NCBI GenBank assembly: GCA_947387485.1
Contig: CANDNT010000012.1
Coordinates: 62,001-126,000 of the forward strand
Reading direction: 5' to 3'
DNA: 64,000 nt
DNA from: Aquimarina rhabdastrellae
GTDB taxonomy: Bacteria; Bacteroidota; Bacteroidia; Flavobacteriales; Flavobacteriaceae
The position numbers and the translations under genes are program-made. The stretch's first letter is position 1, and the number at the start of each line of letters is the position of its first letter. Shown here one piece after another: positions 1 to 64,000 of this stretch. The notes under the pieces are model-generated. The model was not told where the DNA came from. It searched no databases and worked only from the letters and a program-made list of their open reading frames with translations.

Positions 1-34
1 TAGAAAGCCTATAATCTTCAAATAACTCTATTTT

Positions 35-75
35 ATAGTGCAGTGTGAGATATTTCACTCTACACTATTTTTTTT
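35..75 (+). terminator. Rho-independent terminator entering from the left
   Basis: An imperfect 14-bp stem (12 of 14 pairs) with a 6-nt loop is followed on the plus strand by eight T residues. It would end a plus-strand transcript coming from before base 1. On the minus strand the stem overlaps the end of the serine hydrolase gene but lacks a clean T-tract, so it serves that gene less well. Confidence 0.6.
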
Positions 76-1459
76 GTTTAAAGTTAGTTTTTGCTTTATT
101 AAAATAAATTATTAACGAAATTAAAAATAGTAATACAGCTATTAGAATAACACTATAACCACTTGTAGGATCAAACTGTAAAGCTAATTTTAAATTAGCA
201 CCATTAAGTTTGGGAAACAAGACTAAAATTGTTATTGAAAAAAGAAAGCCTGAGATTAATAATAAATTGGGAAATATTTTTCTAGACAGTTTTATTGGAA
301 AAGATAAACGCTTCCATTTTTTGATTTGAAATAAGAAAATAGCGAATAAGAGTAATACTATAACTGGTAAATTTCTATAGTAACGAAAAGAAGAGGTATT
401 ATTATATTTTTGATCCATTAAGATACTTGCAATTCCATCTATAATTTCTGAACTTGGAGTTTGATTTGAATTTATTAAGACTACGATCGATTTATTAATA
501 GAAGGTAACATATACATACTAGATTCAAAACTCTTATTGGTTCCATTATGATAAAATATATCATTAAAAATGCGCCAACCAAGCCCATAACCAGATTTAT
601 TATTTTGATTAGGGGTGAATAATTGTTTTGTAGTATTGGGGTTTAATATAGTATTAGTGTCATTATTATAACTATTCATTAATTGACGTAAATAAATAGC
701 CATATCATTAGCAGTGCTTGAAATCAGACCTGAAGGAATTTCTTGATCGTGAAAACTTTTCTTGAATTTTAATATAGGATAGTATAAAAAATATTGATAG
801 CTATCTATTAAGTTTGAACTTGAACTAGTCGATGTTTCGTTTAAATTCATAGGTTTGGTAATATAAGTATATAAGCAATCTTCAAATTTCATACCTGTAA
901 CATGCTCAATTACGAAGCCTAATAATCTATAATTAGCATTAGAATACATATAAGGTTGTTCTGATAAATCCTGTGGTTCAAGCTTTTTAAGTATTTGAGC
1001 ATAATAATTTTTATAATTAAAGCTTGTATCATTTTCTATAAAAGTTTCACCTATAGAAGTACTTATACCTGAAGTATGTTGAAGTAAATTTTTTAGAGTA
1101 ATCTTATCAGAAATATTTTTATTTTTATATTCAAACCAATCTAGGTATTTATTGACAGGATCATCAATACTTAATATTCCTTTTTCTTGTAATAAGAGTG
1201 TAAGTAAAGCCGTAAAAGACTTACTATTTGATCCAATTAAATATTTATCACCTTTTTGAGCATCTCCAAAATGTTTTAGATATATAGTATTATGTTGATC
1301 TGTTATAGCGACAGCAATACTGGGGGAGTTATAAAAAGCTTTTTTGTTTTCGACAAATTCAGTGATTTCATTAATTTTTTTAGTAGTAAGTATGGAATCA
1401 TTTTGAGCTGAGATTGATATGTAAGTGAAGAGCAAAATGAATAATAAAGTTGTTCTCAT
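65..1459 (-). CDS. Serine hydrolase, class C beta-lactamase-like, with C-terminal membrane segments
   Basis: The protein is 464 aa with an N-terminal signal peptide ending near AQ19. The beta-lactamase/D-alanyl-D-alanine carboxypeptidase-like fold is shown by the SxxK motif (S77-N-S-K80), the YSN motif at Y172-N174 and an HNG motif near residue 305. After the catalytic domain, three hydrophobic stretches (roughly 365-385, 398-418 and 435-455) suggest a membrane-anchored enzyme with its active site in the periplasm. By family it is a penicillin-binding-protein-like esterase or peptidase; the substrate cannot be told. It stands alone, with about 150 bp to the next gene upstream. Family is sure, function is not. 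Confidence 0.85.
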   Translation of the reverse strand: MRTTLLFILLFTYISISAQNDSILTTKKINEITEFVENKKAFYNSPSIAVAITDQHNTIYLKHFGDAQKGDKYLIGSNSKSFTALLTLLLQEKGILSIDDPVNKYLDWFEYKNKNISDKITLKNLLQHTSGISTSIGETFIENDTSFNYKNYYAQILKKLEPQDLSEQPYMYSNANYRLLGFVIEHVTGMKFEDCLYTYITKPMNLNETSTSSSSNLIDSYQYFLYYPILKFKKSFHDQEIPSGLISSTANDMAIYLRQLMNSYNNDTNTILNPNTTKQLFTPNQNNKSGYGLGWRIFNDIFYHNGTNKSFESSMYMLPSINKSIVVLINSNQTPSSEIIDGIASILMDQKYNNTSSFRYYRNLPVIVLLLFAIFLFQIKKWKRLSFPIKLSRKIFPNLLLISGFLFSITILVLFPKLNGANLKLALQFDPTSGYSVILIAVLLFLISLIIYFNKAKTNFKQKK

Positions 1460-1610
1460 AAAGTTGTTTTTTTATAACGTAATCAGTTTAGTGTCTTAAC
1501 TTTTTATAGTTAAAACATGATTTTTGAATGTTAAATCCGTGATTTTAGATTAGATTATTTTTTAGTAATAATTAGTACAGAGGTTATAGTACTATTAGTA
1601 AGCAAGGCGT

Positions 1611-2822
1611 TTATTTATCTAATTTTTTAAGCCTTTCTTGAGCAGCTATATTACCATCTATTTTGATAGCTTTTTTATAATATGCGATTGCTTCTTTTTT
1701 GTTACTTTCTTTTTCATGAAATTTTCCCATAGCAAAATAACTTCTAGAATCATTAGGATAAAAATGAAGATTGATTTCAAGAAAAGCTTTTGCTTTTTTG
1801 GGTAAATCATGAGTTTCTAGAATAAAGAATGCAACATCATTTACAAATTGCCAATCAGGTTTCATCTCTCTCTTAAAGTGTGTACTCAAGGTTTTAAAAT
1901 GAGAATAATAAGGATCTGTAAGTTCTTTTGCCGTATAACCCTTAGGAGTATTAAACAGCCATCTTGCATTAAATTTATACCAGCTAAATAAGTTTTTTAT
2001 TCCAGAATACATAGAAGGAATAATAAGACTTCTATGATCGTCATTAGGATAATATTCCCAAGTAACGTCAAGGTGTTTTTTATGTTTTACCAGAATGTCA
2101 TGAAAGTTAAGGTTTGATCTTAAATGTTGAGTATGTCTATCATTCATTCTCCTAACTCTTACACTATCTACAGAGGTACTATTTGCGACAGCAACATAAA
2201 GTGATTTATCTTGATAGATATTTTTTTGAAGTAGTTTTTCAGAAGTGTCAACTAAAACCTGATTATCCCATGAAATAGATGGGTCAATAGCTAGATATTT
2301 GTCGAATATGCGTGGATGAGAAACATAAGTGTTTAATACAAAAAGACCTGCAAGAGAATATCCTACTAGAGTACTCATTTCATCTATTGGATATTTATTT
2401 TTAAGGTAGGGAGCTAATTCACATTCCATAAAATTCATGAAATTATCATAACCTCCAGAGTTTTTATAAGGCTCTCCACGTGAGGGCGGAACAACAGTAG
2501 GAGTGAAATCTCTAGTTCTATCTTTATTGGGAATTCCTACAATAATAGTTTTTGGCATATCCCACCTTTCTAGATGCCTTACGATACCTGTGATTGGATA
2601 AAACTGTTCTGAAGCATCTAATATATATAGGACAGGATATTTTTTCCCTTTTTCAACTTTATCAGGAAGATGTACCCAAACTTCTCGATATTCCTTAAGA
2701 GATCTTGAGTACATAGAATCTACAGTAGCAATAGTAATCTCTTTATTTCCGTTTTTAGAAAATTGTGAATTTGCTTGAAAATGTATGCTTATAATGACAA
2801 TTATTAAAAGTATATTTTTCAT
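1611..2822 (-). CDS. Secreted alpha/beta hydrolase (putative esterase family) with TPR tail
   Basis: The protein is 403 aa. A signal peptide (residues 1-19, ending in NSQ) is followed by an esterase D-like alpha/beta hydrolase domain. The nucleophile lies in GYSLAG (GxSxxG) near residue 156, and the DDHRS near residue 262 probably carries the catalytic His. The last 70 residues form a TPR-like repeat (YFAMGKFHEKESNKKEAIAY region). The same layout recurs at 24893-26041, and a TPR-less relative is at 31638-32477. The family includes siderophore esterases and acyltransferases. Location is periplasmic; substrate unknown. Confidence 0.85.
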   Translation of the reverse strand: MKNILLIIVIISIHFQANSQFSKNGNKEITIATVDSMYSRSLKEYREVWVHLPDKVEKGKKYPVLYILDASEQFYPITGIVRHLERWDMPKTIIVGIPNKDRTRDFTPTVVPPSRGEPYKNSGGYDNFMNFMECELAPYLKNKYPIDEMSTLVGYSLAGLFVLNTYVSHPRIFDKYLAIDPSISWDNQVLVDTSEKLLQKNIYQDKSLYVAVANSTSVDSVRVRRMNDRHTQHLRSNLNFHDILVKHKKHLDVTWEYYPNDDHRSLIIPSMYSGIKNLFSWYKFNARWLFNTPKGYTAKELTDPYYSHFKTLSTHFKREMKPDWQFVNDVAFFILETHDLPKKAKAFLEINLHFYPNDSRSYFAMGKFHEKESNKKEAIAYYKKAIKIDGNIAAQERLKKLDK

Positions 2823-2944
2823 TTAAAAGTGATTTTTGATGATTGTTTAACACGTTTATCTTAACGTAAATGTACATTCAAAAAAACTTAGAATTACAAG
2901 CAGAATAAGGGTTTGGTATAAAAAACACCTATTAGGGACGAAAA

Positions 2945-3727
2945 TTATAAGGCTAAAACAACATCTTTGTATTTTTTAGAAATAGTGACTTCCATTTGGG
3001 TTACATAAATCGTGTTTTGATTTTTCCAAGATTTAAAATGAGAAGGATTTATTAAGTGAGATCGATGCACTTGTATTAAAAAAGGAACGGTTTGATAAAT
3101 GTTTTTTAGTGAAGATCTTATTAGTTTTGAATTCAAAGTATTATTATCTAAAAAGAAAATCTCAACATAGTTTTGTGAACTTGAGACAGCGATTACATCA
3201 GATGGATATACTTTGAGGATGTCTAATTTATTATCACCCTTTATAGTGAGTAGACTTTCTTTATGAGGAATTAATTTTACCACATATATTCTAGCAAGTA
3301 TTAAAATAGGAGTTAGAACGATAGAAATCCTTGCCATTAAAAATGAGAAATAGGTAAAACTATAAGCAGAATTTATCAAATCACTTTTTGAGTAAACATA
3401 CAGTACAATTGTAAAAAGTAAACAGAAAAATACAATAGTTATAATTTCAAATGATACATTCCATCTTGAAAGCTTTTGATAAACTATTGCTTGTAACACA
3501 GCAACTATAGCATAGCAAAAGAAGCTTAATAAACCAAATCCAACACTTATAGGTACCCACTCATAATCAAACATAGGATCATCAAAAGGCCTAATAAAAA
3601 ATCCAAAACAGAAAATCCAAAAACCTATAAATAATCCAACAAATAAGTGATGTTTTATAGATGGATTAAGTTTATTCATATATTGATAGTTTTTGATTTT
3701 TAAAATATTCTCAATAAATCTACTCAA
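2945..3727 (-). CDS. Membrane-bound LytTR-domain transcriptional regulator
   Basis: The protein is 260 aa. Four hydrophobic segments fill residues 25-150, and a LytTR DNA-binding domain occupies about 165-260, with the typical QNYVEIFF strand and a QVHRSHLIN core. There is no receiver domain, so the signal is presumably sensed through the membrane part. The start may instead be Met17 at base 3679, which gives a more usual N-terminus just before the first membrane helix. No partner kinase is adjacent. The esterase gene lies 122 bp downstream. The target is not known. Confidence 0.8.
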   Translation of the reverse strand: MSRFIENILKIKNYQYMNKLNPSIKHHLFVGLFIGFWIFCFGFFIRPFDDPMFDYEWVPISVGFGLLSFFCYAIVAVLQAIVYQKLSRWNVSFEIITIVFFCLLFTIVLYVYSKSDLINSAYSFTYFSFLMARISIVLTPILILARIYVVKLIPHKESLLTIKGDNKLDILKVYPSDVIAVSSSQNYVEIFFLDNNTLNSKLIRSSLKNIYQTVPFLIQVHRSHLINPSHFKSWKNQNTIYVTQMEVTISKKYKDVVLAL

Positions 3728-3879
3728 AAATACAACTCTGATTAATATAAATTTTAAAGCGTTTTATAGACAGTTAAGATACGTTTTTATTCAAATTTAA
3801 TATGCTCATGAAACATCTTGATTTCTTTTCATTTTTTGAAATCCATGTACTTTTTCCAGACTTTATTTCATTGCTCATT

Positions 3880-4401
3880 TTAAATATGTTTTAGTTTATT
3901 GTTTAATTCTTGCGAAATTTCGTCATAAGATTTTCCAAGATCATCAATGAATCCGTGTTTAATTCCAAAAGCTAGTTCATTAATTAGTTCTTTCTCGATT
4001 TCGGTTAAAGGAATGCGTTTTTTACTCAAAGAATCTATCGCGTTGGTTTCAAAAAAAAAGATACTATTTAAAAAGGGAATAAATGTTAATTCATTAGTAT
4101 TAAAAGCTTTTATTCCGCCATATTTTTCTTCATAAACTAAGAAGTTATGGAATCTGTTGAGCACATATTTAGCTGCTTTAATATCAGCGATTAAGACATA
4201 ACCTCTAAAATACTTTGTACTTGAAGTTCCGTAAACTATTTTAAGTTTTTCTTCCCAATCGTTTATATCAACTTTAAGCTTGTCATATTTTTCAACTACA
4301 TCAATTTCATTGCCATTACATACTACATACCAATAGTTTGATTTAATACCTAATGAAGGATTAAATCCTTGTGTATTATAACCTTGCTGAGTCCATCCCA
4401 T
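3880..4401 (-). CDS. Hypothetical protein, 173 aa
   Basis: I do not recognise the family. The protein is soluble, without a signal peptide or membrane segment, and rich in aromatic residues at the N-terminus (MGWTQQGYNTQGF). It has a helical acidic C-terminus (about 135-173). It opens a run of small unrelated unknown genes (3.9-6.7 kb), a pattern often seen for immunity or effector-neighbour genes, but no toxin gene is visible here, so that reading is only a guess. Confidence 0.6.
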   Translation of the reverse strand: MGWTQQGYNTQGFNPSLGIKSNYWYVVCNGNEIDVVEKYDKLKVDINDWEEKLKIVYGTSSTKYFRGYVLIADIKAAKYVLNRFHNFLVYEEKYGGIKAFNTNELTFIPFLNSIFFFETNAIDSLSKKRIPLTEIEKELINELAFGIKHGFIDDLGKSYDEISQELNNKLKHI

Positions 4402-4480
4402 TTTAAGTTACTGTAAGTGGTTTTTTATATGATTATAATCCTTGTTTTGCAGAGCAGTTATAAAATCAAACAAATACATT

Positions 4481-5362
4481 TTATTCATATCTTGAAACAA
4501 AGCAATACGCGAACTTATTATTCTTGTCATAAGCTTTTTCTGACCTTAGTAGACCATTATCATAATATTCATAATAGGTCGTTAACCATATTTTACCATA
4601 CCTATCATATTTAATAGATTTAATTAAAATATCATTATCATATATTTCTTCTTCGACATCTTTCCATTTCTTATCTCTTAAAGATCTTTCAATTAGAATT
4701 GTTTTTTTTCCTTTAGAATATTTGTATTCTGTTTTATAAATATTAGTTGTTCCATCATTACTATAGATTTGATTGTTAGTTTGAGTAATCAAACCTTTAG
4801 CATCATAGAAAAACTCCTTTATTTTTTTAGTGACATAACTGATTTTAATATTAGGTCTATTCAATATTCTAGGTTCATAGACTTTGATTTCTTTTACTTT
4901 TTTCCCCTCATCATTATATATTAAAGATTTTGTCCATTCAAGATTTCCTCTTTTTGACCATGGATAGTATTTGATTAAGGATAGATTACCTTTATCAAAA
5001 AACTTAATTCTTGTTGTAGTATCTATACTTATAAACTTATTTGGTTCTTCAAAAGCACTATCAATTTCTAAAGTTTTTAAGGAATCTTTAAAGTATTCGT
5101 AAATGATTTTTTTTTGGATATAATATACATCACTTATATATCCTATTTCCTTAATTTTTTTACCTGTTTTAGCATTAAAATGGATGCTTTTTAATTCTTT
5201 GAAAGGTAATCTATAATTATTTGAAGAAGAATCTAATGTAATAGTTAACCTTTTTATATTATATGTTGTAATTTCCTTGTCTGATATTGAAACTTTAGGG
5301 CTTTGTGAGTATAAATTCAGTGATGTTATTATTGAGAAAAGAAGAATAATTAAGAATTTCAT
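4481..5362 (-). CDS. Secreted hypothetical protein with RHS/YD-like repeats
   Basis: The protein is 293 aa with a clear signal peptide (residues 1-19, ending in LYSQ). The rest is beta-strand and tyrosine rich, with several units that start YDN/YDxxG followed by KSIKY- or LRSEKAY-like strands. These resemble YD/RHS or YwqK-type (MORN-like) repeats. It is probably exported to the periplasm or cell surface. No enzymatic motif is visible. It lies 79 bp upstream of the 173-aa unknown gene on the same strand. Confidence 0.65.
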   Translation of the reverse strand: MKFLIILLFSIITSLNLYSQSPKVSISDKEITTYNIKRLTITLDSSSNNYRLPFKELKSIHFNAKTGKKIKEIGYISDVYYIQKKIIYEYFKDSLKTLEIDSAFEEPNKFISIDTTTRIKFFDKGNLSLIKYYPWSKRGNLEWTKSLIYNDEGKKVKEIKVYEPRILNRPNIKISYVTKKIKEFFYDAKGLITQTNNQIYSNDGTTNIYKTEYKYSKGKKTILIERSLRDKKWKDVEEEIYDNDILIKSIKYDRYGKIWLTTYYEYYDNGLLRSEKAYDKNNKFAYCFVSRYE

Positions 5363-5419
5363 TTATTTTTTGACTAATGATTGTTATAAATACGAATTTA
5401 AAAATGGTGACATTTAATT

Positions 5420-6183
5420 TTATTCGATATGGCTTAAACTTGGAATGTTACTTTTATCGAATAATGGTTTATAATGATCAAAAAAGCTTTTAAATTTTTC
5501 TTGATCAACAGTAATGTTTAAGAATTGTATAGCATCTAGAAGTAGATCAGTAAAAATTGCTTTTGAGCTTAACGTATCTTCAAGTAAATATGTTAGAAAC
5601 GTATTTTTTGTACTGTATTTAGTTTAGGAATGTCATATCCTTCGATACCCCACTGACCAGAAAGACTACCAGATCTAGCTGCAAGCAAGAATAATGTTTG
5701 GTCGCAAATCTTCCACTTGTTGAGTAATAATTCGATGAAGAAGGATTCGTATACTTCATGATTTAAATCAAAAGTTCTTAAAACAGTAACGAAATCGAAA
5801 ATGTAGCGCTTATCGTGAAAAGCAAGAGCAAAAACAATACTAAGACCCATAGGTATTTCCTCATTCATCCAAACGGGTTCAATACTGTTTCTATGAATAA
5901 CTATTTGAGTGATTTTTTTTAATTTCTCAATACTACCGCTAGTTTTAATGACTTTTAAATAAAAAGCGAGCTCACTATAATTAGGTATTTTTGGATGTAT
6001 TGAATTTTCTAAGACTATTAAGTTTCCTGTCAATTGATCATAAAACTCAATTCCTGAATTTTCAAAACTATCTCTGGCTATATGCTCATAATTATTAAAT
6101 ATATGATCAAGTGTATCTAAGATACTTTGATCTGAAGAAAGGTCTACATGTATTATATGATTTATTTTTGTGATGCAATTTAA
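5420..6183 (-). pseudogene. Frameshifted hypothetical gene (about 250 codons)
   Basis: One frame is open from about 6183 to 5593. Its only usual start codon is a TTG at 6033, giving 146 aa, yet protein-like sequence in the same frame continues upstream to about 6180 without an ATG (residues such as HVDLSSDQSILDTL). The frame ends just after an A6 run at about 5603-5608. Adding one A there joins it to a second open frame that runs to a TAA at 5420-5422 (NTFLTYLLEDTLSSKAIF and onward). So the gene looks about 250 codons long with one indel and a lost start. A sequencing error or -1 slippage at the A-run are alternatives. Family unknown. Confidence 0.6.
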
Positions 6184-6229
6184 TTAGAGATAAGAATCAG
6201 CGTGTTTTTATATAATGCTGAGGTATATG

Positions 6230-6700
6230 TTAATCTTCTTTAGCTTCAGTAGGAGTGAACTCCCATTTATCCCATGGTTCAAAGACTTCGAGAATATTAT
6301 CAAAATTTCTATTATCCCACATACTTACGATGAATGAACTTAAGTTTTCAGTTATTTCTTTCCACGTGACATTTTGAAAAACACCAATCTGATAATGACT
6401 ACGATCCCAAGTGCCTATCATTTCCAAATCGGGTAAATACATTAATATTCCCAGAGGAGTGTAATATTCAGAATCTTTTATGAAGTTAATGGCTCTTCCT
6501 GTATAAATGCCATGATCTTTTTTTGGGTCTTTTCCTTTTGGGGAAAAATATGCTCTTTCGTCATCTAAACCATAACTATATATTTTAGGATAAAACTCTT
6601 GAACCTCATCTGCCTTACATAATGTGAATTTCCCTTGACTGGTTTCAACTTCAATATTCTTGTTTCCCAAAAATGACTTTATTTCTTCTAATGATACCAT
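6230..6700 (-). CDS. Hypothetical protein, 156 aa
   Basis: The protein is soluble and tryptophan-rich, with a C-terminal acidic stretch (WDKWEFTPTEAKED). There is no signal peptide. The N-terminus (MVSLEEIKSFLGNKNIEVET) looks like a normal start. The middle part, with YGLDDERAYFSPKGKDPKKD, is not recognised. It ends about 50 bp before the frameshifted gene and may be co-transcribed with it. Size and setting would fit an immunity-type protein, but nothing in the sequence proves it. Confidence 0.6.
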   Translation of the reverse strand: MVSLEEIKSFLGNKNIEVETSQGKFTLCKADEVQEFYPKIYSYGLDDERAYFSPKGKDPKKDHGIYTGRAINFIKDSEYYTPLGILMYLPDLEMIGTWDRSHYQIGVFQNVTWKEITENLSSFIVSMWDNRNFDNILEVFEPWDKWEFTPTEAKED

Positions 6701-6964
6701 ATTAAATAATTAATATTCCTGATTTTGTGATAAATAACAATAATCCTATGAAAGAGTATAGGTAAGTTTTATTATATATGTATTTAAACCAATTGATATT
6801 GAATTTCCAATGTTTTGTAAAGCTAAAACAAAATTTTTACATGTACTTACTGTTTGAGAATTTGTTAAGATAAATAAATGGCTTTAGTAGCATTTTCCGT
6901 TTAGTTTAATGTAAATATCTTGAATTTTTATAGTTAAGATCATATCCAAAACTAAGAAATAGCA

Positions 6965-7624
6965 TTACCATGCGCGTATTTTTCCTTGATGCCAAAAATT
7001 ACCGCTTTCAGGAATGTTACTTAATAAATTTTTAATATCATTAGCAACTTCTTGAGGTTTTCTTGTTGCATCTGTACCTCCCATATCAGTTTGAGTCCAT
7101 CCTGGATCAAAAGAAGAGACAATTATATTTTGATTTTCAAGTCTTTTTGCCAATAATTTAGTATACATATTTAAGGCAGCTTTAGACATTTTATAATGTG
7201 GTTGAAATTCATCAAAATTCTTTTCGCTAAAAGAACCCCAATCTGAAGTAATATTGATTATTTGTCCATTTTTATTAAAATTAGGAATAAGCTTTTCGGT
7301 TAGCTCAATTGTTCCAAATAAATTTACATTAAAGGTTTGCCTTAAGTATTCGAGATTTATTGCAGATTCGTTCCAGTTTTCTAGTAAAATGCCTGCATTA
7401 TTAACAAGAAAATCAATCTTTGTATTCCCAATAAGATTAGCAAAATCATTTATAGATTTACTTTTAGAAAGATTTAAAGGAAAACATTCAAAATTTGATT
7501 TTGTGATAGCGCAATTCCCAGTTGTAGAAGTGCCTATAATTTTCATGTTTTCATTTTCTGTTAGCAAATCAACTGTAGCAAAACCAATTCCTCTGCTACA
7601 ACCAGTTATTATTCCTGTTTTCAT
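6965..7624 (-). CDS. Short-chain dehydrogenase/reductase (SDR)
   Basis: The protein is 219 aa, a classical SDR. The cofactor-binding motif TGCSRGIG is at 7-14, the NNAG motif at 75-78, and the catalytic triad is Ser127, Tyr144 and Lys148 (YKMSK). It is somewhat shorter than the usual 250 aa and ends soon after the DPGWTQTDMGG segment that follows the active site. It probably uses NAD(P)H in the cytosol. The substrate cannot be inferred. Confidence 0.85.
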   Translation of the reverse strand: MKTGIITGCSRGIGFATVDLLTENENMKIIGTSTTGNCAITKSNFECFPLNLSKSKSINDFANLIGNTKIDFLVNNAGILLENWNESAINLEYLRQTFNVNLFGTIELTEKLIPNFNKNGQIINITSDWGSFSEKNFDEFQPHYKMSKAALNMYTKLLAKRLENQNIIVSSFDPGWTQTDMGGTDATRKPQEVANDIKNLLSNIPESGNFWHQGKIRAW

Positions 7625-7748
7625 TTTTATTAGATTTTAATGAGCTATATAGTGCTCTAAACTATCGAGAAAGTAAGAGTTAGGAGTGAACTTATTCAAC
7701 TCTGATTTTACAAATATTATATATAAGTCTAGTATTTTGCTTAGGAAG

Positions 7749-8207
7749 TTATTTTAGTTCAAATGTAAATTTTTCATGGGTATTTATAAACTGCTCCCTT
7801 TTATAAAATCGATGTGAATCAGTTCGTTTTTTGTTTGAAGTGACTTCTAATTGTGCGATTCCGTTTTGTTTAGCAATACGTTTTAGTTCGTCAATTAACT
7901 TTTTTCCGATGCCCATTTTTCTGTTTTCTGGATTTACATACATTTCTTGAATTTCGGCTATCTTTTGTCCAGAATGATGTAACAAATATTGAGCATGACA
8001 ACTTATAAAACCAACTGGTTCTTTATTTAATTCAGCAATCAAATAAATGAAATTTGTATTCTTTATATTCAGTTCAAAAGCTTTTTTTATGGTATTAATT
8101 TCGAAAACTTCACCTTCTAATTCATTCACAAATTGATAAATCGCAATAAAATCAGTTTCATTTGCTTGTCTGACAGTAATTTCAACTTCCATTTTAACTG
8201 AATCCAT
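7749..8207 (-). CDS. GNAT family N-acetyltransferase
   Basis: The protein is 152 aa. The GNAT acetyl-CoA binding motif is visible as RKMGIGKKLIDEL (about 97-109), preceded by the strand EMYVNPEN, and the C-terminal part has RTDSHRFYKREQF typical of motif B. The true start may be Met1 or Met6 (MEVEITVRQAN). Substrate unknown; similar proteins are often labelled aminoglycoside or ribosomal-protein acetyltransferases without proof. It is followed downstream after 124 bp by the SDR gene. Confidence 0.85.
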   Translation of the reverse strand: MDSVKMEVEITVRQANETDFIAIYQFVNELEGEVFEINTIKKAFELNIKNTNFIYLIAELNKEPVGFISCHAQYLLHHSGQKIAEIQEMYVNPENRKMGIGKKLIDELKRIAKQNGIAQLEVTSNKKRTDSHRFYKREQFINTHEKFTFELK

Positions 8208-8368
8208 AATTTTTATTTAATGAAGCTTTTAGTTTGCACACAAATTGGAGAATATTATACACTATTGTTAAATCATCATAATCTATTACATTCCGTTGTG
8301 TTATGTAAATCAAATGTAATAGATTATTGAATAGTAACTATTATTTATGTCAATATATGATTAGAATT

Positions 8369-9880
8369 CTATTTATTTATCAGTTCTAGTGCAAAATTCA
8401 TTTGAGTATCTACATTGTTTAAAAAATCTTCAAAAGTCTGTGTTATAGTATAATCAGGAATGATTCCTCTATTGTAGAATTGATTAGATTTTTTAGGAAC
8501 ATCTTGTTCTATATTATCTATAGAAAATTCGGTTACAATTTTTGATTTTGGTAAAACATATTCAAATCCTGTGTGTCCGTTATGTCCATAATATCCTCCA
8601 TTAGTCTCTTCACCAATTGTAGTGGTATTTTCATTTCCTGCTAGCATAGCTGCAAATAAACTACCAGCCGAAGCAACTTTTGGGCTAATCAATAGGTATA
8701 TATTTTGAGTAAAAGCATTCTTGTTAGGTGTTCTAACTTTCATTTCATTCGTTTCTTTACTTATAAAATATTTACCATTCTTTTCGTTTGGGAATCTTTT
8801 TTGGAAATAACGATTGAATTTTCCAACTCCAAATGGTCGTAAAAAAGTAGGGATTGAAGAATTGTAATATCTCAATAATGGTATTTTATTAAAACTAATC
8901 CAAACTTTTTTACTTTCTTGAAACTTTCTCGAAGTCAAATATGAATATGTTATGACATCATTAGGATCAGTACCACCGCCATTATTGCGAACATCTACGA
9001 TTAAATTTTTAATAGTAGTTTTTTTAATGTTTACAAAGATACTGTCTAACCATTTTTTATATAGATTATGTTCTATTGATTTTTCATTGTCTCCGATACT
9101 AAAAGAATTTATAGTTAGAATCCCAGTATTTTTGTTTATTTGATTATAAGTGTAGATTTCATTTTTATTAGGCCTATTATATTGCAATCGGTCAAAAACT
9201 TTAGAATGTCTATTTTTGAAATTCTTTAGATAGTCAGAATATCCCACACTTTTTACTACAACAGATTTTTTTACATCTGAATCTTTAGTTTTATAGGTTA
9301 TTTTAAAATCGTTTTCAAGACCATATAGGTATCTATAGTATTTGCTGAAAGAACGATTAATTCCGATTTGCTTTCCCGTTTTATTAATTCCATCTGTTGT
9401 ATAGAACTTGTACATATTAGGAATGATATCTGTGATTTTTTGATTGTTAATTGAAATTATTTCGGCCCCTAGTGGGATGTTGTCAATTTGAAAATTCAGA
9501 TAAACTTTATGAGCTATAATTTTTACTGGAAACGGAAAGTATCCTGATTTTTCTGTTTTCACAGTTTCAAATCTTTTTTGTGGAAAGAGAGTATTGTTAT
9601 GTAAACTTCCTTCGTAGTCTGTAAGAATCGAAATCAGATTATAAAAATCTCTATAAGTCGAAAGATTATTAATTTCTTGTTCTGCCCAAGAATAAATGCT
9701 ATCGATTTGTTTTTTAGTTCGGTATTTATAAAGTCCAGAGTTTGCTTTTAGGCGAATTTCTTTAAAAACTTTTAAATCTTTCCACATTTTCTTTTGCGAA
9801 AAATTTGCATCGATAGATTGTGAAAAAGGAGTATTAGATATAATTGAAAATATAAAAAATAAATAGAGTGTTTTTTTCAT
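8369..9880 (-). CDS. S41 family peptidase, secreted
   Basis: The protein is 503 aa with a signal peptide (1-20). The C-terminal half carries the tail-specific protease/C-terminal processing peptidase core: LIVDVRNNGGGTDPND (substrate groove), the nucleophile serine in VASAGSLFAAML, and EETNGG, where the general base is usually nearby. The N-terminal half is a helical cap. A PDZ-like segment (GAEIISINNQKI) lies near residue 135. It is not closely similar to the other S41 protein at 21377-23026. Periplasmic; substrate unknown. Confidence 0.8.
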   Translation of the reverse strand: MKKTLYLFFIFSIISNTPFSQSIDANFSQKKMWKDLKVFKEIRLKANSGLYKYRTKKQIDSIYSWAEQEINNLSTYRDFYNLISILTDYEGSLHNNTLFPQKRFETVKTEKSGYFPFPVKIIAHKVYLNFQIDNIPLGAEIISINNQKITDIIPNMYKFYTTDGINKTGKQIGINRSFSKYYRYLYGLENDFKITYKTKDSDVKKSVVVKSVGYSDYLKNFKNRHSKVFDRLQYNRPNKNEIYTYNQINKNTGILTINSFSIGDNEKSIEHNLYKKWLDSIFVNIKKTTIKNLIVDVRNNGGGTDPNDVITYSYLTSRKFQESKKVWISFNKIPLLRYYNSSIPTFLRPFGVGKFNRYFQKRFPNEKNGKYFISKETNEMKVRTPNKNAFTQNIYLLISPKVASAGSLFAAMLAGNENTTTIGEETNGGYYGHNGHTGFEYVLPKSKIVTEFSIDNIEQDVPKKSNQFYNRGIIPDYTITQTFEDFLNNVDTQMNFALELINK

Positions 9881-9945
9881 CTGAGCGTTGTTTTTTCAAA
9901 TGTAAGTACACAATAAAAAGAAAGCTTGTATAATATTGGCAATTA

Positions 9946-10716
9946 TTAAAGTTTAGTATATCTTGATTGATATTCTTTTGGCGAAATACCCATATAACGT
10001 TTAAAGGTTTTGGAAAAATGAGCTAAGTCAGAAAAATTGTATTGATATGCTAAATCAGTAAGCCCAGCATTTAGGGTGATTTGCTTTTTAGAAGAAAATA
10101 CTTTTTTCATCAAAATATAGTTCATGGGAGTTAATCCAGTAGAAGCTTTAAATTTTTTTACAAATCCATATTTATTAATGTTAGCCATTTTTGAAAGCTC
10201 ATCTAGAGAAAACTTATCGCAGATGTTATTGTCTATGTAACATTTTATTTCTGCAAAATCGTAAGAATACTTTTCGTCGTATTCGTTTTTGTTTTCTTCA
10301 GAGAGGAGTTTTAATGTATTTGCAAATTGCTTTAGGAACAGTTCAATAGTTTTTGAATTCTTTGAATCAATAGCCTCGATAAGTTCTATAAAGGATTGAT
10401 TTACGTTTTCATTATTGATTTTTCGGTTATTAAACCTAATGTTTTTTCCATTAAATAAATATTTCATTAAGTCATTTGATAAATATAGAGTATCAAACTT
10501 TAAAGAACTATTTTTATCTACTAGAGGATTTGCATGTATTTCGTATGGATTGGTAATCGAAATACTTCCGTTTTCACTAAAAATACTTTGATGTTCAAAA
10601 TCAAGTTGTTCAACTCCACTATGTATTAATGAAATACAAAATGTTTCATGAAAATGTTTAGGAAAATCAATAGTTTGATTTTCTATACTTATATATTCTA
10701 AATTATCAAATAACAT
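9946..10716 (-). CDS. AraC family transcriptional regulator
   Basis: The protein is 256 aa. An AraC-type cupin-like ligand domain (residues 10-90, with HFHETFCISLIHSG) precedes two helix-turn-helix motifs in the last 100 residues. The signature SLDELSKMANINKYGFVKKFKASTG-type region and the FSDLAHFSKTFKRYMGISP segment are typical. It starts 66 bp upstream of the S41 peptidase gene on the same strand, so the peptidase could be a target or operon partner. The effector is unknown. Confidence 0.85.
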   Translation of the reverse strand: MLFDNLEYISIENQTIDFPKHFHETFCISLIHSGVEQLDFEHQSIFSENGSISITNPYEIHANPLVDKNSSLKFDTLYLSNDLMKYLFNGKNIRFNNRKINNENVNQSFIELIEAIDSKNSKTIELFLKQFANTLKLLSEENKNEYDEKYSYDFAEIKCYIDNNICDKFSLDELSKMANINKYGFVKKFKASTGLTPMNYILMKKVFSSKKQITLNAGLTDLAYQYNFSDLAHFSKTFKRYMGISPKEYQSRYTKL

Positions 10717-10938
10717 ATTTGTTTATTAGAGGTAGCATTAGATTTAATCTGATTGTTGTGTATAATTTCGTTACATGTTTCGTTAAAGTTAGAAAATAAA
10801 TCAGAGATTGAAAGTCTGAAGAGATATTCATAAATAAGCAAATACAAGCAATGAGATATATATAATGTAGCTGTTGCACAGGTATTAGATAAGAATAGTA
10901 TTCTTTGAGAAGTTAATGTATTTAAAATAAACTAAGAA

Positions 10939-11859
10939 TTAGTTTGAAGATATTGAATTAATATATGCTTTTGGACTCATACCTGTTTTCTTTTTAAAGA
11001 GTTTGCTGAAGCTTTGACGTTGTTCAAATCCTAAATCATAAGCTATTTCACTTATCGAATCTGATGAATTCAATAATAAATTTTTTGCTTTTTCAATCAG
11101 GAAGTAATGAATATGATCAATAGCACTCTTACCAGTTTCCTGTTTTAATAAATCACCAAGATAATTAGATGACAAGTGTAATTGTTCAGCACAATATTTG
11201 ACAGATGGCAATCCATTGTTTTTGACAAGATCTGACTCAAAATAATCAAATAATATTTTTTCAAATCGAGCTACAATTCCTTTGCTATGATGACTACGGG
11301 TGATAAATTGCCTACCATAATAGCGATTACAATAATTAAGTAAGACTTCAATATTTGAAGCAATTAAATCATGACTATAAGGATCTAACTTATCGCTAAA
11401 TTCTTCTTGAATAGTTTGAAGTATAGAAAATAAAGTATTTTTTTCTTTATCAGATAAATGAAGTGCTTCATTCATATTGTATGAAAAGAATGTGTACTTC
11501 TTAATATTAGCGTTTAACGGACTGGATCGAATTAAATCAGGATGAAAATACAATCCCCAGCCTTCCATAAATGCATCTTTTTCAATATCTGTTACGATAC
11601 TTAATTGCTCAGGAGCCATACATAAAAGTGAAGCTTCAGAGAAATCATAATCCTTTCTTCCATAGATAACACCAGCGCCTTTAACTTTTTTTAATGCAAT
11701 TGAATAAAAACCAAAAATTTTGCGGGTACCACTTTTAATCGCATGTATATTTATTTTCGAAAAATCTATAAACGTAATCAGGGGATGAGTTGGTTTTTCA
11801 GGATATCCGAAAAACTCATGAAGTTTACTGGTAGAATTTATTTTAACGATCTCGCTCAT
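10939..11859 (-). CDS. AraC family transcriptional regulator
   Basis: The protein is 306 aa. The C-terminal AraC helix-turn-helix pair is clear (CAEQLHLSSNYLGDLLK, then ISEIAYDLGFEQRQSFSKLF and KKTGMSPKAY). The N-terminal 200 residues form the sensing domain seen in many Bacteroidota AraC proteins. It is a second AraC regulator, about 220 bp from the first and not a close copy. A likely target is the divergent or neighbouring SDR/bestrophin block, by position only. Confidence 0.85.
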   Translation of the reverse strand: MSEIVKINSTSKLHEFFGYPEKPTHPLITFIDFSKINIHAIKSGTRKIFGFYSIALKKVKGAGVIYGRKDYDFSEASLLCMAPEQLSIVTDIEKDAFMEGWGLYFHPDLIRSSPLNANIKKYTFFSYNMNEALHLSDKEKNTLFSILQTIQEEFSDKLDPYSHDLIASNIEVLLNYCNRYYGRQFITRSHHSKGIVARFEKILFDYFESDLVKNNGLPSVKYCAEQLHLSSNYLGDLLKQETGKSAIDHIHYFLIEKAKNLLLNSSDSISEIAYDLGFEQRQSFSKLFKKKTGMSPKAYINSISSN

Positions 11860-11963
11860 AATGGAACTTTTCTAATATCAAAGTTAAGGTTTTAGTTTTA
11901 AGAAATCATGAAGTGTGGTAGCAATAGATTCATCAAGGGGTTTTTATGATTAACCTATTTGAT

Positions 11964-12950
11964 TTACATTAAAAACCCGTTCTTATCTGCTTCAATTGGA
12001 TCAGGTATATCTTTATCGTTTATCATTTCTCGAATATCTATTTCTATTGTTCTAGAAATAGCTGTAATTGGTACGTCATTATAAGTTCCTTCAAAAGGAT
12101 TTTCTGATGAATTCCCGATTTTTTCCATTAATATAAATACCCATATAACCAGAGCACTTAAAACAGGACATAACCAAATCCAAACTTCTTTTTCACTCAT
12201 AACATCCATTAATCCAAAGGGAACCAAAGTGCAAAAAACAAGTGTAATCCATTCTCCTATTGATGTGTATTGCCTAGGAAGAGGAAAATTCTTTATCCTT
12301 TCTGATTTACCCTGATCTTCATAAAAAGATGTTATTAATTGATGCAATTCCATTTGCCTGAAATCTTCAAAATAGTTCATGTCTCTAAGCCCTTGTAATC
12401 TCTGAGATTGCAATTTGAGGATTTGTGTTGCTTTATTGGAATTGTTCTTAATATCATTGAGTTCTTTTTCAGAAATATATAAAGCCAATTCAGTATCTAA
12501 TTTTGTATTATAGTCTTCACTTATAGTTGGAGCATATAATCCATTTAGCCTATCATTGATATGCTCCCATGGTCTACTTACACGCAGTTGATGTCTTAAT
12601 GCTGTTATCCAGGCAATATGTCTATAAATTAATTCTTTCTTGATTTCGTCTTGATTATCACCTTGAACAAATGAAACCACAGGAGCACTAAAAGTTCGAC
12701 TATTGTTTACGATACTTCCCCAAATTTTCCGAGCTTCCCAAATTCTATCATAAGAACTATTATTTTTAAATCCTAGATAGAATGCTACTGCAATACCTAT
12801 TAAACCCAATGGAGACCAAGGAATAGACATCTTAAATTCTAATAAATACGAGATAAAGCATAAAGTACCACTATATATCACACCAATAATGAAAGGCCAT
12901 TTTGACCAACTAATTACTCGCCAAAGACTGACTCGTTTTTTTACATACAT
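11964..12950 (-). CDS. Bestrophin-like (UPF0187) membrane channel protein
   Basis: The reading frame is open from 13049, but the family's usual N-terminus MYVKKRVSLWRVI starts at Met34, base 12950, which I take as the start (328 aa). The segments FLGFKNNSSYDRIWEARKIWG and LPRQYTSIGEWITLVF match bacterial bestrophins, pentameric anion or cation channels of the inner membrane. Four hydrophobic segments are visible, two near the start and two around residues 235-280. The start at 12950 fits the family; the 33 extra codons upstream do not. Confidence 0.85.
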   Translation of the reverse strand: MYVKKRVSLWRVISWSKWPFIIGVIYSGTLCFISYLLEFKMSIPWSPLGLIGIAVAFYLGFKNNSSYDRIWEARKIWGSIVNNSRTFSAPVVSFVQGDNQDEIKKELIYRHIAWITALRHQLRVSRPWEHINDRLNGLYAPTISEDYNTKLDTELALYISEKELNDIKNNSNKATQILKLQSQRLQGLRDMNYFEDFRQMELHQLITSFYEDQGKSERIKNFPLPRQYTSIGEWITLVFCTLVPFGLMDVMSEKEVWIWLCPVLSALVIWVFILMEKIGNSSENPFEGTYNDVPITAISRTIEIDIREMINDKDIPDPIEADKNGFLM

Positions 12951-13205
12951 TTTTGAACTTTTAAAATTATTAGTATAAAGAATCTGAGTTATATGGCCAT
13001 TAGATATTCTAGATACCTGAACATTATAATAGTGATGATCCTTATTCAATGCACTAAAACATTACATTTTTTCTAGATTAAGTTCAATTTTGAAGCTCTT
13101 AAATACTGTTTTAAGCATTTAAGATTAACCAATTTTAGAATAGATAAATTTTCACTGCCATAATTTTTAAATTAAAGCAGTGAAAAACGTTTTAGAAATA
13201 CAGAT

Positions 13206-13973
13206 TTATCCTAAAAAATTTGGTTGACCGTTTGAAGCCATAACTCCTCCGTCAACTGGTAGGATAGCTCCAGTAATAAAGCTTGCATCCTCACTTAAAA
13301 GAAAAGCTATAGGAGCAGCAATTTCATCTGGTCTAGCAGCTCGACCTAAAGGCATACGATTTTTAACCTTAGCCATCATTTCTTCACTTCCAGTTACAAA
13401 GGAAGCCATATCGGTATCTGTTAAACTAGGTGCTACTGCGTTAATACGTACTCCTTGTGATCCTAATTCTAGAGCTAAAGAGTGAGTGAAGTTAGTCACG
13501 GCTCCTTTGGAAGCACAATAAGGACTAAATGTCCAATCTCCACGAACACCTGAAACAGAAGAAACATTAACAATGGATCCTTTTACTTTTTTCAAATGAT
13601 CGATAGACATATTAATAGTATTAAAAACCCCTTCTACGTTAATAGCCATTACTTTTTGCCAATCCTCAATAGTTACATCACCAATTGAACCGCCAACAAC
13701 TACTGCTGCATTATTAATAAGTCCATCTAATCGACCAAATTTCTTAAGGTGAGCAGTGATTAATGTATTAACATCCTCACGATTTGTAACATCTCCTGGT
13801 ATAGCAAGAGTTTGATCAGGTTGCGCTATATCAGCAAGAACCTCTTCAAGTTTACCTTGTCGACGTCCAAAAATAGTTACTGACCAACCATCTTTCACTA
13901 ATCTTTTAGCTGTAGCAGCACCCATTCCTGTACCACCACCTGTAATAATTGCTGATTTCTTTAATTCAGTCAT
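13206..13973 (-). CDS. SDR family oxidoreductase
   Basis: The protein is 255 aa, a full-length classical SDR. The nucleotide-binding motif TGGGTGMG is at 11-18, NNAA at 87-90, and the catalytic residues are Ser139, Tyr152 and Lys156. The C-terminal PVDGGVMASNG segment is typical of FabG- and glucose-dehydrogenase-like members. It stands alone, with 256 bp to the bestrophin gene downstream and the pseudogene upstream. Substrate unknown. Confidence 0.9.
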   Translation of the reverse strand: MTELKKSAIITGGGTGMGAATAKRLVKDGWSVTIFGRRQGKLEEVLADIAQPDQTLAIPGDVTNREDVNTLITAHLKKFGRLDGLINNAAVVVGGSIGDVTIEDWQKVMAINVEGVFNTINMSIDHLKKVKGSIVNVSSVSGVRGDWTFSPYCASKGAVTNFTHSLALELGSQGVRINAVAPSLTDTDMASFVTGSEEMMAKVKNRMPLGRAARPDEIAAPIAFLLSEDASFITGAILPVDGGVMASNGQPNFLG

Positions 13974-14244
13974 AATTTTTCCTTTTTATTAAACGTTGAA
14001 TAAGCCAAATGACTTATATAATATTTTCTGTAGGACTATGTTTAATAGCTTCATTTATTGCGTATTAAACTTGTGTGATAATCATCTTTAATTACCATTA
14101 CAAAATTAGATTGAAAGGTGTTTTTGTATGAAGCCATTTTACAGAAATGGGAAGTCATATTACAGATGCTTTATTAAAATTTGAATGCCATTTAGAGTAA
14201 TAGTAGTTTTTATTAGAAAGAGGTTATCTTCTTTGTAAGCTCAT

Positions 14245-14551
14245 ACAACAGTTATTTTATTAGCTTTAATTCCACTTTGAATTAAGCTGTCAATTTGATT
14301 TACTATTCCAATTGGAGATTAGTAGGCAATTATATTTCCGTTTTTTTTACTTATAGTTTTATCTCATTAGGATTAAATTTCTCTAAGATCTCTTTGTATT
14401 TTGTTAGATCAAATTTATGATGTATTTCATTTAGTTCATGAGTTTCTAGTAACCGATTATGAAGAAAGAAAATAAATCGTTCATCAGTATTTTCTTGGCA
14501 AGCAAAAAGTGTTGAACAAAAAAGAATTCCAATGAAGAGACTTATTTATAG
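14245..14551 (-). pseudogene. Decayed 5' copy of the alpha/beta hydrolase at 16240-16887
   Basis: The stretch matches bases 16575-16887 along its whole length, with near identity at the signal-peptide end (the part encoding FCSTLFAYQENTDERFIFFLHN). It equals the first 104 codons of the intact gene. The ATG has become CTA and the next triplet is TAA, and the middle has substitutions and small indels. Homology stops just before the codon for the nucleophile Ser107, so no catalytic region remains. It sits directly after the serine hydrolase stop codon. Confidence 0.85.
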
Positions 14552-14557
14552 CTATTG

Positions 14558-16018
14558 TTATTCACTTAATTTTTGAATCATTTTTTTAGAGCGATTAACA
14601 AGGCGCTGTTCATTAGGGGGATTTAATTCAACTACTTTTTTATAGTTTTCTATAGCCAACTTTTTATCCTCAGTTTTATAAGCATAATATTGTCCTAAAC
14701 CATAATAACCGCCAAAATAATTTGGGAATTCAGTTTTAATTAATTCGAATACTTTTTGTGATTTTTCAGGTTCACTATTAAAATAACTAAAACCTAATCT
14801 AATCAAACCCTCTGTATAGATATCATATTTATGTTTATTGCCTTTTATTTGGTTAAATTTAGTGAAGATATTATCTATTCCGTTATCTTTTATATCTTTT
14901 TCAAGTACAATTTCTGCAGGCATAGGTATTTCACCATCAGAAAAGTAACTTGCTAGAAATAAGGCTTTTCTTTTTAGCCCACCTGAATTCCCGTTATTTG
15001 TAAAAATTGCAACAGTGATTTTTTCTGAAGGAATTCTTAATGTGGTATTTAAAAAACCAGTAGAACTTCCTCCATGTAATAAATATTTTTTACCTTTTTT
15101 TTCGTCGATTTGCCAACCAAATCCATAGCCTTTTCCATTGGTTTTACCATTTTCATCCCAGTTTGAAAAAGCATCATTTATTAAATCTTTGCTTATAAGC
15201 GTGCCGTCATACAAACTCTTATCCCATTTGGCATAATCGTTTACTGAAGAATAAACTCCACCATCACCTTGAATAGCCGACCACTTATTTTGATCTTTGT
15301 TTTGATACTTCTTTTTAATTAATTTATAACCATATGCACGATTTTTAATTTTTAAATCACTTAAGTATACGCTACTATTAGTCATTCCTAATTTTTTAAA
15401 AACCTCATCATCCATGAACGTTTTAAAAGTTTTACCAGAAATCCTTTCTATGATAGTTGACAAAACAGCATATCCAGAATTACTGTATTTGAATTTAGAA
15501 TTAGCAGGAAACAACAAACTATCTTGCTTTATTAAAAGATTAAGTACATCTTTATCAACAAGCTGTTTCTTCCAATCTTTTGGGTATAGTTTTGCATATG
15601 ATTGTAAGCCAGATCTATGTGTCAATAGGTTTTTAATAGTGATTTCTTTTCCGTATTCTGGAAATTCTGGGATTACATCTGTCAATTTAGTATCGTAGTT
15701 TAATTTCCCTTGATCGATTAAAATCAAAATACCCATTGCGGTAAACTGTTTTGTTACAGAAGCAAGTCTGTAATTAGTTTCGCAATTAGCTAGAATTTTA
15801 TTTTCCAAATCAGCATACCCAAAACTTTGACATTCTTTTAATTTACCATCCTTTATAACAATAAAGCTTGCACTTGGTTTTTCTCCTATATAATCTTGAA
15901 ATAGAAAATTTATTAAATCTTGGTCTGAGTTAGTTTCTTTATGGGTTATTATTTTTTGTGAAGGTTTACATCCACTGAGTATTAATAAAAGAACTAAAGT
16001 TAAAAGCTTGTATTTCAT
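14558..16018 (-). CDS. Lipoprotein serine hydrolase (beta-lactamase fold) with TPR tail
   Basis: The frame is open from 16036, but the start at base 16018 (MKYKLLTLVLLLILSGC) gives a proper lipoprotein signal with Cys17 as lipidation site; that makes 486 aa. The SxxK motif is S87-V-T-K90, the YSN motif is in KFKYSNSGYAVLS, and HGG follows in KKYLLHGGSSTG. The last 100 residues hold TPR-like repeats. It belongs to the class C beta-lactamase/AmpH-like family. It is probably anchored on the inner face of the outer membrane. Substrate unknown. Confidence 0.88.
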   Translation of the reverse strand: MKYKLLTLVLLLILSGCKPSQKIITHKETNSDQDLINFLFQDYIGEKPSASFIVIKDGKLKECQSFGYADLENKILANCETNYRLASVTKQFTAMGILILIDQGKLNYDTKLTDVIPEFPEYGKEITIKNLLTHRSGLQSYAKLYPKDWKKQLVDKDVLNLLIKQDSLLFPANSKFKYSNSGYAVLSTIIERISGKTFKTFMDDEVFKKLGMTNSSVYLSDLKIKNRAYGYKLIKKKYQNKDQNKWSAIQGDGGVYSSVNDYAKWDKSLYDGTLISKDLINDAFSNWDENGKTNGKGYGFGWQIDEKKGKKYLLHGGSSTGFLNTTLRIPSEKITVAIFTNNGNSGGLKRKALFLASYFSDGEIPMPAEIVLEKDIKDNGIDNIFTKFNQIKGNKHKYDIYTEGLIRLGFSYFNSEPEKSQKVFELIKTEFPNYFGGYYGLGQYYAYKTEDKKLAIENYKKVVELNPPNEQRLVNRSKKMIQKLSE

Positions 16019-16239
16019 TTTCTTAATTGTGTCCAATAGTTTTGTGTAACTGCTATTTACTTGTTTTATGTACTAAATATCGAAAAAAACATTAGATTAA
16101 CAATACTGAATTTACGTTAGTTAATCTAGAGTGTAATAGAGGAGAAGCTTAACTCATAGTAATCGTACTATAAAGTAATATACTATACTATGCCTTCTAA
16201 TAGCACAATAATCCAGTGAATTAATACATTTATTTATAG

Positions 16240-16887
16240 CTATTTATCCAATGTATAATTCCCATTTGCCCATTTAATAGTGGGTTCAATCCATACTTTT
16301 AAAGATTTAAATAAAAATCCATGTCTCATTCCTGTATTTAGTTCTATTTCTTTAAAGTTATTAATATGGCAAGTCGAATTGTTTTTTCGTTCAATTGCAG
16401 AAACACCAAAAGGATCAGACTTATCGTAAATAGTTAATATATTTCCGCAATAATTGATTTCAGGAATATTTTGAATATCAGAATTTCTATAGCACGCAAT
16501 AAATACAAAATTTAAATCAGGATTATTGGCTAAAGTAGAAACATATTGTGCAATGTAACCTCCTTTTGAAGTTCCAACAACAGTTATTTTGTTTGCTTTA
16601 ACTCCACTTTGAATTAAGCTATCAATTTGATTTACTATCCCAATTGCATATTCACGAGCATTTACATTTCCATTTCTTTTTTCGCTGATAACGTTTAGTC
16701 CGCTAGTTTCAAACTCTGCTAAAATCTCTTTGTATTCTGTTCGACCAAATTCAGGATGTATTTCATTTAATTCATGGGTTTCTAAAAACCGATTATGAAG
16801 AAAGAAAATAAATCGTTCATCAGTATTTTCTTGATAAGCAAAAAGTGTTGAACAAAAAAGAATTCCAATGAAGAAACTTATTTTCAT
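16240..16887 (-). CDS. Small secreted alpha/beta hydrolase
   Basis: The protein is 215 aa with a signal peptide (MKISFFIGILFCSTLFA). The nucleophile elbow is GTSKGG with Ser107, and the fold continues to a His near the C-terminus (RHGFLFK), as expected for a dienelactone-hydrolase-like or lipase-like enzyme. A catalytic acid may be Asp154 in IYDKSDPFG. A decayed copy of its 5' end lies at 14245-14551. It lies between the serine hydrolase and the response regulator gene. Substrate unknown. Confidence 0.75.
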   Translation of the reverse strand: MKISFFIGILFCSTLFAYQENTDERFIFFLHNRFLETHELNEIHPEFGRTEYKEILAEFETSGLNVISEKRNGNVNAREYAIGIVNQIDSLIQSGVKANKITVVGTSKGGYIAQYVSTLANNPDLNFVFIACYRNSDIQNIPEINYCGNILTIYDKSDPFGVSAIERKNNSTCHINNFKEIELNTGMRHGFLFKSLKVWIEPTIKWANGNYTLDK

Positions 16888-16973
16888 TTATTTTTAGTGT
16901 TTTTTATTCAATTCTTTAAATTTAAAATAATTTATTATTATGCTGTAGTAATACTTTTGAAGTTACTAGTTGT

Positions 16974-17717
16974 TTATTCAAGCCATTTTCTAAAGTCACT
17001 AGTAGTAGCAGCACTTGTAATCAAGTGTTGTTTATGATTTTTTATGGAAATAGCTAGCCTATCACCAAAATAAGGTTCTATTTTTTCGATATAATTAATA
17101 TTTACAATTTCGCCTCGGTTTATCTGAAAAAACTCTTTTGGATTAAGTTCTTTAATTAAATCTGATAATTTATAGCGAAACTCATTTTCTTTTCCATTTT
17201 CATCAATGGCGATACATTTACCAGAATTAGATAAGATAGCACCTGTGTTTTTTACACTTAGGATTTTAATTTCCGTTTTGGTTTTGATGATAATTCGTTC
17301 TTTATAATTGAAGTTTAGTTTATGAATAGTTTCTGATATTTTCATCCAATCTACTTCTTTATTTTGTAAGCTTTCAAACTTTTCCATTGCCTTACTAAAC
17401 TTGTTAAAACTGATTGGTTTCAGCAGGTATGCTATTCCGTTAACATCAAAAGCATCTTGGTAAAAAGTATTATAGGCGGTTGTAAAAATAATTGGAGATT
17501 TTACAATATTGGTTTTCAGAAGAGAAAATACATTTCCGTCTAACAATTCGATGTCAGAAAAAACCAAGTCAACCTGTTCATTGGTCTGATACCATTTTTC
17601 AACTTCTTCCTTACTTTGTAATGAAGCTATTATTTCGATTTTGTCATTGTAACGAAGAATATGATCTGAAATAATTTCAGTGTTAATAGCCTCATCTTCT
17701 ATAATTAATACTTTCAT
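16974..17717 (-). CDS. LytTR response regulator (pair 1)
   Basis: The protein is 247 aa. The receiver domain (1-115) has the acidic pocket EDE at 7-9, phosphoacceptor Asp55 and Lys100. A LytTR DNA-binding domain fills about 140-245 and contains FFQINRGEIVNINYIEKIEP. Its start codon overlaps the kinase stop (ATGA-type 4-bp overlap at 17714-17717), so the two are translationally coupled. The likely binding sites are the paired repeats upstream of 21162 and 23026 (see findings), which would make it autoregulatory through the receptor-kinase-regulator run. Confidence 0.92.
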   Translation of the reverse strand: MKVLIIEDEAINTEIISDHILRYNDKIEIIASLQSKEEVEKWYQTNEQVDLVFSDIELLDGNVFSLLKTNIVKSPIIFTTAYNTFYQDAFDVNGIAYLLKPISFNKFSKAMEKFESLQNKEVDWMKISETIHKLNFNYKERIIIKTKTEIKILSVKNTGAILSNSGKCIAIDENGKENEFRYKLSDLIKELNPKEFFQINRGEIVNINYIEKIEPYFGDRLAISIKNHKQHLITSAATTSDFRKWLE

Positions 17718-18742
17718 ATTTCTGAAATTAAAGGGATTTCGACAATAAAATCATTATCTGTTTCTTTGTAAATAACGTCTTTGTTAAAGTTGAGTTGGTA
17801 TTGACGTTTTAAATACTCATTTCCAGTCCCTGTTCCGAGTGTAAAATCCACTTTATTTAGTTTGTTTTTTATTACAATTGTATCCTCTTTCCGAGAAAGC
17901 GAAATCAATAGTGGATTCTCCTGATTCCCTTTATTGTGTTTTATTGCATTTTCTACACATAGTTGTATAGAACACGGAATGATAAAACCAGCTGCATTTT
18001 CAATATTGTTTTCAATTTGATAAGCGTTACCAAAGCGTTTTTCTATCAAATTCATATAGCTTTTTAAGAATGATAATTCATTTTTTAAATCGACTAATTG
18101 TTGTTTTCCATGCTGAAGATAATAACGATATACCTCAGAAAAATCATCAATAAAATCTTCTATTTGATCAGGTTTCTTTTTTGCTAATCCTGCTAATACA
18201 CTCAAATTATTGAATAAGAAATGAGGTTCTAAATTCTTTTGTAGCATTTGTGATTGTAATGTTGTCTTTTCTTTTTCAGTCAATTCTAATTCTAATGCTG
18301 TTTTTTGAGATTGTCTGAAATATAAAAATGCAGAAGTAAGCGCAAAAATATCAACGAGTATAAAAGCAACTGTCATTGTATTTATAAATCTAATTATAAA
18401 ATCATAATTACTATTATTCATTATAATACCTAAAAGGACATAGTCAACAATAGCTCCTATGATAATAAAGATTAAAAATGATAACATATAAACTTTTACA
18501 AATTTTAGAATTGTATTTGTAGTGTCTATTTTATTAATGAATTTCCAGGCAATTAGAACTGATATTACCGCAACTGCAGAGAATAAGAAAACAGAGATGT
18601 GGTCAAAATAATCATAAAAACTAATATCACTTTTAGTTCGTAAACTATATAACAGATAAATTTTACCAGCATTTCCTAGGAGTAATAGTACAATGACTAT
18701 TAAAACCTGTTTTAAATTTATTTGTTGATTGAAAACCTTCAT
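17714..18742 (-). CDS. LytS-type sensor histidine kinase (pair 1)
   Basis: The protein is 342 aa. Four membrane segments (about 12-32, 50-68, 84-106 and 120-142) are followed by a coiled linker and a His_kinase domain with phosphoacceptor His174 in LEPHFLFNNL. The N-box is CVENAIKHN, and the GTGTGNEYLK segment forms the G-box. It is coupled to the LytTR regulator downstream and lies 50 bp after the TonB receptor. No extracytoplasmic sensor domain is seen, so sensing is likely within the membrane. Confidence 0.9.
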   Translation of the reverse strand: MKVFNQQINLKQVLIVIVLLLLGNAGKIYLLYSLRTKSDISFYDYFDHISVFLFSAVAVISVLIAWKFINKIDTTNTILKFVKVYMLSFLIFIIIGAIVDYVLLGIIMNNSNYDFIIRFINTMTVAFILVDIFALTSAFLYFRQSQKTALELELTEKEKTTLQSQMLQKNLEPHFLFNNLSVLAGLAKKKPDQIEDFIDDFSEVYRYYLQHGKQQLVDLKNELSFLKSYMNLIEKRFGNAYQIENNIENAAGFIIPCSIQLCVENAIKHNKGNQENPLLISLSRKEDTIVIKNKLNKVDFTLGTGTGNEYLKRQYQLNFNKDVIYKETDNDFIVEIPLISEI

Positions 18743-18792
18743 TTCTCAGTGTTGTTTTAGATTTACAAAATACATTTTTAGTTTATAATGTA

Positions 18793-21162
18793 TTAATTAT
18801 TTTTTGCTCTGTTTTGTTCTTCTTGGTTTCCAGAGTTACGTTGCTTAACTTTTATCTTTTTATTACCAAAGCTATAGTTTAAACTAATTTTAAAATTTCT
18901 AGTGTCAAAATAATTATAGTAGGTTTGATCTATTCCATTGGTTTTGGTATTTACGCTCGTTGCTTTACGTTTTAAAATATCGTTTAGAGCTACAGTACAA
19001 TTTAGTTTTTTATCAAGTAACGAAAACTTTAATCCTAAATCAAGACTAACCATTTCTGATATCGAAAAATACATCAACTTTTGAGGTAAAGCATAAATTA
19101 ATGTTGTTTCTGCTTGTATTGTTTTTGCTGCGTTTAAATTAAATGTATTTCTGTTATAAAATTGAAAGTTCCATCCACTTAATAATTCTGCATCTAAGCT
19201 AAATCCATCTTTATAACGAGTATCCATTTTTGATAAGGTAGCTTGAGTTGTTGTATTCCACCATTTTGTTGGGTTATAGATAAAAGTTTCAGTTAATCCA
19301 TAAGTATAAGCCGTATAAAAATTGTCAAATGTTACTACTATTCTCTGTTGCGCTTCGTCTTCTGCTTTAATGATATTGAAATAACCATCATCAATATAAC
19401 TTACAAATGCTTTACTAATGAGTTTTCCTTTGTAAATATGTTTTAATTCTAAATTATCAGAAATTAGAGGTCTCAAAAATGGATTTCCTTCTTGGTATGA
19501 AATTGAATTAATATAAAAGCGAAATGGATTTAAGCGTTCAAAACTAGGACGTTTAATTCTTCTACTATAGCTTAAATTAAACCTGTTTTTATTATTTGGA
19601 TTATATCCTAAAAATAGAGATGGAAATAGTTTGTTATATGAATTTACATCAGTTTGATTATTGGTTTTTGAAACTCCTTTTGTTTGCGTATTTTCAAAAC
19701 GAAGTCCAATTTTTGTTTGCCATTTTTTACCTAATGGTTTAGACATGTCTGCATATACAGCATTAATATTTTCAGAATACATAAACTCATTACTTTGCGT
19801 TGGGTCAAAAACAGGTATCCCTGTAGTAGTATTGTGAAAAGTTACATCATTATCTGTTTTTGTAATGGTAGTTTTGACTCCATAAGAAAAGTTAGCCCAT
19901 TTACTAGGGTGTTCCATATCTATTCGTCCACTATAATTTTTTATGTTTTGATGAGTGCTATTTTCTGCTTCAAAAAAGTTTGGGTTTGTTATAAACTGTT
20001 CACTACTAAAATTTCTAGTATTAGAATTGTTGAAATCAAAATAATCAACATCAATAGCTAATTTTCTACCAAGTGTATCTAATTTTTGAATATAATGTGC
20101 ATTTACTGAATGGTTTTTATTTGTTGTTTTGGCATTACCTTGATTGATTGTAAATGTTCCATTTCCATCATTTGTCAATGTTCTACCATTATCATGGATA
20201 CCTTTATCTTGAAATGAACCTGTATATAAAATGCCAACTGTAGCATTAGCTGTTAATTTGTAATCTAAGCCCAATCTACCAGAAATCATATTTTCTTTAT
20301 TTTTCATATCAAGAGTTGTAGCTGTAGCTGCTGAAGGATAAATAATATCAAATTCATTGAATTGAGCGATATTTCCTTGAGTAGTGTTCAAGCTTGCAAT
20401 TAGACTTACTTTATCTTTGTTATAATTAAAAGTATTTCCAAAATTGAATAACGAATATGTTGCTTGTGTGTATGAAGTTCTTATTTGATTATTCCAACTG
20501 TTTTCTTTTGATTTTTTTAAAACGATATTGATAAGACCACTATCTCCTTGAGCATCATATTTTGATGGAGGTGTTGTAATAACTTCAATATTTTTAATGT
20601 CATCTGATGCAATTGTATTTAAATAAGCATACAATTCATTTCCTGATAATTGTACGATTCTATCGTTAATCATTACTCTAACATTTCCTTTTCCTATAAT
20701 AGCTAAATTGTCTGTATCTACATTTACACTTGGTGTAACTTTTAAAGCATCTAGAGCAGTTCCGCCTGTACCAGCAACTGTGTTTTCAACATTAAAAACT
20801 AATCGGTCTACTTTTTGTTGAATGAGTTTTTTATGTGCTGTAATGATAACCTCTTGTAGTTGCTGACCTTCTTTTTCTAAAACAATTGTTCCTATATTAG
20901 ATTGAGTAGGAGTTATTTTTTTAGTGGTAAACCCAACAAAACTAATTTCTAAATAGATATGCTCTTGGTTTGCTTTAATTGAAAACATTCCGCTGTTATC
21001 AGAAATAACTCCTGTAATTAGCGAGTTATCGTTTGTGCTTTTTGCAACTATATTGGCAAATGGAATGGGGTGATTTTGTTTGTCTATTATTTTACCTATA
21101 AAAGTTTGCCCAAAACTAATTGAACAAATGAGAAGGGTTATAAATGTAGTTATAGTTTTCAT
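18793..21162 (-). CDS. TonB-dependent outer-membrane receptor, OMP_b-brl_2-like
   Basis: The protein is 789 aa. After a signal peptide (1-18) comes a carboxypeptidase-regulatory-like domain (about 20-100), a plug (LDALKVTPSVNVDTD region, 115-215) and a C-terminal beta-barrel ending in LNYSFGNKKIKVKQ. The extra C-terminal tail is basic and not part of the barrel. The closest general type is the outer-membrane beta-barrel family protein common in Bacteroidota. It is followed after 50 bp by the kinase. The cargo is unknown. A two-repeat operator and a TAnnTTTG element lie 32-100 bp upstream. Confidence 0.85.
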   Translation of the reverse strand: MKTITTFITLLICSISFGQTFIGKIIDKQNHPIPFANIVAKSTNDNSLITGVISDNSGMFSIKANQEHIYLEISFVGFTTKKITPTQSNIGTIVLEKEGQQLQEVIITAHKKLIQQKVDRLVFNVENTVAGTGGTALDALKVTPSVNVDTDNLAIIGKGNVRVMINDRIVQLSGNELYAYLNTIASDDIKNIEVITTPPSKYDAQGDSGLINIVLKKSKENSWNNQIRTSYTQATYSLFNFGNTFNYNKDKVSLIASLNTTQGNIAQFNEFDIIYPSAATATTLDMKNKENMISGRLGLDYKLTANATVGILYTGSFQDKGIHDNGRTLTNDGNGTFTINQGNAKTTNKNHSVNAHYIQKLDTLGRKLAIDVDYFDFNNSNTRNFSSEQFITNPNFFEAENSTHQNIKNYSGRIDMEHPSKWANFSYGVKTTITKTDNDVTFHNTTTGIPVFDPTQSNEFMYSENINAVYADMSKPLGKKWQTKIGLRFENTQTKGVSKTNNQTDVNSYNKLFPSLFLGYNPNNKNRFNLSYSRRIKRPSFERLNPFRFYINSISYQEGNPFLRPLISDNLELKHIYKGKLISKAFVSYIDDGYFNIIKAEDEAQQRIVVTFDNFYTAYTYGLTETFIYNPTKWWNTTTQATLSKMDTRYKDGFSLDAELLSGWNFQFYNRNTFNLNAAKTIQAETTLIYALPQKLMYFSISEMVSLDLGLKFSLLDKKLNCTVALNDILKRKATSVNTKTNGIDQTYYNYFDTRNFKISLNYSFGNKKIKVKQRNSGNQEEQNRAKNN

Positions 21163-21193
21163 AGTTTATAATATTTCAAGTTTAATAACAGAT

Positions 21194-21262
21194 CAAAAGT
21201 ATCTCGAGAGTGTGTTTTTTGAAATGGCTATAAAATGAATTGAGGGAAAAGTGAAATGAATT
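21194..21262 (-). promoter_or_regulatory. LytTR-type operator and promoter before the TonB receptor gene
   Basis: On the minus strand two copies of AATTCATTT lie at 21262-21254 and 21241-21233, exactly 21 bp apart. TACTTTTG, a perfect TAnnTTTG, lies at 21201-21194, 61 bp after the start of the first repeat. No TTG is seen at the -33 position, which suggests activator dependence. The whole 85-bp block is repeated before the S41 peptidase gene. The receptor start codon is 32 bp downstream of the -7 element. Confidence 0.7.
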
Positions 21263-21272
21263 AGCTGAAAAC

Positions 21273-21310
21273 AAAAAAGGTGTTCAATTAAACTATTGAA
21301 CACCTTTTTT
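21273..21310 (-). terminator. Bidirectional rho-independent terminator after the S41 peptidase gene
   Basis: A perfect 10-bp stem (GGTGTTCAAT with ATTGAACACC) and a 6-nt loop are flanked by A6 on the left and T6 on the right. It can stop transcription in either direction. On the minus strand it lies 67 bp after the S41 peptidase stop codon and isolates that gene from the receptor operon. Confidence 0.85.
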
Positions 21311-21376
21311 ATTAGATATATTAGTAAGCGGTTATTGACGTATTTTTTTAAGAAGTTAAGGGGCAATCGAAACTCA

Positions 21377-23026
21377 TTAATTAGCTATTTCTGATAAAAG
21401 AGCCTTAGCAGCTTGACTTAGTTCTCCATTATGACCTAAAGCAATTGTTTTATGGAGTAATTCTTTTGCTTTTTGGGTATTACCTAATTGTAAATATGAT
21501 TGACTTAAATTTTTATAAGTAATTGCCGAATTAGGAAAAAGCTTTGCGATCATTGAAAATACTTGAACTGAGGCTTGAATTTGAGGTTTACGACCTGTTT
21601 GTAATAAAATGTTTCCAACTTTGTTTAATTCGGTTTCAAAGTCAAAAAAAGCATATCTTGGGTCTTTGATCATTTTATCAAGTTCTGTTATCATTTTTTG
21701 TGTTTGTCCAGATATAAATAAATCTACAATATATCGCATTGGCTTAGGTTCAAATCCTTCTGCATTAAAATTTAGCGCAGCTTCTAAGACAGGATCTTCA
21801 TTATTTATATATTGATCAAAACTCATAGAAACAGGAATACTAGGTGTGGTCCAATCTGCATTTTCTAAAGCAGGCATATCCTGCCACCATAAATAGGATA
21901 AATAAGCTGTAATCTTACTATTTGGTAGTTCTACTGGTCGTGCGTCTCCATAGAAATTGATATTTTCTGAAGTAGGCTCACCTACCAAAATAGCTTCTGT
22001 ATATCTTGTAATTTCATTGGTTAAATTTTGACATGCCGAATAAGTTTCGCGCCCGATAATAAGATAAAAACTTCCTTTTTTATTAATTTTTGGTCTAGCT
22101 ATCAAGCCTTTTATTAATGGAAGATTGTTGTAATTATTACCTCCCCCATTTAAGCGAACATCATAGACTAGCTTTTCTACATTGTGTGTATCAATAAATT
22201 TAAACAAGCGTTTATAAAATTGTTTCAAGGTTTCATTAGCATCATCAAATACTGAACTTTGTCTTACATAGAGTGTTTTTAACTCTTCTAGATATTCAAA
22301 ATAAAACAGTTTTTCATCAAAATGTTTTAGATATAGGGGAGTGGTTTCTGTATTTCGTGCAGTAAGCCATTCTTTTGTTGGTAATGTAAAATTGAAAGTT
22401 CTAGGTTTATCTTTTATATCGATAGTTTTAAAGTTATGTGTAAAAACTTTTCCTTCTTTTTCTAGAGTTAATGTAACCGTTTCTGTAAGTTCTGGAATAA
22501 CACCTTGGGTGTGTAATACTTCTGGTGATAATAAAAAACGTAGTCCATATGCCTTAAAATATTGTTCGTTTTCAACAGGAACTACAGGATAGATTAATGT
22601 TAAAGCTTTATCTATAGGGGTATCGCCTATCTTCAAGATTTTTGCTCCTAAAGCCTTTTTTTGATCTTTTTGAACACCTTCAATATAGATGTCATCATCA
22701 AATTGATATAGGTTGATTGGTAAAATTCCATTCTTAACCGTTGTGCTATAGGGAATCTGTGTATGTCCATATTTAAATTGAGATACGATGCGTGTTAATC
22801 CCACACGTATTTGATGTGTTTTTAAGTTAGGAATGTTATTATAAAGTGTTTCAACTTGATTATCAAAATCTTGTTTTGTTGTTTTTACAAAAAGATGTGA
22901 ATAGTCTTTATGTATTATTTTTTGTAAATAGTGTAGATCTTCTTGCCATTGTTTTGAAGTTAATTTTTCCTGTGCAAAGAATGTTGAAGCTACGAATAAT
23001 AAAGAAATAAAAAGTATATTTTTCAT
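21377..23026 (-). CDS. S41 family peptidase-like protein with TPR tail
   Basis: The protein is 549 aa with a signal peptide (1-18). The S41 core is seen as KLVYDVRLNGGGNNYNNLP and the nucleophile region RETYSACQNLTNEI, where the usual SAxE pattern is SACQ, followed by LVGEPTSENINFYG. The final 100 residues carry TPR-like helices (KNLSQSYLQLGNTQKAKELL). It is preceded by the same operator as the TonB receptor 2 kb away and is probably a target of response regulator pair 1. Whether it cleaves the receptor cargo is speculation. Confidence 0.82.
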   Translation of the reverse strand: MKNILFISLLFVASTFFAQEKLTSKQWQEDLHYLQKIIHKDYSHLFVKTTKQDFDNQVETLYNNIPNLKTHQIRVGLTRIVSQFKYGHTQIPYSTTVKNGILPINLYQFDDDIYIEGVQKDQKKALGAKILKIGDTPIDKALTLIYPVVPVENEQYFKAYGLRFLLSPEVLHTQGVIPELTETVTLTLEKEGKVFTHNFKTIDIKDKPRTFNFTLPTKEWLTARNTETTPLYLKHFDEKLFYFEYLEELKTLYVRQSSVFDDANETLKQFYKRLFKFIDTHNVEKLVYDVRLNGGGNNYNNLPLIKGLIARPKINKKGSFYLIIGRETYSACQNLTNEITRYTEAILVGEPTSENINFYGDARPVELPNSKITAYLSYLWWQDMPALENADWTTPSIPVSMSFDQYINNEDPVLEAALNFNAEGFEPKPMRYIVDLFISGQTQKMITELDKMIKDPRYAFFDFETELNKVGNILLQTGRKPQIQASVQVFSMIAKLFPNSAITYKNLSQSYLQLGNTQKAKELLHKTIALGHNGELSQAAKALLSEIAN

Positions 23027-23056
23027 AAGACATAGTATTTTAGATTAATAACATGC

Positions 23057-23125
23057 CAAAAATATCTTGAGGGTAGAATTTTAGAAATAGCTATAAAATG
23101 AATTGAGGGAAAAATGAAATGAATT
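23057..23125 (-). promoter_or_regulatory. LytTR-type operator and promoter before the S41 peptidase gene
   Basis: On the minus strand the two AATTCATTT repeats are at 23125-23117 and 23104-23096 (21-bp period). TATTTTTG at 23064-23057 is a perfect TAnnTTTG, again 61 bp from the first repeat. The sequence between repeats (TTTTCCCTC-like) is also conserved with the copy at 21194-21262. The gene starts 31 bp after the -7 element. Confidence 0.7.
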
Positions 23126-23143
23126 AACTAAAAACAAAAAAGA

Positions 23144-23410
23144 CCTTAAACAAATTGACGATGGCTATTTGAGTATTTATAGTTGTTGTTTTGATAGTAT
23201 TTTATTTCAATAAGAGTGTGATATATCTTAAAATTGTATGGCTTTTTGAGAAAGGAGTAGTAGATGGAAACCTTAGTTAAGTAGTAGTTATAGATTTGAG
23301 GGTAGTATCTCATAAACTGTGTAAGTTATAAAAATATCACTCATCTTCATTTGTTACTAAAATTTTGAATAAACAATCCGTTTAATATTATTTATTCTTT
23401 GTTATAATTA
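23144..23410. other. Non-coding spacer with nothing recognisable
   Basis: This is the remainder of the 388-bp gap upstream of the S41 peptidase gene after removal of the operator. It is AT-rich, has no open frame of note on either strand, no hairpin with a T-tract and no repeat that I could see. Confidence 0.5.
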
Positions 23411-23414
23411 GTTT

Positions 23415-23789
23415 TTAATTCGCTTGTAAATAACAATTATCTTTTAGTTGGATTTTCTCTCCATCATAAAAGTCTATTTCTTCTTTTAAATCTTCTATAA
23501 ATTTCATTTCATCTATTGGACAAATTTTTAGAAATCTTTTGTTTATGATTAATTCCCCTGTGTTATAATCGTAAATTGAAATTTGAGCATTGTTTTTATG
23601 ATTGTGAATGGAATTGATTAAAAACCAATTTAATTTATCTTCTTTTCCAGCCAAAAATGCATTTTCTGGAATTACAGGAACTCTTTTTACATTTTTTTCT
23701 GTATGAGAATTATCTGAATTTAATTGATTTAAGTATTGACAAGAAATTAAAGTTAAAAATAGTAATCCGAATATTAACAGTTTTCTCAT
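23415..23789 (-). CDS. Hypothetical lipoprotein, 124 aa
   Basis: The N-terminus MRKLLIFGLLFLTLISCQY is a lipoprotein signal with Cys17 as the lipidated residue. The remaining 107 residues are charged and soluble, ending in a Lys/Asp-rich tail with one Cys (LKDNCYLQAN). I do not recognise the family. It lies 123 bp after the 269-aa membrane-anchored protein gene on the same strand. Confidence 0.65.
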   Translation of the reverse strand: MRKLLIFGLLFLTLISCQYLNQLNSDNSHTEKNVKRVPVIPENAFLAGKEDKLNWFLINSIHNHKNNAQISIYDYNTGELIINKRFLKICPIDEMKFIEDLKEEIDFYDGEKIQLKDNCYLQAN

Positions 23790-23912
23790 TTTGAAAATTA
23801 CTTATAGCTATTAATTTAAGAATCGTAGCCAATAGTTTGTGATAAATCAATGCTAAAATTTATGATCAGAGCAAAGTAAAGAAATAATACTGAATTAATT
23901 TGATTATATATG

Positions 23913-24722
23913 TTAGCATATGTTTTTTACTATGTTTTCAATTCTAAAAATATCGACTGTATTGATAAATTTTGTATTTTTAATGAATAAGTTATTCTCA
24001 AAAAACTCTATTTCTAAGCCTTTTTCGTTTTCAATTTTTTTCAAGATGTTAGTTAAAAGGATTATATTTTCTGTTTTCTTAAATGTGAATAATTCATAAT
24101 TGTTCAATTTGAAATTATCATCACTATTTATTAACTCAAATATTTTTTCAGTTTTAGATTTTTCTCTCAAGTAATAATGTCCTAAATCAATATTAAGTTT
24201 TAACCAAAACATAATTTGAGATTCATGATAATCATTTTCATAATAACTATGTCCATTTAATCTAACGGCAGGAAGAAATATAAAACCATCGCAATATGTT
24301 ATTTTAAATGAATTCGAATAACTCCAATCATCATATTTTGATAAGATTTTAGTTTTTTCTAAAATTTGAATCTGGTGATCATTCAAATTTTGTTTTCTAT
24401 ATTCGATTTGTTCCTTAAGATAGTTAATTCCTCTTTCAGCATTTTTTTGTTCTTCTGTAAATAATTTATCTATTTCGTATTCTGAGATAGTATTAAATTC
24501 GTTATCGTGAGCTATCCAATGTCCAGATTCTGCTTGCTCCAATGTGAGTTTTGCTCCAGTTTCGGGGTCAATTATAAATTCATCGGCTAAGCTTTCTTTT
24601 AATTTCTTGTGATACTCTTGTTCTTCGTTGGTTCCTTTAAAAATGAATCTATGGAGCTTTGAAAAAACATAAAAAACAAATAATCCAATAACTGTATAAA
24701 ATACTATTTCTCCAAATGCCAT
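23913..24722 (-). CDS. Hypothetical membrane-anchored protein, 269 aa
   Basis: One N-terminal transmembrane helix (about 5-22, IVFYTVIGLFVFYVFSKL) precedes a soluble, charged domain with a Glu/Lys-rich helical part (about 80-125). The segment DPETGAKLTLEQAESGHW is distinctive but not assigned. The topology is probably N-out with the bulk in the cytosol, or the reverse. Function unknown. Nearby genes give no strong hint. Confidence 0.65.
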   Translation of the reverse strand: MAFGEIVFYTVIGLFVFYVFSKLHRFIFKGTNEEQEYHKKLKESLADEFIIDPETGAKLTLEQAESGHWIAHDNEFNTISEYEIDKLFTEEQKNAERGINYLKEQIEYRKQNLNDHQIQILEKTKILSKYDDWSYSNSFKITYCDGFIFLPAVRLNGHSYYENDYHESQIMFWLKLNIDLGHYYLREKSKTEKIFELINSDDNFKLNNYELFTFKKTENIILLTNILKKIENEKGLEIEFFENNLFIKNTKFINTVDIFRIENIVKNIC

Positions 24723-24892
24723 TTAACTATTGATTTGTTTTTATATATGTGATTATCGTTGTTGAGTTTCATTTTTATTTCTTTTCTAGTTTGATAATCT
24801 TCTCTTTTAAGAATGAATCATCTTTTATTGAAATTACTTTTGTGCATAATTAGTAAAAGATATCTATTAATAAACGTTTGATATAGTCAATT

Positions 24893-26041
24893 TTAATCAA
24901 TCTTTCCATTTTTTGCATTAATAAGCCCTTTTTGCATTTTTTCTTCAAACTGTGAGTTTGGATATTTTGTAAGACCTGCTTTAAAGTATTTAATGGCATT
25001 TTTATAATCATTATGCTTTAAATAAAATTGACCGAAACGATTTTGCCAATAAGCTGAAGCATATCTTTGTGTTGTTAAAACATCTTCAAATTCTGTCATA
25101 AAATGCGTAAAATACTTAAAGTTGTTTCTTTTCCAGGCTAACCAGATTAAAGCATCTTTTGTGCTGTTGTCTATTTGCTTATCCATACCAAATCGTTCTG
25201 ACCGTTTTTCAAAATAGTTGGTTAAGTAATTCATTCCACCTAAATCAATATACTGTTGTATGCTTTCAAATACTGGAGAATTATAATTGTGATAAAAATA
25301 TTTCAATCCTTTATAAAGAGCCAGATGACCAAGAGATTCGTGCACTTCGTCATTAAATAAACTATAGTTCCAAATAAGATTTTGTGGAGCGTTATCTTTA
25401 AGCACTTTGTTAAACGCATCTGTAGAATTAATATAGTAAATATCCTTTTTAGAATTGGCCATGAATAGGTATACATCTTTTTGTGATGTAAATCCTTTTA
25501 CTTTGTCCTCTGAAGCATAACCTCCATCGGTTATGATGACTCCATCAAAAATTTCACTTTGTTGTAGTATTAAATTACTTAAATAATAAGCCGCGGATTC
25601 CCATCCAAAAACAACACGATGGTTATTTGTTCTGTAGTTTGAATCTATATAATGAATAACTTCATTAACTAAAAAATTAGTAAACTTTTTGTTTTCATCG
25701 CCAAATAATCTTCTCCTTAATGGATTACTAGTATTAATACCTACAACAATCATTTCTGGAATAGATCGAGGCGTTTTCATCGCGGTATGAACTGCTACAC
25801 CACTTAAGAAATACCATTGTCCATCCAAAATATATAGTACAGGATATTCTTGTGTGGAATCAGAATAACTATCGGGTACATAAATTTGAATCGTTCTATC
25901 TTGATTTAGTATTGAAGACTGAATTGTATGATTAATTCCTATACTAATAGAATTGTTCTCCTGTGCTATAGATAATCCTATACTTATAAAACATAGCGTA
26001 ATGAAAATAAATGTTTTTGTTAAGAAGTGTCTTTTTTTCAT
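24893..26041 (-). CDS. Secreted esterase-family alpha/beta hydrolase with TPR tail
   Basis: The frame opens at 26095, but Met19 at base 26041 (MKKRHFLTKTFIFITL) starts a proper signal peptide, so I use it (382 aa). The putative-esterase domain shows PVLYILDGQWYFLSG, and the nucleophile probably sits in FGWESAAYYLSN, where Ser replaces the usual GxSxGG context with GWESAA. TPR-like helices follow at the C-terminus (YLKHNDYKNAIKYFKAGL). The layout matches 1611-2822. The altered elbow may change or reduce activity. Confidence 0.82.
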   Translation of the reverse strand: MKKRHFLTKTFIFITLCFISIGLSIAQENNSISIGINHTIQSSILNQDRTIQIYVPDSYSDSTQEYPVLYILDGQWYFLSGVAVHTAMKTPRSIPEMIVVGINTSNPLRRRLFGDENKKFTNFLVNEVIHYIDSNYRTNNHRVVFGWESAAYYLSNLILQQSEIFDGVIITDGGYASEDKVKGFTSQKDVYLFMANSKKDIYYINSTDAFNKVLKDNAPQNLIWNYSLFNDEVHESLGHLALYKGLKYFYHNYNSPVFESIQQYIDLGGMNYLTNYFEKRSERFGMDKQIDNSTKDALIWLAWKRNNFKYFTHFMTEFEDVLTTQRYASAYWQNRFGQFYLKHNDYKNAIKYFKAGLTKYPNSQFEEKMQKGLINAKNGKID

Positions 26042-26265
26042 GATGATTTTTAATATTTTAAAGTGGATTGATGTAAGAATAGAGTGTTTTGGCATAAAAC
26101 AAATTTTTACAATAAAATCCTGAGTGTACTAAGGCTAGAATTCTTTTAAGTGGAATTAAAAATAACAAATATTATTACAAGTTATAGTTTGTTTTTATTT
26201 CGATAATAAAGTATAGCGATTAAAAAAATAAAATAGCTATTCAAGTTGAAATACAGAAAAAGTTG
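26042..26265. other. Divergent intergenic region, left part
   Basis: This is the spacer between the esterase gene (minus) and the DUF6515-like gene (plus). It is AT-rich. No hairpin, repeat or riboswitch was seen here. The operator and promoter of the plus-strand operon begin at 26266. No clean minus-strand TAnnTTTG element was found for the esterase gene. Confidence 0.4.
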
Positions 26266-26333
26266 TTTCACCTTTAATTTTGGTCACTTCATTATAAATC
26301 CCAAAAAGAGCTTTGTATTGCTAAATACATTTG
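26266..26333 (+). promoter_or_regulatory. LytTR-type operator and promoter of the plus-strand module
   Basis: TTTCACCT starts at 26266, GG follows at +16 and CTTCA at +21, so the half-site recurs with a 21-bp period. TACATTTG, a perfect TAnnTTTG, lies at 26326-26333, exactly 60 bp after the first half-site. The same elements at the same spacing occur at 29386-29453. No -33 TTG is visible at the proper distance. The first gene starts 28 bp further on. Confidence 0.65.
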
Positions 26334-26360
26334 TAGTGTAGAAAGTAAAAAAAGCTAAAA

Positions 26361-26924
26361 ATGAAAGCAATACAGTTAATAAGAATAATGAGTGTTATAG
26401 GAATTATGATGATAACACAAATAACAGAAGCACAAAGAAGAGTTGTAGTAAGAACTCCCCATAGAACGGTGGTGAGAACAACAGGACCAGCAGTAGTTTA
26501 TAGAAGACCCGTTCCTGTAGTAAGAGCAGTAAGAGTACTGCCAGCTACAACAGTCGTAATCAAAAGAAATGGATTAAACTATCATTACTATAATGGTGTT
26601 TATTATAGATATTATGGAGGGAAATATGTAGTGGTAACAGCTCCTAGAGGAATAAGAGTAGCCGTATTGCCTATAGGATATAGAAGAATTATAATAGCAG
26701 GAACACCATATTTTTATTATAACGGAACATATTATATCGAAATAGATAATGGATATAAAGTAGTTGAAGCACCAGATAATATCATAGTATATGACTTGCC
26801 AGAAGAAGCAGAACAAGTAGATATAGACAATGAGAGTTATTATGAATATGATGATAAATTATATAAAGTAGTCATTACACCAGAAGGAAAAGCATTTAAA
26901 GTTGTAGGTGATATAAAAGAATAA
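26361..26924 (+). CDS. Secreted DUF6515-like protein
   Basis: The protein is 187 aa with a signal peptide (about 1-24). An Arg/Val/Pro-rich stretch (26-65) leads into Tyr-rich repeats of the type YYNGxYY and GGKYVVV, in three rough units (about 75-110, 120-145 and 155-180). These match the DUF6515 family of periplasmic or surface proteins, whose function is unknown. It opens a six-gene plus-strand module with a LytS/LytTR pair and is followed after 4 bp by a Spy-like gene. Confidence 0.7.
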   Translation: MKAIQLIRIMSVIGIMMITQITEAQRRVVVRTPHRTVVRTTGPAVVYRRPVPVVRAVRVLPATTVVIKRNGLNYHYYNGVYYRYYGGKYVVVTAPRGIRVAVLPIGYRRIIIAGTPYFYYNGTYYIEIDNGYKVVEAPDNIIVYDLPEEAEQVDIDNESYYEYDDKLYKVVITPEGKAFKVVGDIKE

Positions 26925-26928
26925 ACAG

Positions 26929-27558
26929 ATGAAGAATATAGTTATGATAATGATGTTCTTGATAGGTATAACAGCAATAGCTCAAGAAAAAAACATTACT
27001 GCAGAACAAAAACAACAAGCAGAAGAACAATTAAAAATATATTTTGAAAAATTAAATCTTACAGATGAACAAAAAACGGTATATGAAACTACTGTAAAGG
27101 ATCACGCTAATCAAATGAAGATGATCAAAGATAGCGGATTGTCTAAAGCAGATAAAATTAGAGAAATTCAAAAGATTCAGCATAGTAAGGATACAAGATT
27201 ACAGCAAGTATTATCAAAAGAACAATACGAGGTTTATTTAGAATTTAAAAAGGAAAGACAACAAGTAGTCAAAGCAAATTATACTGGTGAATTTTCGGAA
27301 TACATAGAACGATTAGCCTTAGAAGAACATCAAAGAGATCCATTTTTTGAGATATCCAAAAAATATGGAACGCAACTAAGAAGCTTAAAAAATAGTTCAC
27401 AATCGAGATTTAGTAAATATAGAGCATATAAAGAGATACAAAAGAATAAGAATAGAGAAATGAAAACGCTATTGTCTTCTCATCAATATGAAGTATATTT
27501 AGATATACAAAAAGAAGTCCAAAAGAAGATGAAAGAACAACGTAAAAAGAAAAATTAA
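26929..27558 (+). CDS. Secreted Spy/CpxP-like helical protein with two repeats
   Basis: The protein is 209 aa with a signal peptide ending at AIAQ18. Two helical units of about 90 residues resemble each other: each has a long charged helix, a KxxKxxEIQK segment and an ending of the form LxxxQYEVYLxxxKExQ. The size and the LTDEQKTVYE segment recall Spy- or LTXXQ-type periplasmic chaperones, though the exact LTxxQ is not perfect. A hairpin follows 15 bp after the stop codon, before the kinase gene. Confidence 0.65.
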   Translation: MKNIVMIMMFLIGITAIAQEKNITAEQKQQAEEQLKIYFEKLNLTDEQKTVYETTVKDHANQMKMIKDSGLSKADKIREIQKIQHSKDTRLQQVLSKEQYEVYLEFKKERQQVVKANYTGEFSEYIERLALEEHQRDPFFEISKKYGTQLRSLKNSSQSRFSKYRAYKEIQKNKNREMKTLLSSHQYEVYLDIQKEVQKKMKEQRKKKN

Positions 27559-27572
27559 ATAAATAAAAAAAG

Positions 27573-27594
27573 AAGCTTGCTATGCAAGCTTTTC
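27573..27594 (+). terminator. Hairpin with short T-tract between the Spy-like gene and the kinase gene
   Basis: A perfect 8-bp stem (AAGCTTGC with GCAAGCTT) and a 3-nt loop follow an A7 run and lead into TTTCT. It would act as a weak terminator or attenuator that lowers kinase and regulator expression relative to the first two genes. The first possible kinase ATG lies in the loop, which argues for the start at 27600 instead. Confidence 0.6.
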
Positions 27595-27599
27595 TGCTT

Positions 27600-28607
27600 A
27601 TGAATAACAATAAACTTATTACAATTGTATCAATAAGCTTTTCTTTATTGGTAAATATACCTCGAATAGTATTCCTATTTGGGAATACTGACATGGTGGT
27701 AAATATATTTTTAGAAATATCGATAACAGACACCATATTTAGAATTATATCACTTTTTGGATTTTGTTTTATTATACTCAAAGTAAATATAGAATGGGGA
27801 CAAAATTGGTTTAAAAAGCGAATTTTTATCAAATCTTGCGCAATAAGCATTTTAATGGTCTTTTTGTGGGTAACAGGATTTAGAATATTTGATGTAATTG
27901 TTAATTCGGGAGGGTCATCAACCTTATACCCTAGATTAAACATCTTTGTACATCTCTTTATCATGATCATGTTACTAGTTATAAGTACAACAATTAAGCT
28001 TAATAATCAAGCAAAATTAGATGCTATAGAAAAAGAGCAACTCAAACAACAAAACCTACAAAACGAGTTACAAGTATTAAAAAATCAATTGAATCCACAT
28101 TTTTTATTCAATTCATTAAATTCCTTGAGTTTGTTAGTTAGAGAAGATCAAAAAGCAGCAGGGAAATTTATCAATAAACTCTCAGTGCTTTATCGGTATA
28201 TATTGCAGAGTAAAGAAAGAGATCTTGTAAGTATAGAAGAAGAATTAAAGTTTTTAGAAAGTTATGTTTATTTGATAGAGCAGCGATATCGAGAGAACTT
28301 TAAAATAAATATAGCAATAGATAAAATTTTATTTCAAAAGAAAATTCCGTCATTGGCTTTACAACTATTGGTAGAAAATGCAGTAAAACACAATGAAATT
28401 TCATCAAATAAACCTTTAGTAGTAACTATATATAACGACGAACGTAATCTTATTGTAAAAAATAAAATACAAGAGAAGATAGGACAAATACAAAGTACCC
28501 ATACTGGATTAAGTAACTTAAATAACAGGTTTAAATTAGTATTAAATAAAGAAATTACTCTTAAAAAAGACGAAGATTGTTTCATTGTTAAACTACCAAT
28601 ATCATGA
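27600..28607 (+). CDS. LytS-type sensor histidine kinase (pair 2)
   Basis: I take Met at 27600 (MNNNKLITIV) as start, because the ATG at 27582 lies inside a terminator-like hairpin; this gives 335 aa. Four membrane segments fill the first 130 residues, followed by a coiled linker and the kinase core with His167 in LNPHFLFNSL. The N-box is LVENAVKHN, and STHTGLSNLNNR forms the ATP-lid region. The stop codon overlaps the regulator start by 4 bp. It is a relative of the pair-1 kinase but not a near-identical copy. Confidence 0.9.
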   Translation: MNNNKLITIVSISFSLLVNIPRIVFLFGNTDMVVNIFLEISITDTIFRIISLFGFCFIILKVNIEWGQNWFKKRIFIKSCAISILMVFLWVTGFRIFDVIVNSGGSSTLYPRLNIFVHLFIMIMLLVISTTIKLNNQAKLDAIEKEQLKQQNLQNELQVLKNQLNPHFLFNSLNSLSLLVREDQKAAGKFINKLSVLYRYILQSKERDLVSIEEELKFLESYVYLIEQRYRENFKINIAIDKILFQKKIPSLALQLLVENAVKHNEISSNKPLVVTIYNDERNLIVKNKIQEKIGQIQSTHTGLSNLNNRFKLVLNKEITLKKDEDCFIVKLPIS

Positions 28608-29365
28608 AAGTACTTATCATAGAAGATGAACAAGCTGCTGCAGAAAATTTAAGTTATTTCCTAAAAAGCATTGATACCTCTATCGAAATTGTCAAGGTTA
28701 TTGATACTATAAAAGAAGCCGTAGCTTTTTTTAAAGAAGAAATAGTAATAGAATTAGTATTTATGGATATCCATCTGGCAGATGGTATTTCTTTTGAAAT
28801 ATTTGAGCAAGTTCAAGTACAAACACCTGTGATATTTACTACAGCATATGATCAATATGCAATCAAAGCATTTAAAGTAAATAGTGTTGATTACTTATTA
28901 AAACCCATAGACGAAGACGAACTTAAACAGGCTATTGATAAATATAAAGGAACTCAGCAAGAAGAACCAGTAGCAGTACAGTTTCAAGAAATGCTTAAGC
29001 TTTTAAAAGGAGAACAAAAAAACTATAAAAATGCATACTTAGTACAACAAAGAGATACTTTAATTCCGTTACAAGTAAGCGAAATTGCCTATGCTACAAT
29101 TGATTCAGGTATAGTAAAAGTAGTAACCAAAGCGAATAAGAGTTATATTCTGGATAAGAAATTAGAAGAGCTCGAAAGCGAATTAAATCCAGCACATTTC
29201 TTTAGAGCCAATAGACAATTTATAATAGGACGAGAGGCAATAGAAAATTTACAATTGTATTTTAACGGAAAATTGATTCTCAACATAAATCCTAAGCCCA
29301 AAGAACAGATTGTAATTAGTAAAGCAAAAGCTCCACAGCTTAAAAGTTGGATGAATGATTTTTAG
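28604..29365 (+). CDS. LytTR response regulator (pair 2)
   Basis: The protein is 253 aa. The receiver has EDE at 7-9, phosphoacceptor Asp55 and Lys100, and the LytTR domain covers about 150-250 with FFRANRQFIIGREAIENL. It pairs with the kinase by a 4-bp overlap. The operators at 26266-26333 and 29386-29453 are its probable targets, the first controlling its own operon and the second the gene directly downstream. Confidence 0.92.
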   Translation: MKVLIIEDEQAAAENLSYFLKSIDTSIEIVKVIDTIKEAVAFFKEEIVIELVFMDIHLADGISFEIFEQVQVQTPVIFTTAYDQYAIKAFKVNSVDYLLKPIDEDELKQAIDKYKGTQQEEPVAVQFQEMLKLLKGEQKNYKNAYLVQQRDTLIPLQVSEIAYATIDSGIVKVVTKANKSYILDKKLEELESELNPAHFFRANRQFIIGREAIENLQLYFNGKLILNINPKPKEQIVISKAKAPQLKSWMNDF

Positions 29366-29385
29366 TTGAGTTAAAGCCAAAGACA

Positions 29386-29453
29386 TTTCACCTATCAATT
29401 AGGACGCTTAACATTCATTATTACAGAAACAGCTGATATCTACAATACTTTTG
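29386..29453 (+). promoter_or_regulatory. LytTR-type operator and promoter of the sterol-desaturase-like gene
   Basis: TTTCACCT at 29386, GG at +16, C at +19 and CTT at +21 match the element at 26266 without gaps. TACTTTTG (perfect TAnnTTTG) is at 29446-29453, again exactly 60 bp downstream. The gene starts 25 bp after it, at 29478. A -33 TTG is absent. The second half-site is more degenerate here (CTTAACATT). Confidence 0.6.
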
Positions 29454-29477
29454 AAATGTAAATCAAAGAAAAGTATT

Positions 29478-30239
29478 ATGGATACAGCATACGGCGAACT
29501 ATTTTTTATCATATTTATCAGTCTCATTTTTATAGAGATCATCTGGTCGATACTAACCAAAACAGGAAGCTATAACCTCAAAGATTCTATTTCAAATTTC
29601 ATAATCATTATTATAGGAAGAATACTAAAACCAATTTCTATAGCATGGGGATTGTTTTTATTTGAAATGGTCGAACCGATTAAAATATTTACGATTCCTA
29701 CCAATGTCTATACAGTAATACTTACATTCTTAATTGTAGAAATGGTGTACTATTGGTATCATAGATGGAGTCATGAGATTCCCTTTTTATGGGCAATTCA
29801 TCATACACATCACTCTAGTATGTGGTTTAATCTTACTGCAGCAGGACGTTTAAATTGGATCGGGAAATTCACTAGTGTGTTGTTTTACATTCCATTAGTC
29901 ATTTTAGGTTTTTCTCCTATTATCATATCAATGAGTTTGGCGATAAGCTTAATATACCAATTTATATTGCATACAGAGGCTATAGGGAAATTAGGATTCT
30001 TAGAAGGTTTGTTTTTAAATACACCATCTGCACATAGAGTACATCACGGTTCTAATCAAGAATATCTAGATAAAAATTATGGAGGAATGCTCATTCTATG
30101 GGATAGAGTTTTTGGAACCTATGTACCAGAAACAAAGAAAGTGCAATACGGAGTTACAACAGGATTTATAGGACACAATCCGTTGGTAATCATTTTTAAA
30201 CCTATAATAGAATATTCAAAAACAATACTTAAGAAATAA
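29478..30239 (+). CDS. Sterol desaturase/fatty acid hydroxylase family protein
   Basis: The frame opens at 29451, but the Met at 29478 (MDTAYGELFF) lies after the promoter -7 element, which overlaps the earlier codons, so the later start is chosen (253 aa). Membrane helices alternate with His-rich clusters that bind a di-iron centre: HRWSH, HHTHHSS and HRVHH. The family hydroxylates or desaturates lipids or carotenoids in the membrane. The substrate is unknown. It is probably controlled by the LytTR regulator just upstream. Confidence 0.85.
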   Translation: MDTAYGELFFIIFISLIFIEIIWSILTKTGSYNLKDSISNFIIIIIGRILKPISIAWGLFLFEMVEPIKIFTIPTNVYTVILTFLIVEMVYYWYHRWSHEIPFLWAIHHTHHSSMWFNLTAAGRLNWIGKFTSVLFYIPLVILGFSPIIISMSLAISLIYQFILHTEAIGKLGFLEGLFLNTPSAHRVHHGSNQEYLDKNYGGMLILWDRVFGTYVPETKKVQYGVTTGFIGHNPLVIIFKPIIEYSKTILKK

Positions 30240-30243
30240 AAAG

Positions 30244-30942
30244 ATGAAATCACTTACAATAATTTTAACAATGAGCATATGGTGTATAGGAACAACACTT
30301 ATGGCTCAAAATACAAAAGAAATAAGACAAGATCGAAATCAGATAAGAATAGATAAAGCTTTGTTAGATCGAGATACCAAAGAATTAGCAGTATTTAGAG
30401 TTAATGCCGAAGCGCTGAAAACAGCGTTAGATAATCGAAATGATAAAGAAGTAAAAAGATTAAAGACAAAGTTGGTAGCTAGTATGAAGAGAGAACTTTG
30501 GCAAACAGAAGCAAAACTACATAGTGCTAAAATTGAAGTAAAACAAAGCGAACAAGAAATTAGAACAGATCGCCGCGAAAATCGAAGAAACAGAAGACAA
30601 TACACAGGAAGTGATGATGACCATAAAGATATAGCTAGAGATAGACATAATACTAGAGATGATAGAAGAGATAAAAGAGATGATCAGCGAGATCTAGAAG
30701 AAATAAATAGAAGGCTTACTAACCAAAGAGCATTATATGAAAGATTAAAAATAACAAGTATAAATGTTGTAGATAAGGATCTTAAAAAAGAAATTAATAA
30801 AAATATTGTGGCAAAATTTATAGCGACTATGGTGGCTGATATTGATGAAACTAGAGAAGAATTAAGAGAAGATAAAAGAGAAAAAAGAGAAGACAAAAGA
30901 GAGCGTAGAGACGATAGAAGAGAACGTTATGAAAAGTTCTAA
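30244..30942 (+). CDS. Secreted charged coiled-coil protein, Arg/Asp-rich
   Basis: The protein is 232 aa with a signal peptide ending at LMAQ22. The rest is almost fully helical and highly charged, with runs of the DxRxxRRDxR type in two places (about 105-155 and 205-230). It is separated from the desaturase-like gene by 4 bp and ends the module. No catalytic motif is seen. It may be a periplasmic scaffold or stress protein, by composition only. Confidence 0.7.
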   Translation: MKSLTIILTMSIWCIGTTLMAQNTKEIRQDRNQIRIDKALLDRDTKELAVFRVNAEALKTALDNRNDKEVKRLKTKLVASMKRELWQTEAKLHSAKIEVKQSEQEIRTDRRENRRNRRQYTGSDDDHKDIARDRHNTRDDRRDKRDDQRDLEEINRRLTNQRALYERLKITSINVVDKDLKKEINKNIVAKFIATMVADIDETREELREDKREKREDKRERRDDRRERYEKF

Positions 30943-30982
30943 AAAAGAAAGAAATAGTGTAATGTTAGGTTAATTAGATAAG

Positions 30983-31017
30983 AACGGAGTTAAGTTGTAA
31001 AACTTAGCTCTGTTTTT
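30983..31017 (+). terminator. Rho-independent terminator ending the second LytS/LytTR module
   Basis: A stem of about 14 bp with two G-U type mismatches (AACGGAGTTAAGTT against AACTTAGCTCTGTT) and a short GTAA loop is followed by a T-tract (TGTTTTTC). It lies about 40 bp after the coiled-coil gene stop codon. Confidence 0.75.
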
Positions 31018-31081
31018 CTATGCTCAAAAATATGTCGAGTTCAAACATAAAAAAGATGTGTAACTAGAGTATTACAAGTAA

Positions 31082-31112
31082 TTTGAAATCTATTAAAAAC
31101 CAATTAGTTTTG
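31082..31112 (+). promoter_or_regulatory. Bacteroidota-type promoter for the genes starting at 31144
   Basis: TTTG at 31082-31085, a 19-bp spacer, and TAGTTTTG at 31105-31112 together match the primary sigma consensus of Bacteroidota (TTTG, about 19 bp, TAnnTTTG). The start codon is 31 bp downstream. This is the best complete promoter in the accessory region, in contrast to the LytTR-linked ones that lack the -33 box. Confidence 0.7.
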
Positions 31113-31143
31113 TAAATATCATAAGAATCAGTTAAATAATATT

Positions 31144-31641
31144 ATGAAAAAAATATTTTTAGTCATATTCCTTACGGTATCAATGAGCAATTTAATGGCT
31201 CAAGAATACAGTAAAAAAGAATTAAAAAATATCAAAACATATCTTCAGGAAATTCAAGCAGCTAGTTTAGCAAAGGATCCAATTCAATTAACAAAACTGA
31301 TATATCCTATTCAAACAAAAGATGGAAAAGATTATAGAAAACGAATTGTAGCTAGAATTTTAGAAAACAATACCATTAACGGAGGAGATTTTGCATACTC
31401 TGATAAAGCATTTAAAATGATTGTAGATTCTTTATATCAAAAATTTAAACCTATTCCAGAAGAGTTATATCTTAGCTTATCAAGAAAAACCGAATATGAC
31501 ATTTTAAAAAAAATAAAGAGAGAAGATATTTTGATCTTTGATTATAAAAACGTTCACATTATTTTAATTAGATATAAAGGCAAACTTCAATTGCTATTTT
31601 GGGAGAATATGAATAAATTATCAAAACCAATCAAAACATGA
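31144..31641 (+). CDS. Hypothetical secreted protein, 165 aa
   Basis: A signal peptide (MKKIFLVIFLTVSMSNLMAQ) precedes a helical, Lys-rich mature part of 145 residues. I do not recognise the family. The last four bases overlap the start of the esterase gene (ATGA), so the two are translationally coupled and may act together outside the cell. Confidence 0.7.
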   Translation: MKKIFLVIFLTVSMSNLMAQEYSKKELKNIKTYLQEIQAASLAKDPIQLTKLIYPIQTKDGKDYRKRIVARILENNTINGGDFAYSDKAFKMIVDSLYQKFKPIPEELYLSLSRKTEYDILKKIKREDILIFDYKNVHIILIRYKGKLQLLFWENMNKLSKPIKT

Positions 31642-32477
31642 AACAGCTTATAATATTTTGGACTTTATTATTCATAATCACAGTGTCATATGGACAAGGA
31701 ATACCTCATAAAATTAGTGAAACTGAATTTTCAATAGGTAAGACCATTACAATTAAATCAGAAATATTAAACGAAAACAGAACGTTAAATGTTTATTTAC
31801 CGCTGAGTTATACTAAAGAAAAATCCAAAAAATACCCAGTGATTTATGTATTAGATGGTTCTAAAGATGAGGATTTTATACATATATCTGGAATAGTTCA
31901 ATTTGGCTCTTTTTCTTGGATAAACATGCTTCCAGAATCTATTGTTGTTGGAATTGCTAATGTAGATCGAAAAAGAGATTTTACGTACCCTTCTCAATAT
32001 AAACGAGATCAAGAAGAATTTCCGACTTCGGGAAAATCAGCACATTTTATAAACTTTATCAAGAACGAGTTACAACCATTTATAGATACAACATATAGAA
32101 TAACTACAACCAAAACTATTATCGGACAATCATTTGGAGGATTATTAGTAACAGAAATACTTTTTAAAAAACCAGATCTTTTTGACAATTATATCATTGT
32201 AAGTCCTAGTTTATGGTGGGATGAAGAAAAGTTATTAGATATAGAATTGAGCACATATCATACTAAAAAAGCTATATACATAGCAGGTGGAAAAGAAGGT
32301 GAAGTAATGGAAAGAACTGCCAAAGAATTGTACAATAAGCTAAAAGAAAATAAAAAAGAGAATACTAAGTTGTTTTATGAGTTTATGGAAGATAAAACTC
32401 ATGGAGATGCTTTACATATAGCTGTATATAATGCTTTTGAAAAAATATTTAAGTCCAAAAAGAAAAAACAGAAATAA
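31638..32477 (+). CDS. Secreted esterase-family alpha/beta hydrolase
   Basis: The protein is 279 aa with a signal peptide (1-20). The putative-esterase domain has PVIYVLDGSKDEDF (oxyanion region), the nucleophile in GQSFGG near residue 177, and the catalytic His near residue 254 (DKTHGDALH). It is like the esterases at 1611-2822 and 24893-26041 but lacks the TPR tail and keeps a canonical GxSxGG elbow. The family includes siderophore and feruloyl esterases. It is coupled to a small secreted protein. Confidence 0.88.
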   Translation: MKQLIIFWTLLFIITVSYGQGIPHKISETEFSIGKTITIKSEILNENRTLNVYLPLSYTKEKSKKYPVIYVLDGSKDEDFIHISGIVQFGSFSWINMLPESIVVGIANVDRKRDFTYPSQYKRDQEEFPTSGKSAHFINFIKNELQPFIDTTYRITTTKTIIGQSFGGLLVTEILFKKPDLFDNYIIVSPSLWWDEEKLLDIELSTYHTKKAIYIAGGKEGEVMERTAKELYNKLKENKKENTKLFYEFMEDKTHGDALHIAVYNAFEKIFKSKKKKQK

Positions 32478-32504
32478 AGCAGCTGTATTAATCAAAATTA
32501 AATA

Positions 32505-32927
32505 TTGATGTTTATAAAAAATTTGTTCTTAAAAATATGGATATGGAGGTTATTCTTGATCAATAAGAATAAGTTACCTACAACATCAAAAATCGAGAAT
32601 CCAAAAATGGAATATGAAGTGCTCTCAGGAGCATTTATATGGGAAGATGAAGGATTATGGGGAGCTAAGCATAGTTTTGCTAGTGCATTTAACTATGTAA
32701 TTCATCATAGGATGAAATTAGTTGTAGGGCCTACAAATGATGTTGGATTTATACACTCTAAAAATTTTGATAAACAGATTTTTAAAATGGCTAAAAAATA
32801 TTTTCCTAATTGGATAGGGTTTGATAAAGCTAGATGTTCATACAATCCAGAATTAGCTGATAGAATGATAAGAATCAGAAAAGTTGCAGACTGGAGGTTG
32901 CAAAAATCATTAAATGAAGAATACTAA
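32505..32927 (+). CDS. Hypothetical protein, 140 aa
   Basis: The N-terminal 20 residues are hydrophobic and aromatic (MFIKNLFLKIWIWRLFL), perhaps a signal anchor. The rest is soluble, with Trp-rich segments (GAFIWEDEGLWGAKHS) and a basic C-terminus. I do not recognise the family. It starts 27 bp after the esterase gene and 10 bp before a small membrane protein gene, so it lies in one run with them. Confidence 0.6.
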   Translation: MMFIKNLFLKIWIWRLFLINKNKLPTTSKIENPKMEYEVLSGAFIWEDEGLWGAKHSFASAFNYVIHHRMKLVVGPTNDVGFIHSKNFDKQIFKMAKKYFPNWIGFDKARCSYNPELADRMIRIRKVADWRLQKSLNEEY

Positions 32928-32937
32928 AAAATGAATA

Positions 32938-33252
32938 ATGATTAAAAGAAATGTAAAATCACATAATGGATTTAAATATGGGGTTATAAGTTTTTTGATG
33001 ATTTTAGTATTAATAATGATTACTGCTGTTATAAATACACTGAAGTTTTCTTTTTCATTATTATTAATTGGATTTCTGACGATACTAATAGGTTATATGG
33101 GAATAATTGGGTTAATAAAATCTCTAAAAGGAATAAAAGAGCCTAATACATCAAAAAAAATAATAGGATTAATATTAAATATTGGAATAGTAAGTCTTTT
33201 TATCTCATTGATTATCGCTAATTTTTTGGATATATATAAAGCTTTTAATTAA
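32938..33252 (+). CDS. Small membrane protein, 104 aa
   Basis: Three hydrophobic segments (about 13-32, 36-58 and 76-98) make this an integral membrane protein. The layout resembles DUF4190-type small membrane proteins, but the match is only general. It lies 10 bp after the 140-aa unknown gene and 26 bp before a SUKH-like gene. Function unknown. Confidence 0.6.
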   Translation: MIKRNVKSHNGFKYGVISFLMILVLIMITAVINTLKFSFSLLLIGFLTILIGYMGIIGLIKSLKGIKEPNTSKKIIGLILNIGIVSLFISLIIANFLDIYKAFN

Positions 33253-33278
33253 AAACAATATTAGATTTTATATCAAAA

Positions 33279-33920
33279 ATGAATAATAATATTAGAATAG
33301 TTCCAGAAACCTATGCAGGAGAAATTGATACTAGGGTTTTAGATTGGATAGAAAAACATAAAAACGAATTGGATACATCCTTTCTGAGTTTTATAAAAAA
33401 ATATCATGGAACGATCCCTATAGCTTTAGAATTTAAATCTGAAAAAGGGAACGTATATAAAATTGGACGCTTTTTGACTATCGTAGATGAAAAATCACAA
33501 TTACCATTACCGATAATTCAATCAAAGTTCAATGATAGAGACGCTAGAATTGATAGTAGTATCTATACTTTAATTGATGAAGATAGTATTACGTTAAGAA
33601 GTTTTATAGATGGAGAAAGATTGATTCCGTTTGCATCTTTATATTATGGCAGTCACCATCCGGACGAAATGGAGCTTTCAAAGGCTAATGTTGATTTACT
33701 TTGTTTTTTCTATATACCAGGTGAATCAAGACCTCAAATAGTTGTTTGGAGCGGGCAAAAAGCGATGAAAGAAAGCTTCAGAATGGAAGAAGTATTAGAG
33801 GAAAATGAAGACATAACAGACGAAGAATATTATAAAACTATTAGATATGAATGCTTCATAGAATTAGTTAGTCAAAATTTTGATGATTTTCTCAAAAAGA
33901 TATATCAAAATAAAATTTGA
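33279..33920 (+). CDS. SUKH (SMI1/KNR4)-like protein
   Basis: The protein is 213 aa. The N-terminal part LDTSFLSFIKKYHGTIPIAL resembles the SUKH superfamily opening (helix, then YHG turn and strand), and the C-terminus ends in SQNFDDFLKKI, like the usual SxFxxFL close of the domain. SUKH proteins often act as immunity proteins to contact-dependent toxins. No toxin gene is nearby, so the role stays open. Family assignment is moderate. Confidence 0.55.
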   Translation: MNNNIRIVPETYAGEIDTRVLDWIEKHKNELDTSFLSFIKKYHGTIPIALEFKSEKGNVYKIGRFLTIVDEKSQLPLPIIQSKFNDRDARIDSSIYTLIDEDSITLRSFIDGERLIPFASLYYGSHHPDEMELSKANVDLLCFFYIPGESRPQIVVWSGQKAMKESFRMEEVLEENEDITDEEYYKTIRYECFIELVSQNFDDFLKKIYQNKI

Positions 33921-33970
33921 TGAAGTATTTTAAGTTTATGTGTTAACCAATAACAAAAGCTAAAAAATAT

Positions 33971-34531
33971 ATGAATAAAGTTATCCTAGGGATTCTTTGT
34001 AGTCTAATTGTTTTTTCGTGTAAAAAATCAAATTCAGATAACGAAAAAACAACCCATAATTTGACGATAGCTAGATTTGGAGATTTTAACCTCAAATCCA
34101 TGAAGATCGATAAAACGCATCAATATAGTAGTGGAGATTATGAAGGTACCATAACCAAATATACAACAGTAGAAAAAGCCGTAGTAATCGATTCAAGTTC
34201 GTATGGTGAATATGGATATACCCATACCTGTTATTTGTTAGATCAAGATAATGGTATCCAAAAAGTATATCAATCACAATGGGAATCTTTGAACGGAAAT
34301 CATGATAATTTTATATATGTAGTAACAGAAAAAGTATTTGATTTTAAAAACGATCCACCGATTCAATTAAAAAGAAAAGACACTATAGCAGAGCATTATA
34401 TGTTTAGTAAACAATATCCAGAGCCGCTGGATAAAACATACAATCAAGTAAATATTGGTGACAAAGATTTAAAATATTGGAATAAAGAACTTTCAGAAAG
34501 TTGGATAAGAGAATACAATACAGAGTACTAA
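33971..34531 (+). CDS. Hypothetical lipoprotein, 186 aa
   Basis: The N-terminus MNKVILGILCSLIVFSCKK is a lipoprotein signal with Cys17 after VFS. The mature part is polar and Tyr-rich, without known motifs. It lies 50 bp after the SUKH-like gene. It is probably attached to the outer membrane. Function unknown. Confidence 0.65.
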   Translation: MNKVILGILCSLIVFSCKKSNSDNEKTTHNLTIARFGDFNLKSMKIDKTHQYSSGDYEGTITKYTTVEKAVVIDSSSYGEYGYTHTCYLLDQDNGIQKVYQSQWESLNGNHDNFIYVVTEKVFDFKNDPPIQLKRKDTIAEHYMFSKQYPEPLDKTYNQVNIGDKDLKYWNKELSESWIREYNTEY

Positions 34532-34631
34532 TCAAAAAAGAGTTGAAAACTTTTTAGCCATACAATTCCATACAAAACAATCCATAGAATATAAGTATCT
34601 TTAAGTAGTGTACAGTTAAAGGGAAAACAAA

Positions 34632-35003
34632 ATGAAAGTAACAAAAGAGCATAACGAACGAATAGCAAAGATGATCTTTGGATCTATATATCCGCACTAT
34701 CTAAATAGAATTGTTAAAAACGGAAGAACCAAAGAAGAACTCCATCAGGTGATCGAATGGTTGACTGGATATGACGAAAGCCGAATCCAAGAATTAATCG
34801 AACAAAAAGTGACGTTTAAAACCTTTTTTGAACAAGCAACTTTGCATCCTAACGCACAGTTAATCAGGGGAGTTATCTGTGGCTACCGAATCGAAGAGAT
34901 CGATAACGAACTTACACGACAAACACGCTATCTAGACAAATTGATTGACGAATTGGCCAAAGGGCGCAAAATGGACAAAATCTTAAGAGTCGAAAAGAAA
35001 TAA
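34632..35003 (+). CDS. DUF2200 family protein
   Basis: The protein is 123 aa, soluble and helical. The sequence KVTKEHNERIAKMIFGSIYP and the segment EVTFKTFFEQA-like VTFKTFFEQATLHPN match the DUF2200 family. Members are about 115-125 aa, so it is full length. The biochemical role of the family is not known. A strong hairpin follows 17 bp after the stop. Confidence 0.85.
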   Translation: MKVTKEHNERIAKMIFGSIYPHYLNRIVKNGRTKEELHQVIEWLTGYDESRIQELIEQKVTFKTFFEQATLHPNAQLIRGVICGYRIEEIDNELTRQTRYLDKLIDELAKGRKMDKILRVEKK

Positions 35004-35020
35004 ACCATTAAAAGAACACG

Positions 35021-35058
35021 AACAAGACCACTTAACAATTCTGTTGAGTGGTCTTGTT
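35021..35058 (+). terminator. Strong hairpin after the DUF2200 gene
   Basis: A 17-bp stem with one G-U pair and a 4-nt loop lies between the convergent DUF2200 gene (plus) and the DUF4345-like gene (minus). The T-tract after it is short (TTGATTTC), but the stem is long enough to act as a terminator in both directions. Confidence 0.75.
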
Positions 35059-35081
35059 GATTTCTATATGTTAAAGATAAA

Positions 35082-35462
35082 TTATAAACTCATTAAACAA
35101 AGAATATTAGCAGTACCCAAAACAAGTTCGAATACAATACCCTGTGTAATTTGCTTACTAGGAGTTCCGTCTGCTTTTAAACTTATCAATCTACCAATGG
35201 CAAAACCTAAAAAGATAAGTGCAGCAACTACATGAGAGGTAAAAGTTAACGGGGTGAATACAATTCCTAATAATGCAAGAATACCCGCACTCAGCATTAC
35301 AGCACTCATACCTCTAATTTCGTTAAGTAAACTAGCATCTTTGGACAAAGTAATACCAGAGTTTTTTAAATACGTTTTCATAGGATTGCTCAGTCGCATT
35401 AGTCCTACATAGATTAATAAAAGACTTGATAACGATAAGATTACGATTTTGATAATTTCCAT
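35082..35462 (-). CDS. DUF4345-like small membrane protein
   Basis: The open frame reaches 35555, but Met at 35462 (MEIIKIVILSLSSLLL) starts right before the first membrane helix and avoids overlap with the WYL regulator gene, so I use it (126 aa). Four hydrophobic segments and the RGMSAVMLSAGILALLG region match DUF4345. The role of the family is unknown. It lies 58 bp downstream of the regulator gene. Confidence 0.75.
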   Translation of the reverse strand: MEIIKIVILSLSSLLLIYVGLMRLSNPMKTYLKNSGITLSKDASLLNEIRGMSAVMLSAGILALLGIVFTPLTFTSHVVAALIFLGFAIGRLISLKADGTPSKQITQGIVFELVLGTANILCLMSL

Positions 35463-35520
35463 TGTAATTGTTTTAATGAATAACAATGCAAATCTAGAAG
35501 TGGCGTGAGACAAAGGTATG

Positions 35521-36231
35521 TCAGGGGTGTTTTTGATCCTTAATATATTTTTCAAAATACTCCTTGATCGTCATATGATGAGGCGGAAAAGTCTCTTCTA
35601 AAGGCTGTAGCTTTTTGATAAAGTCAATTCTAAAATTTCTAAATTCATTACGCAATCGACAAAAAGCGACCAATAAGAAATTGCCGTGAATGCTATAAAT
35701 AGCAAAAGGTTCAATAGTACGTACAGTCTCTTGTTCTTGAGAAGACAGATAGTTGATTTCTACTACTTGATATTGAGTAATAGCCGACTGTATCTTCATT
35801 AAGTTATTGCTTGTTTTCTCTTCCTTATTATTGCCACCAAAATAGATCCGATCCGCCAACAAATCGGCATTTCCTTTTTGGGAATAGCGTAGAATCGCTT
35901 TGATTTTTTCTAAAGCACTAGACACATTTTCGACCAAAGACTGATCCTTATTTTTAAGAACCAATTGCTCAATGGTAATCAAAGCATTTGCTTCATCCTC
36001 AGAAAAAACAACAGGAGGGAGATGATACCCTTCCATAATAGCATAGCCTTTACCTTCTTCGATGATGATCGGAATACCAGATTTTTCAAGCGTACGAATA
36101 TCACGATAAATAGTTCGAACACTTACCTCATGCCGCTTAGCAAGTTGTTTAGCAGTAACAATTCTTTTGGATTGTAATTGCGTCAATATCGCCGTTAATC
36201 TCGCAAGTCTTGGTTTTTCCTTTTCTTCCAT
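35521..36231 (-). CDS. YafY-type HTH and WYL domain transcriptional regulator
   Basis: The protein is 236 aa. An HTH_11 helix-turn-helix (about 10-65, with LAKRHEVSVRTIYRDIRTLEKSG) precedes a WYL domain (about 140-215, with VEINYLSSQEQETVRTIEPFAIYSIHGN). Such regulators respond to ligands such as nucleotides or lipids. It lies upstream of the DUF4345-like gene on the same strand and probably controls it. Confidence 0.9.
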   Translation of the reverse strand: MEEKEKPRLARLTAILTQLQSKRIVTAKQLAKRHEVSVRTIYRDIRTLEKSGIPIIIEEGKGYAIMEGYHLPPVVFSEDEANALITIEQLVLKNKDQSLVENVSSALEKIKAILRYSQKGNADLLADRIYFGGNNKEEKTSNNLMKIQSAITQYQVVEINYLSSQEQETVRTIEPFAIYSIHGNFLLVAFCRLRNEFRNFRIDFIKKLQPLEETFPPHHMTIKEYFEKYIKDQKHP

Positions 36232-36309
36232 TTAACAAGAATTATGTACGATTTTAGCGTTTTGTTGATTGCAAACTTAAGTAATATTCTCAATATGTAT
36301 AACAAACAG

Positions 36310-36729
36310 TTATTGAATAGAAAGTAAAGTTCTTACCCCATAAATCATAATCATAGAAGCTTTTCCTGTTTCTATAAAATACTTGAAATCACGACCATCT
36401 TTAAGTGTAATAGAACCAAAAGTAAACTCTTTTTGAGTAGCTTTAAAAAGTCCATATCCTTTATCTTTAGCATCAATCAGATTTCCAATGGAAATTTGAC
36501 CATCAATACGAGTAACTAACTTTTGAGTGGTCAAAATGCTATAATTCTGCCTATCGATAATAGTAGCACAAATGATCAATTCGTTTTCTGATAATGATAG
36601 GACTATATCAGCATGTAAAAACTCAATATTTGCTTCATAAAACCGTGTTAGTTTATAATCATAAGGTTTAAAAGTACTCCTTTTAATAGCCGCTATACAG
36701 AGATGATGTTTTGATTGATCGGTTTTCAT
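36310..36729 (-). CDS. Hypothetical protein, 139 aa
   Basis: The protein is soluble, with mixed strand and helix pattern and no signal peptide. A Gly-rich turn (KDKGYGLFKATQKEF) lies in the middle. I do not recognise the family. It starts 22 bp after the stop of the 222-aa unknown gene, so the two are probably co-transcribed. Confidence 0.6.
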   Translation of the reverse strand: MKTDQSKHHLCIAAIKRSTFKPYDYKLTRFYEANIEFLHADIVLSLSENELIICATIIDRQNYSILTTQKLVTRIDGQISIGNLIDAKDKGYGLFKATQKEFTFGSITLKDGRDFKYFIETGKASMIMIYGVRTLLSIQ

Positions 36730-36751
36730 TGTTTTTGGTTGAAGGTTTGGT

Positions 36752-37420
36752 TTATGAGTTTTTAATTAAATCTTTTAATCGAGTTATACAAACAGTCCAT
36801 AATTCAGAATCTGGAGCTGATGATTTTAAACGTTTTCTATATTCCTTTAAAACTTCTATCATTGCTAATAAAAATGCATTTGCTTGAATTATTTTGGAAT
36901 TATTTGAAATCTGTAATAGACTAGAAGAAGTATCTCTTCTAATTCTCCATGACTTTCTTGTCTCTCCATTATGAAGTATTCCACATCTTACATAACTGTA
37001 AAATTCCTTAGGAATTCCTTTTCCTTTATTTCTAAAGTTAGTAGATAGATCAATATATTGTTCAGGTTTTAATCCTCCACTTGCGAAAACACTAAATTTT
37101 GATTCTGTAACAAAAAAATATCCAAAACATCTTTCACTTTTATTATGAGTATTGATAAACTCTTTTACTGTAAAAGAAATATAAGTCTCAATTAATAAAC
37201 AACAATTTGCCATTATAGCAAATCCATTTTTATAATTTTTCGTATAATCTAGATTTTTAAAGTCAAATGGTTTTAAGTATCTATTAAAAAGTCTAAAATA
37301 TACCATATCAGCAATTTTTTCTTTATTCAACTCAATATCTTGTATCCATTTTTCAAGAGTTTCAATATCAATTTCTTTATTATTAGAATCAGTACCTATT
37401 ATTAAACTTTTATCGTTCAT
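36752..37420 (-). CDS. Hypothetical protein, 222 aa
   Basis: The protein is soluble and mostly helical. The segment YVRCGILHNGETRKSWRIRRD is reminiscent of proteins with a conserved R-x-x-H-N turn (HEPN- or MAE_28990-like), with R-C-G-I-L-H-N near residue 145, but the assignment is weak. If HEPN-like, it could be an RNase. It lies beside the cobalamin cluster on the opposite strand. Confidence 0.6.
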   Translation of the reverse strand: MNDKSLIIGTDSNNKEIDIETLEKWIQDIELNKEKIADMVYFRLFNRYLKPFDFKNLDYTKNYKNGFAIMANCCLLIETYISFTVKEFINTHNKSERCFGYFFVTESKFSVFASGGLKPEQYIDLSTNFRNKGKGIPKEFYSYVRCGILHNGETRKSWRIRRDTSSSLLQISNNSKIIQANAFLLAMIEVLKEYRKRLKSSAPDSELWTVCITRLKDLIKNS

Positions 37421-37656
37421 TTTTAATTTATTTTATAATTACTATTAAAAGTTGGATTATTAAAGAATGGGAGTATAAAATTTATGATAACCCTATAAAT
37501 TAAAATTATCTACATTATCATTGTAATTTAACAATAATAAATCTACTTGTACCGTAACCGTCTTTAGAAATTTTCAAAAAAATACCTTCTTTTTATTCAA
37601 GTAAAACCTCCTTGTTAAAAAATAGCTACCTAATATTAAAACAAACTATATTTTGA

Positions 37657-37664
37657 TACCTTTG
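37657..37664 (+). promoter_or_regulatory. Candidate -7 element of the cobalamin operon
   Basis: TACCTTTG matches TAnnTTTG and lies 24 bp before the CobW start codon. No TTG at -33 is visible at the usual spacing. No cobalamin riboswitch motif was found in the 267-bp region upstream. Confidence 0.5.
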
Positions 37665-37687
37665 AGAGAAAATACAGATAAGAAACA

Positions 37688-38785
37688 ATGGCAATTCACA
37701 CACATAAAATCCCCGTAACCATCATCACTGGTTTTTTAGGGTCAGGAAAAACTACATTAATACATCAAATTGCAAAAAATGCTAACGGAAGACGTTTAGC
37801 CATCATCGTTAACGAGTTTGGTGAGCTAGGCATGGATGGAGAAATCCTTAAAGGAAATGATTGTGGATGCGATGAAGAAAATATATTAGAACTTAGCAAT
37901 GGATGTCTGTGTTGTACAGTACAAGAGGAGTTTTTACCTACCATGCTAGAATTGATGGAGCGTAAAGATCAGATAGATCATATCATCATAGAAACTTCTG
38001 GTTTGGCATTGCCTAAACCATTAGTAAAAGCGTTTAATTGGCCAGATCTTAAACCGCAAATTACTGTAGATGCTGTAGTAACGGTGGTAGACAGTGTAGG
38101 ACAAGCAACTGGTGAGATTTGTGATCGAGCACGTGTACAAGCACAACGTTTAGAAGATGATAGCCTAGATCATGAATCGTCTATCGAAGAGTTATTTGAA
38201 GATCAATTGTCATGCGCAGATTTAATCATCATGACGAAGTCAGATTTAATCGACGAAGAAAAATACAAAGAAGTAAGTGGTATTATTCAAAATAAAGTAG
38301 GATCACAAATCAAATTGATTTCGGCTGTAAAAGGAGATATTCCTGTAGATGTTTTATTAGGAATAGGAGCCAAGTCTGAAGATTATATAGATCAAAAACA
38401 CTCACACCACGAAGCACATCACCATCATCATCATCATCATGATCACGACCATGACCACGATCACCCGCACGATCATGACCATGACGAAACCATTAATTCT
38501 ATCGTGATCACTGTAGAAGCACCACATACTCCTAAAGCATTGATCAAAGTTTTAGAAAAAATGGTAGCCGATTTTGAAGTATACAGAATAAAGGGAATCA
38601 TAGAAGTACCAGGAAAACCTATGCGTATGATTGTACAAGGAGTTGCCAATCGATTCGAAAACTATTTTGATAGAAAATGGAAAGAAGGAGAATTACGAGC
38701 TACACGCTTGGTGATTATCGGTGAAAAATTAGAAGAAGCAAGCATCCTTAAGTATATAGAAGCGCAATTAACCGTTACGGCATAA
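37688..38785 (+). CDS. cobW: CobW-type G3E GTPase, zinc or cobalt chaperone
   Basis: The protein is 365 aa. The P-loop is GFLGSGKTT (about 15-23), the metal-binding motif is GCLCC near residue 77, and a His/Asp-rich stretch of about 30 residues lies near 240-270. The C-terminal CobW_C domain follows. G3E GTPases deliver metal ions; CobW-type members in cobalamin clusters are thought to help cobalt delivery to the chelatase. It is first in the plus-strand run and lies 32 bp before the adenosyltransferase gene. Confidence 0.92.
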   Translation: MAIHTHKIPVTIITGFLGSGKTTLIHQIAKNANGRRLAIIVNEFGELGMDGEILKGNDCGCDEENILELSNGCLCCTVQEEFLPTMLELMERKDQIDHIIIETSGLALPKPLVKAFNWPDLKPQITVDAVVTVVDSVGQATGEICDRARVQAQRLEDDSLDHESSIEELFEDQLSCADLIIMTKSDLIDEEKYKEVSGIIQNKVGSQIKLISAVKGDIPVDVLLGIGAKSEDYIDQKHSHHEAHHHHHHHHDHDHDHDHPHDHDHDETINSIVITVEAPHTPKALIKVLEKMVADFEVYRIKGIIEVPGKPMRMIVQGVANRFENYFDRKWKEGELRATRLVIIGEKLEEASILKYIEAQLTVTA

Positions 38786-38817
38786 TCGCGTATTAAGAAT
38801 TCAAAATCAGTATTGAG

Positions 38818-39402
38818 ATGAAAATATATACAAGAAAAGGAGATACCGGAAAAACAGGAGTTTTTGGAGGTAAAAGAGACTACAAAGATTCTCCTAGAAT
38901 AGAATGTATCGGAACTTTGGACGAAGTGAATTCTACGATAGGATTGCTAAGAGCAAAATTAGGAGAAACACACGAATGGCAAGCCAACTTACACCGTATC
39001 CAAAAAGACATGATGGATATGATGTCGCATTTAGCTAGACCCTCAGATTCCAAAAAAGAAAACACAAATCCTAAACCTATAGACGGTGCCGAGTTTTGCG
39101 AAAAATGGTTAGACGAATTAGAAGATAATATCAGTTCGCCTTCAGATTATTTTATCTTACCGGGAGGAAACGAAATATCGGCTTTATGTCACGTATGTAG
39201 AACACAGATAAGAAGAGGAGAACGTACATTAGTAACCTTAATGCGACACGATCCAGAAAGTGTAGAAGACTATGTGATGGCATATATCAACAGATTATCA
39301 GATCTGTTTTTTACCATGTCACGAGCAGAAATGGATAAAAAAGGAGTTGCAGAAGAAAAATGGCAATTGTTTTTATACAAACGTAAAAAGAAAAAAAGTT
39401 AA
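38818..39402 (+). CDS. PduO-type ATP:cob(I)alamin adenosyltransferase
   Basis: The protein is 194 aa. The signature RKGDTGKTGVFGGKRDYKDS (residues 5-24) binds ATP, and the FEC or CHVCRTQIRRGERTLVTL region follows in the middle. It adds the 5'-deoxyadenosyl group to the cobalt of cob(I)alamin or cob(I)yrinic acid diamide. The cell needs a reductase to give Co(I); none is in the window. It lies 5 bp before CobI. Confidence 0.93.
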   Translation: MKIYTRKGDTGKTGVFGGKRDYKDSPRIECIGTLDEVNSTIGLLRAKLGETHEWQANLHRIQKDMMDMMSHLARPSDSKKENTNPKPIDGAEFCEKWLDELEDNISSPSDYFILPGGNEISALCHVCRTQIRRGERTLVTLMRHDPESVEDYVMAYINRLSDLFFTMSRAEMDKKGVAEEKWQLFLYKRKKKKS

Positions 39403-39407
39403 GCATT

Positions 39408-40100
39408 GTGCATAAAATTTATGGAGTAGCATTAGGGCCAGGTGATCCAGAATTGATGACCCTAAAAGCCTTACGTATCCTTAAAGAATCCGATGTGATT
39501 TTCTATCCAGGATCGATTAACAAAGGCATCAAAAAAAGCTACGTATATCCACTATTGCAGCACCACCAATTAGAAGATAAAGATTTGATTGGGTTCTATC
39601 TAGAAATGTCAACAGATAGAACCCAAGTCAATCAAATCTATAAAGATACGGTGGCTCAAATCAAGACCTTGCACGAGCAAGGCAAAAAAATAAGCATCGT
39701 TTGCGAAGGAGATATCAGTTTATATGCTTCATTTTCATATATTCTAGCACAACTGCAAGAAGAAGCATTACCCGTAAGTTTAATTCCGGGAATCAATTCC
39801 TTTAGTTTGGGAAGTGCACAGCATCAAATTTCGTTGAGTTTATGGAATGAGAAGTTAGCCATATTACCTAGAGTTTCTTCAGTGGCCGAAATACAAACAC
39901 ATTTCGATACATTTGATACCTTAATTCTAATGAAAATTAGAACAAGATGGAAAAAAATGTACGAAGAATTGAAGCAACAGCAATGGAATTTTTATTATTG
40001 CGAACGATTAGGAACAACAGAAGAATATATCACTACAGATTTGCATGAAATAGCAGAAAGAGAGATACCATATTTTTCGTTATTGATTATTAAAAAGTAA
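39408..40100 (+). CDS. cobI: Precorrin-2 C20-methyltransferase (CobI/CbiL)
   Basis: The protein is 230 aa and starts with GTG. The tetrapyrrole methylase fold has the SAM loop LGPGDPELMTLKA (about 9-21), a conserved SIVCEGDISLYASF and an NSFSLGSA segment. It transfers a methyl group to C20 of precorrin-2 (or cobalt-precorrin-2). The 4-bp gap to CobJ-CobH points to co-translation. CobI and CbiL cannot be told apart by sight. Confidence 0.9.
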   Translation: MHKIYGVALGPGDPELMTLKALRILKESDVIFYPGSINKGIKKSYVYPLLQHHQLEDKDLIGFYLEMSTDRTQVNQIYKDTVAQIKTLHEQGKKISIVCEGDISLYASFSYILAQLQEEALPVSLIPGINSFSLGSAQHQISLSLWNEKLAILPRVSSVAEIQTHFDTFDTLILMKIRTRWKKMYEELKQQQWNFYYCERLGTTEEYITTDLHEIAEREIPYFSLLIIKK

Positions 40101-40104
40101 GCGC

Positions 40105-41469
40105 ATGATTAAAGTTGTTGGTCTAGGACCAGGACATCAAGACTATATAATTCCTATGGCATCCCAAGCCATTACAGAAGCTACGGTGATCATAGGATAT
40201 CATTATTATTTCCAGTTTATAGAACACTTAATCACGCCAGATATAGTATGTATTGGTAAAGAATTGAGCCAGGAGGAGAAAAGAGCAGAAATCGCTATAG
40301 AACACGCCTCTAGAGGAGAAAATGTAGTCGTGATCGGTTCTGGAGATGCAAGTATCTATGCCATGGCTTCGATTGTATATCAAAAAGTAGCAGAACAAGA
40401 CTTAGACATACCAGTAGAAACCGTTCCAGGAATTTCAGCATTTATAACAGCAGGGAGCAAATTAGGCGCCATCTTAGGACATGATTTCTGTTGTATTTCT
40501 TTATCCGATTTAATGACTCCGTGGACAACGATCGAAAAGCGTATTACAGCAGCTGCTCAAGGAGACTTTGTAACAGGATTGTACAATCCAAAAAGTAAAA
40601 AGAGATATTGGCAGTTACAAGCCTTAAAAGACATATACTTAAAGCATAGAGGAGGAACGACACCAGTAGCCATCTGTAAGCAGTTAGGGCGTACAGAAGA
40701 GCAAATTACGATAACGACTTTGGCAGATCTAGATCCAGAGCAAGTAGATATGTTTAGTGTGGTATTGATTGGTAATAGTCAAACTTTTAGATACAAAGAC
40801 AATTTAATTACACCTAGAGGATATTTGGATCGAAAACCACATACAGGCATCGAAATCCAAGAAGCGAGTTTTAAAGAAATCTTAGCCGATTTACCAGCAC
40901 ATCAGCTAGAAAAAGACCAACTATGGGCAGCGATTCGCTGTATCCATACATCGGGAGATAAAGAGTATATCAAGTATGTAGAAACAACTAAAAATGCCAT
41001 CAAAACATGGCATGAATACTTGAGTAAAGGCGGAACGATTGTTACTGATGTAACGATGGTACAATCAGGAATTACCAAAACTTTTGTAAAAGCCTATGGG
41101 AATAAAGTAGTATGTATGCTCAATGATGAAGCTACTTTGCAATTGGCGAAAGAAGAAAACCTAACGAGATCTCAAGCAGGCATCAAACTAGCAGCACAAC
41201 AATATCCCGAAGCCTTGTTTGTGATAGGAAATGCACCAACAGCCTTGATCGAAATTGCAGATCAAGTATATGAAGGAACGCTAAATCCAATCGGAATCAT
41301 AGGTGCTCCAGTAGGATTTATCAATGTAATAGAATCCAAAGAACGCTTAAAGATGTTAGCCAATACGCCGTATGCGATCGTTAAAGAACGCAGAGGAGGA
41401 AGTAATTTTGCAGCCGCATTGGTCAATGCAGCATTTACATGGGGAGAAGCAGAAACCTTAGAATTGTAA
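40105..41469 (+). CDS. CobJ-CobH fusion: precorrin-3B C17-methyltransferase and precorrin-8X methylmutase
   Basis: The protein is 454 aa with two domains. Residues 1-245 are a CobJ/CbiH methyltransferase (VVGLGPGHQDYI, SGDASIYAMA, DFCCISLSDLMTPW). Residues 260-454 are a CobH/CbiC mutase (AAIRCIHTSGD with a probable catalytic His, then GNAPTAL, GAPVGFINVIESK and GGSNFAAALVNA). It joins the ring-contraction methylation step with the C11-to-C12 methyl shift; the two steps are not consecutive in the pathway. Such fusions are known in other bacteria. Confidence 0.92.
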   Translation: MIKVVGLGPGHQDYIIPMASQAITEATVIIGYHYYFQFIEHLITPDIVCIGKELSQEEKRAEIAIEHASRGENVVVIGSGDASIYAMASIVYQKVAEQDLDIPVETVPGISAFITAGSKLGAILGHDFCCISLSDLMTPWTTIEKRITAAAQGDFVTGLYNPKSKKRYWQLQALKDIYLKHRGGTTPVAICKQLGRTEEQITITTLADLDPEQVDMFSVVLIGNSQTFRYKDNLITPRGYLDRKPHTGIEIQEASFKEILADLPAHQLEKDQLWAAIRCIHTSGDKEYIKYVETTKNAIKTWHEYLSKGGTIVTDVTMVQSGITKTFVKAYGNKVVCMLNDEATLQLAKEENLTRSQAGIKLAAQQYPEALFVIGNAPTALIEIADQVYEGTLNPIGIIGAPVGFINVIESKERLKMLANTPYAIVKERRGGSNFAAALVNAAFTWGEAETLEL

Positions 41470-41473
41470 TCAA

Positions 41474-42127
41474 ATGAGTGGAGAAGAACAACGTGTTTTT
41501 ACAACAGACGAACAACAATTATTAGAAGAAATATTGTTGCATCGTAGAGATGTAAGAGGAAATAGATTTCTAAAAACACCAGTAACTGATGAAGTGATTG
41601 AAAAGATATTGCAAGCAGCACTATCTGCACCTTCTGTAGGGTTTTCCCAACCTTGGGAGTTTGTGTTGATAAAAGATGAAGCGACCAAACAAGCTGTAAA
41701 AGCTACGTTTTCTGAAGAAACCCAAAAAGCAGTCGTTCAATTTGCAGACGAAAAACAAAAAGAATACATACAATTAAAATTAGAAGGTATTGTAGAGGCG
41801 CCTATTAATATTGCGGTCTTTTATAAACCTAAAAACGAACCCGTATTAGGACAAACAAGTATGCCTAATATGGGAAAATATAGCGTAGTCTGTGCCATAC
41901 AAAATATGTGGCTTATGGCGCGTGCTCTCAATGTAGGACTGGGCTGGGTAAGTATACTCGACCCTCAAAAAGTAAAACAAATCCTTAATGCTCCAGCAGA
42001 AAATGAATTGATAGGCTATTTGTGTCTGGGATATACCGATATGTTTTATAACCAACCCGAATTGGAAATCAAAAAATGGGAACAACGCAAACAAGCCGAT
42101 GAGGTAATTATACAAGAAAAGTATTAG
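41474..42127 (+). CDS. bluB: 5,6-Dimethylbenzimidazole synthase (BluB)
   Basis: The protein is 217 aa of the nitroreductase-like FMN fold. HRRDVRGNRFLKTPV (about 23-37) and the SAPSVGFSQPWEF segment are typical of BluB. It breaks down reduced FMN with molecular oxygen to make the lower ligand of cobalamin. Its presence means the cell needs O2 for this step. It ends one base before CobL. Confidence 0.9.
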   Translation: MSGEEQRVFTTDEQQLLEEILLHRRDVRGNRFLKTPVTDEVIEKILQAALSAPSVGFSQPWEFVLIKDEATKQAVKATFSEETQKAVVQFADEKQKEYIQLKLEGIVEAPINIAVFYKPKNEPVLGQTSMPNMGKYSVVCAIQNMWLMARALNVGLGWVSILDPQKVKQILNAPAENELIGYLCLGYTDMFYNQPELEIKKWEQRKQADEVIIQEKY

Positions 42128-43309
42128 ATGACGTTTTACGTACTAGGCATACCTAATAAAACTCCTGAGCTTTCTAAAGAACAAGAAGCTTTGATCGCCA
42201 ACACTAAGGTTTTTAGTGGAGGAGAACGTCACTATCGCTTAGTGAAAGAGCTCTTGCCTGAAGCACACGAATGGATTTCGATTTCTGGAGGAATGAATGC
42301 AGTATATGCAGCCTATAAAGAACAAAACACACCTATCGTTGTTTTTGCTTCGGGAAATCCATTGTTTTATGGGATTTCAAATACTTTACAAAAGAAGTTT
42401 CCTCAAGCAAAAATATATAGTTATCCAGCATTTAGTGCTATTCAAGTTTTGGCCAATGCCACCAATACCAATAGTAACGAATTGGTAACAGTGAGTGTGC
42501 ACGGTAGAACATGGGAAGCCTTGGATAAAGCCATCATAGCACAATTACCCTTAATCGGAGTGCTTACGGATGGTCATAAAAATCCTAAAACCATAGCCGA
42601 GCGATTGTTACACTATGGATATGATAATTACGAAATCACTATAGGCGAAGATTTAGGAGGAAGTCAAGAATGTATTCAACGCTTGACTTTAGCAGAAGCT
42701 ACAACAAAAGAGTTCTATAAACTAAACTGTATACTATTACATAAAATAACACATAGACATATTCCTTTTGGCATACCAGACCAATCTTTTAAAGGATTAG
42801 ACGGAAGACCCAATATGATTACCAAATTACCGATCAGACTCACTACCTTACATCTATTAGAAATTGAGCGAACAAAAGTATTTTGGGATATTGGTTTTTG
42901 TACAGGAGCAGTAAGCATAGAAGCAAAACTTAGAAATCCATCCTTAGCAGTTGTTGCTTTTGAAAAAAGAACAGTATGTGAGGAAATTATAGAGACCAAT
43001 CAGAAACGTTTTGGAGTACCCGGAATAACGAAGTTGATGGGAGATTTCTTTACGCAAGAGGTAGAAGTATTACCCATGCCAGATGCTGTTTTTATAGGAG
43101 GGCATGGAGGCAAACTAGAAGAATTATTAAATAAAATAGACCAATTGGTAGCTTCAGGAACTCGTATGGTGATCAATGCTGTACAAGAACAAAGCTATCG
43201 AACTTTTAAGAAGGTAAGTGCTACTTTAGGATGGCAACTAGAAGAAGAAATGACGATGGTACTCAATATGCACAATCCTATTAGACTCTTAAAAGCCATA
43301 AAACCATAA
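42128..43309 (+). CDS. cobL: CobL: CbiE-CbiT fusion, precorrin-6Y C5,15-methyltransferase with decarboxylation
   Basis: The protein is 393 aa. The CbiE half (about 1-200) has the SGGERHYRL and FASGNPLFYGI motifs; the CbiT half (about 215-393) has the SAM-binding strand WDIGFCTGAVSIEA, where FC replaces the more common AG in the glycine loop. It methylates C5 and C15 and removes the acetate at C12. It is followed by 119 bp with a possible promoter, after which the next gene starts. Confidence 0.9.
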   Translation: MTFYVLGIPNKTPELSKEQEALIANTKVFSGGERHYRLVKELLPEAHEWISISGGMNAVYAAYKEQNTPIVVFASGNPLFYGISNTLQKKFPQAKIYSYPAFSAIQVLANATNTNSNELVTVSVHGRTWEALDKAIIAQLPLIGVLTDGHKNPKTIAERLLHYGYDNYEITIGEDLGGSQECIQRLTLAEATTKEFYKLNCILLHKITHRHIPFGIPDQSFKGLDGRPNMITKLPIRLTTLHLLEIERTKVFWDIGFCTGAVSIEAKLRNPSLAVVAFEKRTVCEEIIETNQKRFGVPGITKLMGDFFTQEVEVLPMPDAVFIGGHGGKLEELLNKIDQLVASGTRMVINAVQEQSYRTFKKVSATLGWQLEEEMTMVLNMHNPIRLLKAIKP

Positions 43310-43365
43310 ACGATATTTGGTAACGAATATCCATTATAAAATAAAAGAAAAAATAAGAGGGATTG

Positions 43366-43373
43366 TATCTTTG
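43366..43373 (+). promoter_or_regulatory. Candidate internal promoter before the CbiG-CobM gene
   Basis: TATCTTTG matches the TAnnTTTG element and lies 55 bp before the GTG start at 43429. The 119-bp gap here is the only break in an otherwise tight run. No -33 TTG at the normal distance was seen. Confidence 0.45.
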
Positions 43374-43428
43374 TTTGTCTATTGATAAGACCTAAAAGAT
43401 AGCAGTACCGACCCTAAAAAAATAAATT

Positions 43429-45285
43429 GTGAAAGAAGCTGTATTAAAAATTGCCATTATAAGTTTTACAGACAATGGACTTACTATTGCGAAAACACTG
43501 CAAAGCGAATTTTATAGAAGTCGAATCTTTACGACAAGAACTATCGAAGAACAAAAAGATGTACGACATATAACTTCCGTAAATGAACTATTAGCAGATA
43601 ATTTTCAGAAATACGATGCATGGATTTTTATAGGAGCCTTAGGTATTTGTGTACGTAGCATAGCTTCTTTTATCAACGACAAACATACTGACCCTGCGGT
43701 GATCAATATAGATGAACAAGGTAAGTTTGCTCAATCTGTATTGAGCGGACATATAGGGCAAGCCAACGAATTAACGGTGCAAATAAGTAGAATACTACAA
43801 TTACAAGCTGTGATTTCTACTTCGAGTGATTTACAGCAACTATGGAGTTTGGATACTCTGGCAACAAAATATAATTGGAAACAAAACGCATCTATTACGT
43901 TAAACCAAATCATTTCACTATTTGTAAATAGAAAACCAACAGCTTTGGTCTTAAAAGTAAAGGACAAAGGAACCGAAATGATGGAAAAAACACTTCCAGA
44001 TTTTGTTACAATACATTATGACATAGATACTGTCGATACCGCTGAATACGAATTGATAATTTATATAGGATACGAAAAAATCAGTACGATAATCCCTGTG
44101 TTGAGTTTTTACCCACCATGTATTGCAATTGGTAGTGGTTGTTCGCGTGATATTCCTTCAGAAGTATTTGAAAATGAATTATTAAAATGTTTAGAGAAAG
44201 AAGGTATTGCTTTCGAAAGTGTATTTGCGCTAGGGTCTGCAAATATCAAAAAAGACGAAACAGCTTATCTTGATTTTACCAACAAATACAAGCGTACTTT
44301 TCATACTTTTACAGCAGATGAACTGAATAGTATTCAAGTAGCGAATCCATCAGAAATCGTTAAGAAAAAAGTAGGAGTCTATGGCGTAGCAGAAGCATCG
44401 GCTGCCTTGTTGACCAACGCAACTTCATGGTTAGCCGAAAAAACTAAAATACATACCGATTCGGGTAAGAAATTTACCTATGCGATAGCACTTTCATCTA
44501 CATATGAACGTAAAGCAAGTATTGCAATAGTAGGAGCAGGTTCTGGAGATCCAGAATTACTCACACTCAAAGGACAAGCCTTGTTAGAAGAGGCAGACTG
44601 TATTTTATATGCAGGAAGTTTAGTACCCGAAGCCTTAACGCATATGGCAAAAGAAGGAGCATTGGTACGTAACTCGGCTTCTATGACACTAGAAGAGCAA
44701 ATACAAATCATGGACGATTTCTATGCTCAAGGAAAAAAGATAGTAAGATTACACTCAGGTGATCCATCGATATATGGAGCCATCCAAGAACAGATGACTA
44801 TTTTTGATGCCAAAGGATATGACTATTTTATCGTTCCGGGAATCTCATCGTTTCAAGCAGCAGCTGCATACCTTAAATCAGAATTTACCATTCCGGAGGT
44901 AGCACAGACTATTGTTTTAACTAGGGGAGAAGGAAATACACCGACACCAGAGCACGAAAAGATTGCAGATATGGCAAAACTAAGAGCGACCATGTGTATT
45001 TTTTTAAGTGCTGGAATTGCTAAAAAAGTTCAAGGAGAACTATTAGAACATTATCCAGAAGATACACCATTAGCAGTACTGTATCGTGTAAGCTGGGAAG
45101 ATGAGCAAGTTTGGACAGGAAAACTTACAGAATTGTCTAGTATTATCAAAGAAAACAAATTGACCAGAACAGTTCTAATTGTTGTAGGAGAAGCAGTAGG
45201 GGCTAGAAAAAATAGGTCTTGGTTATACGACGATAATTGGCATCATATCTTTAGAAAGAAAGAAAAAGTGGCACTAAAATCTTAA
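43429..45285 (+). CDS. CbiG-CobM fusion: cobalt-precorrin-5A hydrolase and precorrin-4 C11-methyltransferase
   Basis: The protein is 618 aa and starts with GTG. The N-terminal half (1-340) is CbiG: the GALGICVRSIA and GHIGQANEL segments, then the C-terminal CbiG part with GSGCSRDIP and GVYGVAEASAAL. The second half (about 355-610) is CobM/CbiF with VGAGSGDPELLTLKG and HSGDPSIYGAI. CbiG opens the lactone ring in the anaerobic pathway, CobM methylates C11; the two steps are adjacent in that pathway, so the fusion makes sense. Confidence 0.92.
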   Translation: MKEAVLKIAIISFTDNGLTIAKTLQSEFYRSRIFTTRTIEEQKDVRHITSVNELLADNFQKYDAWIFIGALGICVRSIASFINDKHTDPAVINIDEQGKFAQSVLSGHIGQANELTVQISRILQLQAVISTSSDLQQLWSLDTLATKYNWKQNASITLNQIISLFVNRKPTALVLKVKDKGTEMMEKTLPDFVTIHYDIDTVDTAEYELIIYIGYEKISTIIPVLSFYPPCIAIGSGCSRDIPSEVFENELLKCLEKEGIAFESVFALGSANIKKDETAYLDFTNKYKRTFHTFTADELNSIQVANPSEIVKKKVGVYGVAEASAALLTNATSWLAEKTKIHTDSGKKFTYAIALSSTYERKASIAIVGAGSGDPELLTLKGQALLEEADCILYAGSLVPEALTHMAKEGALVRNSASMTLEEQIQIMDDFYAQGKKIVRLHSGDPSIYGAIQEQMTIFDAKGYDYFIVPGISSFQAAAAYLKSEFTIPEVAQTIVLTRGEGNTPTPEHEKIADMAKLRATMCIFLSAGIAKKVQGELLEHYPEDTPLAVLYRVSWEDEQVWTGKLTELSSIIKENKLTRTVLIVVGEAVGARKNRSWLYDDNWHHIFRKKEKVALKS

Positions 45286-45288
45286 ACA

Positions 45289-46020
45289 ATGATTTTAGTT
45301 TTCGGAGGAACTACAGAAGGGAAACAAGTTGCCAAAACCTTAGACGAATTAGGAAAGCAATATACCTATTCAACCAAAACACCTGTTCGTTTTGAAGGAA
45401 ATGGAATAGCGATTTCTGGTGCTATGCAAGCTCAGGAAATCGAAGAGTTTTGTGTAGCAAACAAGGTGACACAGATTATCAATGCAGCCCATCCTTTTGC
45501 AGTTAATCTACATAGAACCATTGCAGCACTTCGTATAGAGATTCCGTTGATTCGATTCGAACGTGCTTTTCCAAAGCGAAAAGAACATCCGTTGATTACG
45601 TATGTGTCAGATTTTGAAATAGCAATCACTCATTTTGAGGTTGATAGTTACCAAAGTTTATTAGCCTTATCAGGAGTACAGACCATAGTGAAATTAAAAT
45701 CGTATTGGGAAAAGAACCAAACTTGGTTTCGTATTTTGGATAGAGAAGTATCTAGAACAATAGCAGCAAATGCAGGATTTCCTAAAGAACAATTGCTATA
45801 TGGATTACCACAGCTAGCCGAAAAAGAAATCGAACTCATAGAAAAACTACGACCAGAAGTTATGCTTACCAAAGAAAGCGGAATTAATGGGAAATTAGAA
45901 GAAAAGATAAAAGCCGCCTTACAAACGCAAACACCTTTGGTCATTATCAAAAGACCAGAAATTTCAAAACGATATCTTTGTATCCAGACCATACCTCAAT
46001 TGATAGAGGTGTTAAACTAG
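45289..46020 (+). CDS. cobK: Precorrin-6A reductase (CobK/CbiJ)
   Basis: The protein is 243 aa. The N-terminal motif VFGGTTEGKQVAKTL (about 4-18) and VTQIINAAHPFA are typical of the family. It reduces the corrin precursor using NAD(P)H. It lies 3 bp after the CbiG-CobM stop and 7 bp before the CbiD start. Confidence 0.9.
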   Translation: MILVFGGTTEGKQVAKTLDELGKQYTYSTKTPVRFEGNGIAISGAMQAQEIEEFCVANKVTQIINAAHPFAVNLHRTIAALRIEIPLIRFERAFPKRKEHPLITYVSDFEIAITHFEVDSYQSLLALSGVQTIVKLKSYWEKNQTWFRILDREVSRTIAANAGFPKEQLLYGLPQLAEKEIELIEKLRPEVMLTKESGINGKLEEKIKAALQTQTPLVIIKRPEISKRYLCIQTIPQLIEVLN

Positions 46021-46027
46021 ATTACTG

Positions 46028-47125
46028 TTGAGTGAATTACAAGACATACCTGATAAACCTTTACGCAGCGGCTACACTACAGGAGCTTGTGCAACGGCAA
46101 GTACCAAAGCAGCTTTATTGGCGTTGGTACATCAGCAAAACATCCCAAAAGTGGAGATCACCTTACCGATAGGTAAAACTGCCGAATTTGAATTAAAATC
46201 ATGTGTTTTCAATAGCAAAGAAAGCACGTGTTCGGTGATTAAAGATGCAGGAGATGATCCAGATGTAACACACAATGCAGAAATTAGTGCAACCGTGAGT
46301 TTAAATGATTTGGGAACTATCGTTTTTAAAAGAGGAGATGGCGTAGGTTTGGTTACGTTACCTGGTTTGGATATCGCTGTAGGAGAACCTGCAATCAATC
46401 CGGTACCTAGAAAAATGATGGAGACGATATGCAAAAAAATACTAGCCAATCATAATCTCGAAAAACGAGGCGTTACCATCACCATAAGTGTAAAAGACGG
46501 AGCAAAAATTGCCAAACGCACTCTAAACAGTCGATTAGGGATTCTAGAAGGCATTTCAATCTTAGGAACTACAGGAATTGTTACTCCGTTTTCGGCCGCC
46601 TCTTATATAGCAAGTATACAACAAGGAATAGATGTAGCAGTAGCCAATAAGCATCAAGAATTATTGATCAATTCTGGAGGAAGAAGTGAAAAAGCATTAA
46701 AGCAACTTTTTCCAGAGATACCAGAGTCAGCATGTATACATTACGGAAATTGGATACAAGAAACTTTTGAAAAAATACAAGCAACACCACAGATAAAAAG
46801 CGTGGCAATGGGGATCATGTTGGGGAAAGCTTCCAAGCTAGCACAAGGCTATACCAATACCCATAGTAATAAGACCACATGGAACAAAGAATTTATTCAT
46901 CAATTAGCCTTAGAAGCAGGTTATGAAAAAGCAATTGCCGATCGTGTTTTAAGTTTAAATATGGCAGGTAGATTGCGGGAAATTTTTATTTTTGGTGACG
47001 AAGAACCGTTCTATCAGAAATTACTTCAAAAATGTTTTGAGCACTGTCATAAAATTGCTCCAAACATACAACTTAGGTTGTATTTAATCAATAATGATAA
47101 TCGCATTATAAACTATAAAACATGA
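46028..47125 (+). CDS. cbiD: Cobalt-precorrin-5B C1-methyltransferase (CbiD)
   Basis: The protein is 365 aa and starts with TTG. LRSGYTTGACATASTKAA (about 12-29) is the CbiD signature, and the AGDDPDVTHNAEI and TGIVTPFSA segments follow. CbiD methylates C1 in the anaerobic (early cobalt) pathway, where the aerobic pathway uses CobF. Its last bases overlap the transporter start (ATGA, 4 bp). Confidence 0.92.
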   Translation: MSELQDIPDKPLRSGYTTGACATASTKAALLALVHQQNIPKVEITLPIGKTAEFELKSCVFNSKESTCSVIKDAGDDPDVTHNAEISATVSLNDLGTIVFKRGDGVGLVTLPGLDIAVGEPAINPVPRKMMETICKKILANHNLEKRGVTITISVKDGAKIAKRTLNSRLGILEGISILGTTGIVTPFSAASYIASIQQGIDVAVANKHQELLINSGGRSEKALKQLFPEIPESACIHYGNWIQETFEKIQATPQIKSVAMGIMLGKASKLAQGYTNTHSNKTTWNKEFIHQLALEAGYEKAIADRVLSLNMAGRLREIFIFGDEEPFYQKLLQKCFEHCHKIAPNIQLRLYLINNDNRIINYKT

Positions 47126-47835
47126 GTTTTATAAACTTTACAAGACCTCTTATTGCAGGTATATTACATTCTTTTGAGCCTGATCATATTTCGGCAGTTT
47201 CAGTATTGGCAGCAGATAATGCCATTAACAAAAAAAAGGTAAACTTTAAGACAGTCTTTATCGCTTCGCAATGGGCATTTGGGCATTCGGTTACGTTATT
47301 GCTTTTTGGAGGAATAGCTTTATTCTTCAGAACTGTTTTAATGGCTTTTGTAGAAAACATTTCCTTTTTCGCAGAACTCATCGTAGGGCCAATTATGATT
47401 TGGTTAGGAATTGTAGCCATTCGCCGAAATCATAAATTGAAAGCCTTAATGCAAGATCATAAAAAGATAGAACCGCATGAGCATGATATCAATAATATGA
47501 TCCATTTACATGGGAAATCAGGAGAAGAAATCGCTATGAATCCAGTAAACCGATCTTTCTGGGTAGGAATGTTGCACGGTTTGGCAGGAACAGGAGGTGC
47601 TTTAACTTCTGCATTAATTATTAGTGCAAGTACCGTAACTGAAGCTATATGGATTCTAGTGATTGAGTCAATCGGAGTGATCGCAGCCATGGCAGTATAT
47701 AGTTATGTACTTATTTTTACGATGAGTCGTTTTATAGAACGCAATATGACTATTTTTAAATGGATGAATGCTTTAGTAGGAATCATCTCGATAGTCGTAG
47801 GTACGATGTTATTTTATAATACAGTAGCAGCTTAG
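47122..47835 (+). CDS. NicO/NiCoT-type nickel or cobalt transporter
   Basis: The protein is 237 aa with about six hydrophobic segments. The H-X4-D-H metal signature is present as HSFEPDH near residue 16, and the segment [13 protein letters not shown] is common in this transport family. Given the setting, cobalt uptake is the likely job. It overlaps CbiD by four bases and is one base from the chelatase gene. Confidence 0.82.
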
Positions 47836-47836
47836 T

Positions 47837-49513
47837 ATGCAACACAAAATAAACTTTCCATTTACAGCAATTGTTGGTCAAGATGATTTTAAATTATGCT
47901 TGATACTCAATACTATTGATCCCAGTATTGGTGGCGTTTTGGCAACAGGAGACAAAGGAACAGGAAAAACAACAACGGTAAGAGCGTTGAGTCAGTTAAT
48001 GGGAACAAGTACTCCTTTTGTTAACTTACCTATAGGTGCTACAGAAGATAGGGTATTGGGAAGTGTCAATCTAGAAGCACTGATCAAAGAACAAAAAGCT
48101 ATTGTAGAAAAAGGATTGTTAGCCAAGGCGCATCAAGGGTTTTTGTATATAGATGAGGTCAACCTATTGAATGATTATTTAATGGATGTCTTATTAGATG
48201 CTTCAGCTTCTGGAGGCTATTATCTAGAGAGGGAAGGTATCTCTCAATGGCTTGATAGTCGTTTTTGTTTAGTAGGAACGATGAATCCTGAAGAAGGTGC
48301 TTTACGTCCACAGCTATTAGATAGATTTGGACTTAATGTGATTATACAAACGCCAAAGGAAGTAGCAACACGTAAACAGATAGCGAGTCAACGACTTAGT
48401 TTTGATACCGATCAAGATTCTTTTTACACAGTTTTTGAAACATCAGAAAAGGAATTAAAAGAGACTATAGCACAAGCAAGAAAGACTTTAAATGTGATCC
48501 AAATTCCCGATGAGGTAAAGGAATATTGCGCACAATTGACGATTGAGAATGAAGTTGAGGGAATGAGAGCAGATATTTTGTTGCTCAAAACAGCTAGAGC
48601 ATATGCAGCATATCTGGGAGAACGTATAGTAACTACAGCAATAGTAGCATATATAGCACCTTTTGTATTACAACATAGAGCAAAGAATTATACACCACCA
48701 TCTGATAATGAGGATCAGCATAATGAAGAACCCAATACTGAAAACGAGAATGATGCTCAGCAAAATGAAAGCGAAGCAAACAATGGTTCTAATAGTAAGT
48801 TTCAGTTGCCAGAAAACATACGTGGTGCTTTAAAATTTAATAGTGAAAGTAGCAAGCAACAAAAAATAGATGTAGCAGAGATCAAAGGTATCGTCAAAGA
48901 AGCAATACCTACCAATCAAGAAAAATCTATAGCTATTTTTAAAACTATAAAGCAGTATCTTATCACAGATAAAATTACACCTGTATATCAATACCAATCA
49001 ACAAAAACGATGATGCGTATCGTATTTTTGATAGATACTAGTGCCTCCATGGCAATAGGAAAACAAATGGGCTATCTAAAAGGAATTGTATTAAAGACCT
49101 TAAAAGCAAATCCATTAAAGAAAATACAATATGCTATTGTGGGATTAGAAGGTACACAAGCAAAAATCATTCAGCCGTTTACAACTAATATCGAGCAGTT
49201 GTCAGAGATAAGCTATCAGCTGAAAACACAAGGGAAAACAAACTTAACCAATGCTTTTTTTAAGGTTTTTGAATTATTAAAATCGATTAATAAAAAGACG
49301 GTGCAATTGTTTGTTTTTACAGATGGTAAAGCCAATGTAGGAGGAAAAAATCCTTTTGCAGAAGCTATAGAAACCTATAAGAAATATTTATCAGGATTAT
49401 CAAATACCACAGTCATAGATACCGAAAGTGGTTTTGTAAAATTAGGCAGAGCAAAGAAAATGTCTGAGGTATTACAACTAAAATACCTTTCGCTCTCCTC
49501 CTTAAACGCATAA
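47837..49513 (+). CDS. ChlI-ChlD fusion: AAA+ and VWA chelatase subunit
   Basis: The protein is 558 aa. An AAA+ ATPase domain (about 1-280) has Walker [15 protein letters not shown] and Walker [14 protein letters not shown] low-complexity acidic linker (about 285-325, Asn/Glu-rich) leads to a VWA domain with MIDAS motif DTSAS (about 395-399). It resembles magnesium chelatase subunits I and D joined in one chain and probably drives CobN, replacing the CobS/CobT pair. It sits four genes after CobM and before CobB and CobN. Confidence 0.88.
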
Positions 49514-49516
49514 AAT

Positions 49517-50809
49517 ATGTCGACATCTTTTTTAATAGGAGCTCCATGGAGTAATTCAGGAAAAACGACAGTTACTTTAGGACTAATTCGCTATCTAAAA
49601 AATAAAGGATATACAGTACAATCTTTTAAATGTGGACCCGATTATATAGATACGATACATCACAGTACTGCCGCTGGAAATCCCAGTATCAATTTGGACA
49701 GTATCATGATGTCCGAAACCCATTTAAAAGAAACATTCTATACCTATCAAAACAAAGCTGATATATGTATTGTAGAAGGTGTGATGGGCTTGTTTGATGG
49801 CGCTGTAAAAGATAAAGGAAGTTCTGCCGAAATTGCAAAAATACTAGACATTCCAGTAATTTTGGTAGTGAATGCGCAATCGATGGCATATAGTATTGCG
49901 CCGATTTTGGCTGGATTGAAAAATTTTGATCCTAAAGTCAAAATAGCAGGAGTACTCTTCAATTTTGTACGAACAGTATCGCATTATGCTTTTCTCAAGG
50001 AAGCTTGCGAACAAGTAGGTCTAAAAAGCTTAGGATATATTCCGCCTAATGACGACATAGCGATTCCATCAAGACATCTGGGCTTGCATATAGATGCTTC
50101 TTTTGAAGAAGTGATCGAAAAAGCAGCTGCTCATATAAGTGAGCATATTGCTATAGAAGAACTCTTGAAATTAGGAAAACAAGTTGAAGAAAAAGCAATT
50201 ACTAAGCTTAAAAGTACTATAATAAACACGTATCGAATTGCTATTGCCAAAGACGAAGCCTTTTCATTTACCTATACACAGAATTTAGCATATCTAAAAA
50301 CCTTAGGAGAAGTCCTCTTTTTTAGTCCGTTGCATGATGAAGAACTACCCGAAGCAGATTTTATCTATTTGGCAGGTGGTTATCCTGAATTGTATTTGGA
50401 ACAATTAAGTGGCAACACAAAAATGAAAGCAGCCATTAAAGCACATGCGGATAATGGAGGCAAAATCTTAGCCGAATGTGGTGGAATGATGTATTTAGGA
50501 AATTCGATTACAGACGAAAACGGAGTAACATTCCCTATGGTCAGTATTTTTCCGTATCAAACCTCTATGGAAAACAAAAGATTACATTTGGGCTATAGAA
50601 GAATTAGTATGGATACAGAGCAACTATGGGGGCACGAATTTCATTACTCGTCTATACAACATAATGAAGCAGCGCATACCGATGCAAAAGTATATACAGC
50701 GAGAAACAAGGAGATAGATACGCGATTTTATACCTATAAAAAAGTGCTAGCAAGTTATATCCATTTGTATTGGGGAGCAGGAAATTTCAAGTGGTTAGAA
50801 AAGCACTAA
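49517..50809 (+). CDS. Cobyrinate a,c-diamide synthase (CobB/CbiA)
   Basis: The protein is 430 aa. The N-terminal ATP-binding domain has GAPWSNSGKTTVTLGLI (about 8-24), and the C-terminal glutamine amidotransferase domain has ECGGMMYLG with the nucleophile Cys (near 327). It amidates the a and c carboxylates. Hydrogenobyrinate or cobyrinate as substrate cannot be told by sight. It lies 3 bp after the chelatase gene. Confidence 0.92.
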   Translation: MSTSFLIGAPWSNSGKTTVTLGLIRYLKNKGYTVQSFKCGPDYIDTIHHSTAAGNPSINLDSIMMSETHLKETFYTYQNKADICIVEGVMGLFDGAVKDKGSSAEIAKILDIPVILVVNAQSMAYSIAPILAGLKNFDPKVKIAGVLFNFVRTVSHYAFLKEACEQVGLKSLGYIPPNDDIAIPSRHLGLHIDASFEEVIEKAAAHISEHIAIEELLKLGKQVEEKAITKLKSTIINTYRIAIAKDEAFSFTYTQNLAYLKTLGEVLFFSPLHDEELPEADFIYLAGGYPELYLEQLSGNTKMKAAIKAHADNGGKILAECGGMMYLGNSITDENGVTFPMVSIFPYQTSMENKRLHLGYRRISMDTEQLWGHEFHYSSIQHNEAAHTDAKVYTARNKEIDTRFYTYKKVLASYIHLYWGAGNFKWLEKH

Positions 50810-50841
50810 AAAAATAAAAATAAGCAGAAAAAGAAAAGACT

Positions 50842-53800
50842 ATGCATTTAATCGCTACCATACCGGGAGGTTGGAATCCTAATGACGACGGCGTTTTTTA
50901 TATAGAACAAGAACCTGGAGATATCGTTTTTTTAAGTGCAAGCGATACCGAAATTCATACGATGAATGAAGCTTATAAAACACTTCATGAAGAAGCTACG
51001 TATGAATTACCCAGTTTGAGGATGACCAATTTGGTGTACCTAAAACAAGAATTGACAATAGATACCTATGCCGAAGATGTTTTAGAGAAAGCCAAAGTGA
51101 TTGTATGTAGCCTGCTAGGAGGTATGAATTATTACAAATACCTTATAGAAACGCTTATAGCATTACAAGAAGAAACCGATTGTGTATTGCTCTTTATTCC
51201 GGCGCACGAGCCTGATTACGAATTGATGAGTCGATCTACAGAAACGATTGAAGTAGTACATCAGTGTAGACAATATCTTCAACAAGGTGGAAAAGACAAT
51301 ACCATTGCTTTACTGCAATACCTATATAAAAACTTTTTTGAATTACCTGTTACTGTGACTCCACCTAAAAGTTTGGAAGTACTGTTTTTATACAAAGGAG
51401 GTTTAGGAATTATAAGTCAGGAAGAATTAAGTTCCACTCTAGATACTTCAAAAGCAAATGCGGTAATCTTAGCATATAGAGCTCATTATTTAGCAGATAA
51501 TTTAGAGCCGATACATGTACTTAGCGAAAATCTAGAAAAACGTAATATCAATGCAATTGTTGTTTTTGCGAATAACTTAAGAGAGCAAGGCGTATTACAG
51601 CAATTAGAAAAATTAATGACCAATGATGGGACGCGAAAGATTGATGTATTGCTTAACACGACTGGATTTACAATTAAATCTACAGAAGATTCCGATTTTA
51701 TCTTTGAGAATTTAAACATTCCTGTATTACAAACAATATTTTCGACGAGTAATAAAACAGTATGGGAAGAAGGAATGTTTGGACTTCCGCCTACAGATAT
51801 TGCCATGAATATTGCCTTGCCCGAAATTGATGGACGTATCATAGGAAGAGCAGTTTCCTTCAAAAAGGAAATCAGTAAAGATCCGTTGACCGATAGTGCG
51901 ATTATCAAATATGAAGCCTATCAACCTGCTTGCGAATTCATGTCAGAAATGGCAGAAAATTGGGTAAAGCTACAGCGAAAAGAAAATAAAGAGAAAAAGG
52001 TAGCCGTGATTCTACCTAACTATCCTAATAAAGACAGCCGATTGGCAAATGGAGTAGGATTGGATACTCCAGAAAGCTGTATTGTGTTACTTCATAAATT
52101 ACAAGAAGAAGGTTATGATTTAGGATCGCAATTACCAGAAAGCGGAACTGCCTTAATGCATTGGTTAACACAATTAACAACCAATGCTATTGATACAACA
52201 CAAACGCGACCACATAGTATTGCGTATGATAAAGAAGCTTTCGCGAAAAAATTAGCAGCCTTATCACCAGAACTACGAGAAAAAATAAGAGAACAATGGG
52301 GACAGCCTGAAGAAGATCCATTTTATAATGGAACAGGATATATTTTTCCAGGTTTTTTATTAGGAAATGTATTTGTAAGTATCCAACCTTCTAGAGGATA
52401 CAATCAAGATCCACAAGCAATTTACCATTCACCAGATTTACCGCCTACCTATCAATATTTAGCTTATTATTTCTGGTTACAAGATAGCTATGATGCAGAT
52501 GCAGTAATTCATTTAGGAAAACACGGAAATCTAGAATGGTTACCTGGTAAAAGTGTTTCTCTAGACAATGCCTCTTGTTTTCCGGCGGCTGTTTTTGGTG
52601 CATTACCTCATTTTTATCCTTTTATTATTAATGATCCAGGAGAAGGAACGCAGGCAAAGAGAAGAAATCAAGCGATTATTATCGATCATTTGATTCCGCC
52701 AATGACCAGAGCCGAAAATCACGGTAGTTTATTGACTTTAGAAAATCTGGTAGATGAATATTATGAAGCTTCTAATTTAGATCCTAAACGAAGTAGAATT
52801 CTTGAAAAAGAAATTGCTGATTTAGTTAAAGAAACGCAATTGAATGTTGATTTAGGGATTCAGTCGGATGATGTAGATGAGTTATTGGTAAAACTTGATG
52901 GATATTTATGTGAACTTAAAGAAGCACAAATCAGAGATGGACTGCATATTTTTGGAACGCCACCAGTAGAAGAACAGTTGATTGATTTATTGATAGCATT
53001 ACACCGATCAGGGAACTATCAAAGTTTAGGAATCACACAGGCATTTGCCAAAGATTTTGGGATAGAAGATGATATTTTGCAATTAGACTATACAGAACCT
53101 TTAGTGGTAACTATAGGCGAAAATATATGTAAAAACGTAGGACAGGTTGTAGCTGCTTTAGAAGGATTAAGTAAAACTTTACTTATACGTTATCTAAAAG
53201 AAGATACTCTAGACACAACATATAGTTATGGGAATAAAGTCTTAAAAGAAATTAAGGATAAAACTTTGATAGCGGTTCAACATACTACAGACGAACTTCA
53301 TTATATCATAGAAGGGTTGAATGGAGCTTATGTACCTTCAGGACCATCGGGTGCACCTACTAGAGGAAGAAGAGATTTATTACCAACAGGTAGAAATTTT
53401 TATTCAGTTGATGTACGTACCATTCCGACCGAAATTGCGTATAGACTCGGAGAGAAAAGTGCTAATTTGATCATCGAACGCTATTTGCAAGAAGAAGGAG
53501 ACTATCCTGAAACTATTGGGATCTCAGTATGGGGAACTGCTACGATGCGAACAGGAGGTGATGATATAGCCCAAACCTTGGCATTGATGGGAGTGCGACC
53601 TATTTGGAAAAATGTGAATAGACGTGTAACTGATTTTGAAATCATTCCGATTGTATCTTTAGGAAGACCAAGAGTTGATGTTACCTTAAGAATTTCAGGT
53701 TTTTTTAGAGATGCTTTCCCAGATGTGATCAATTTGTTTAATGCAGCTGTTAAAAAAGTAACACAGTTAGACGAGCCTTTAGAAGACAATCCTATTCGAA

Positions 53801-54588
53801 AGCGTTTTTTAAAAGAACAAGAAGCTTGGAAGAAAAAAGGATTGTCAGAAAATGAAAGTGAACAAAGAGCTTTATATCGTGTTTTTGGTTCAAAACCTGG
53901 AGCGTATGGAGCTGGATTACAAGGTGTAATTGATGAAAAGAATTGGAAGACACGAGAAGATCTAGCCAAGGTTTATATGAATTGGAGTGGATATGCTTAT
54001 GGAAGTTCAAAAGAAGGAATCTCTGCCCATGAGTCCTTTCAATTTCGATTAAAAGCCATGCAAATCGTCATGCAAAATCAAGATAATAGAGAACACGATA
54101 TTTTAGATAGTGATGATTATTACCAATTCCAAGGAGGATTAGCCAATGCAGTACAAACGGTAAGTGAAAAAGAGCCTTCGATTTATTTTGGAGACCATTC
54201 TCGACCAGAAACACCTAAAGTAAAAACCTTAAAAGAAGAATTGCTAAAAGTGTACCGTTCTAGAGTGATCAATCCTAAATGGATAGCAGGAGTACAACGA
54301 CATGGCTACAAGGGAGCTTTTGAAATGGCGGCGACTCTAGATTATTTATTTGCCTATGATGCGACAACGAATCTGGTAGATGATTTTATGTATGAAGGAA
54401 TTACAGAAAGTTATTTATTAGAAGCTAAGAATAAAGAGTTTATCAAAGAACACAATCCTTGGGCATTAAAAGATATGAGTGAACGATTGTTAGAAGCTAT
54501 TCAGCGTGGAATGTGGGCGTCACCAAGTCAAGAAATTAAAGAAAAACTAGAAGCATTATATTTAGAAGGAGAGGGGATTGTAGAGTAA
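50842..54588 (+). CDS. cobN: Cobaltochelatase large subunit CobN
   Basis: The protein is 1248 aa, the usual length for CobN (magnesium chelatase H-type family). Typical segments are YHSPDLPPTYQYLAYYFWLQ, HLGKHGNLEWLPGKS, and PSGAPTRGRRDLLPTGRNF (about 520-575 and 835-855). In the aerobic pathway it inserts cobalt into hydrogenobyrinic acid a,c-diamide with ATP from a ChlID/CobST partner. It ends the plus-strand run and meets CbiX tail to tail with 2 bp between. Confidence 0.95.
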   Translation: MHLIATIPGGWNPNDDGVFYIEQEPGDIVFLSASDTEIHTMNEAYKTLHEEATYELPSLRMTNLVYLKQELTIDTYAEDVLEKAKVIVCSLLGGMNYYKYLIETLIALQEETDCVLLFIPAHEPDYELMSRSTETIEVVHQCRQYLQQGGKDNTIALLQYLYKNFFELPVTVTPPKSLEVLFLYKGGLGIISQEELSSTLDTSKANAVILAYRAHYLADNLEPIHVLSENLEKRNINAIVVFANNLREQGVLQQLEKLMTNDGTRKIDVLLNTTGFTIKSTEDSDFIFENLNIPVLQTIFSTSNKTVWEEGMFGLPPTDIAMNIALPEIDGRIIGRAVSFKKEISKDPLTDSAIIKYEAYQPACEFMSEMAENWVKLQRKENKEKKVAVILPNYPNKDSRLANGVGLDTPESCIVLLHKLQEEGYDLGSQLPESGTALMHWLTQLTTNAIDTTQTRPHSIAYDKEAFAKKLAALSPELREKIREQWGQPEEDPFYNGTGYIFPGFLLGNVFVSIQPSRGYNQDPQAIYHSPDLPPTYQYLAYYFWLQDSYDADAVIHLGKHGNLEWLPGKSVSLDNASCFPAAVFGALPHFYPFIINDPGEGTQAKRRNQAIIIDHLIPPMTRAENHGSLLTLENLVDEYYEASNLDPKRSRILEKEIADLVKETQLNVDLGIQSDDVDELLVKLDGYLCELKEAQIRDGLHIFGTPPVEEQLIDLLIALHRSGNYQSLGITQAFAKDFGIEDDILQLDYTEPLVVTIGENICKNVGQVVAALEGLSKTLLIRYLKEDTLDTTYSYGNKVLKEIKDKTLIAVQHTTDELHYIIEGLNGAYVPSGPSGAPTRGRRDLLPTGRNFYSVDVRTIPTEIAYRLGEKSANLIIERYLQEEGDYPETIGISVWGTATMRTGGDDIAQTLALMGVRPIWKNVNRRVTDFEIIPIVSLGRPRVDVTLRISGFFRDAFPDVINLFNAAVKKVTQLDEPLEDNPIRKRFLKEQEAWKKKGLSENESEQRALYRVFGSKPGAYGAGLQGVIDEKNWKTREDLAKVYMNWSGYAYGSSKEGISAHESFQFRLKAMQIVMQNQDNREHDILDSDDYYQFQGGLANAVQTVSEKEPSIYFGDHSRPETPKVKTLKEELLKVYRSRVINPKWIAGVQRHGYKGAFEMAATLDYLFAYDATTNLVDDFMYEGITESYLLEAKNKEFIKEHNPWALKDMSERLLEAIQRGMWASPSQEIKEKLEALYLEGEGIVE

Positions 54589-54590
54589 TA

Positions 54591-55535
54591 CTACAACCCC
54601 AATAACTTCTTAATTTTTTTACCAACAGAATTGGTTACTTCGCCAGGTTTTTCGTCTTCTTCAAATAAGATACCTTTAACGTTGAGGTGGTGACCAATTT
54701 GTTCTTTACCCATGTCTTGTTCAAAACCAACAACTTGTTTTCTGTATTTGCACAATTGACAATTCATATGAGCGGTTCCATTTTTAGCTTCATCTAGACG
54801 TTCGTCAAAAGCTTTTAAAATCAGTTCATCTGCTCCAAAAGGATCGGTATAGATATACTCACTTTGTACGCTTGTATCCATATCAGCTACTTGTTTGTAG
54901 ATACGTTCTAGCAATACTCCAGTAAAGAAGAAAAACGGAATGACAATAGTACGTTTAAAACCTAATTTATGGGTCATAGATAAACATTCTTGTACATTAG
55001 GATAGGCTGTTCCGCTATATCCAGTAGTTGCAAAGCCAAATCCTAATCCTTCCCATAGCATGCTAGTGAGTTTAGCCACATCACTATTAGCATCTGGATC
55101 AGTGGTTCCCCTCCCTACAACAACTAAACAAGTTTCTTTGCGATCTTTTTTAGAAAAACCGTGCTTTAATTCAGTTTCTTCAATACGCTTTACCGCTAAA
55201 TCCAATAAAAATGAACTTACCCCAATATGTTTTCCCATATTAATACTTAGATCCTCATGGTAGGTTTGTAAGGTATTGAGTTCATACGGAATATCATTTT
55301 TTGCGTGAGAACCTGCAAAAAGAATCACAGGAAGCGCATATATTTTTCGTACACCATTTAAGTACATACGTTCTACAGCAGCTTCATAAGTAGGATGATT
55401 AAATTCTAAAAAACCATAGTCAACTTCATAACTATCTTCATAGCGAGCTTTAAGAATACGAACTAATTCTTTAAAAGCAGCGACACCAGCCGCTCTTCTA
55501 GTTCCGTGTCCACAAAGTAAAATTCCTTCTTTCAT
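54591..55535 (-). CDS. cbiX: Sirohydrochlorin cobaltochelatase (CbiX, long form)
   Basis: The protein is 314 aa with two CbiX-like halves (about 1-125 and 130-245). GILLCGHGTRR (about 4-14) holds the catalytic His, and LFAGSHAKNDI has another. The C-terminal tail contains HMNCQLCKYR, an MxCxxC motif like the one that holds an Fe-S cluster in the long CbiX of Bacillus megaterium. It inserts cobalt into sirohydrochlorin in the early-insertion pathway. It ends the riboswitch-led operon. Confidence 0.9.
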   Translation of the reverse strand: MKEGILLCGHGTRRAAGVAAFKELVRILKARYEDSYEVDYGFLEFNHPTYEAAVERMYLNGVRKIYALPVILFAGSHAKNDIPYELNTLQTYHEDLSINMGKHIGVSSFLLDLAVKRIEETELKHGFSKKDRKETCLVVVGRGTTDPDANSDVAKLTSMLWEGLGFGFATTGYSGTAYPNVQECLSMTHKLGFKRTIVIPFFFFTGVLLERIYKQVADMDTSVQSEYIYTDPFGADELILKAFDERLDEAKNGTAHMNCQLCKYRKQVVGFEQDMGKEQIGHHLNVKGILFEEDEKPGEVTNSVGKKIKKLLGL

Positions 55536-55551
55536 TTTTTTAGTTTAAGCA

Positions 55552-56274
55552 TTATTGAATTGGAGTAGCTCCAATAATAAAAACAACAGGCATAGGCAGA
55601 TCACTAGCCGCAATTTTTTGTTCGATAGTTCCTAATGTTGCTGTAACGATTTGTTGTTGTTCTCTTGATACATTAGAAATTGCATTCACGGGAATATTCT
55701 TATCATTACACACTTCAAGTAGTTTAGGAACAATTTTATATAGACTTTTTAAGCCCATATAGATAGCAATGGTATTTCCTGCTTTGAGCATATGAGCAAT
55801 ACCGTTGAGTTGTTCAAAAGAATAATCGGCAGTATGAGCTGTACAGATGAGCATAGCATTAGAATGATGCCGTTCTGTAATAGGAATATTATAAATATTA
55901 GCAGCAGCAATTGCAGCAGATATTCCTGGGATCACTTCGAAGTTGGCTTGTTTTTCGGTTAAATAACGTGCTTCTTCCGCAGCTCTACCATAGATATAAG
56001 GATCACCAGATTTTAAACGTACTACTTTCTTACCTTGTTTTTGGTGTGCATAAAGTAATTCATTGATACGTTGTTGGCGATCTAATTGATTTGTAGTGTC
56101 TCCAAACTTACGACCTACATAAATCTTTTCTGCATATGTATTAATAGATAGAATAGCCTCAGAAACCAAGTTGTCATGCAAAATAACATCGGCTTCTTGT
56201 ATTTTTTGATATGCTTTTACGGTTAATAAATCTGGATCACCCGGTCCAGCACCTATGATGGCTATACTATGCAT
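55552..56274 (-). CDS. cobA: Uroporphyrinogen-III C-methyltransferase (SUMT, CobA)
   Basis: The protein is 240 aa. The tetrapyrrole methylase fold has IGAGPGDPDLLTVKAYQ (about 6-22), VRLKSGDPYIYGRAAEE and the GISAAIAAANIYNIP segment typical of SUMT. It makes precorrin-2, the common precursor of sirohaem and cobalamin. A siroheme synthase-type dehydrogenase is not in the window. It lies 16 bp before CbiX and 1 bp after the Rossmann-fold gene. Confidence 0.9.
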   Translation of the reverse strand: MHSIAIIGAGPGDPDLLTVKAYQKIQEADVILHDNLVSEAILSINTYAEKIYVGRKFGDTTNQLDRQQRINELLYAHQKQGKKVVRLKSGDPYIYGRAAEEARYLTEKQANFEVIPGISAAIAAANIYNIPITERHHSNAMLICTAHTADYSFEQLNGIAHMLKAGNTIAIYMGLKSLYKIVPKLLEVCNDKNIPVNAISNVSREQQQIVTATLGTIEQKIAASDLPMPVVFIIGATPIQ

Positions 56275-56275
56275 A

Positions 56276-57091
56276 TTAAATCAATTTTAAAGGATCAGGA
56301 TATTTATAAGTATACTTCAATACTTCTTTACTCTTTGTATTGCTAATTTTTTTAAAAGCAATAGTATCTGAATCCAAAAACGTTGGTGGTTCCATTTGTA
56401 TGCGCTTAGCTGCTAAAGAGTAAAAAACTTCTCTTAGCGGATGTTCGTCTGCGCAACCATTAAGCACCACTCCTGTACAATTTGTAGTAACAATACAATC
56501 AATCAATCCAATACAGTCATCTCTATGTATGATATTGATAGGTGCTTTACCATTAGCTACATTTTTTTTGTTAGCCAAAAATCTTCCAGGAAGTCTATCA
56601 TATCCGATTAAACCAGCAAATCTTAAAATTGTTAACCGATCTTGTAAAGTAGCTTTCAATAGATTTTCGACAGCAAAAACAGCTTTTCCAGATGCTTTTT
56701 CGGGTTGCGGAGCTAATGTTTCTGTAACCCAATCATTGGTATTTTGATACACAGAAGTAGAACTAACAAAGAGTACTTTTTGCGTAGGATTGATATAAGG
56801 CAAAATAGCTTTGATCTGGTCAGAATAAATAGTCTCAATATCAGGAATCCTTTTCGGTGGAAAATTGATGATTAACCATTCACTATCTTTCAAAAAATCT
56901 TGGAGAAGACTGGTTTCAGTCTTTTCTCCTAGTTTAAAGATATAAGGTACCATTCCTTGTTCGGTCAAAGTTGCTTTCTTTTCTATAGAAGTAGAAGAAG
57001 CTTTTACAGTGTGACCTAAAGACAAAAAATGCTGCGCTAGGGGAGTACCTAACCAACCTGAACCGATAATGCTAATTTGTTTATTTTTCAA
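56276..57091 (-). CDS. NAD(P)-binding Rossmann-fold protein, epimerase-like
   Basis: The protein is 271 aa. GSGWLGTPLAQ (about 11-21) is a GxGxxG nucleotide motif, and VLFVSSTSVYQNTN with a Tyr near residue 113 recalls extended SDR members such as YeeZ. It is part of the riboswitch-led operon, but I know of no pathway step for it. It could be a reductase for the cobalt or ligand step, or a protein for substrate uptake. Confidence 0.75.
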   Translation of the reverse strand: MKNKQISIIGSGWLGTPLAQHFLSLGHTVKASSTSIEKKATLTEQGMVPYIFKLGEKTETSLLQDFLKDSEWLIINFPPKRIPDIETIYSDQIKAILPYINPTQKVLFVSSTSVYQNTNDWVTETLAPQPEKASGKAVFAVENLLKATLQDRLTILRFAGLIGYDRLPGRFLANKKNVANGKAPINIIHRDDCIGLIDCIVTTNCTGVVLNGCADEHPLREVFYSLAAKRIQMEPPTFLDSDTIAFKKISNTKSKEVLKYTYKYPDPLKLI

Positions 57092-57098
57092 TTGTATG

Positions 57099-57926
57099 TT
57101 AGTTTAAGACAATTCTAGGATTTGCTATGTCCATACCTAAGTAAACACTAAGAATATATTCCCAAAGAGCTGTATTGTCTTTTGGAATTAAAAATGTAAT
57201 TAAGTGTTTTCCTTTTCTATTTTTTAGACGAATAGCTCCAACAAATGTACTATTTTCTTTGGTCCAAATAACCTCGGCAACACCAACTTTTCGTTCTAAA
57301 ACGTCTGCATCAACTTCTTTTTCGATAGCTTTAGTAATTGGTCCTATCGCAAGTTTTAACTCAAGGTTTGTTCCTATGATGTCCACATCAAAAGCATCTG
57401 CATAAGAAACTTTATGATGGTTCTCTATATGAATAAGTTGATGTTTATGATCTATGGTAAAAGGGAAAAAAGTAGTGAATAACTTCTTGAATACAGGATA
57501 CAAATATTGATCTGAAGCGGATGCTCGGGCAACTAAAGCTTGACCAAAATCTACATCGTTTTTTTCTTTGAATACTATTGGAGCTATCGTTTTTTCGTTA
57601 TCAGAACGTACAGCTTCATCACCTTTCTGAAATAATAAATATTCGGGTAGAGGAGTACCATTTTGAGTATGTGAATGAACGATTTCTTCAGCCTTTTCAG
57701 GAGTTACATTTTTGTACCAATAATTTCCGGGTTGAACAATCCAAGTAGGTGCGTCTTCGCACCTACCATTACAACGAGTTCTAATGCTATGAGTAGTATC
57801 CCATAACTGTTCATTTCTTAGATATGCTCTAGCTTCTCTTACTGCTAATTCGCTTTTAGCCTTTCTGCAAGAACCACCATCACAAAATTCAAATGTCGTA
57901 TTTATTTTAGTAAGATCTTTTCCCAT
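57099..57926 (-). CDS. Two-domain 2Fe-2S ferredoxin-like protein
   Basis: The protein is 275 aa. The N-terminal part has four cysteines in a thioredoxin-like ferredoxin pattern (Cys15, Cys20, Cys52, Cys56), which would bind a 2Fe-2S cluster. The second part (about 130-275, with HHKVSYADAFDVDIIG and the strand VGVAEVIWTKENSTFVGAIRL) is not assigned. It lies between the TonB receptor and the Rossmann gene, in an operon with a cobalamin riboswitch. It may donate electrons in a cobalt or corrin reduction. Confidence 0.75.
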   Translation of the reverse strand: MGKDLTKINTTFEFCDGGSCRKAKSELAVREARAYLRNEQLWDTTHSIRTRCNGRCEDAPTWIVQPGNYWYKNVTPEKAEEIVHSHTQNGTPLPEYLLFQKGDEAVRSDNEKTIAPIVFKEKNDVDFGQALVARASASDQYLYPVFKKLFTTFFPFTIDHKHQLIHIENHHKVSYADAFDVDIIGTNLELKLAIGPITKAIEKEVDADVLERKVGVAEVIWTKENSTFVGAIRLKNRKGKHLITFLIPKDNTALWEYILSVYLGMDIANPRIVLN

Positions 57927-57929
57927 GGT

Positions 57930-60182
57930 CTAAAAGAAATAAGTGAAACTTAGTTTTGCTAAAAAAGGAGTACCTGGTGTAAAATGAACATCATCTACAG
58001 GTGCTGCTTCTCCTTGTAATTGAGAAGAATCATAGAAGACAGCTTCTCTCCATTTTTGATCAAAAATGTTTTCTATGGATAAACCAATCTCATAAGAAGG
58101 TTTTCTATAATTGATGACTGCATCCATGATAAAATAATCTTGAGCAGTTACAGATTCATCCTCAATAAGTGGACGTTCTCCTAGGTAACGGTAACGTAAA
58201 GAACCACGAATACCATTTTCTAGACGTACTGTAGCACCACCTGTAGAACTAAATCGAGGTGCACTCGGAATTTTATTTTCGTTATCTGGAGCGTCTAATA
58301 AAGTTCCGTAACTATAATTAAGATCAGTATCTAACCAAAAATATGGAAGTGGTTGGTATCTAAAAGAAGCTTCACCACCGATACGTTCTGAACGTCCTTT
58401 GTCTTCAAATTCGAAACCATCAGAACCAAACACAAATTCGGCATCACTTTGTAAATACCAAGCAGTAATGTTTCCTACAAGACTTTTACCAATCTTAAAT
58501 TCGGTTCCAAGGTCATATCCTGTTGCTTTTGGTAATGGATTTACAGCGCTGTTTCTTACAGCTGCCTGTGTATAATTTGAATGGAAACCAGAACTGGCTT
58601 TTGCATACAATTGTACTTTTGGACTGATATCATAAAACAAACTCAATTTAGGGCTCCATTGGATCGCATCACGATCGCTTCGCGTATTACTAGGTACAAT
58701 TTCATTTTGATCAAACGTAAAATAATCTGTACGCAATCCAGCCAAGGCAGTTAATTTAGGAGCAATTTTAATTCGTTCTTTAAGATATAAACTATAACTC
58801 GTTTCTTTGATGTCAAAAATATTTACAACACTTAATAAATCTCTTCCTATAGCGTTATTAAGTCCTATGGTATTATCGTGATGTTGGATTGTCCATCCAA
58901 TAGTAGTTTTACTTTTAGGAATTCCTAAAAAGTCTTTCATTCCAATACTACCGTTATATGCAAAGATATTTCGATCTTCATACTGGTGAATCATGTCTCC
59001 GTTTACAGGATTGTTTTGGAAGAAAGTAAAGTTTGAAAACAGATTATATGTATTAGAAACATAATACAATTGATTCTTTAAGGTTGTATTTTCTGAAAGT
59101 TCAGAAGTTAATTGTGTATTGATATGAATCCTTTCGGTATCACCACCTTCTTGATCATCGATAGCTCCAAACCTGTCAATCAGCCCTGATTCTACAGCTC
59201 TCAACGGAATTTGCCCCGAAGCATTCCAATCACTATGAAAAGTAGATACAGAAGTAATCAAAGTATTGGTTTGATTGATATCGATAGCATATTTTGTAAA
59301 GGTGTTTAATCTTCGTAAATCTTGATCGCTCTCGAAGAAACTTCTATTAAAAGTACCTTCTATAGCGATATAAGCACTCTCATCATTTTTGGTTAAAAAG
59401 TTCTTTTCGTCCAAAATAGAAATCATTGCCAAGGCTCTGATAAAATCATATTGACCATATTCTAACTTAACTAGATTAGAACTTAGGCGATTTTTTGTAG
59501 TATAATTAGCAGCTCCAGAAACCGCAAAGTTTCCTAGAGAAGCTTCGTGAGGGCCTTTGTAATAGTTAGCATCCTTAACGGTTTCAGGAATCAAGAAATG
59601 CAAATCGGCGTATCCTTGACCATGAGCATGCGAACTTAAATTCACAGGAATGTCATCTACATTCACGGCAAAATCAGTTCCGTGATCATTATCAAAACCT
59701 CTTAAAAAAATTTGTTCTGCTTTTCCACCACCTGCATGTTGCGCTATAAATAGTCCAGGGACAGTTTTTAAAAGGTCATGAGCACTTTTGATGGGACTCA
59801 GTTGTAAGGTGATTTTAGAAACGTTGTTAGCACCTAAATTTTCATCTTGATGATCTGCGCTGATCACAATTTCGGAAAGCTCAGTAGCTTTTTCTTCTAA
59901 TGAAATTTCGATAGGTTTTGTATACGAACTGATAGTCAGAGAATGTTCGAAATACCCAGAACGCGAAAATGTCAAAACCGTAGGAAGTGTTGTACTGAAA
60001 CTAAATTTACCGCTTTCGTCAGAAATGATAGTTTGAGCATTACTAGAATTGGTAATGGTGACGGTAGGAATTGTATTTCCTGTGTTTAGGTTTCGTATGA
60101 TACCTTGTAGTGTTACAGTATCTTGTGCTTGACTCATAAAAGAAATGATCAACCACACACTGCATAAAATCAATTTTTTCAT
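57930..60182 (-). CDS. TonB-dependent receptor, BtuB-like
   Basis: The protein is 750 aa. A signal peptide (1-19), a carboxypeptidase-regulatory-like domain (about 22-100), a plug (about 110-235, with LLKTVPGLFIAQHAGGGKA and IFLRGFDNDHGTDFA) and a C-terminal barrel ending in FLAKLSFTYFF are visible. It is the first gene after the cobalamin riboswitch, so a vitamin B12 or cobinamide transporter is likely. No substrate-specific residues can be read from sequence. Confidence 0.88.
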   Translation of the reverse strand: MKKLILCSVWLIISFMSQAQDTVTLQGIIRNLNTGNTIPTVTITNSSNAQTIISDESGKFSFSTTLPTVLTFSRSGYFEHSLTISSYTKPIEISLEEKATELSEIVISADHQDENLGANNVSKITLQLSPIKSAHDLLKTVPGLFIAQHAGGGKAEQIFLRGFDNDHGTDFAVNVDDIPVNLSSHAHGQGYADLHFLIPETVKDANYYKGPHEASLGNFAVSGAANYTTKNRLSSNLVKLEYGQYDFIRALAMISILDEKNFLTKNDESAYIAIEGTFNRSFFESDQDLRRLNTFTKYAIDINQTNTLITSVSTFHSDWNASGQIPLRAVESGLIDRFGAIDDQEGGDTERIHINTQLTSELSENTTLKNQLYYVSNTYNLFSNFTFFQNNPVNGDMIHQYEDRNIFAYNGSIGMKDFLGIPKSKTTIGWTIQHHDNTIGLNNAIGRDLLSVVNIFDIKETSYSLYLKERIKIAPKLTALAGLRTDYFTFDQNEIVPSNTRSDRDAIQWSPKLSLFYDISPKVQLYAKASSGFHSNYTQAAVRNSAVNPLPKATGYDLGTEFKIGKSLVGNITAWYLQSDAEFVFGSDGFEFEDKGRSERIGGEASFRYQPLPYFWLDTDLNYSYGTLLDAPDNENKIPSAPRFSSTGGATVRLENGIRGSLRYRYLGERPLIEDESVTAQDYFIMDAVINYRKPSYEIGLSIENIFDQKWREAVFYDSSQLQGEAAPVDDVHFTPGTPFLAKLSFTYFF

Positions 60183-60245
60183 TTATAAAAAATGATGTTA
60201 AGCAGGTAAGGATAGAAAAAGGTAGCCCATAAAACTCCATATTCT

Positions 60246-60264
60246 AACTCTTTACCCGAGAGTT
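60246..60264 (-). promoter_or_regulatory. Small hairpin between the riboswitch and the receptor start
   Basis: AACTCT and AGAGTT pair around a 7-nt loop (CGGGTAA on the minus strand) just downstream of the aptamer and 64 bp before the ATG. It lacks a T-tract and may be the expression platform acting on translation, or a kissing partner of the aptamer loop. Confidence 0.4.
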
Positions 60265-60280
60265 AATAAAATGATTCATT

Positions 60281-60445
60281 AAATGGCAGGTCTCCTGACT
60301 TAACTCGGTTTTCATATACCTTCCCATGATTATTACCACAGTGGTTTTTAATGTATGAAACCTTAAATGAGTCTTACAGTTGCGGGAACAGTTTTGGACT
60401 TTCACCAAATTCCCTTTTAATTTTTGCACAAGCAAAAAACCATTT
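60281..60445 (-). promoter_or_regulatory. Cobalamin riboswitch (aptamer)
   Basis: Read on the minus strand, the segment contains AAAGGGAA, GGTGAAAGTCC, CCCGCAACTGTAA, CCACTGT, GGGAAGGT and AAGTCAGGAGACCTGCC in the order of the cobalamin aptamer. The P1 stem is closed by AAATGG at the 5' end (60445-60440) and CCATTT at the 3' end (60286-60281). The BtuB-like receptor gene starts 99 bp downstream. It should shut off the receptor, ferredoxin, SUMT and CbiX run when B12 is plentiful. Confidence 0.95.
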
Positions 60446-60453
60446 AAGCGATG

Positions 60454-60485
60454 CGAATATAGGCGATTATTTTATATTCTTCAAA
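60454..60485 (-). promoter_or_regulatory. Candidate promoter of the riboswitch-led operon
   Basis: TTTG at 60485-60482 and TATATTCG at 60461-60454 are 20 bp apart; the -7 element has one mismatch to TAnnTTTG. It would start transcription just before the riboswitch P1 stem. It overlaps the 3' end of the P-loop ATPase gene. Confidence 0.55.
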
Positions 60486-61000
60486 ATATAAGAGACTCTA
60501 TTGGACACGGTGTCTTTTTCTAAAAGATTGATATTGAAACCTAATTGAAGATAAGTTTCAAGAAGTAGATCTTGAAGTTTTCTAGCTTCTTCAAAGCTTT
60601 GCAAACGTTGTGGATCTTGTTTATAAATAGTTTTCCATAGTGGAAGTAGGAATACCGTATCGTGATAGTATTTTTTATAATTGAAATCAAGAAAGTTATT
60701 TGGTATTGCCTTTTTATGCAACTTCAAATACGCCATATTATCGGGTAAACCACGATCTACAAAGGTTATTTGAGAATCATCTATAGCCAATTCTTTTACA
60801 GTTTGTGTATACACTAATTGCGTAAAACCTGAGACATCTTCCCAAGGAGTTTTATTTCCATTGACCTGTTGCTGTGCTATAATAACACGTCTAGAAACTT
60901 CTTCTTTGCAATGAAATCCTTGTTGAGATAAGGATTGTATCAAGGTAGTTTTACCAGTGCTTGGGGCTCCAGTAATAATATATCGTTTAGGTAAACTCAT
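60467..61000 (-). CDS. P-loop ATPase of the AAA_28/NadR-like type
   Basis: The frame opens at 61033, but Met at 61000 (MSLPKRYIITGAPSTGKTT) gives an ATGA overlap with the CbiB stop, so I use it (177 aa). GAPSTGKTT is the P-loop, and FVDRGLPDNMAY is a likely Walker B/acceptor segment. Such ATPases phosphorylate nucleosides or small molecules. It lies in the cobalamin cluster where no CobU/CobP kinase is seen in the window, so a kinase role in cobinamide metabolism is possible. Confidence 0.75.
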   Translation of the reverse strand: MSLPKRYIITGAPSTGKTTLIQSLSQQGFHCKEEVSRRVIIAQQQVNGNKTPWEDVSGFTQLVYTQTVKELAIDDSQITFVDRGLPDNMAYLKLHKKAIPNNFLDFNYKKYYHDTVFLLPLWKTIYKQDPQRLQSFEEARKLQDLLLETYLQLGFNINLLEKDTVSNRVSYILKNIK

Positions 61001-61920
61001 AGAATAAGAAACAAAGCTATGATAAATATCCAAACCAAAGTAACAAGGTGATTGATTGTAGCTACATTTTTGATTTCGGAATCTTTTAGGGCTCTATCAT
61101 GAGTACCTATGTATGGCTTGTCTACGAGTTTTCCATGATAATAATTAGGACCTCCAAATCGACAATTGAGTATCATAGCTAACGCAGCTTCTGGATAACC
61201 CGCATTGGGACTCGAATGACGTTTTCCATGCACAAAGACTAAAGGTAATTTATGAAGTTTGAAACTCACTAAAAGCATTAATACCGCAGTGATTCTAGCA
61301 GGAATATAATTGAGTACATCGTCCAATTTGGCTGCAAATTTCCCAAAATTAAAATAGCGATCATTTTTATAACCTATCATAGAATCCAAGGTATTCACCA
61401 TTTTGTATAACATAGCACCTGGTACTCCCAAAATCATATAGAAGAATAAAGGAGCGATGACTCCGTCACTTAAATTTTCTGAAAGTGTTTCAAATACCGC
61501 TGTTTTGATTTGTTGTGGATTAAGTTGAGAAGTATCTCTACCTACGATCCAAGAAAGTCGTGATCTTCCTTGTGGAATTCCTTCTTTTAACGCAGTAAAA
61601 ACAGCGCGACCTTCTTCAATCAGACTTTTATTGGCTATCGCATAAAATAGAAATAGTGTTTCAAAAAGAAATGACAGAATAGGATAAGGTTTTAAAATTA
61701 CTAAAGTAAGATAAAAGAATGCATAGGTTGCTGTTACCAAAAGTAATGTTAATAGCAGTCCTTTTAAGAAACGATGTTTTGTATGATTTAATGTTCGTTC
61801 ACCCAAAGCGATTAAATTTCCAAACAAACGAATAGGATGGGGAAGCCATCGAGGATCACCTAATAACAGATCAAGTAGATAAGCCGTTACTAAAGGAAGT
61901 ACAGGGATTAAGAATTCCAT
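60997..61920 (-). CDS. cbiB: Adenosylcobinamide-phosphate synthase (CbiB/CobD)
   Basis: The protein is 307 aa with several membrane helices. LLLGDPRWLPHPIRLFG (about 18-34), KTAVFETLSENLSDGVIAPLF and YKNDRYFNFG with AAKLDDVLNYIPAR are CbiB signatures. It attaches the aminopropanol phosphate arm to cobyric acid. It overlaps the ATPase start by four bases and the aminotransferase gene stop by 13 bases, so the genes are tightly coupled. Confidence 0.93.
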   Translation of the reverse strand: MEFLIPVLPLVTAYLLDLLLGDPRWLPHPIRLFGNLIALGERTLNHTKHRFLKGLLLTLLLVTATYAFFYLTLVILKPYPILSFLFETLFLFYAIANKSLIEEGRAVFTALKEGIPQGRSRLSWIVGRDTSQLNPQQIKTAVFETLSENLSDGVIAPLFFYMILGVPGAMLYKMVNTLDSMIGYKNDRYFNFGKFAAKLDDVLNYIPARITAVLMLLVSFKLHKLPLVFVHGKRHSSPNAGYPEAALAMILNCRFGGPNYYHGKLVDKPYIGTHDRALKDSEIKNVATINHLVTLVWIFIIALFLIL

Positions 61921-62933
61921 TGTTGTAAAGCTTTGATAAGAGCATTATTTTTCTCTGGTGATTGACTAGCAATACGGATATAATATTGATCCAAAGTTCT
62001 AAAGTTTGAGGCATCTCGTATTAATAACTGGTGTTCTCGTACTAAATATTCTTTTAAGGCTTTGGATTCAGGTTTTTGCAGTTTTACCAAAAAATAATTG
62101 GTATTAGATGGCAAGACTTCAAAACTATCTAATGTATTAAGTTGTTGTTTTAATAAGGAGGTATGCTCAAAACATTGTTGCATATCTGGGAATAACTCTT
62201 GATAATGCTCAAAGATATAGGAACCTGCATGTAACGCTAAACTATTGACATTCCAAGGTATTTTGTATGTTACTAGAGTCGAAATAGTTTCGAGATGTGC
62301 TAATAGATACCCTAATCGTAGCCCAGGAATGCAAAAGACTTTGGTAAGTGATTTAACGATAATAACATTCTTAAACTTTTGGACTAATGAAAGAGCAGAA
62401 ATATCAGAAGGAGTAAAATCAATATAAGCTTCATCGATCACAAAACAAGTTTCAGGATAGGAGCGAACGAGTTTACTTAATTCTTCAACAGTATTTTCAA
62501 ATCCATCTGGATTATTAGGATTACAAATAAAAGCTAAAGGTGTATCGAAATGGTGTTGTGTAACAACTGCTCTGTTAACATAAGTAATATCAAGATTATG
62601 AACTTTTGATGCCAATTCATATTCAGAAAAAGTAGGAGTGCAAATGGTGACTGAACTATTCTGAAATGCGTGAGCAATTAAATAAAAAGCCTCTGTAGCG
62701 CCATTAGTCACTATAGCCGAATTAGGTAATAAATGATGGTGTGTGGCGATTTGTTGAACTAAGGTTTCGGCACTAGGTGCAGGATAACTCTCGATCGTGG
62801 ATAATTGTTGTTGTAAATGATCTAATAACCTTTGCGGAGTTCCTTCATACCAAACATTAGAGCTAAAGTTTGCTCGAATCTTAATATCTTTATACCTGTA
62901 AAGGTCGTCACCATGACCGTAATCAATACTCAT
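61908..62933 (-). CDS. PLP-dependent aminotransferase, CobC/CobD (threonine-phosphate decarboxylase-like)
   Basis: The protein is 341 aa of the class I/II aminotransferase fold. The PLP-binding lysine is in VKSLTKVFCIPGLRLGYL (about 195-212), and CNPNNPDGF and the strand VIDEAYIDFTP match the histidinol-phosphate aminotransferase family. In this setting it probably is the L-threonine-O-3-phosphate decarboxylase that makes aminopropanol phosphate. It lies 2 bp after the CobQ stop. Confidence 0.88.
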   Translation of the reverse strand: MSIDYGHGDDLYRYKDIKIRANFSSNVWYEGTPQRLLDHLQQQLSTIESYPAPSAETLVQQIATHHHLLPNSAIVTNGATEAFYLIAHAFQNSSVTICTPTFSEYELASKVHNLDITYVNRAVVTQHHFDTPLAFICNPNNPDGFENTVEELSKLVRSYPETCFVIDEAYIDFTPSDISALSLVQKFKNVIIVKSLTKVFCIPGLRLGYLLAHLETISTLVTYKIPWNVNSLALHAGSYIFEHYQELFPDMQQCFEHTSLLKQQLNTLDSFEVLPSNTNYFLVKLQKPESKALKEYLVREHQLLIRDASNFRTLDQYYIRIASQSPEKNNALIKALQQWNS

Positions 62934-62935
62934 AA

Positions 62936-64000
62936 TTATGCTGTAACAGAAGTTGTCATATCGTTTAGAATAGTTTCTATATCGATATGTTGTTTTAAAT
63001 GTGCCGCCAATTTATTATAATTTTCTTCTTTATAAGCTTGATAATCGAAAGTTTCTGTTGTGTTATCGATATCAAAATGCGAAAGCAATTCGTCTATCAC
63101 AACAGCATTGTCAAAAATACCATGCATATAGGTTCCCCAACAATTTTGGGCACTATAGCCTTCTTGACCATTACTAGTAGTGTTTAAGTAATTAGGGTGA
63201 TCAAAAGTAGTAATTCCCATATGGATCTCATAACCAGAACATGTAGTCTCATAGTGTTGAAACTGAAAATCACATTGTTTAGTGGTTTTTTTGGTGGCTA
63301 ATACTGTATGCGCAGGAATCACTCCCAATCCCGGAATGCTGTGAATTTCATTTTCTACATGAGCAGGATCAGCAATAGAAGTACCTAAAATCTGAAAACC
63401 ACCACAAATTCCGATCACAAAAGTACCAGTTGCATGAGATTGAAGGATGACTTCGGCTAACTGTGCATCTCGTAAAAATTGCAAATCAGCTATTGTATTC
63501 TTACTTCCCGGGATGATGATTACATCTGCTTTTTTCAATTCGGAAGCTGAACGTGTGTAAAATAAATGAACACGATCATCCTTTTCTAAGTTATTAAAAT
63601 CGGTAAAATTGGAAATAAAAGGTAATAGTACAACAGCTATATTTACTTTGTTTGTACTACTAGAAGTGTTTTTCTTTTCCAAACCTAAAGAATCTTCTTC
63701 TTCTATATAGATGTCCTTTGCGTAAGGTACAACCCCTAGTACAGGAACATTGGTAAGTGATTCCAATAATTTTTTTCCTTCTTCAAATAAAGAAATATCA
63801 CCTCTAAACTTATTAATAATAACACCCTTTATGAGTTTACGTTCGTCATCATCAAGTAAGGCAATGCTACCATAAACACTAGCAAATACACCACCTCTGT
63901 CGATATCAGCAATGAGATACACATGAGCCTTGGCAGCTTTGGCCATACGCATATTAACGATATCTCTATGTTTAAGATTAAGTTCGCTAATACTTCCGGC
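62936..64000 (-). CDS. cobQ: Cobyric acid synthase (CobQ/CbiP), 5' end missing
   Basis: The C-terminal part of the protein is present, and the gene runs off the right end of the window (the frame is open to base 64000). AGSISELNLKHRDIVNMRMA at the edge and IADIDRGGVFASVYG match the CobQ ATP-binding domain, and the amidotransferase Cys is in GICGGFQILG. It amidates four carboxylates of cobyrinic acid a,c-diamide. The last visible start codon at 63952 is internal. Confidence 0.93.
   Translation of the reverse strand, partial: AGSISELNLKHRDIVNMRMAKAAKAHVYLIADIDRGGVFASVYGSIALLDDDERKLIKGVIINKFRGDISLFEEGKKLLESLTNVPVLGVVPYAKDIYIEEEDSLGLEKKNTSSSTNKVNIAVVLLPFISNFTDFNNLEKDDRVHLFYTRSASELKKADVIIIPGSKNTIADLQFLRDAQLAEVILQSHATGTFVIGICGGFQILGTSIADPAHVENEIHSIPGLGVIPAHTVLATKKTTKQCDFQFQHYETTCSGYEIHMGITTFDHPNYLNTTSNGQEGYSAQNCWGTYMHGIFDNAVVIDELLSHFDIDNTTETFDYQAYKEENYNKLAAHLKQHIDIETILNDMTTSVTA

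Follow-up and report, generated by a model that had tools for sequence, protein, structure and literature searches.

A candidate LytTR-type operator and promoter shared by a receptor operon and an S41 peptidase gene in Aquimarina rhabdastrellae

The window analysed here, a 64,000-nucleotide stretch of the 5.0-Mb genome of Aquimarina rhabdastrellae (hereafter the source genome), carries one promoter block twice on the minus strand: upstream of an operon encoding an outer-membrane receptor, a LytS-type sensor kinase (HK1) and a LytTR response regulator (RR1), and upstream of a neighbouring S41-family peptidase gene. From sequence comparison we favour, with a probability of about 0.8, a duplicated RR1-bound promoter through which the receptor-HK1-RR1 operon is self-activating and S41 is its sole further target, S41 having passed to it from another kinase-regulator circuit (HK3-RR3). 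In the proposed mechanism, HK1 would phosphorylate RR1, two molecules of which would bind both AATTCATTT half-sites cooperatively on one face of the DNA (approximately -73 to -65 and -52 to -44), and the bound RR1 would recruit RNA polymerase to a TAnnTTTG promoter that is without an evident -33 element. The operon would thereby activate itself, and the duplicated promoter would make S41, the only further target found in the source genome, co-induced. S41 would once have belonged to the HK3-RR3 circuit and later, in this lineage, have come to its present place ahead of the receptor, with a copied RR1 promoter in front of it. Receptor and peptidase may jointly serve peptide use.

Gene layout and the two promoter blocks

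The genes concerned lie in the order S41, receptor, HK1, RR1 on the minus strand, and the three-gene order receptor-HK1-RR1 is kept in relatives. Elsewhere in the window, positions 37688-63952 hold a long gene cluster, judged by eye to resemble one for cobalamin biosynthesis and cobaltochelatase; it includes a TonB receptor-like gene at 57930-60182. The features relevant to the two promoters are as follows.

16974..17717, minus strand: RR1, LytTR response regulator (247 aa; PF00072 and PF04397), presumed operator binder
17714..18742, minus strand: HK1, LytS-type sensor kinase (342 aa; PF06580), adjoining the receptor and RR1 in relatives too
18793..21162, minus strand: outer-membrane beta-barrel receptor (789 aa; PF14905 OMP_b-brl_3 and a CarboxypepD_reg-like domain, Pfam), leading the RR1 operon
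21179..21279, minus strand: promoter block, receptor copy (84% identity to the S41 copy)
21194..21201, minus strand: receptor promoter, -7 box TACTTTTG
21233..21241, minus strand: receptor operator, proximal half-site AATTCATTT
21254..21262, minus strand: receptor operator, distal half-site AATTCATTT
21270..21313, minus strand: terminator-like hairpin followed by a T tract, downstream of the S41 stop codon and ahead of the receptor operator
21377..23026, minus strand: S41-family peptidase, candidate extra target (549 aa; PF03572 above cut-off as a partial match, 251-298; family also from a tree)
23042..23142, minus strand: promoter block, S41 copy (placed as sister to the receptor copy, with support 0.927, in a tree of the blocks)
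23057..23064, minus strand: S41 promoter, -7 box TATTTTTG
23096..23104, minus strand: S41 operator, proximal half-site AATTCATTT
23117..23125, minus strand: S41 operator, distal half-site AATTCATTT
28604-29365: RR2, second LytTR protein of the window

S41 has an uninterrupted reading frame beginning about 15 bp downstream of its block, and the peptidase is probably exported (signal peptide judged by eye). The hairpin between S41 and the receptor operator (-22.2 kcal/mol; equally stable shuffles, 0/200), together with its T tract, suggests that S41 and the receptor are transcribed separately, each from a copy of the same promoter. When RR1 was searched against the sequences of solved structures, all 13 matches lay within the receiver domain and none covered the LytTR DNA-binding part.

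Each block contains AATTCATTT-N12-AATTCATTT on the minus strand, i.e. two 9-nt repeats with a 12-nt spacer and a 21-bp period, and a perfect TAnnTTTG box (TACTTTTG for the receptor, TATTTTTG for S41) beginning 61 bp after the start of the first repeat. A first-pass annotation of this DNA had described both the paired repeats at 21 bp and the box at 61 bp, and both copies agree with it; the gene starts that it gave (21162 and 23026) are plausible. Its description of the blocks as near-identical holds for the operator, with one difference in the 30-bp double repeat, and is generous for the block as a whole, which aligns without gaps over 101 bp with 16 differences. The two copies differ at 2/38 positions in the operator and -7 box versus 14/63 elsewhere, a modest bias (one-sided Fisher p = 0.02). 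No TTG was seen at the expected distance (about -33) in either copy on unscored inspection by eye. Homology between the blocks extends into the terminator T tract, and shared bases such as AATTCATTTTATAG join the S41 block of the source genome to its receptor block; given that the two are sisters in the block tree, the copy probably arose in this lineage.

Distribution and geometry of the operator

The exact double repeat occurs at only these two places in the 5.0-Mb genome, before the receptor and S41. Further targets in the source genome were sought and rejected: the plain double repeat gains two more places with one mismatch and many with two or three, and a longer pattern finds only the two. 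BLAST of the block against the same genome gave nothing else above noise (next E 0.235).

Allowing up to two mismatches, the longer pattern matched 12 times across the 66 genus genomes, in 10 of them; its reversed control matched nowhere. In a further nine Aquimarina genomes the receptor has this block ahead of it (six from the alignment, plus G062, G082 and G088), and the block is found with the whole operon outside the genus, in Kordia (L167) and Tenacibaculum (L172 and L205); at a further Tenacibaculum locus (L169) block and receptor are present, and the locus stops before HK1 would start. All 13 receptor loci seen with the element, the window's included, have it upstream of the receptor, and exact matches are found in nine named contigs (six Aquimarina, one Kordia and two Tenacibaculum). 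Among 397 family genomes, the only matches besides the source genome were G407, a true site upstream of the receptor, and G197, which has two mismatches and no receptor in the fetched 3 kb and is probably a chance match. Because the same block recurs upstream of the receptor in relatives, the element is assigned, by sequence, to the receptor operon. This operon is patchy in distribution yet highly similar in L167 and L205 (RR1 92% and 89% identical, in Kordia and Tenacibaculum respectively), which suggests horizontal spread.

RR1 orthologues were identified in 9/66 genus genomes, all of which carry the operator, and the source genome is among the ten operator carriers. The tenth operator genome, G082 (L170 6057-6364), has the receptor and HK1, with RR1 visible to residue 80 in a match that ends about 65 bp before the contig end; this is either a broken gene or a contig-end artefact. 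A second site in G003 (L117 9312-9497) was rejected as a new target: it precedes a broken receptor copy with in-frame stops, near a transposase-like gene. Of the 66 genomes, the source genome is thus the only one in which an intact gene other than the receptor has a site as well. Since operator and RR1 belong to one locus, the operator preceding the RR1 operon, finding both together by itself says little about which protein binds, and other LytTR systems were for this reason examined as a separate argument.

Published descriptions give almost all LytTR sites as two 9-11-nt repeats, 11-13 nt apart (PMC4847170), with 9-bp repeats and a 12-bp spacer at plantaricin sites (PMC2714321) and mostly 12-bp spacers, with repeats close upstream of -35, in LRS systems (PMC6193735); AgrA repeats are described as centred near -60 (PMC4227749), and the flavobacterial TAnnTTTG as sitting at -12 to -5 (PMC9723704). 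Repeat length and gap in both copies fall within these ranges, both window copies have the TAnnTTTG box of Bacteroidota sigma-A promoters, and the repeats lie just upstream of the core promoter with a predicted centre at about -58, taking the box at -12 to -5 (start sites being predicted from box position). The linked regulator is the PF04397 protein of the operon, conserved with the operator (RR1 of G082 being truncated or cut off).

Among characterised systems, the site of YpdB at yhjX in Escherichia coli is close in form, with GGCATTTCAT twice, 21 bp start to start, and a TTCA core (PMC4847170), but belongs to a pyruvate-responsive system (PMC5552118). The first half-site of the S41 copy reads TTCATTTCAT, to be compared with GGCATTTCAT of YpdB. 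We know of no receptor or peptidase target of YpdB. AgrA at agr P2/P3 of Staphylococcus aureus likewise binds two direct repeats, as a LytTR dimer, centred near -60 (PMC4227749). Its sites differ in having a Gram-positive -35/-10 promoter and in serving a quorum-sensing circuit. The AgrA half-site also differs from AATTCATTT. The PlnC/PlnD plantaricin regulon has the same 9-bp repeats and 12-bp spacer, and its consensus TACGTTAAT resembles the RR3 half-site TACGTTTCA (PMC2714321); the RR1 half-site AATTCATTT, however, departs from that consensus, and the PlnC/PlnD targets are several bacteriocin operons. LRS systems (HdrRM, BrsRM) form operons that regulate themselves, and their 9-bp repeats, spaced by 12 bp, sit immediately upstream of -35 (PMC6193735), but they include a membrane inhibitor protein, in place of which the RR1 operon has a PF06580 LytS-type kinase, and on this count it falls outside the LRS type. 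The words Bacteroidetes and Flavobacter- are absent from the main text of the LRS paper (PMC6193735).

In 57 stretches, mostly LytTR loci and many of them orthologous, hence not independent, 9-mer direct repeats followed by a -7-like box were sought. The scan found 33 promoters with a spacing of 21 bp and 1-4 at each other spacing from 14 to 29, except 16 bp (10 promoters, seven of which are the RR1 operator in another register). The 33 promoters comprise 10 of RR1, 8 of RR3, 6 of a further set of loci (group B) and 9 others, and half-sites differ by LytTR family (AATTCATT for RR1, ACGTTTCAA for RR3 and ACAGTTCAA for group B). When promoters were aligned on the TTCA core, with the register fixed per family, the first core and the start of nAnnTTTG were exactly 59 bp apart in 37 of 38 promoters from the three families. 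The exception is G020 (L115 9076-9225), where RR3 half-sites persist, S41 is reduced to a fragment and no M20 amidohydrolase gene could be found following RR3. Group B (L131-L136) is an operon that encodes a 483-aa protein, a single LytTR regulator and a pair of LytS-type kinases; its operator, ACAGTTCAA at 21 bp, has a half-site that we take to be AgrA-like, and the 483-aa protein gave no Pfam or NCBIfam match (one copy scanned).

Other LytTR loci gave less regular results. RR2 was rejected as a binder or as having an operator of its own: the window sequence TTCA-N17-TTCA-N34-TACATTTG at 26267-26333, which stands ahead of the leading gene in the window's second kinase-LytTR cluster, is weak, with little match between repeats beyond TTCA. 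Fifteen stretches around RR2 orthologues, each of 3.5-6.5 kb, did not show this geometry; 23 other genomes have such orthologues. One more distant LytTR locus, G005:C13, shows the TTCA geometry. Group A loci (receptor, beta-lactamase-like, kinase, LytTR) showed no conserved 21-bp repeat, their start codons being uncertain. Clear operators were found at only 2/6 LytTR loci examined in the source genome, and the rule is thus not universal. Genus-wide, the geometric pattern gave 68 matches versus 15 for the control; 12 of these are RR1 or RR3 operators, most others being unsorted, and the pattern misses G003 and most RR3 sites, in which core or box is imperfect. In several of seven genomes TTCA-N17-TTCA-N34-TAnnTTTG is found near a second gyrB-type gene (G004:C1:233677, G002:C3:133426 and five more), and this conserved match might be a further such promoter.

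Published site geometry and the paralogous 21-bp operators, placed identically relative to the -7 box, thus support the first-pass proposal of a 21-bp LytTR-like operator, and the comparative evidence favours its reading of a probable autoregulated receptor-kinase-LytTR operon with one extra target.

The S41 peptidase in relatives

S41 in relatives is associated with a different LytTR system, which the first-pass annotation did not include. The regulator, RR3, has the operator ACGTTTCA-N13-ACGTTTCA. At the S41 loci of 19 relatives, a full-length RR3 gene adjoins S41 in 14, in eight of which an intact M20 amidohydrolase gene lies between the two; the other five are G026, where HK3 is accompanied by part of RR3, and four without RR3 in the stretch (G016, G029, G030 and G011). 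The RR3 operator is located upstream of S41, or of M20 ahead of S41 (an M20 remnant in G007), in 16/19 relatives, and is absent at S41 in the remaining three (G011, G029 and G030). Half-site pairs of RR3 type with up to two mismatches number 12 in 22 stretches, versus 0.6 expected, and all are before S41 or M20 (in G007, before the M20 remnant and S41). In G026 (L101 10505-10720), where RR3 is reduced to a piece separating HK3 from S41, S41 is nevertheless preceded by a perfect RR3 operator.

Extended to the genus, the RR3 pattern has 22 sites in 18/66 genomes, with four control matches. Sorting of these sites, which left out G073, places 12 of the 22 before S41 or M20; for G056 and G060 this assignment uses coordinates alone. 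A further six sites, similar to ACGTATCA, were dropped as lying within a single conserved coding sequence (325-358 aa), which we take to be probably that of ribonucleotide reductase, and three more (G059, G032:C11 and G083:C13) look like chance.

The source genome itself has HK3-RR3-M20 on contig C1, with an RR3 operator containing two mismatches and no S41. Upstream of its S41 only the RR1 block was found, and no RR3 operator. With the RR3 operator at S41 in relatives and an RR3 locus that lacks S41 in the source genome, S41 appears to have moved to the duplicated RR1 operator.

Among 52 genomes searched, 25 had an S41 match of at least 50% identity (the G020 fragment uncounted), and 17 of these are represented in the S41 tree. 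The source S41 groups in it with those of G016, G066, G026, G009 and G023 (100/100) and not with those of the RR1-bearing G001, G002, G027 and G062. The gyrB tree places the source genome beside G011 (91), the S41 of which falls in the other S41 clade, and simple inheritance of S41 was rejected on this conflict. Because the S41, RR3, HK3 and gyrB trees disagree, transfer, relocation and paralogue loss are all compatible as the origin of S41, transfer being a likely course. In G011 (L118 8617-8651) a perfect 14-bp repeat, AAACGTATACATTT, with a 21-bp period lies about 195 bp before S41, which here has no RR3 neighbour; AAACGTATACATTT is possibly a third control element of S41, and S41 may thus have changed control more than once.

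Alternative readings and implications

Binding of the repeats by another regulator, whether RR2, RR3 or a non-LytTR factor, seems improbable. At least six LytTR regulators are encoded in the source genome and are possible binders, and G082 has the operator with only the first 80 RR1 residues in view, but the 10/66 operator genomes are precisely the nine with an RR1 orthologue plus G082. RR2 is distributed differently: its orthologues occur in 24/66 genomes, 19 of which lack the operator, and five of the ten operator carriers have no RR2 orthologue above the threshold used. RR3, for its part, has its own, different operator. It is likewise improbable that the block is a repressor site or a leader RNA element. 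The LytTR protein PlnD represses from the same type of repeat (PMC2714321), but the position of the repeats matches, by analogy, that of activating LytTR sites such as AgrA near -60, and repeats upstream of the -7 box would be outside any transcript started there, which counts against leader RNA.

A neutral origin of the S41 copy, as a by-product of recent segmental duplication with no regulatory role, would be in keeping with the sister relationship of the two blocks, with homology that runs into the terminator T tract and with G003, where a second, evidently non-functional copy stands before a broken receptor fragment. However, the S41 copy has diverged by 16%, yet its double repeat differs at 1/30 positions and its -7 box is perfect; differences lie preferentially outside the operator and -7 box (p = 0.02, modest), and the S41 frame is intact. 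We regard this origin as rather unlikely, and prefer the duplicated RR1-bound promoter, with S41 as a candidate target activated together with the receptor operon.

Most known LytTR binding sites come from Firmicutes and Proteobacteria, and a LytTR site worked out in Bacteroidota was not seen among the matches listed (titles and abstract starts, with most subscription journals outside the scope). It is conceivable, although we would put it just short of an even chance, that LytTR circuits of Flavobacteriaceae use one operator chassis, in which the -7 box is preceded by TTCA cores at 59 and 38 bp and only the flanking half-site bases differ, so that genes could be re-plugged between circuits by a promoter cassette; S41 would then be a travelling target with three switches in one genus (RR3 in 16/19 relatives fetched, RR1 here and AAACGTATACATTT in G011). 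If so, a fixed chassis in which only the half-site flanks differ would mean that one short cassette suffices for the exchange. The operator looks like a further case of a known LytTR site type, and S41 like a clear case of rewiring. Three operator families of one geometry would allow targets of receptor-kinase-LytTR operons in this group to be predicted from sequence, and S41 offers a testable case of a gene moving between paralogous regulators, in which the other arrangement persists in relatives and partly in the same genome.
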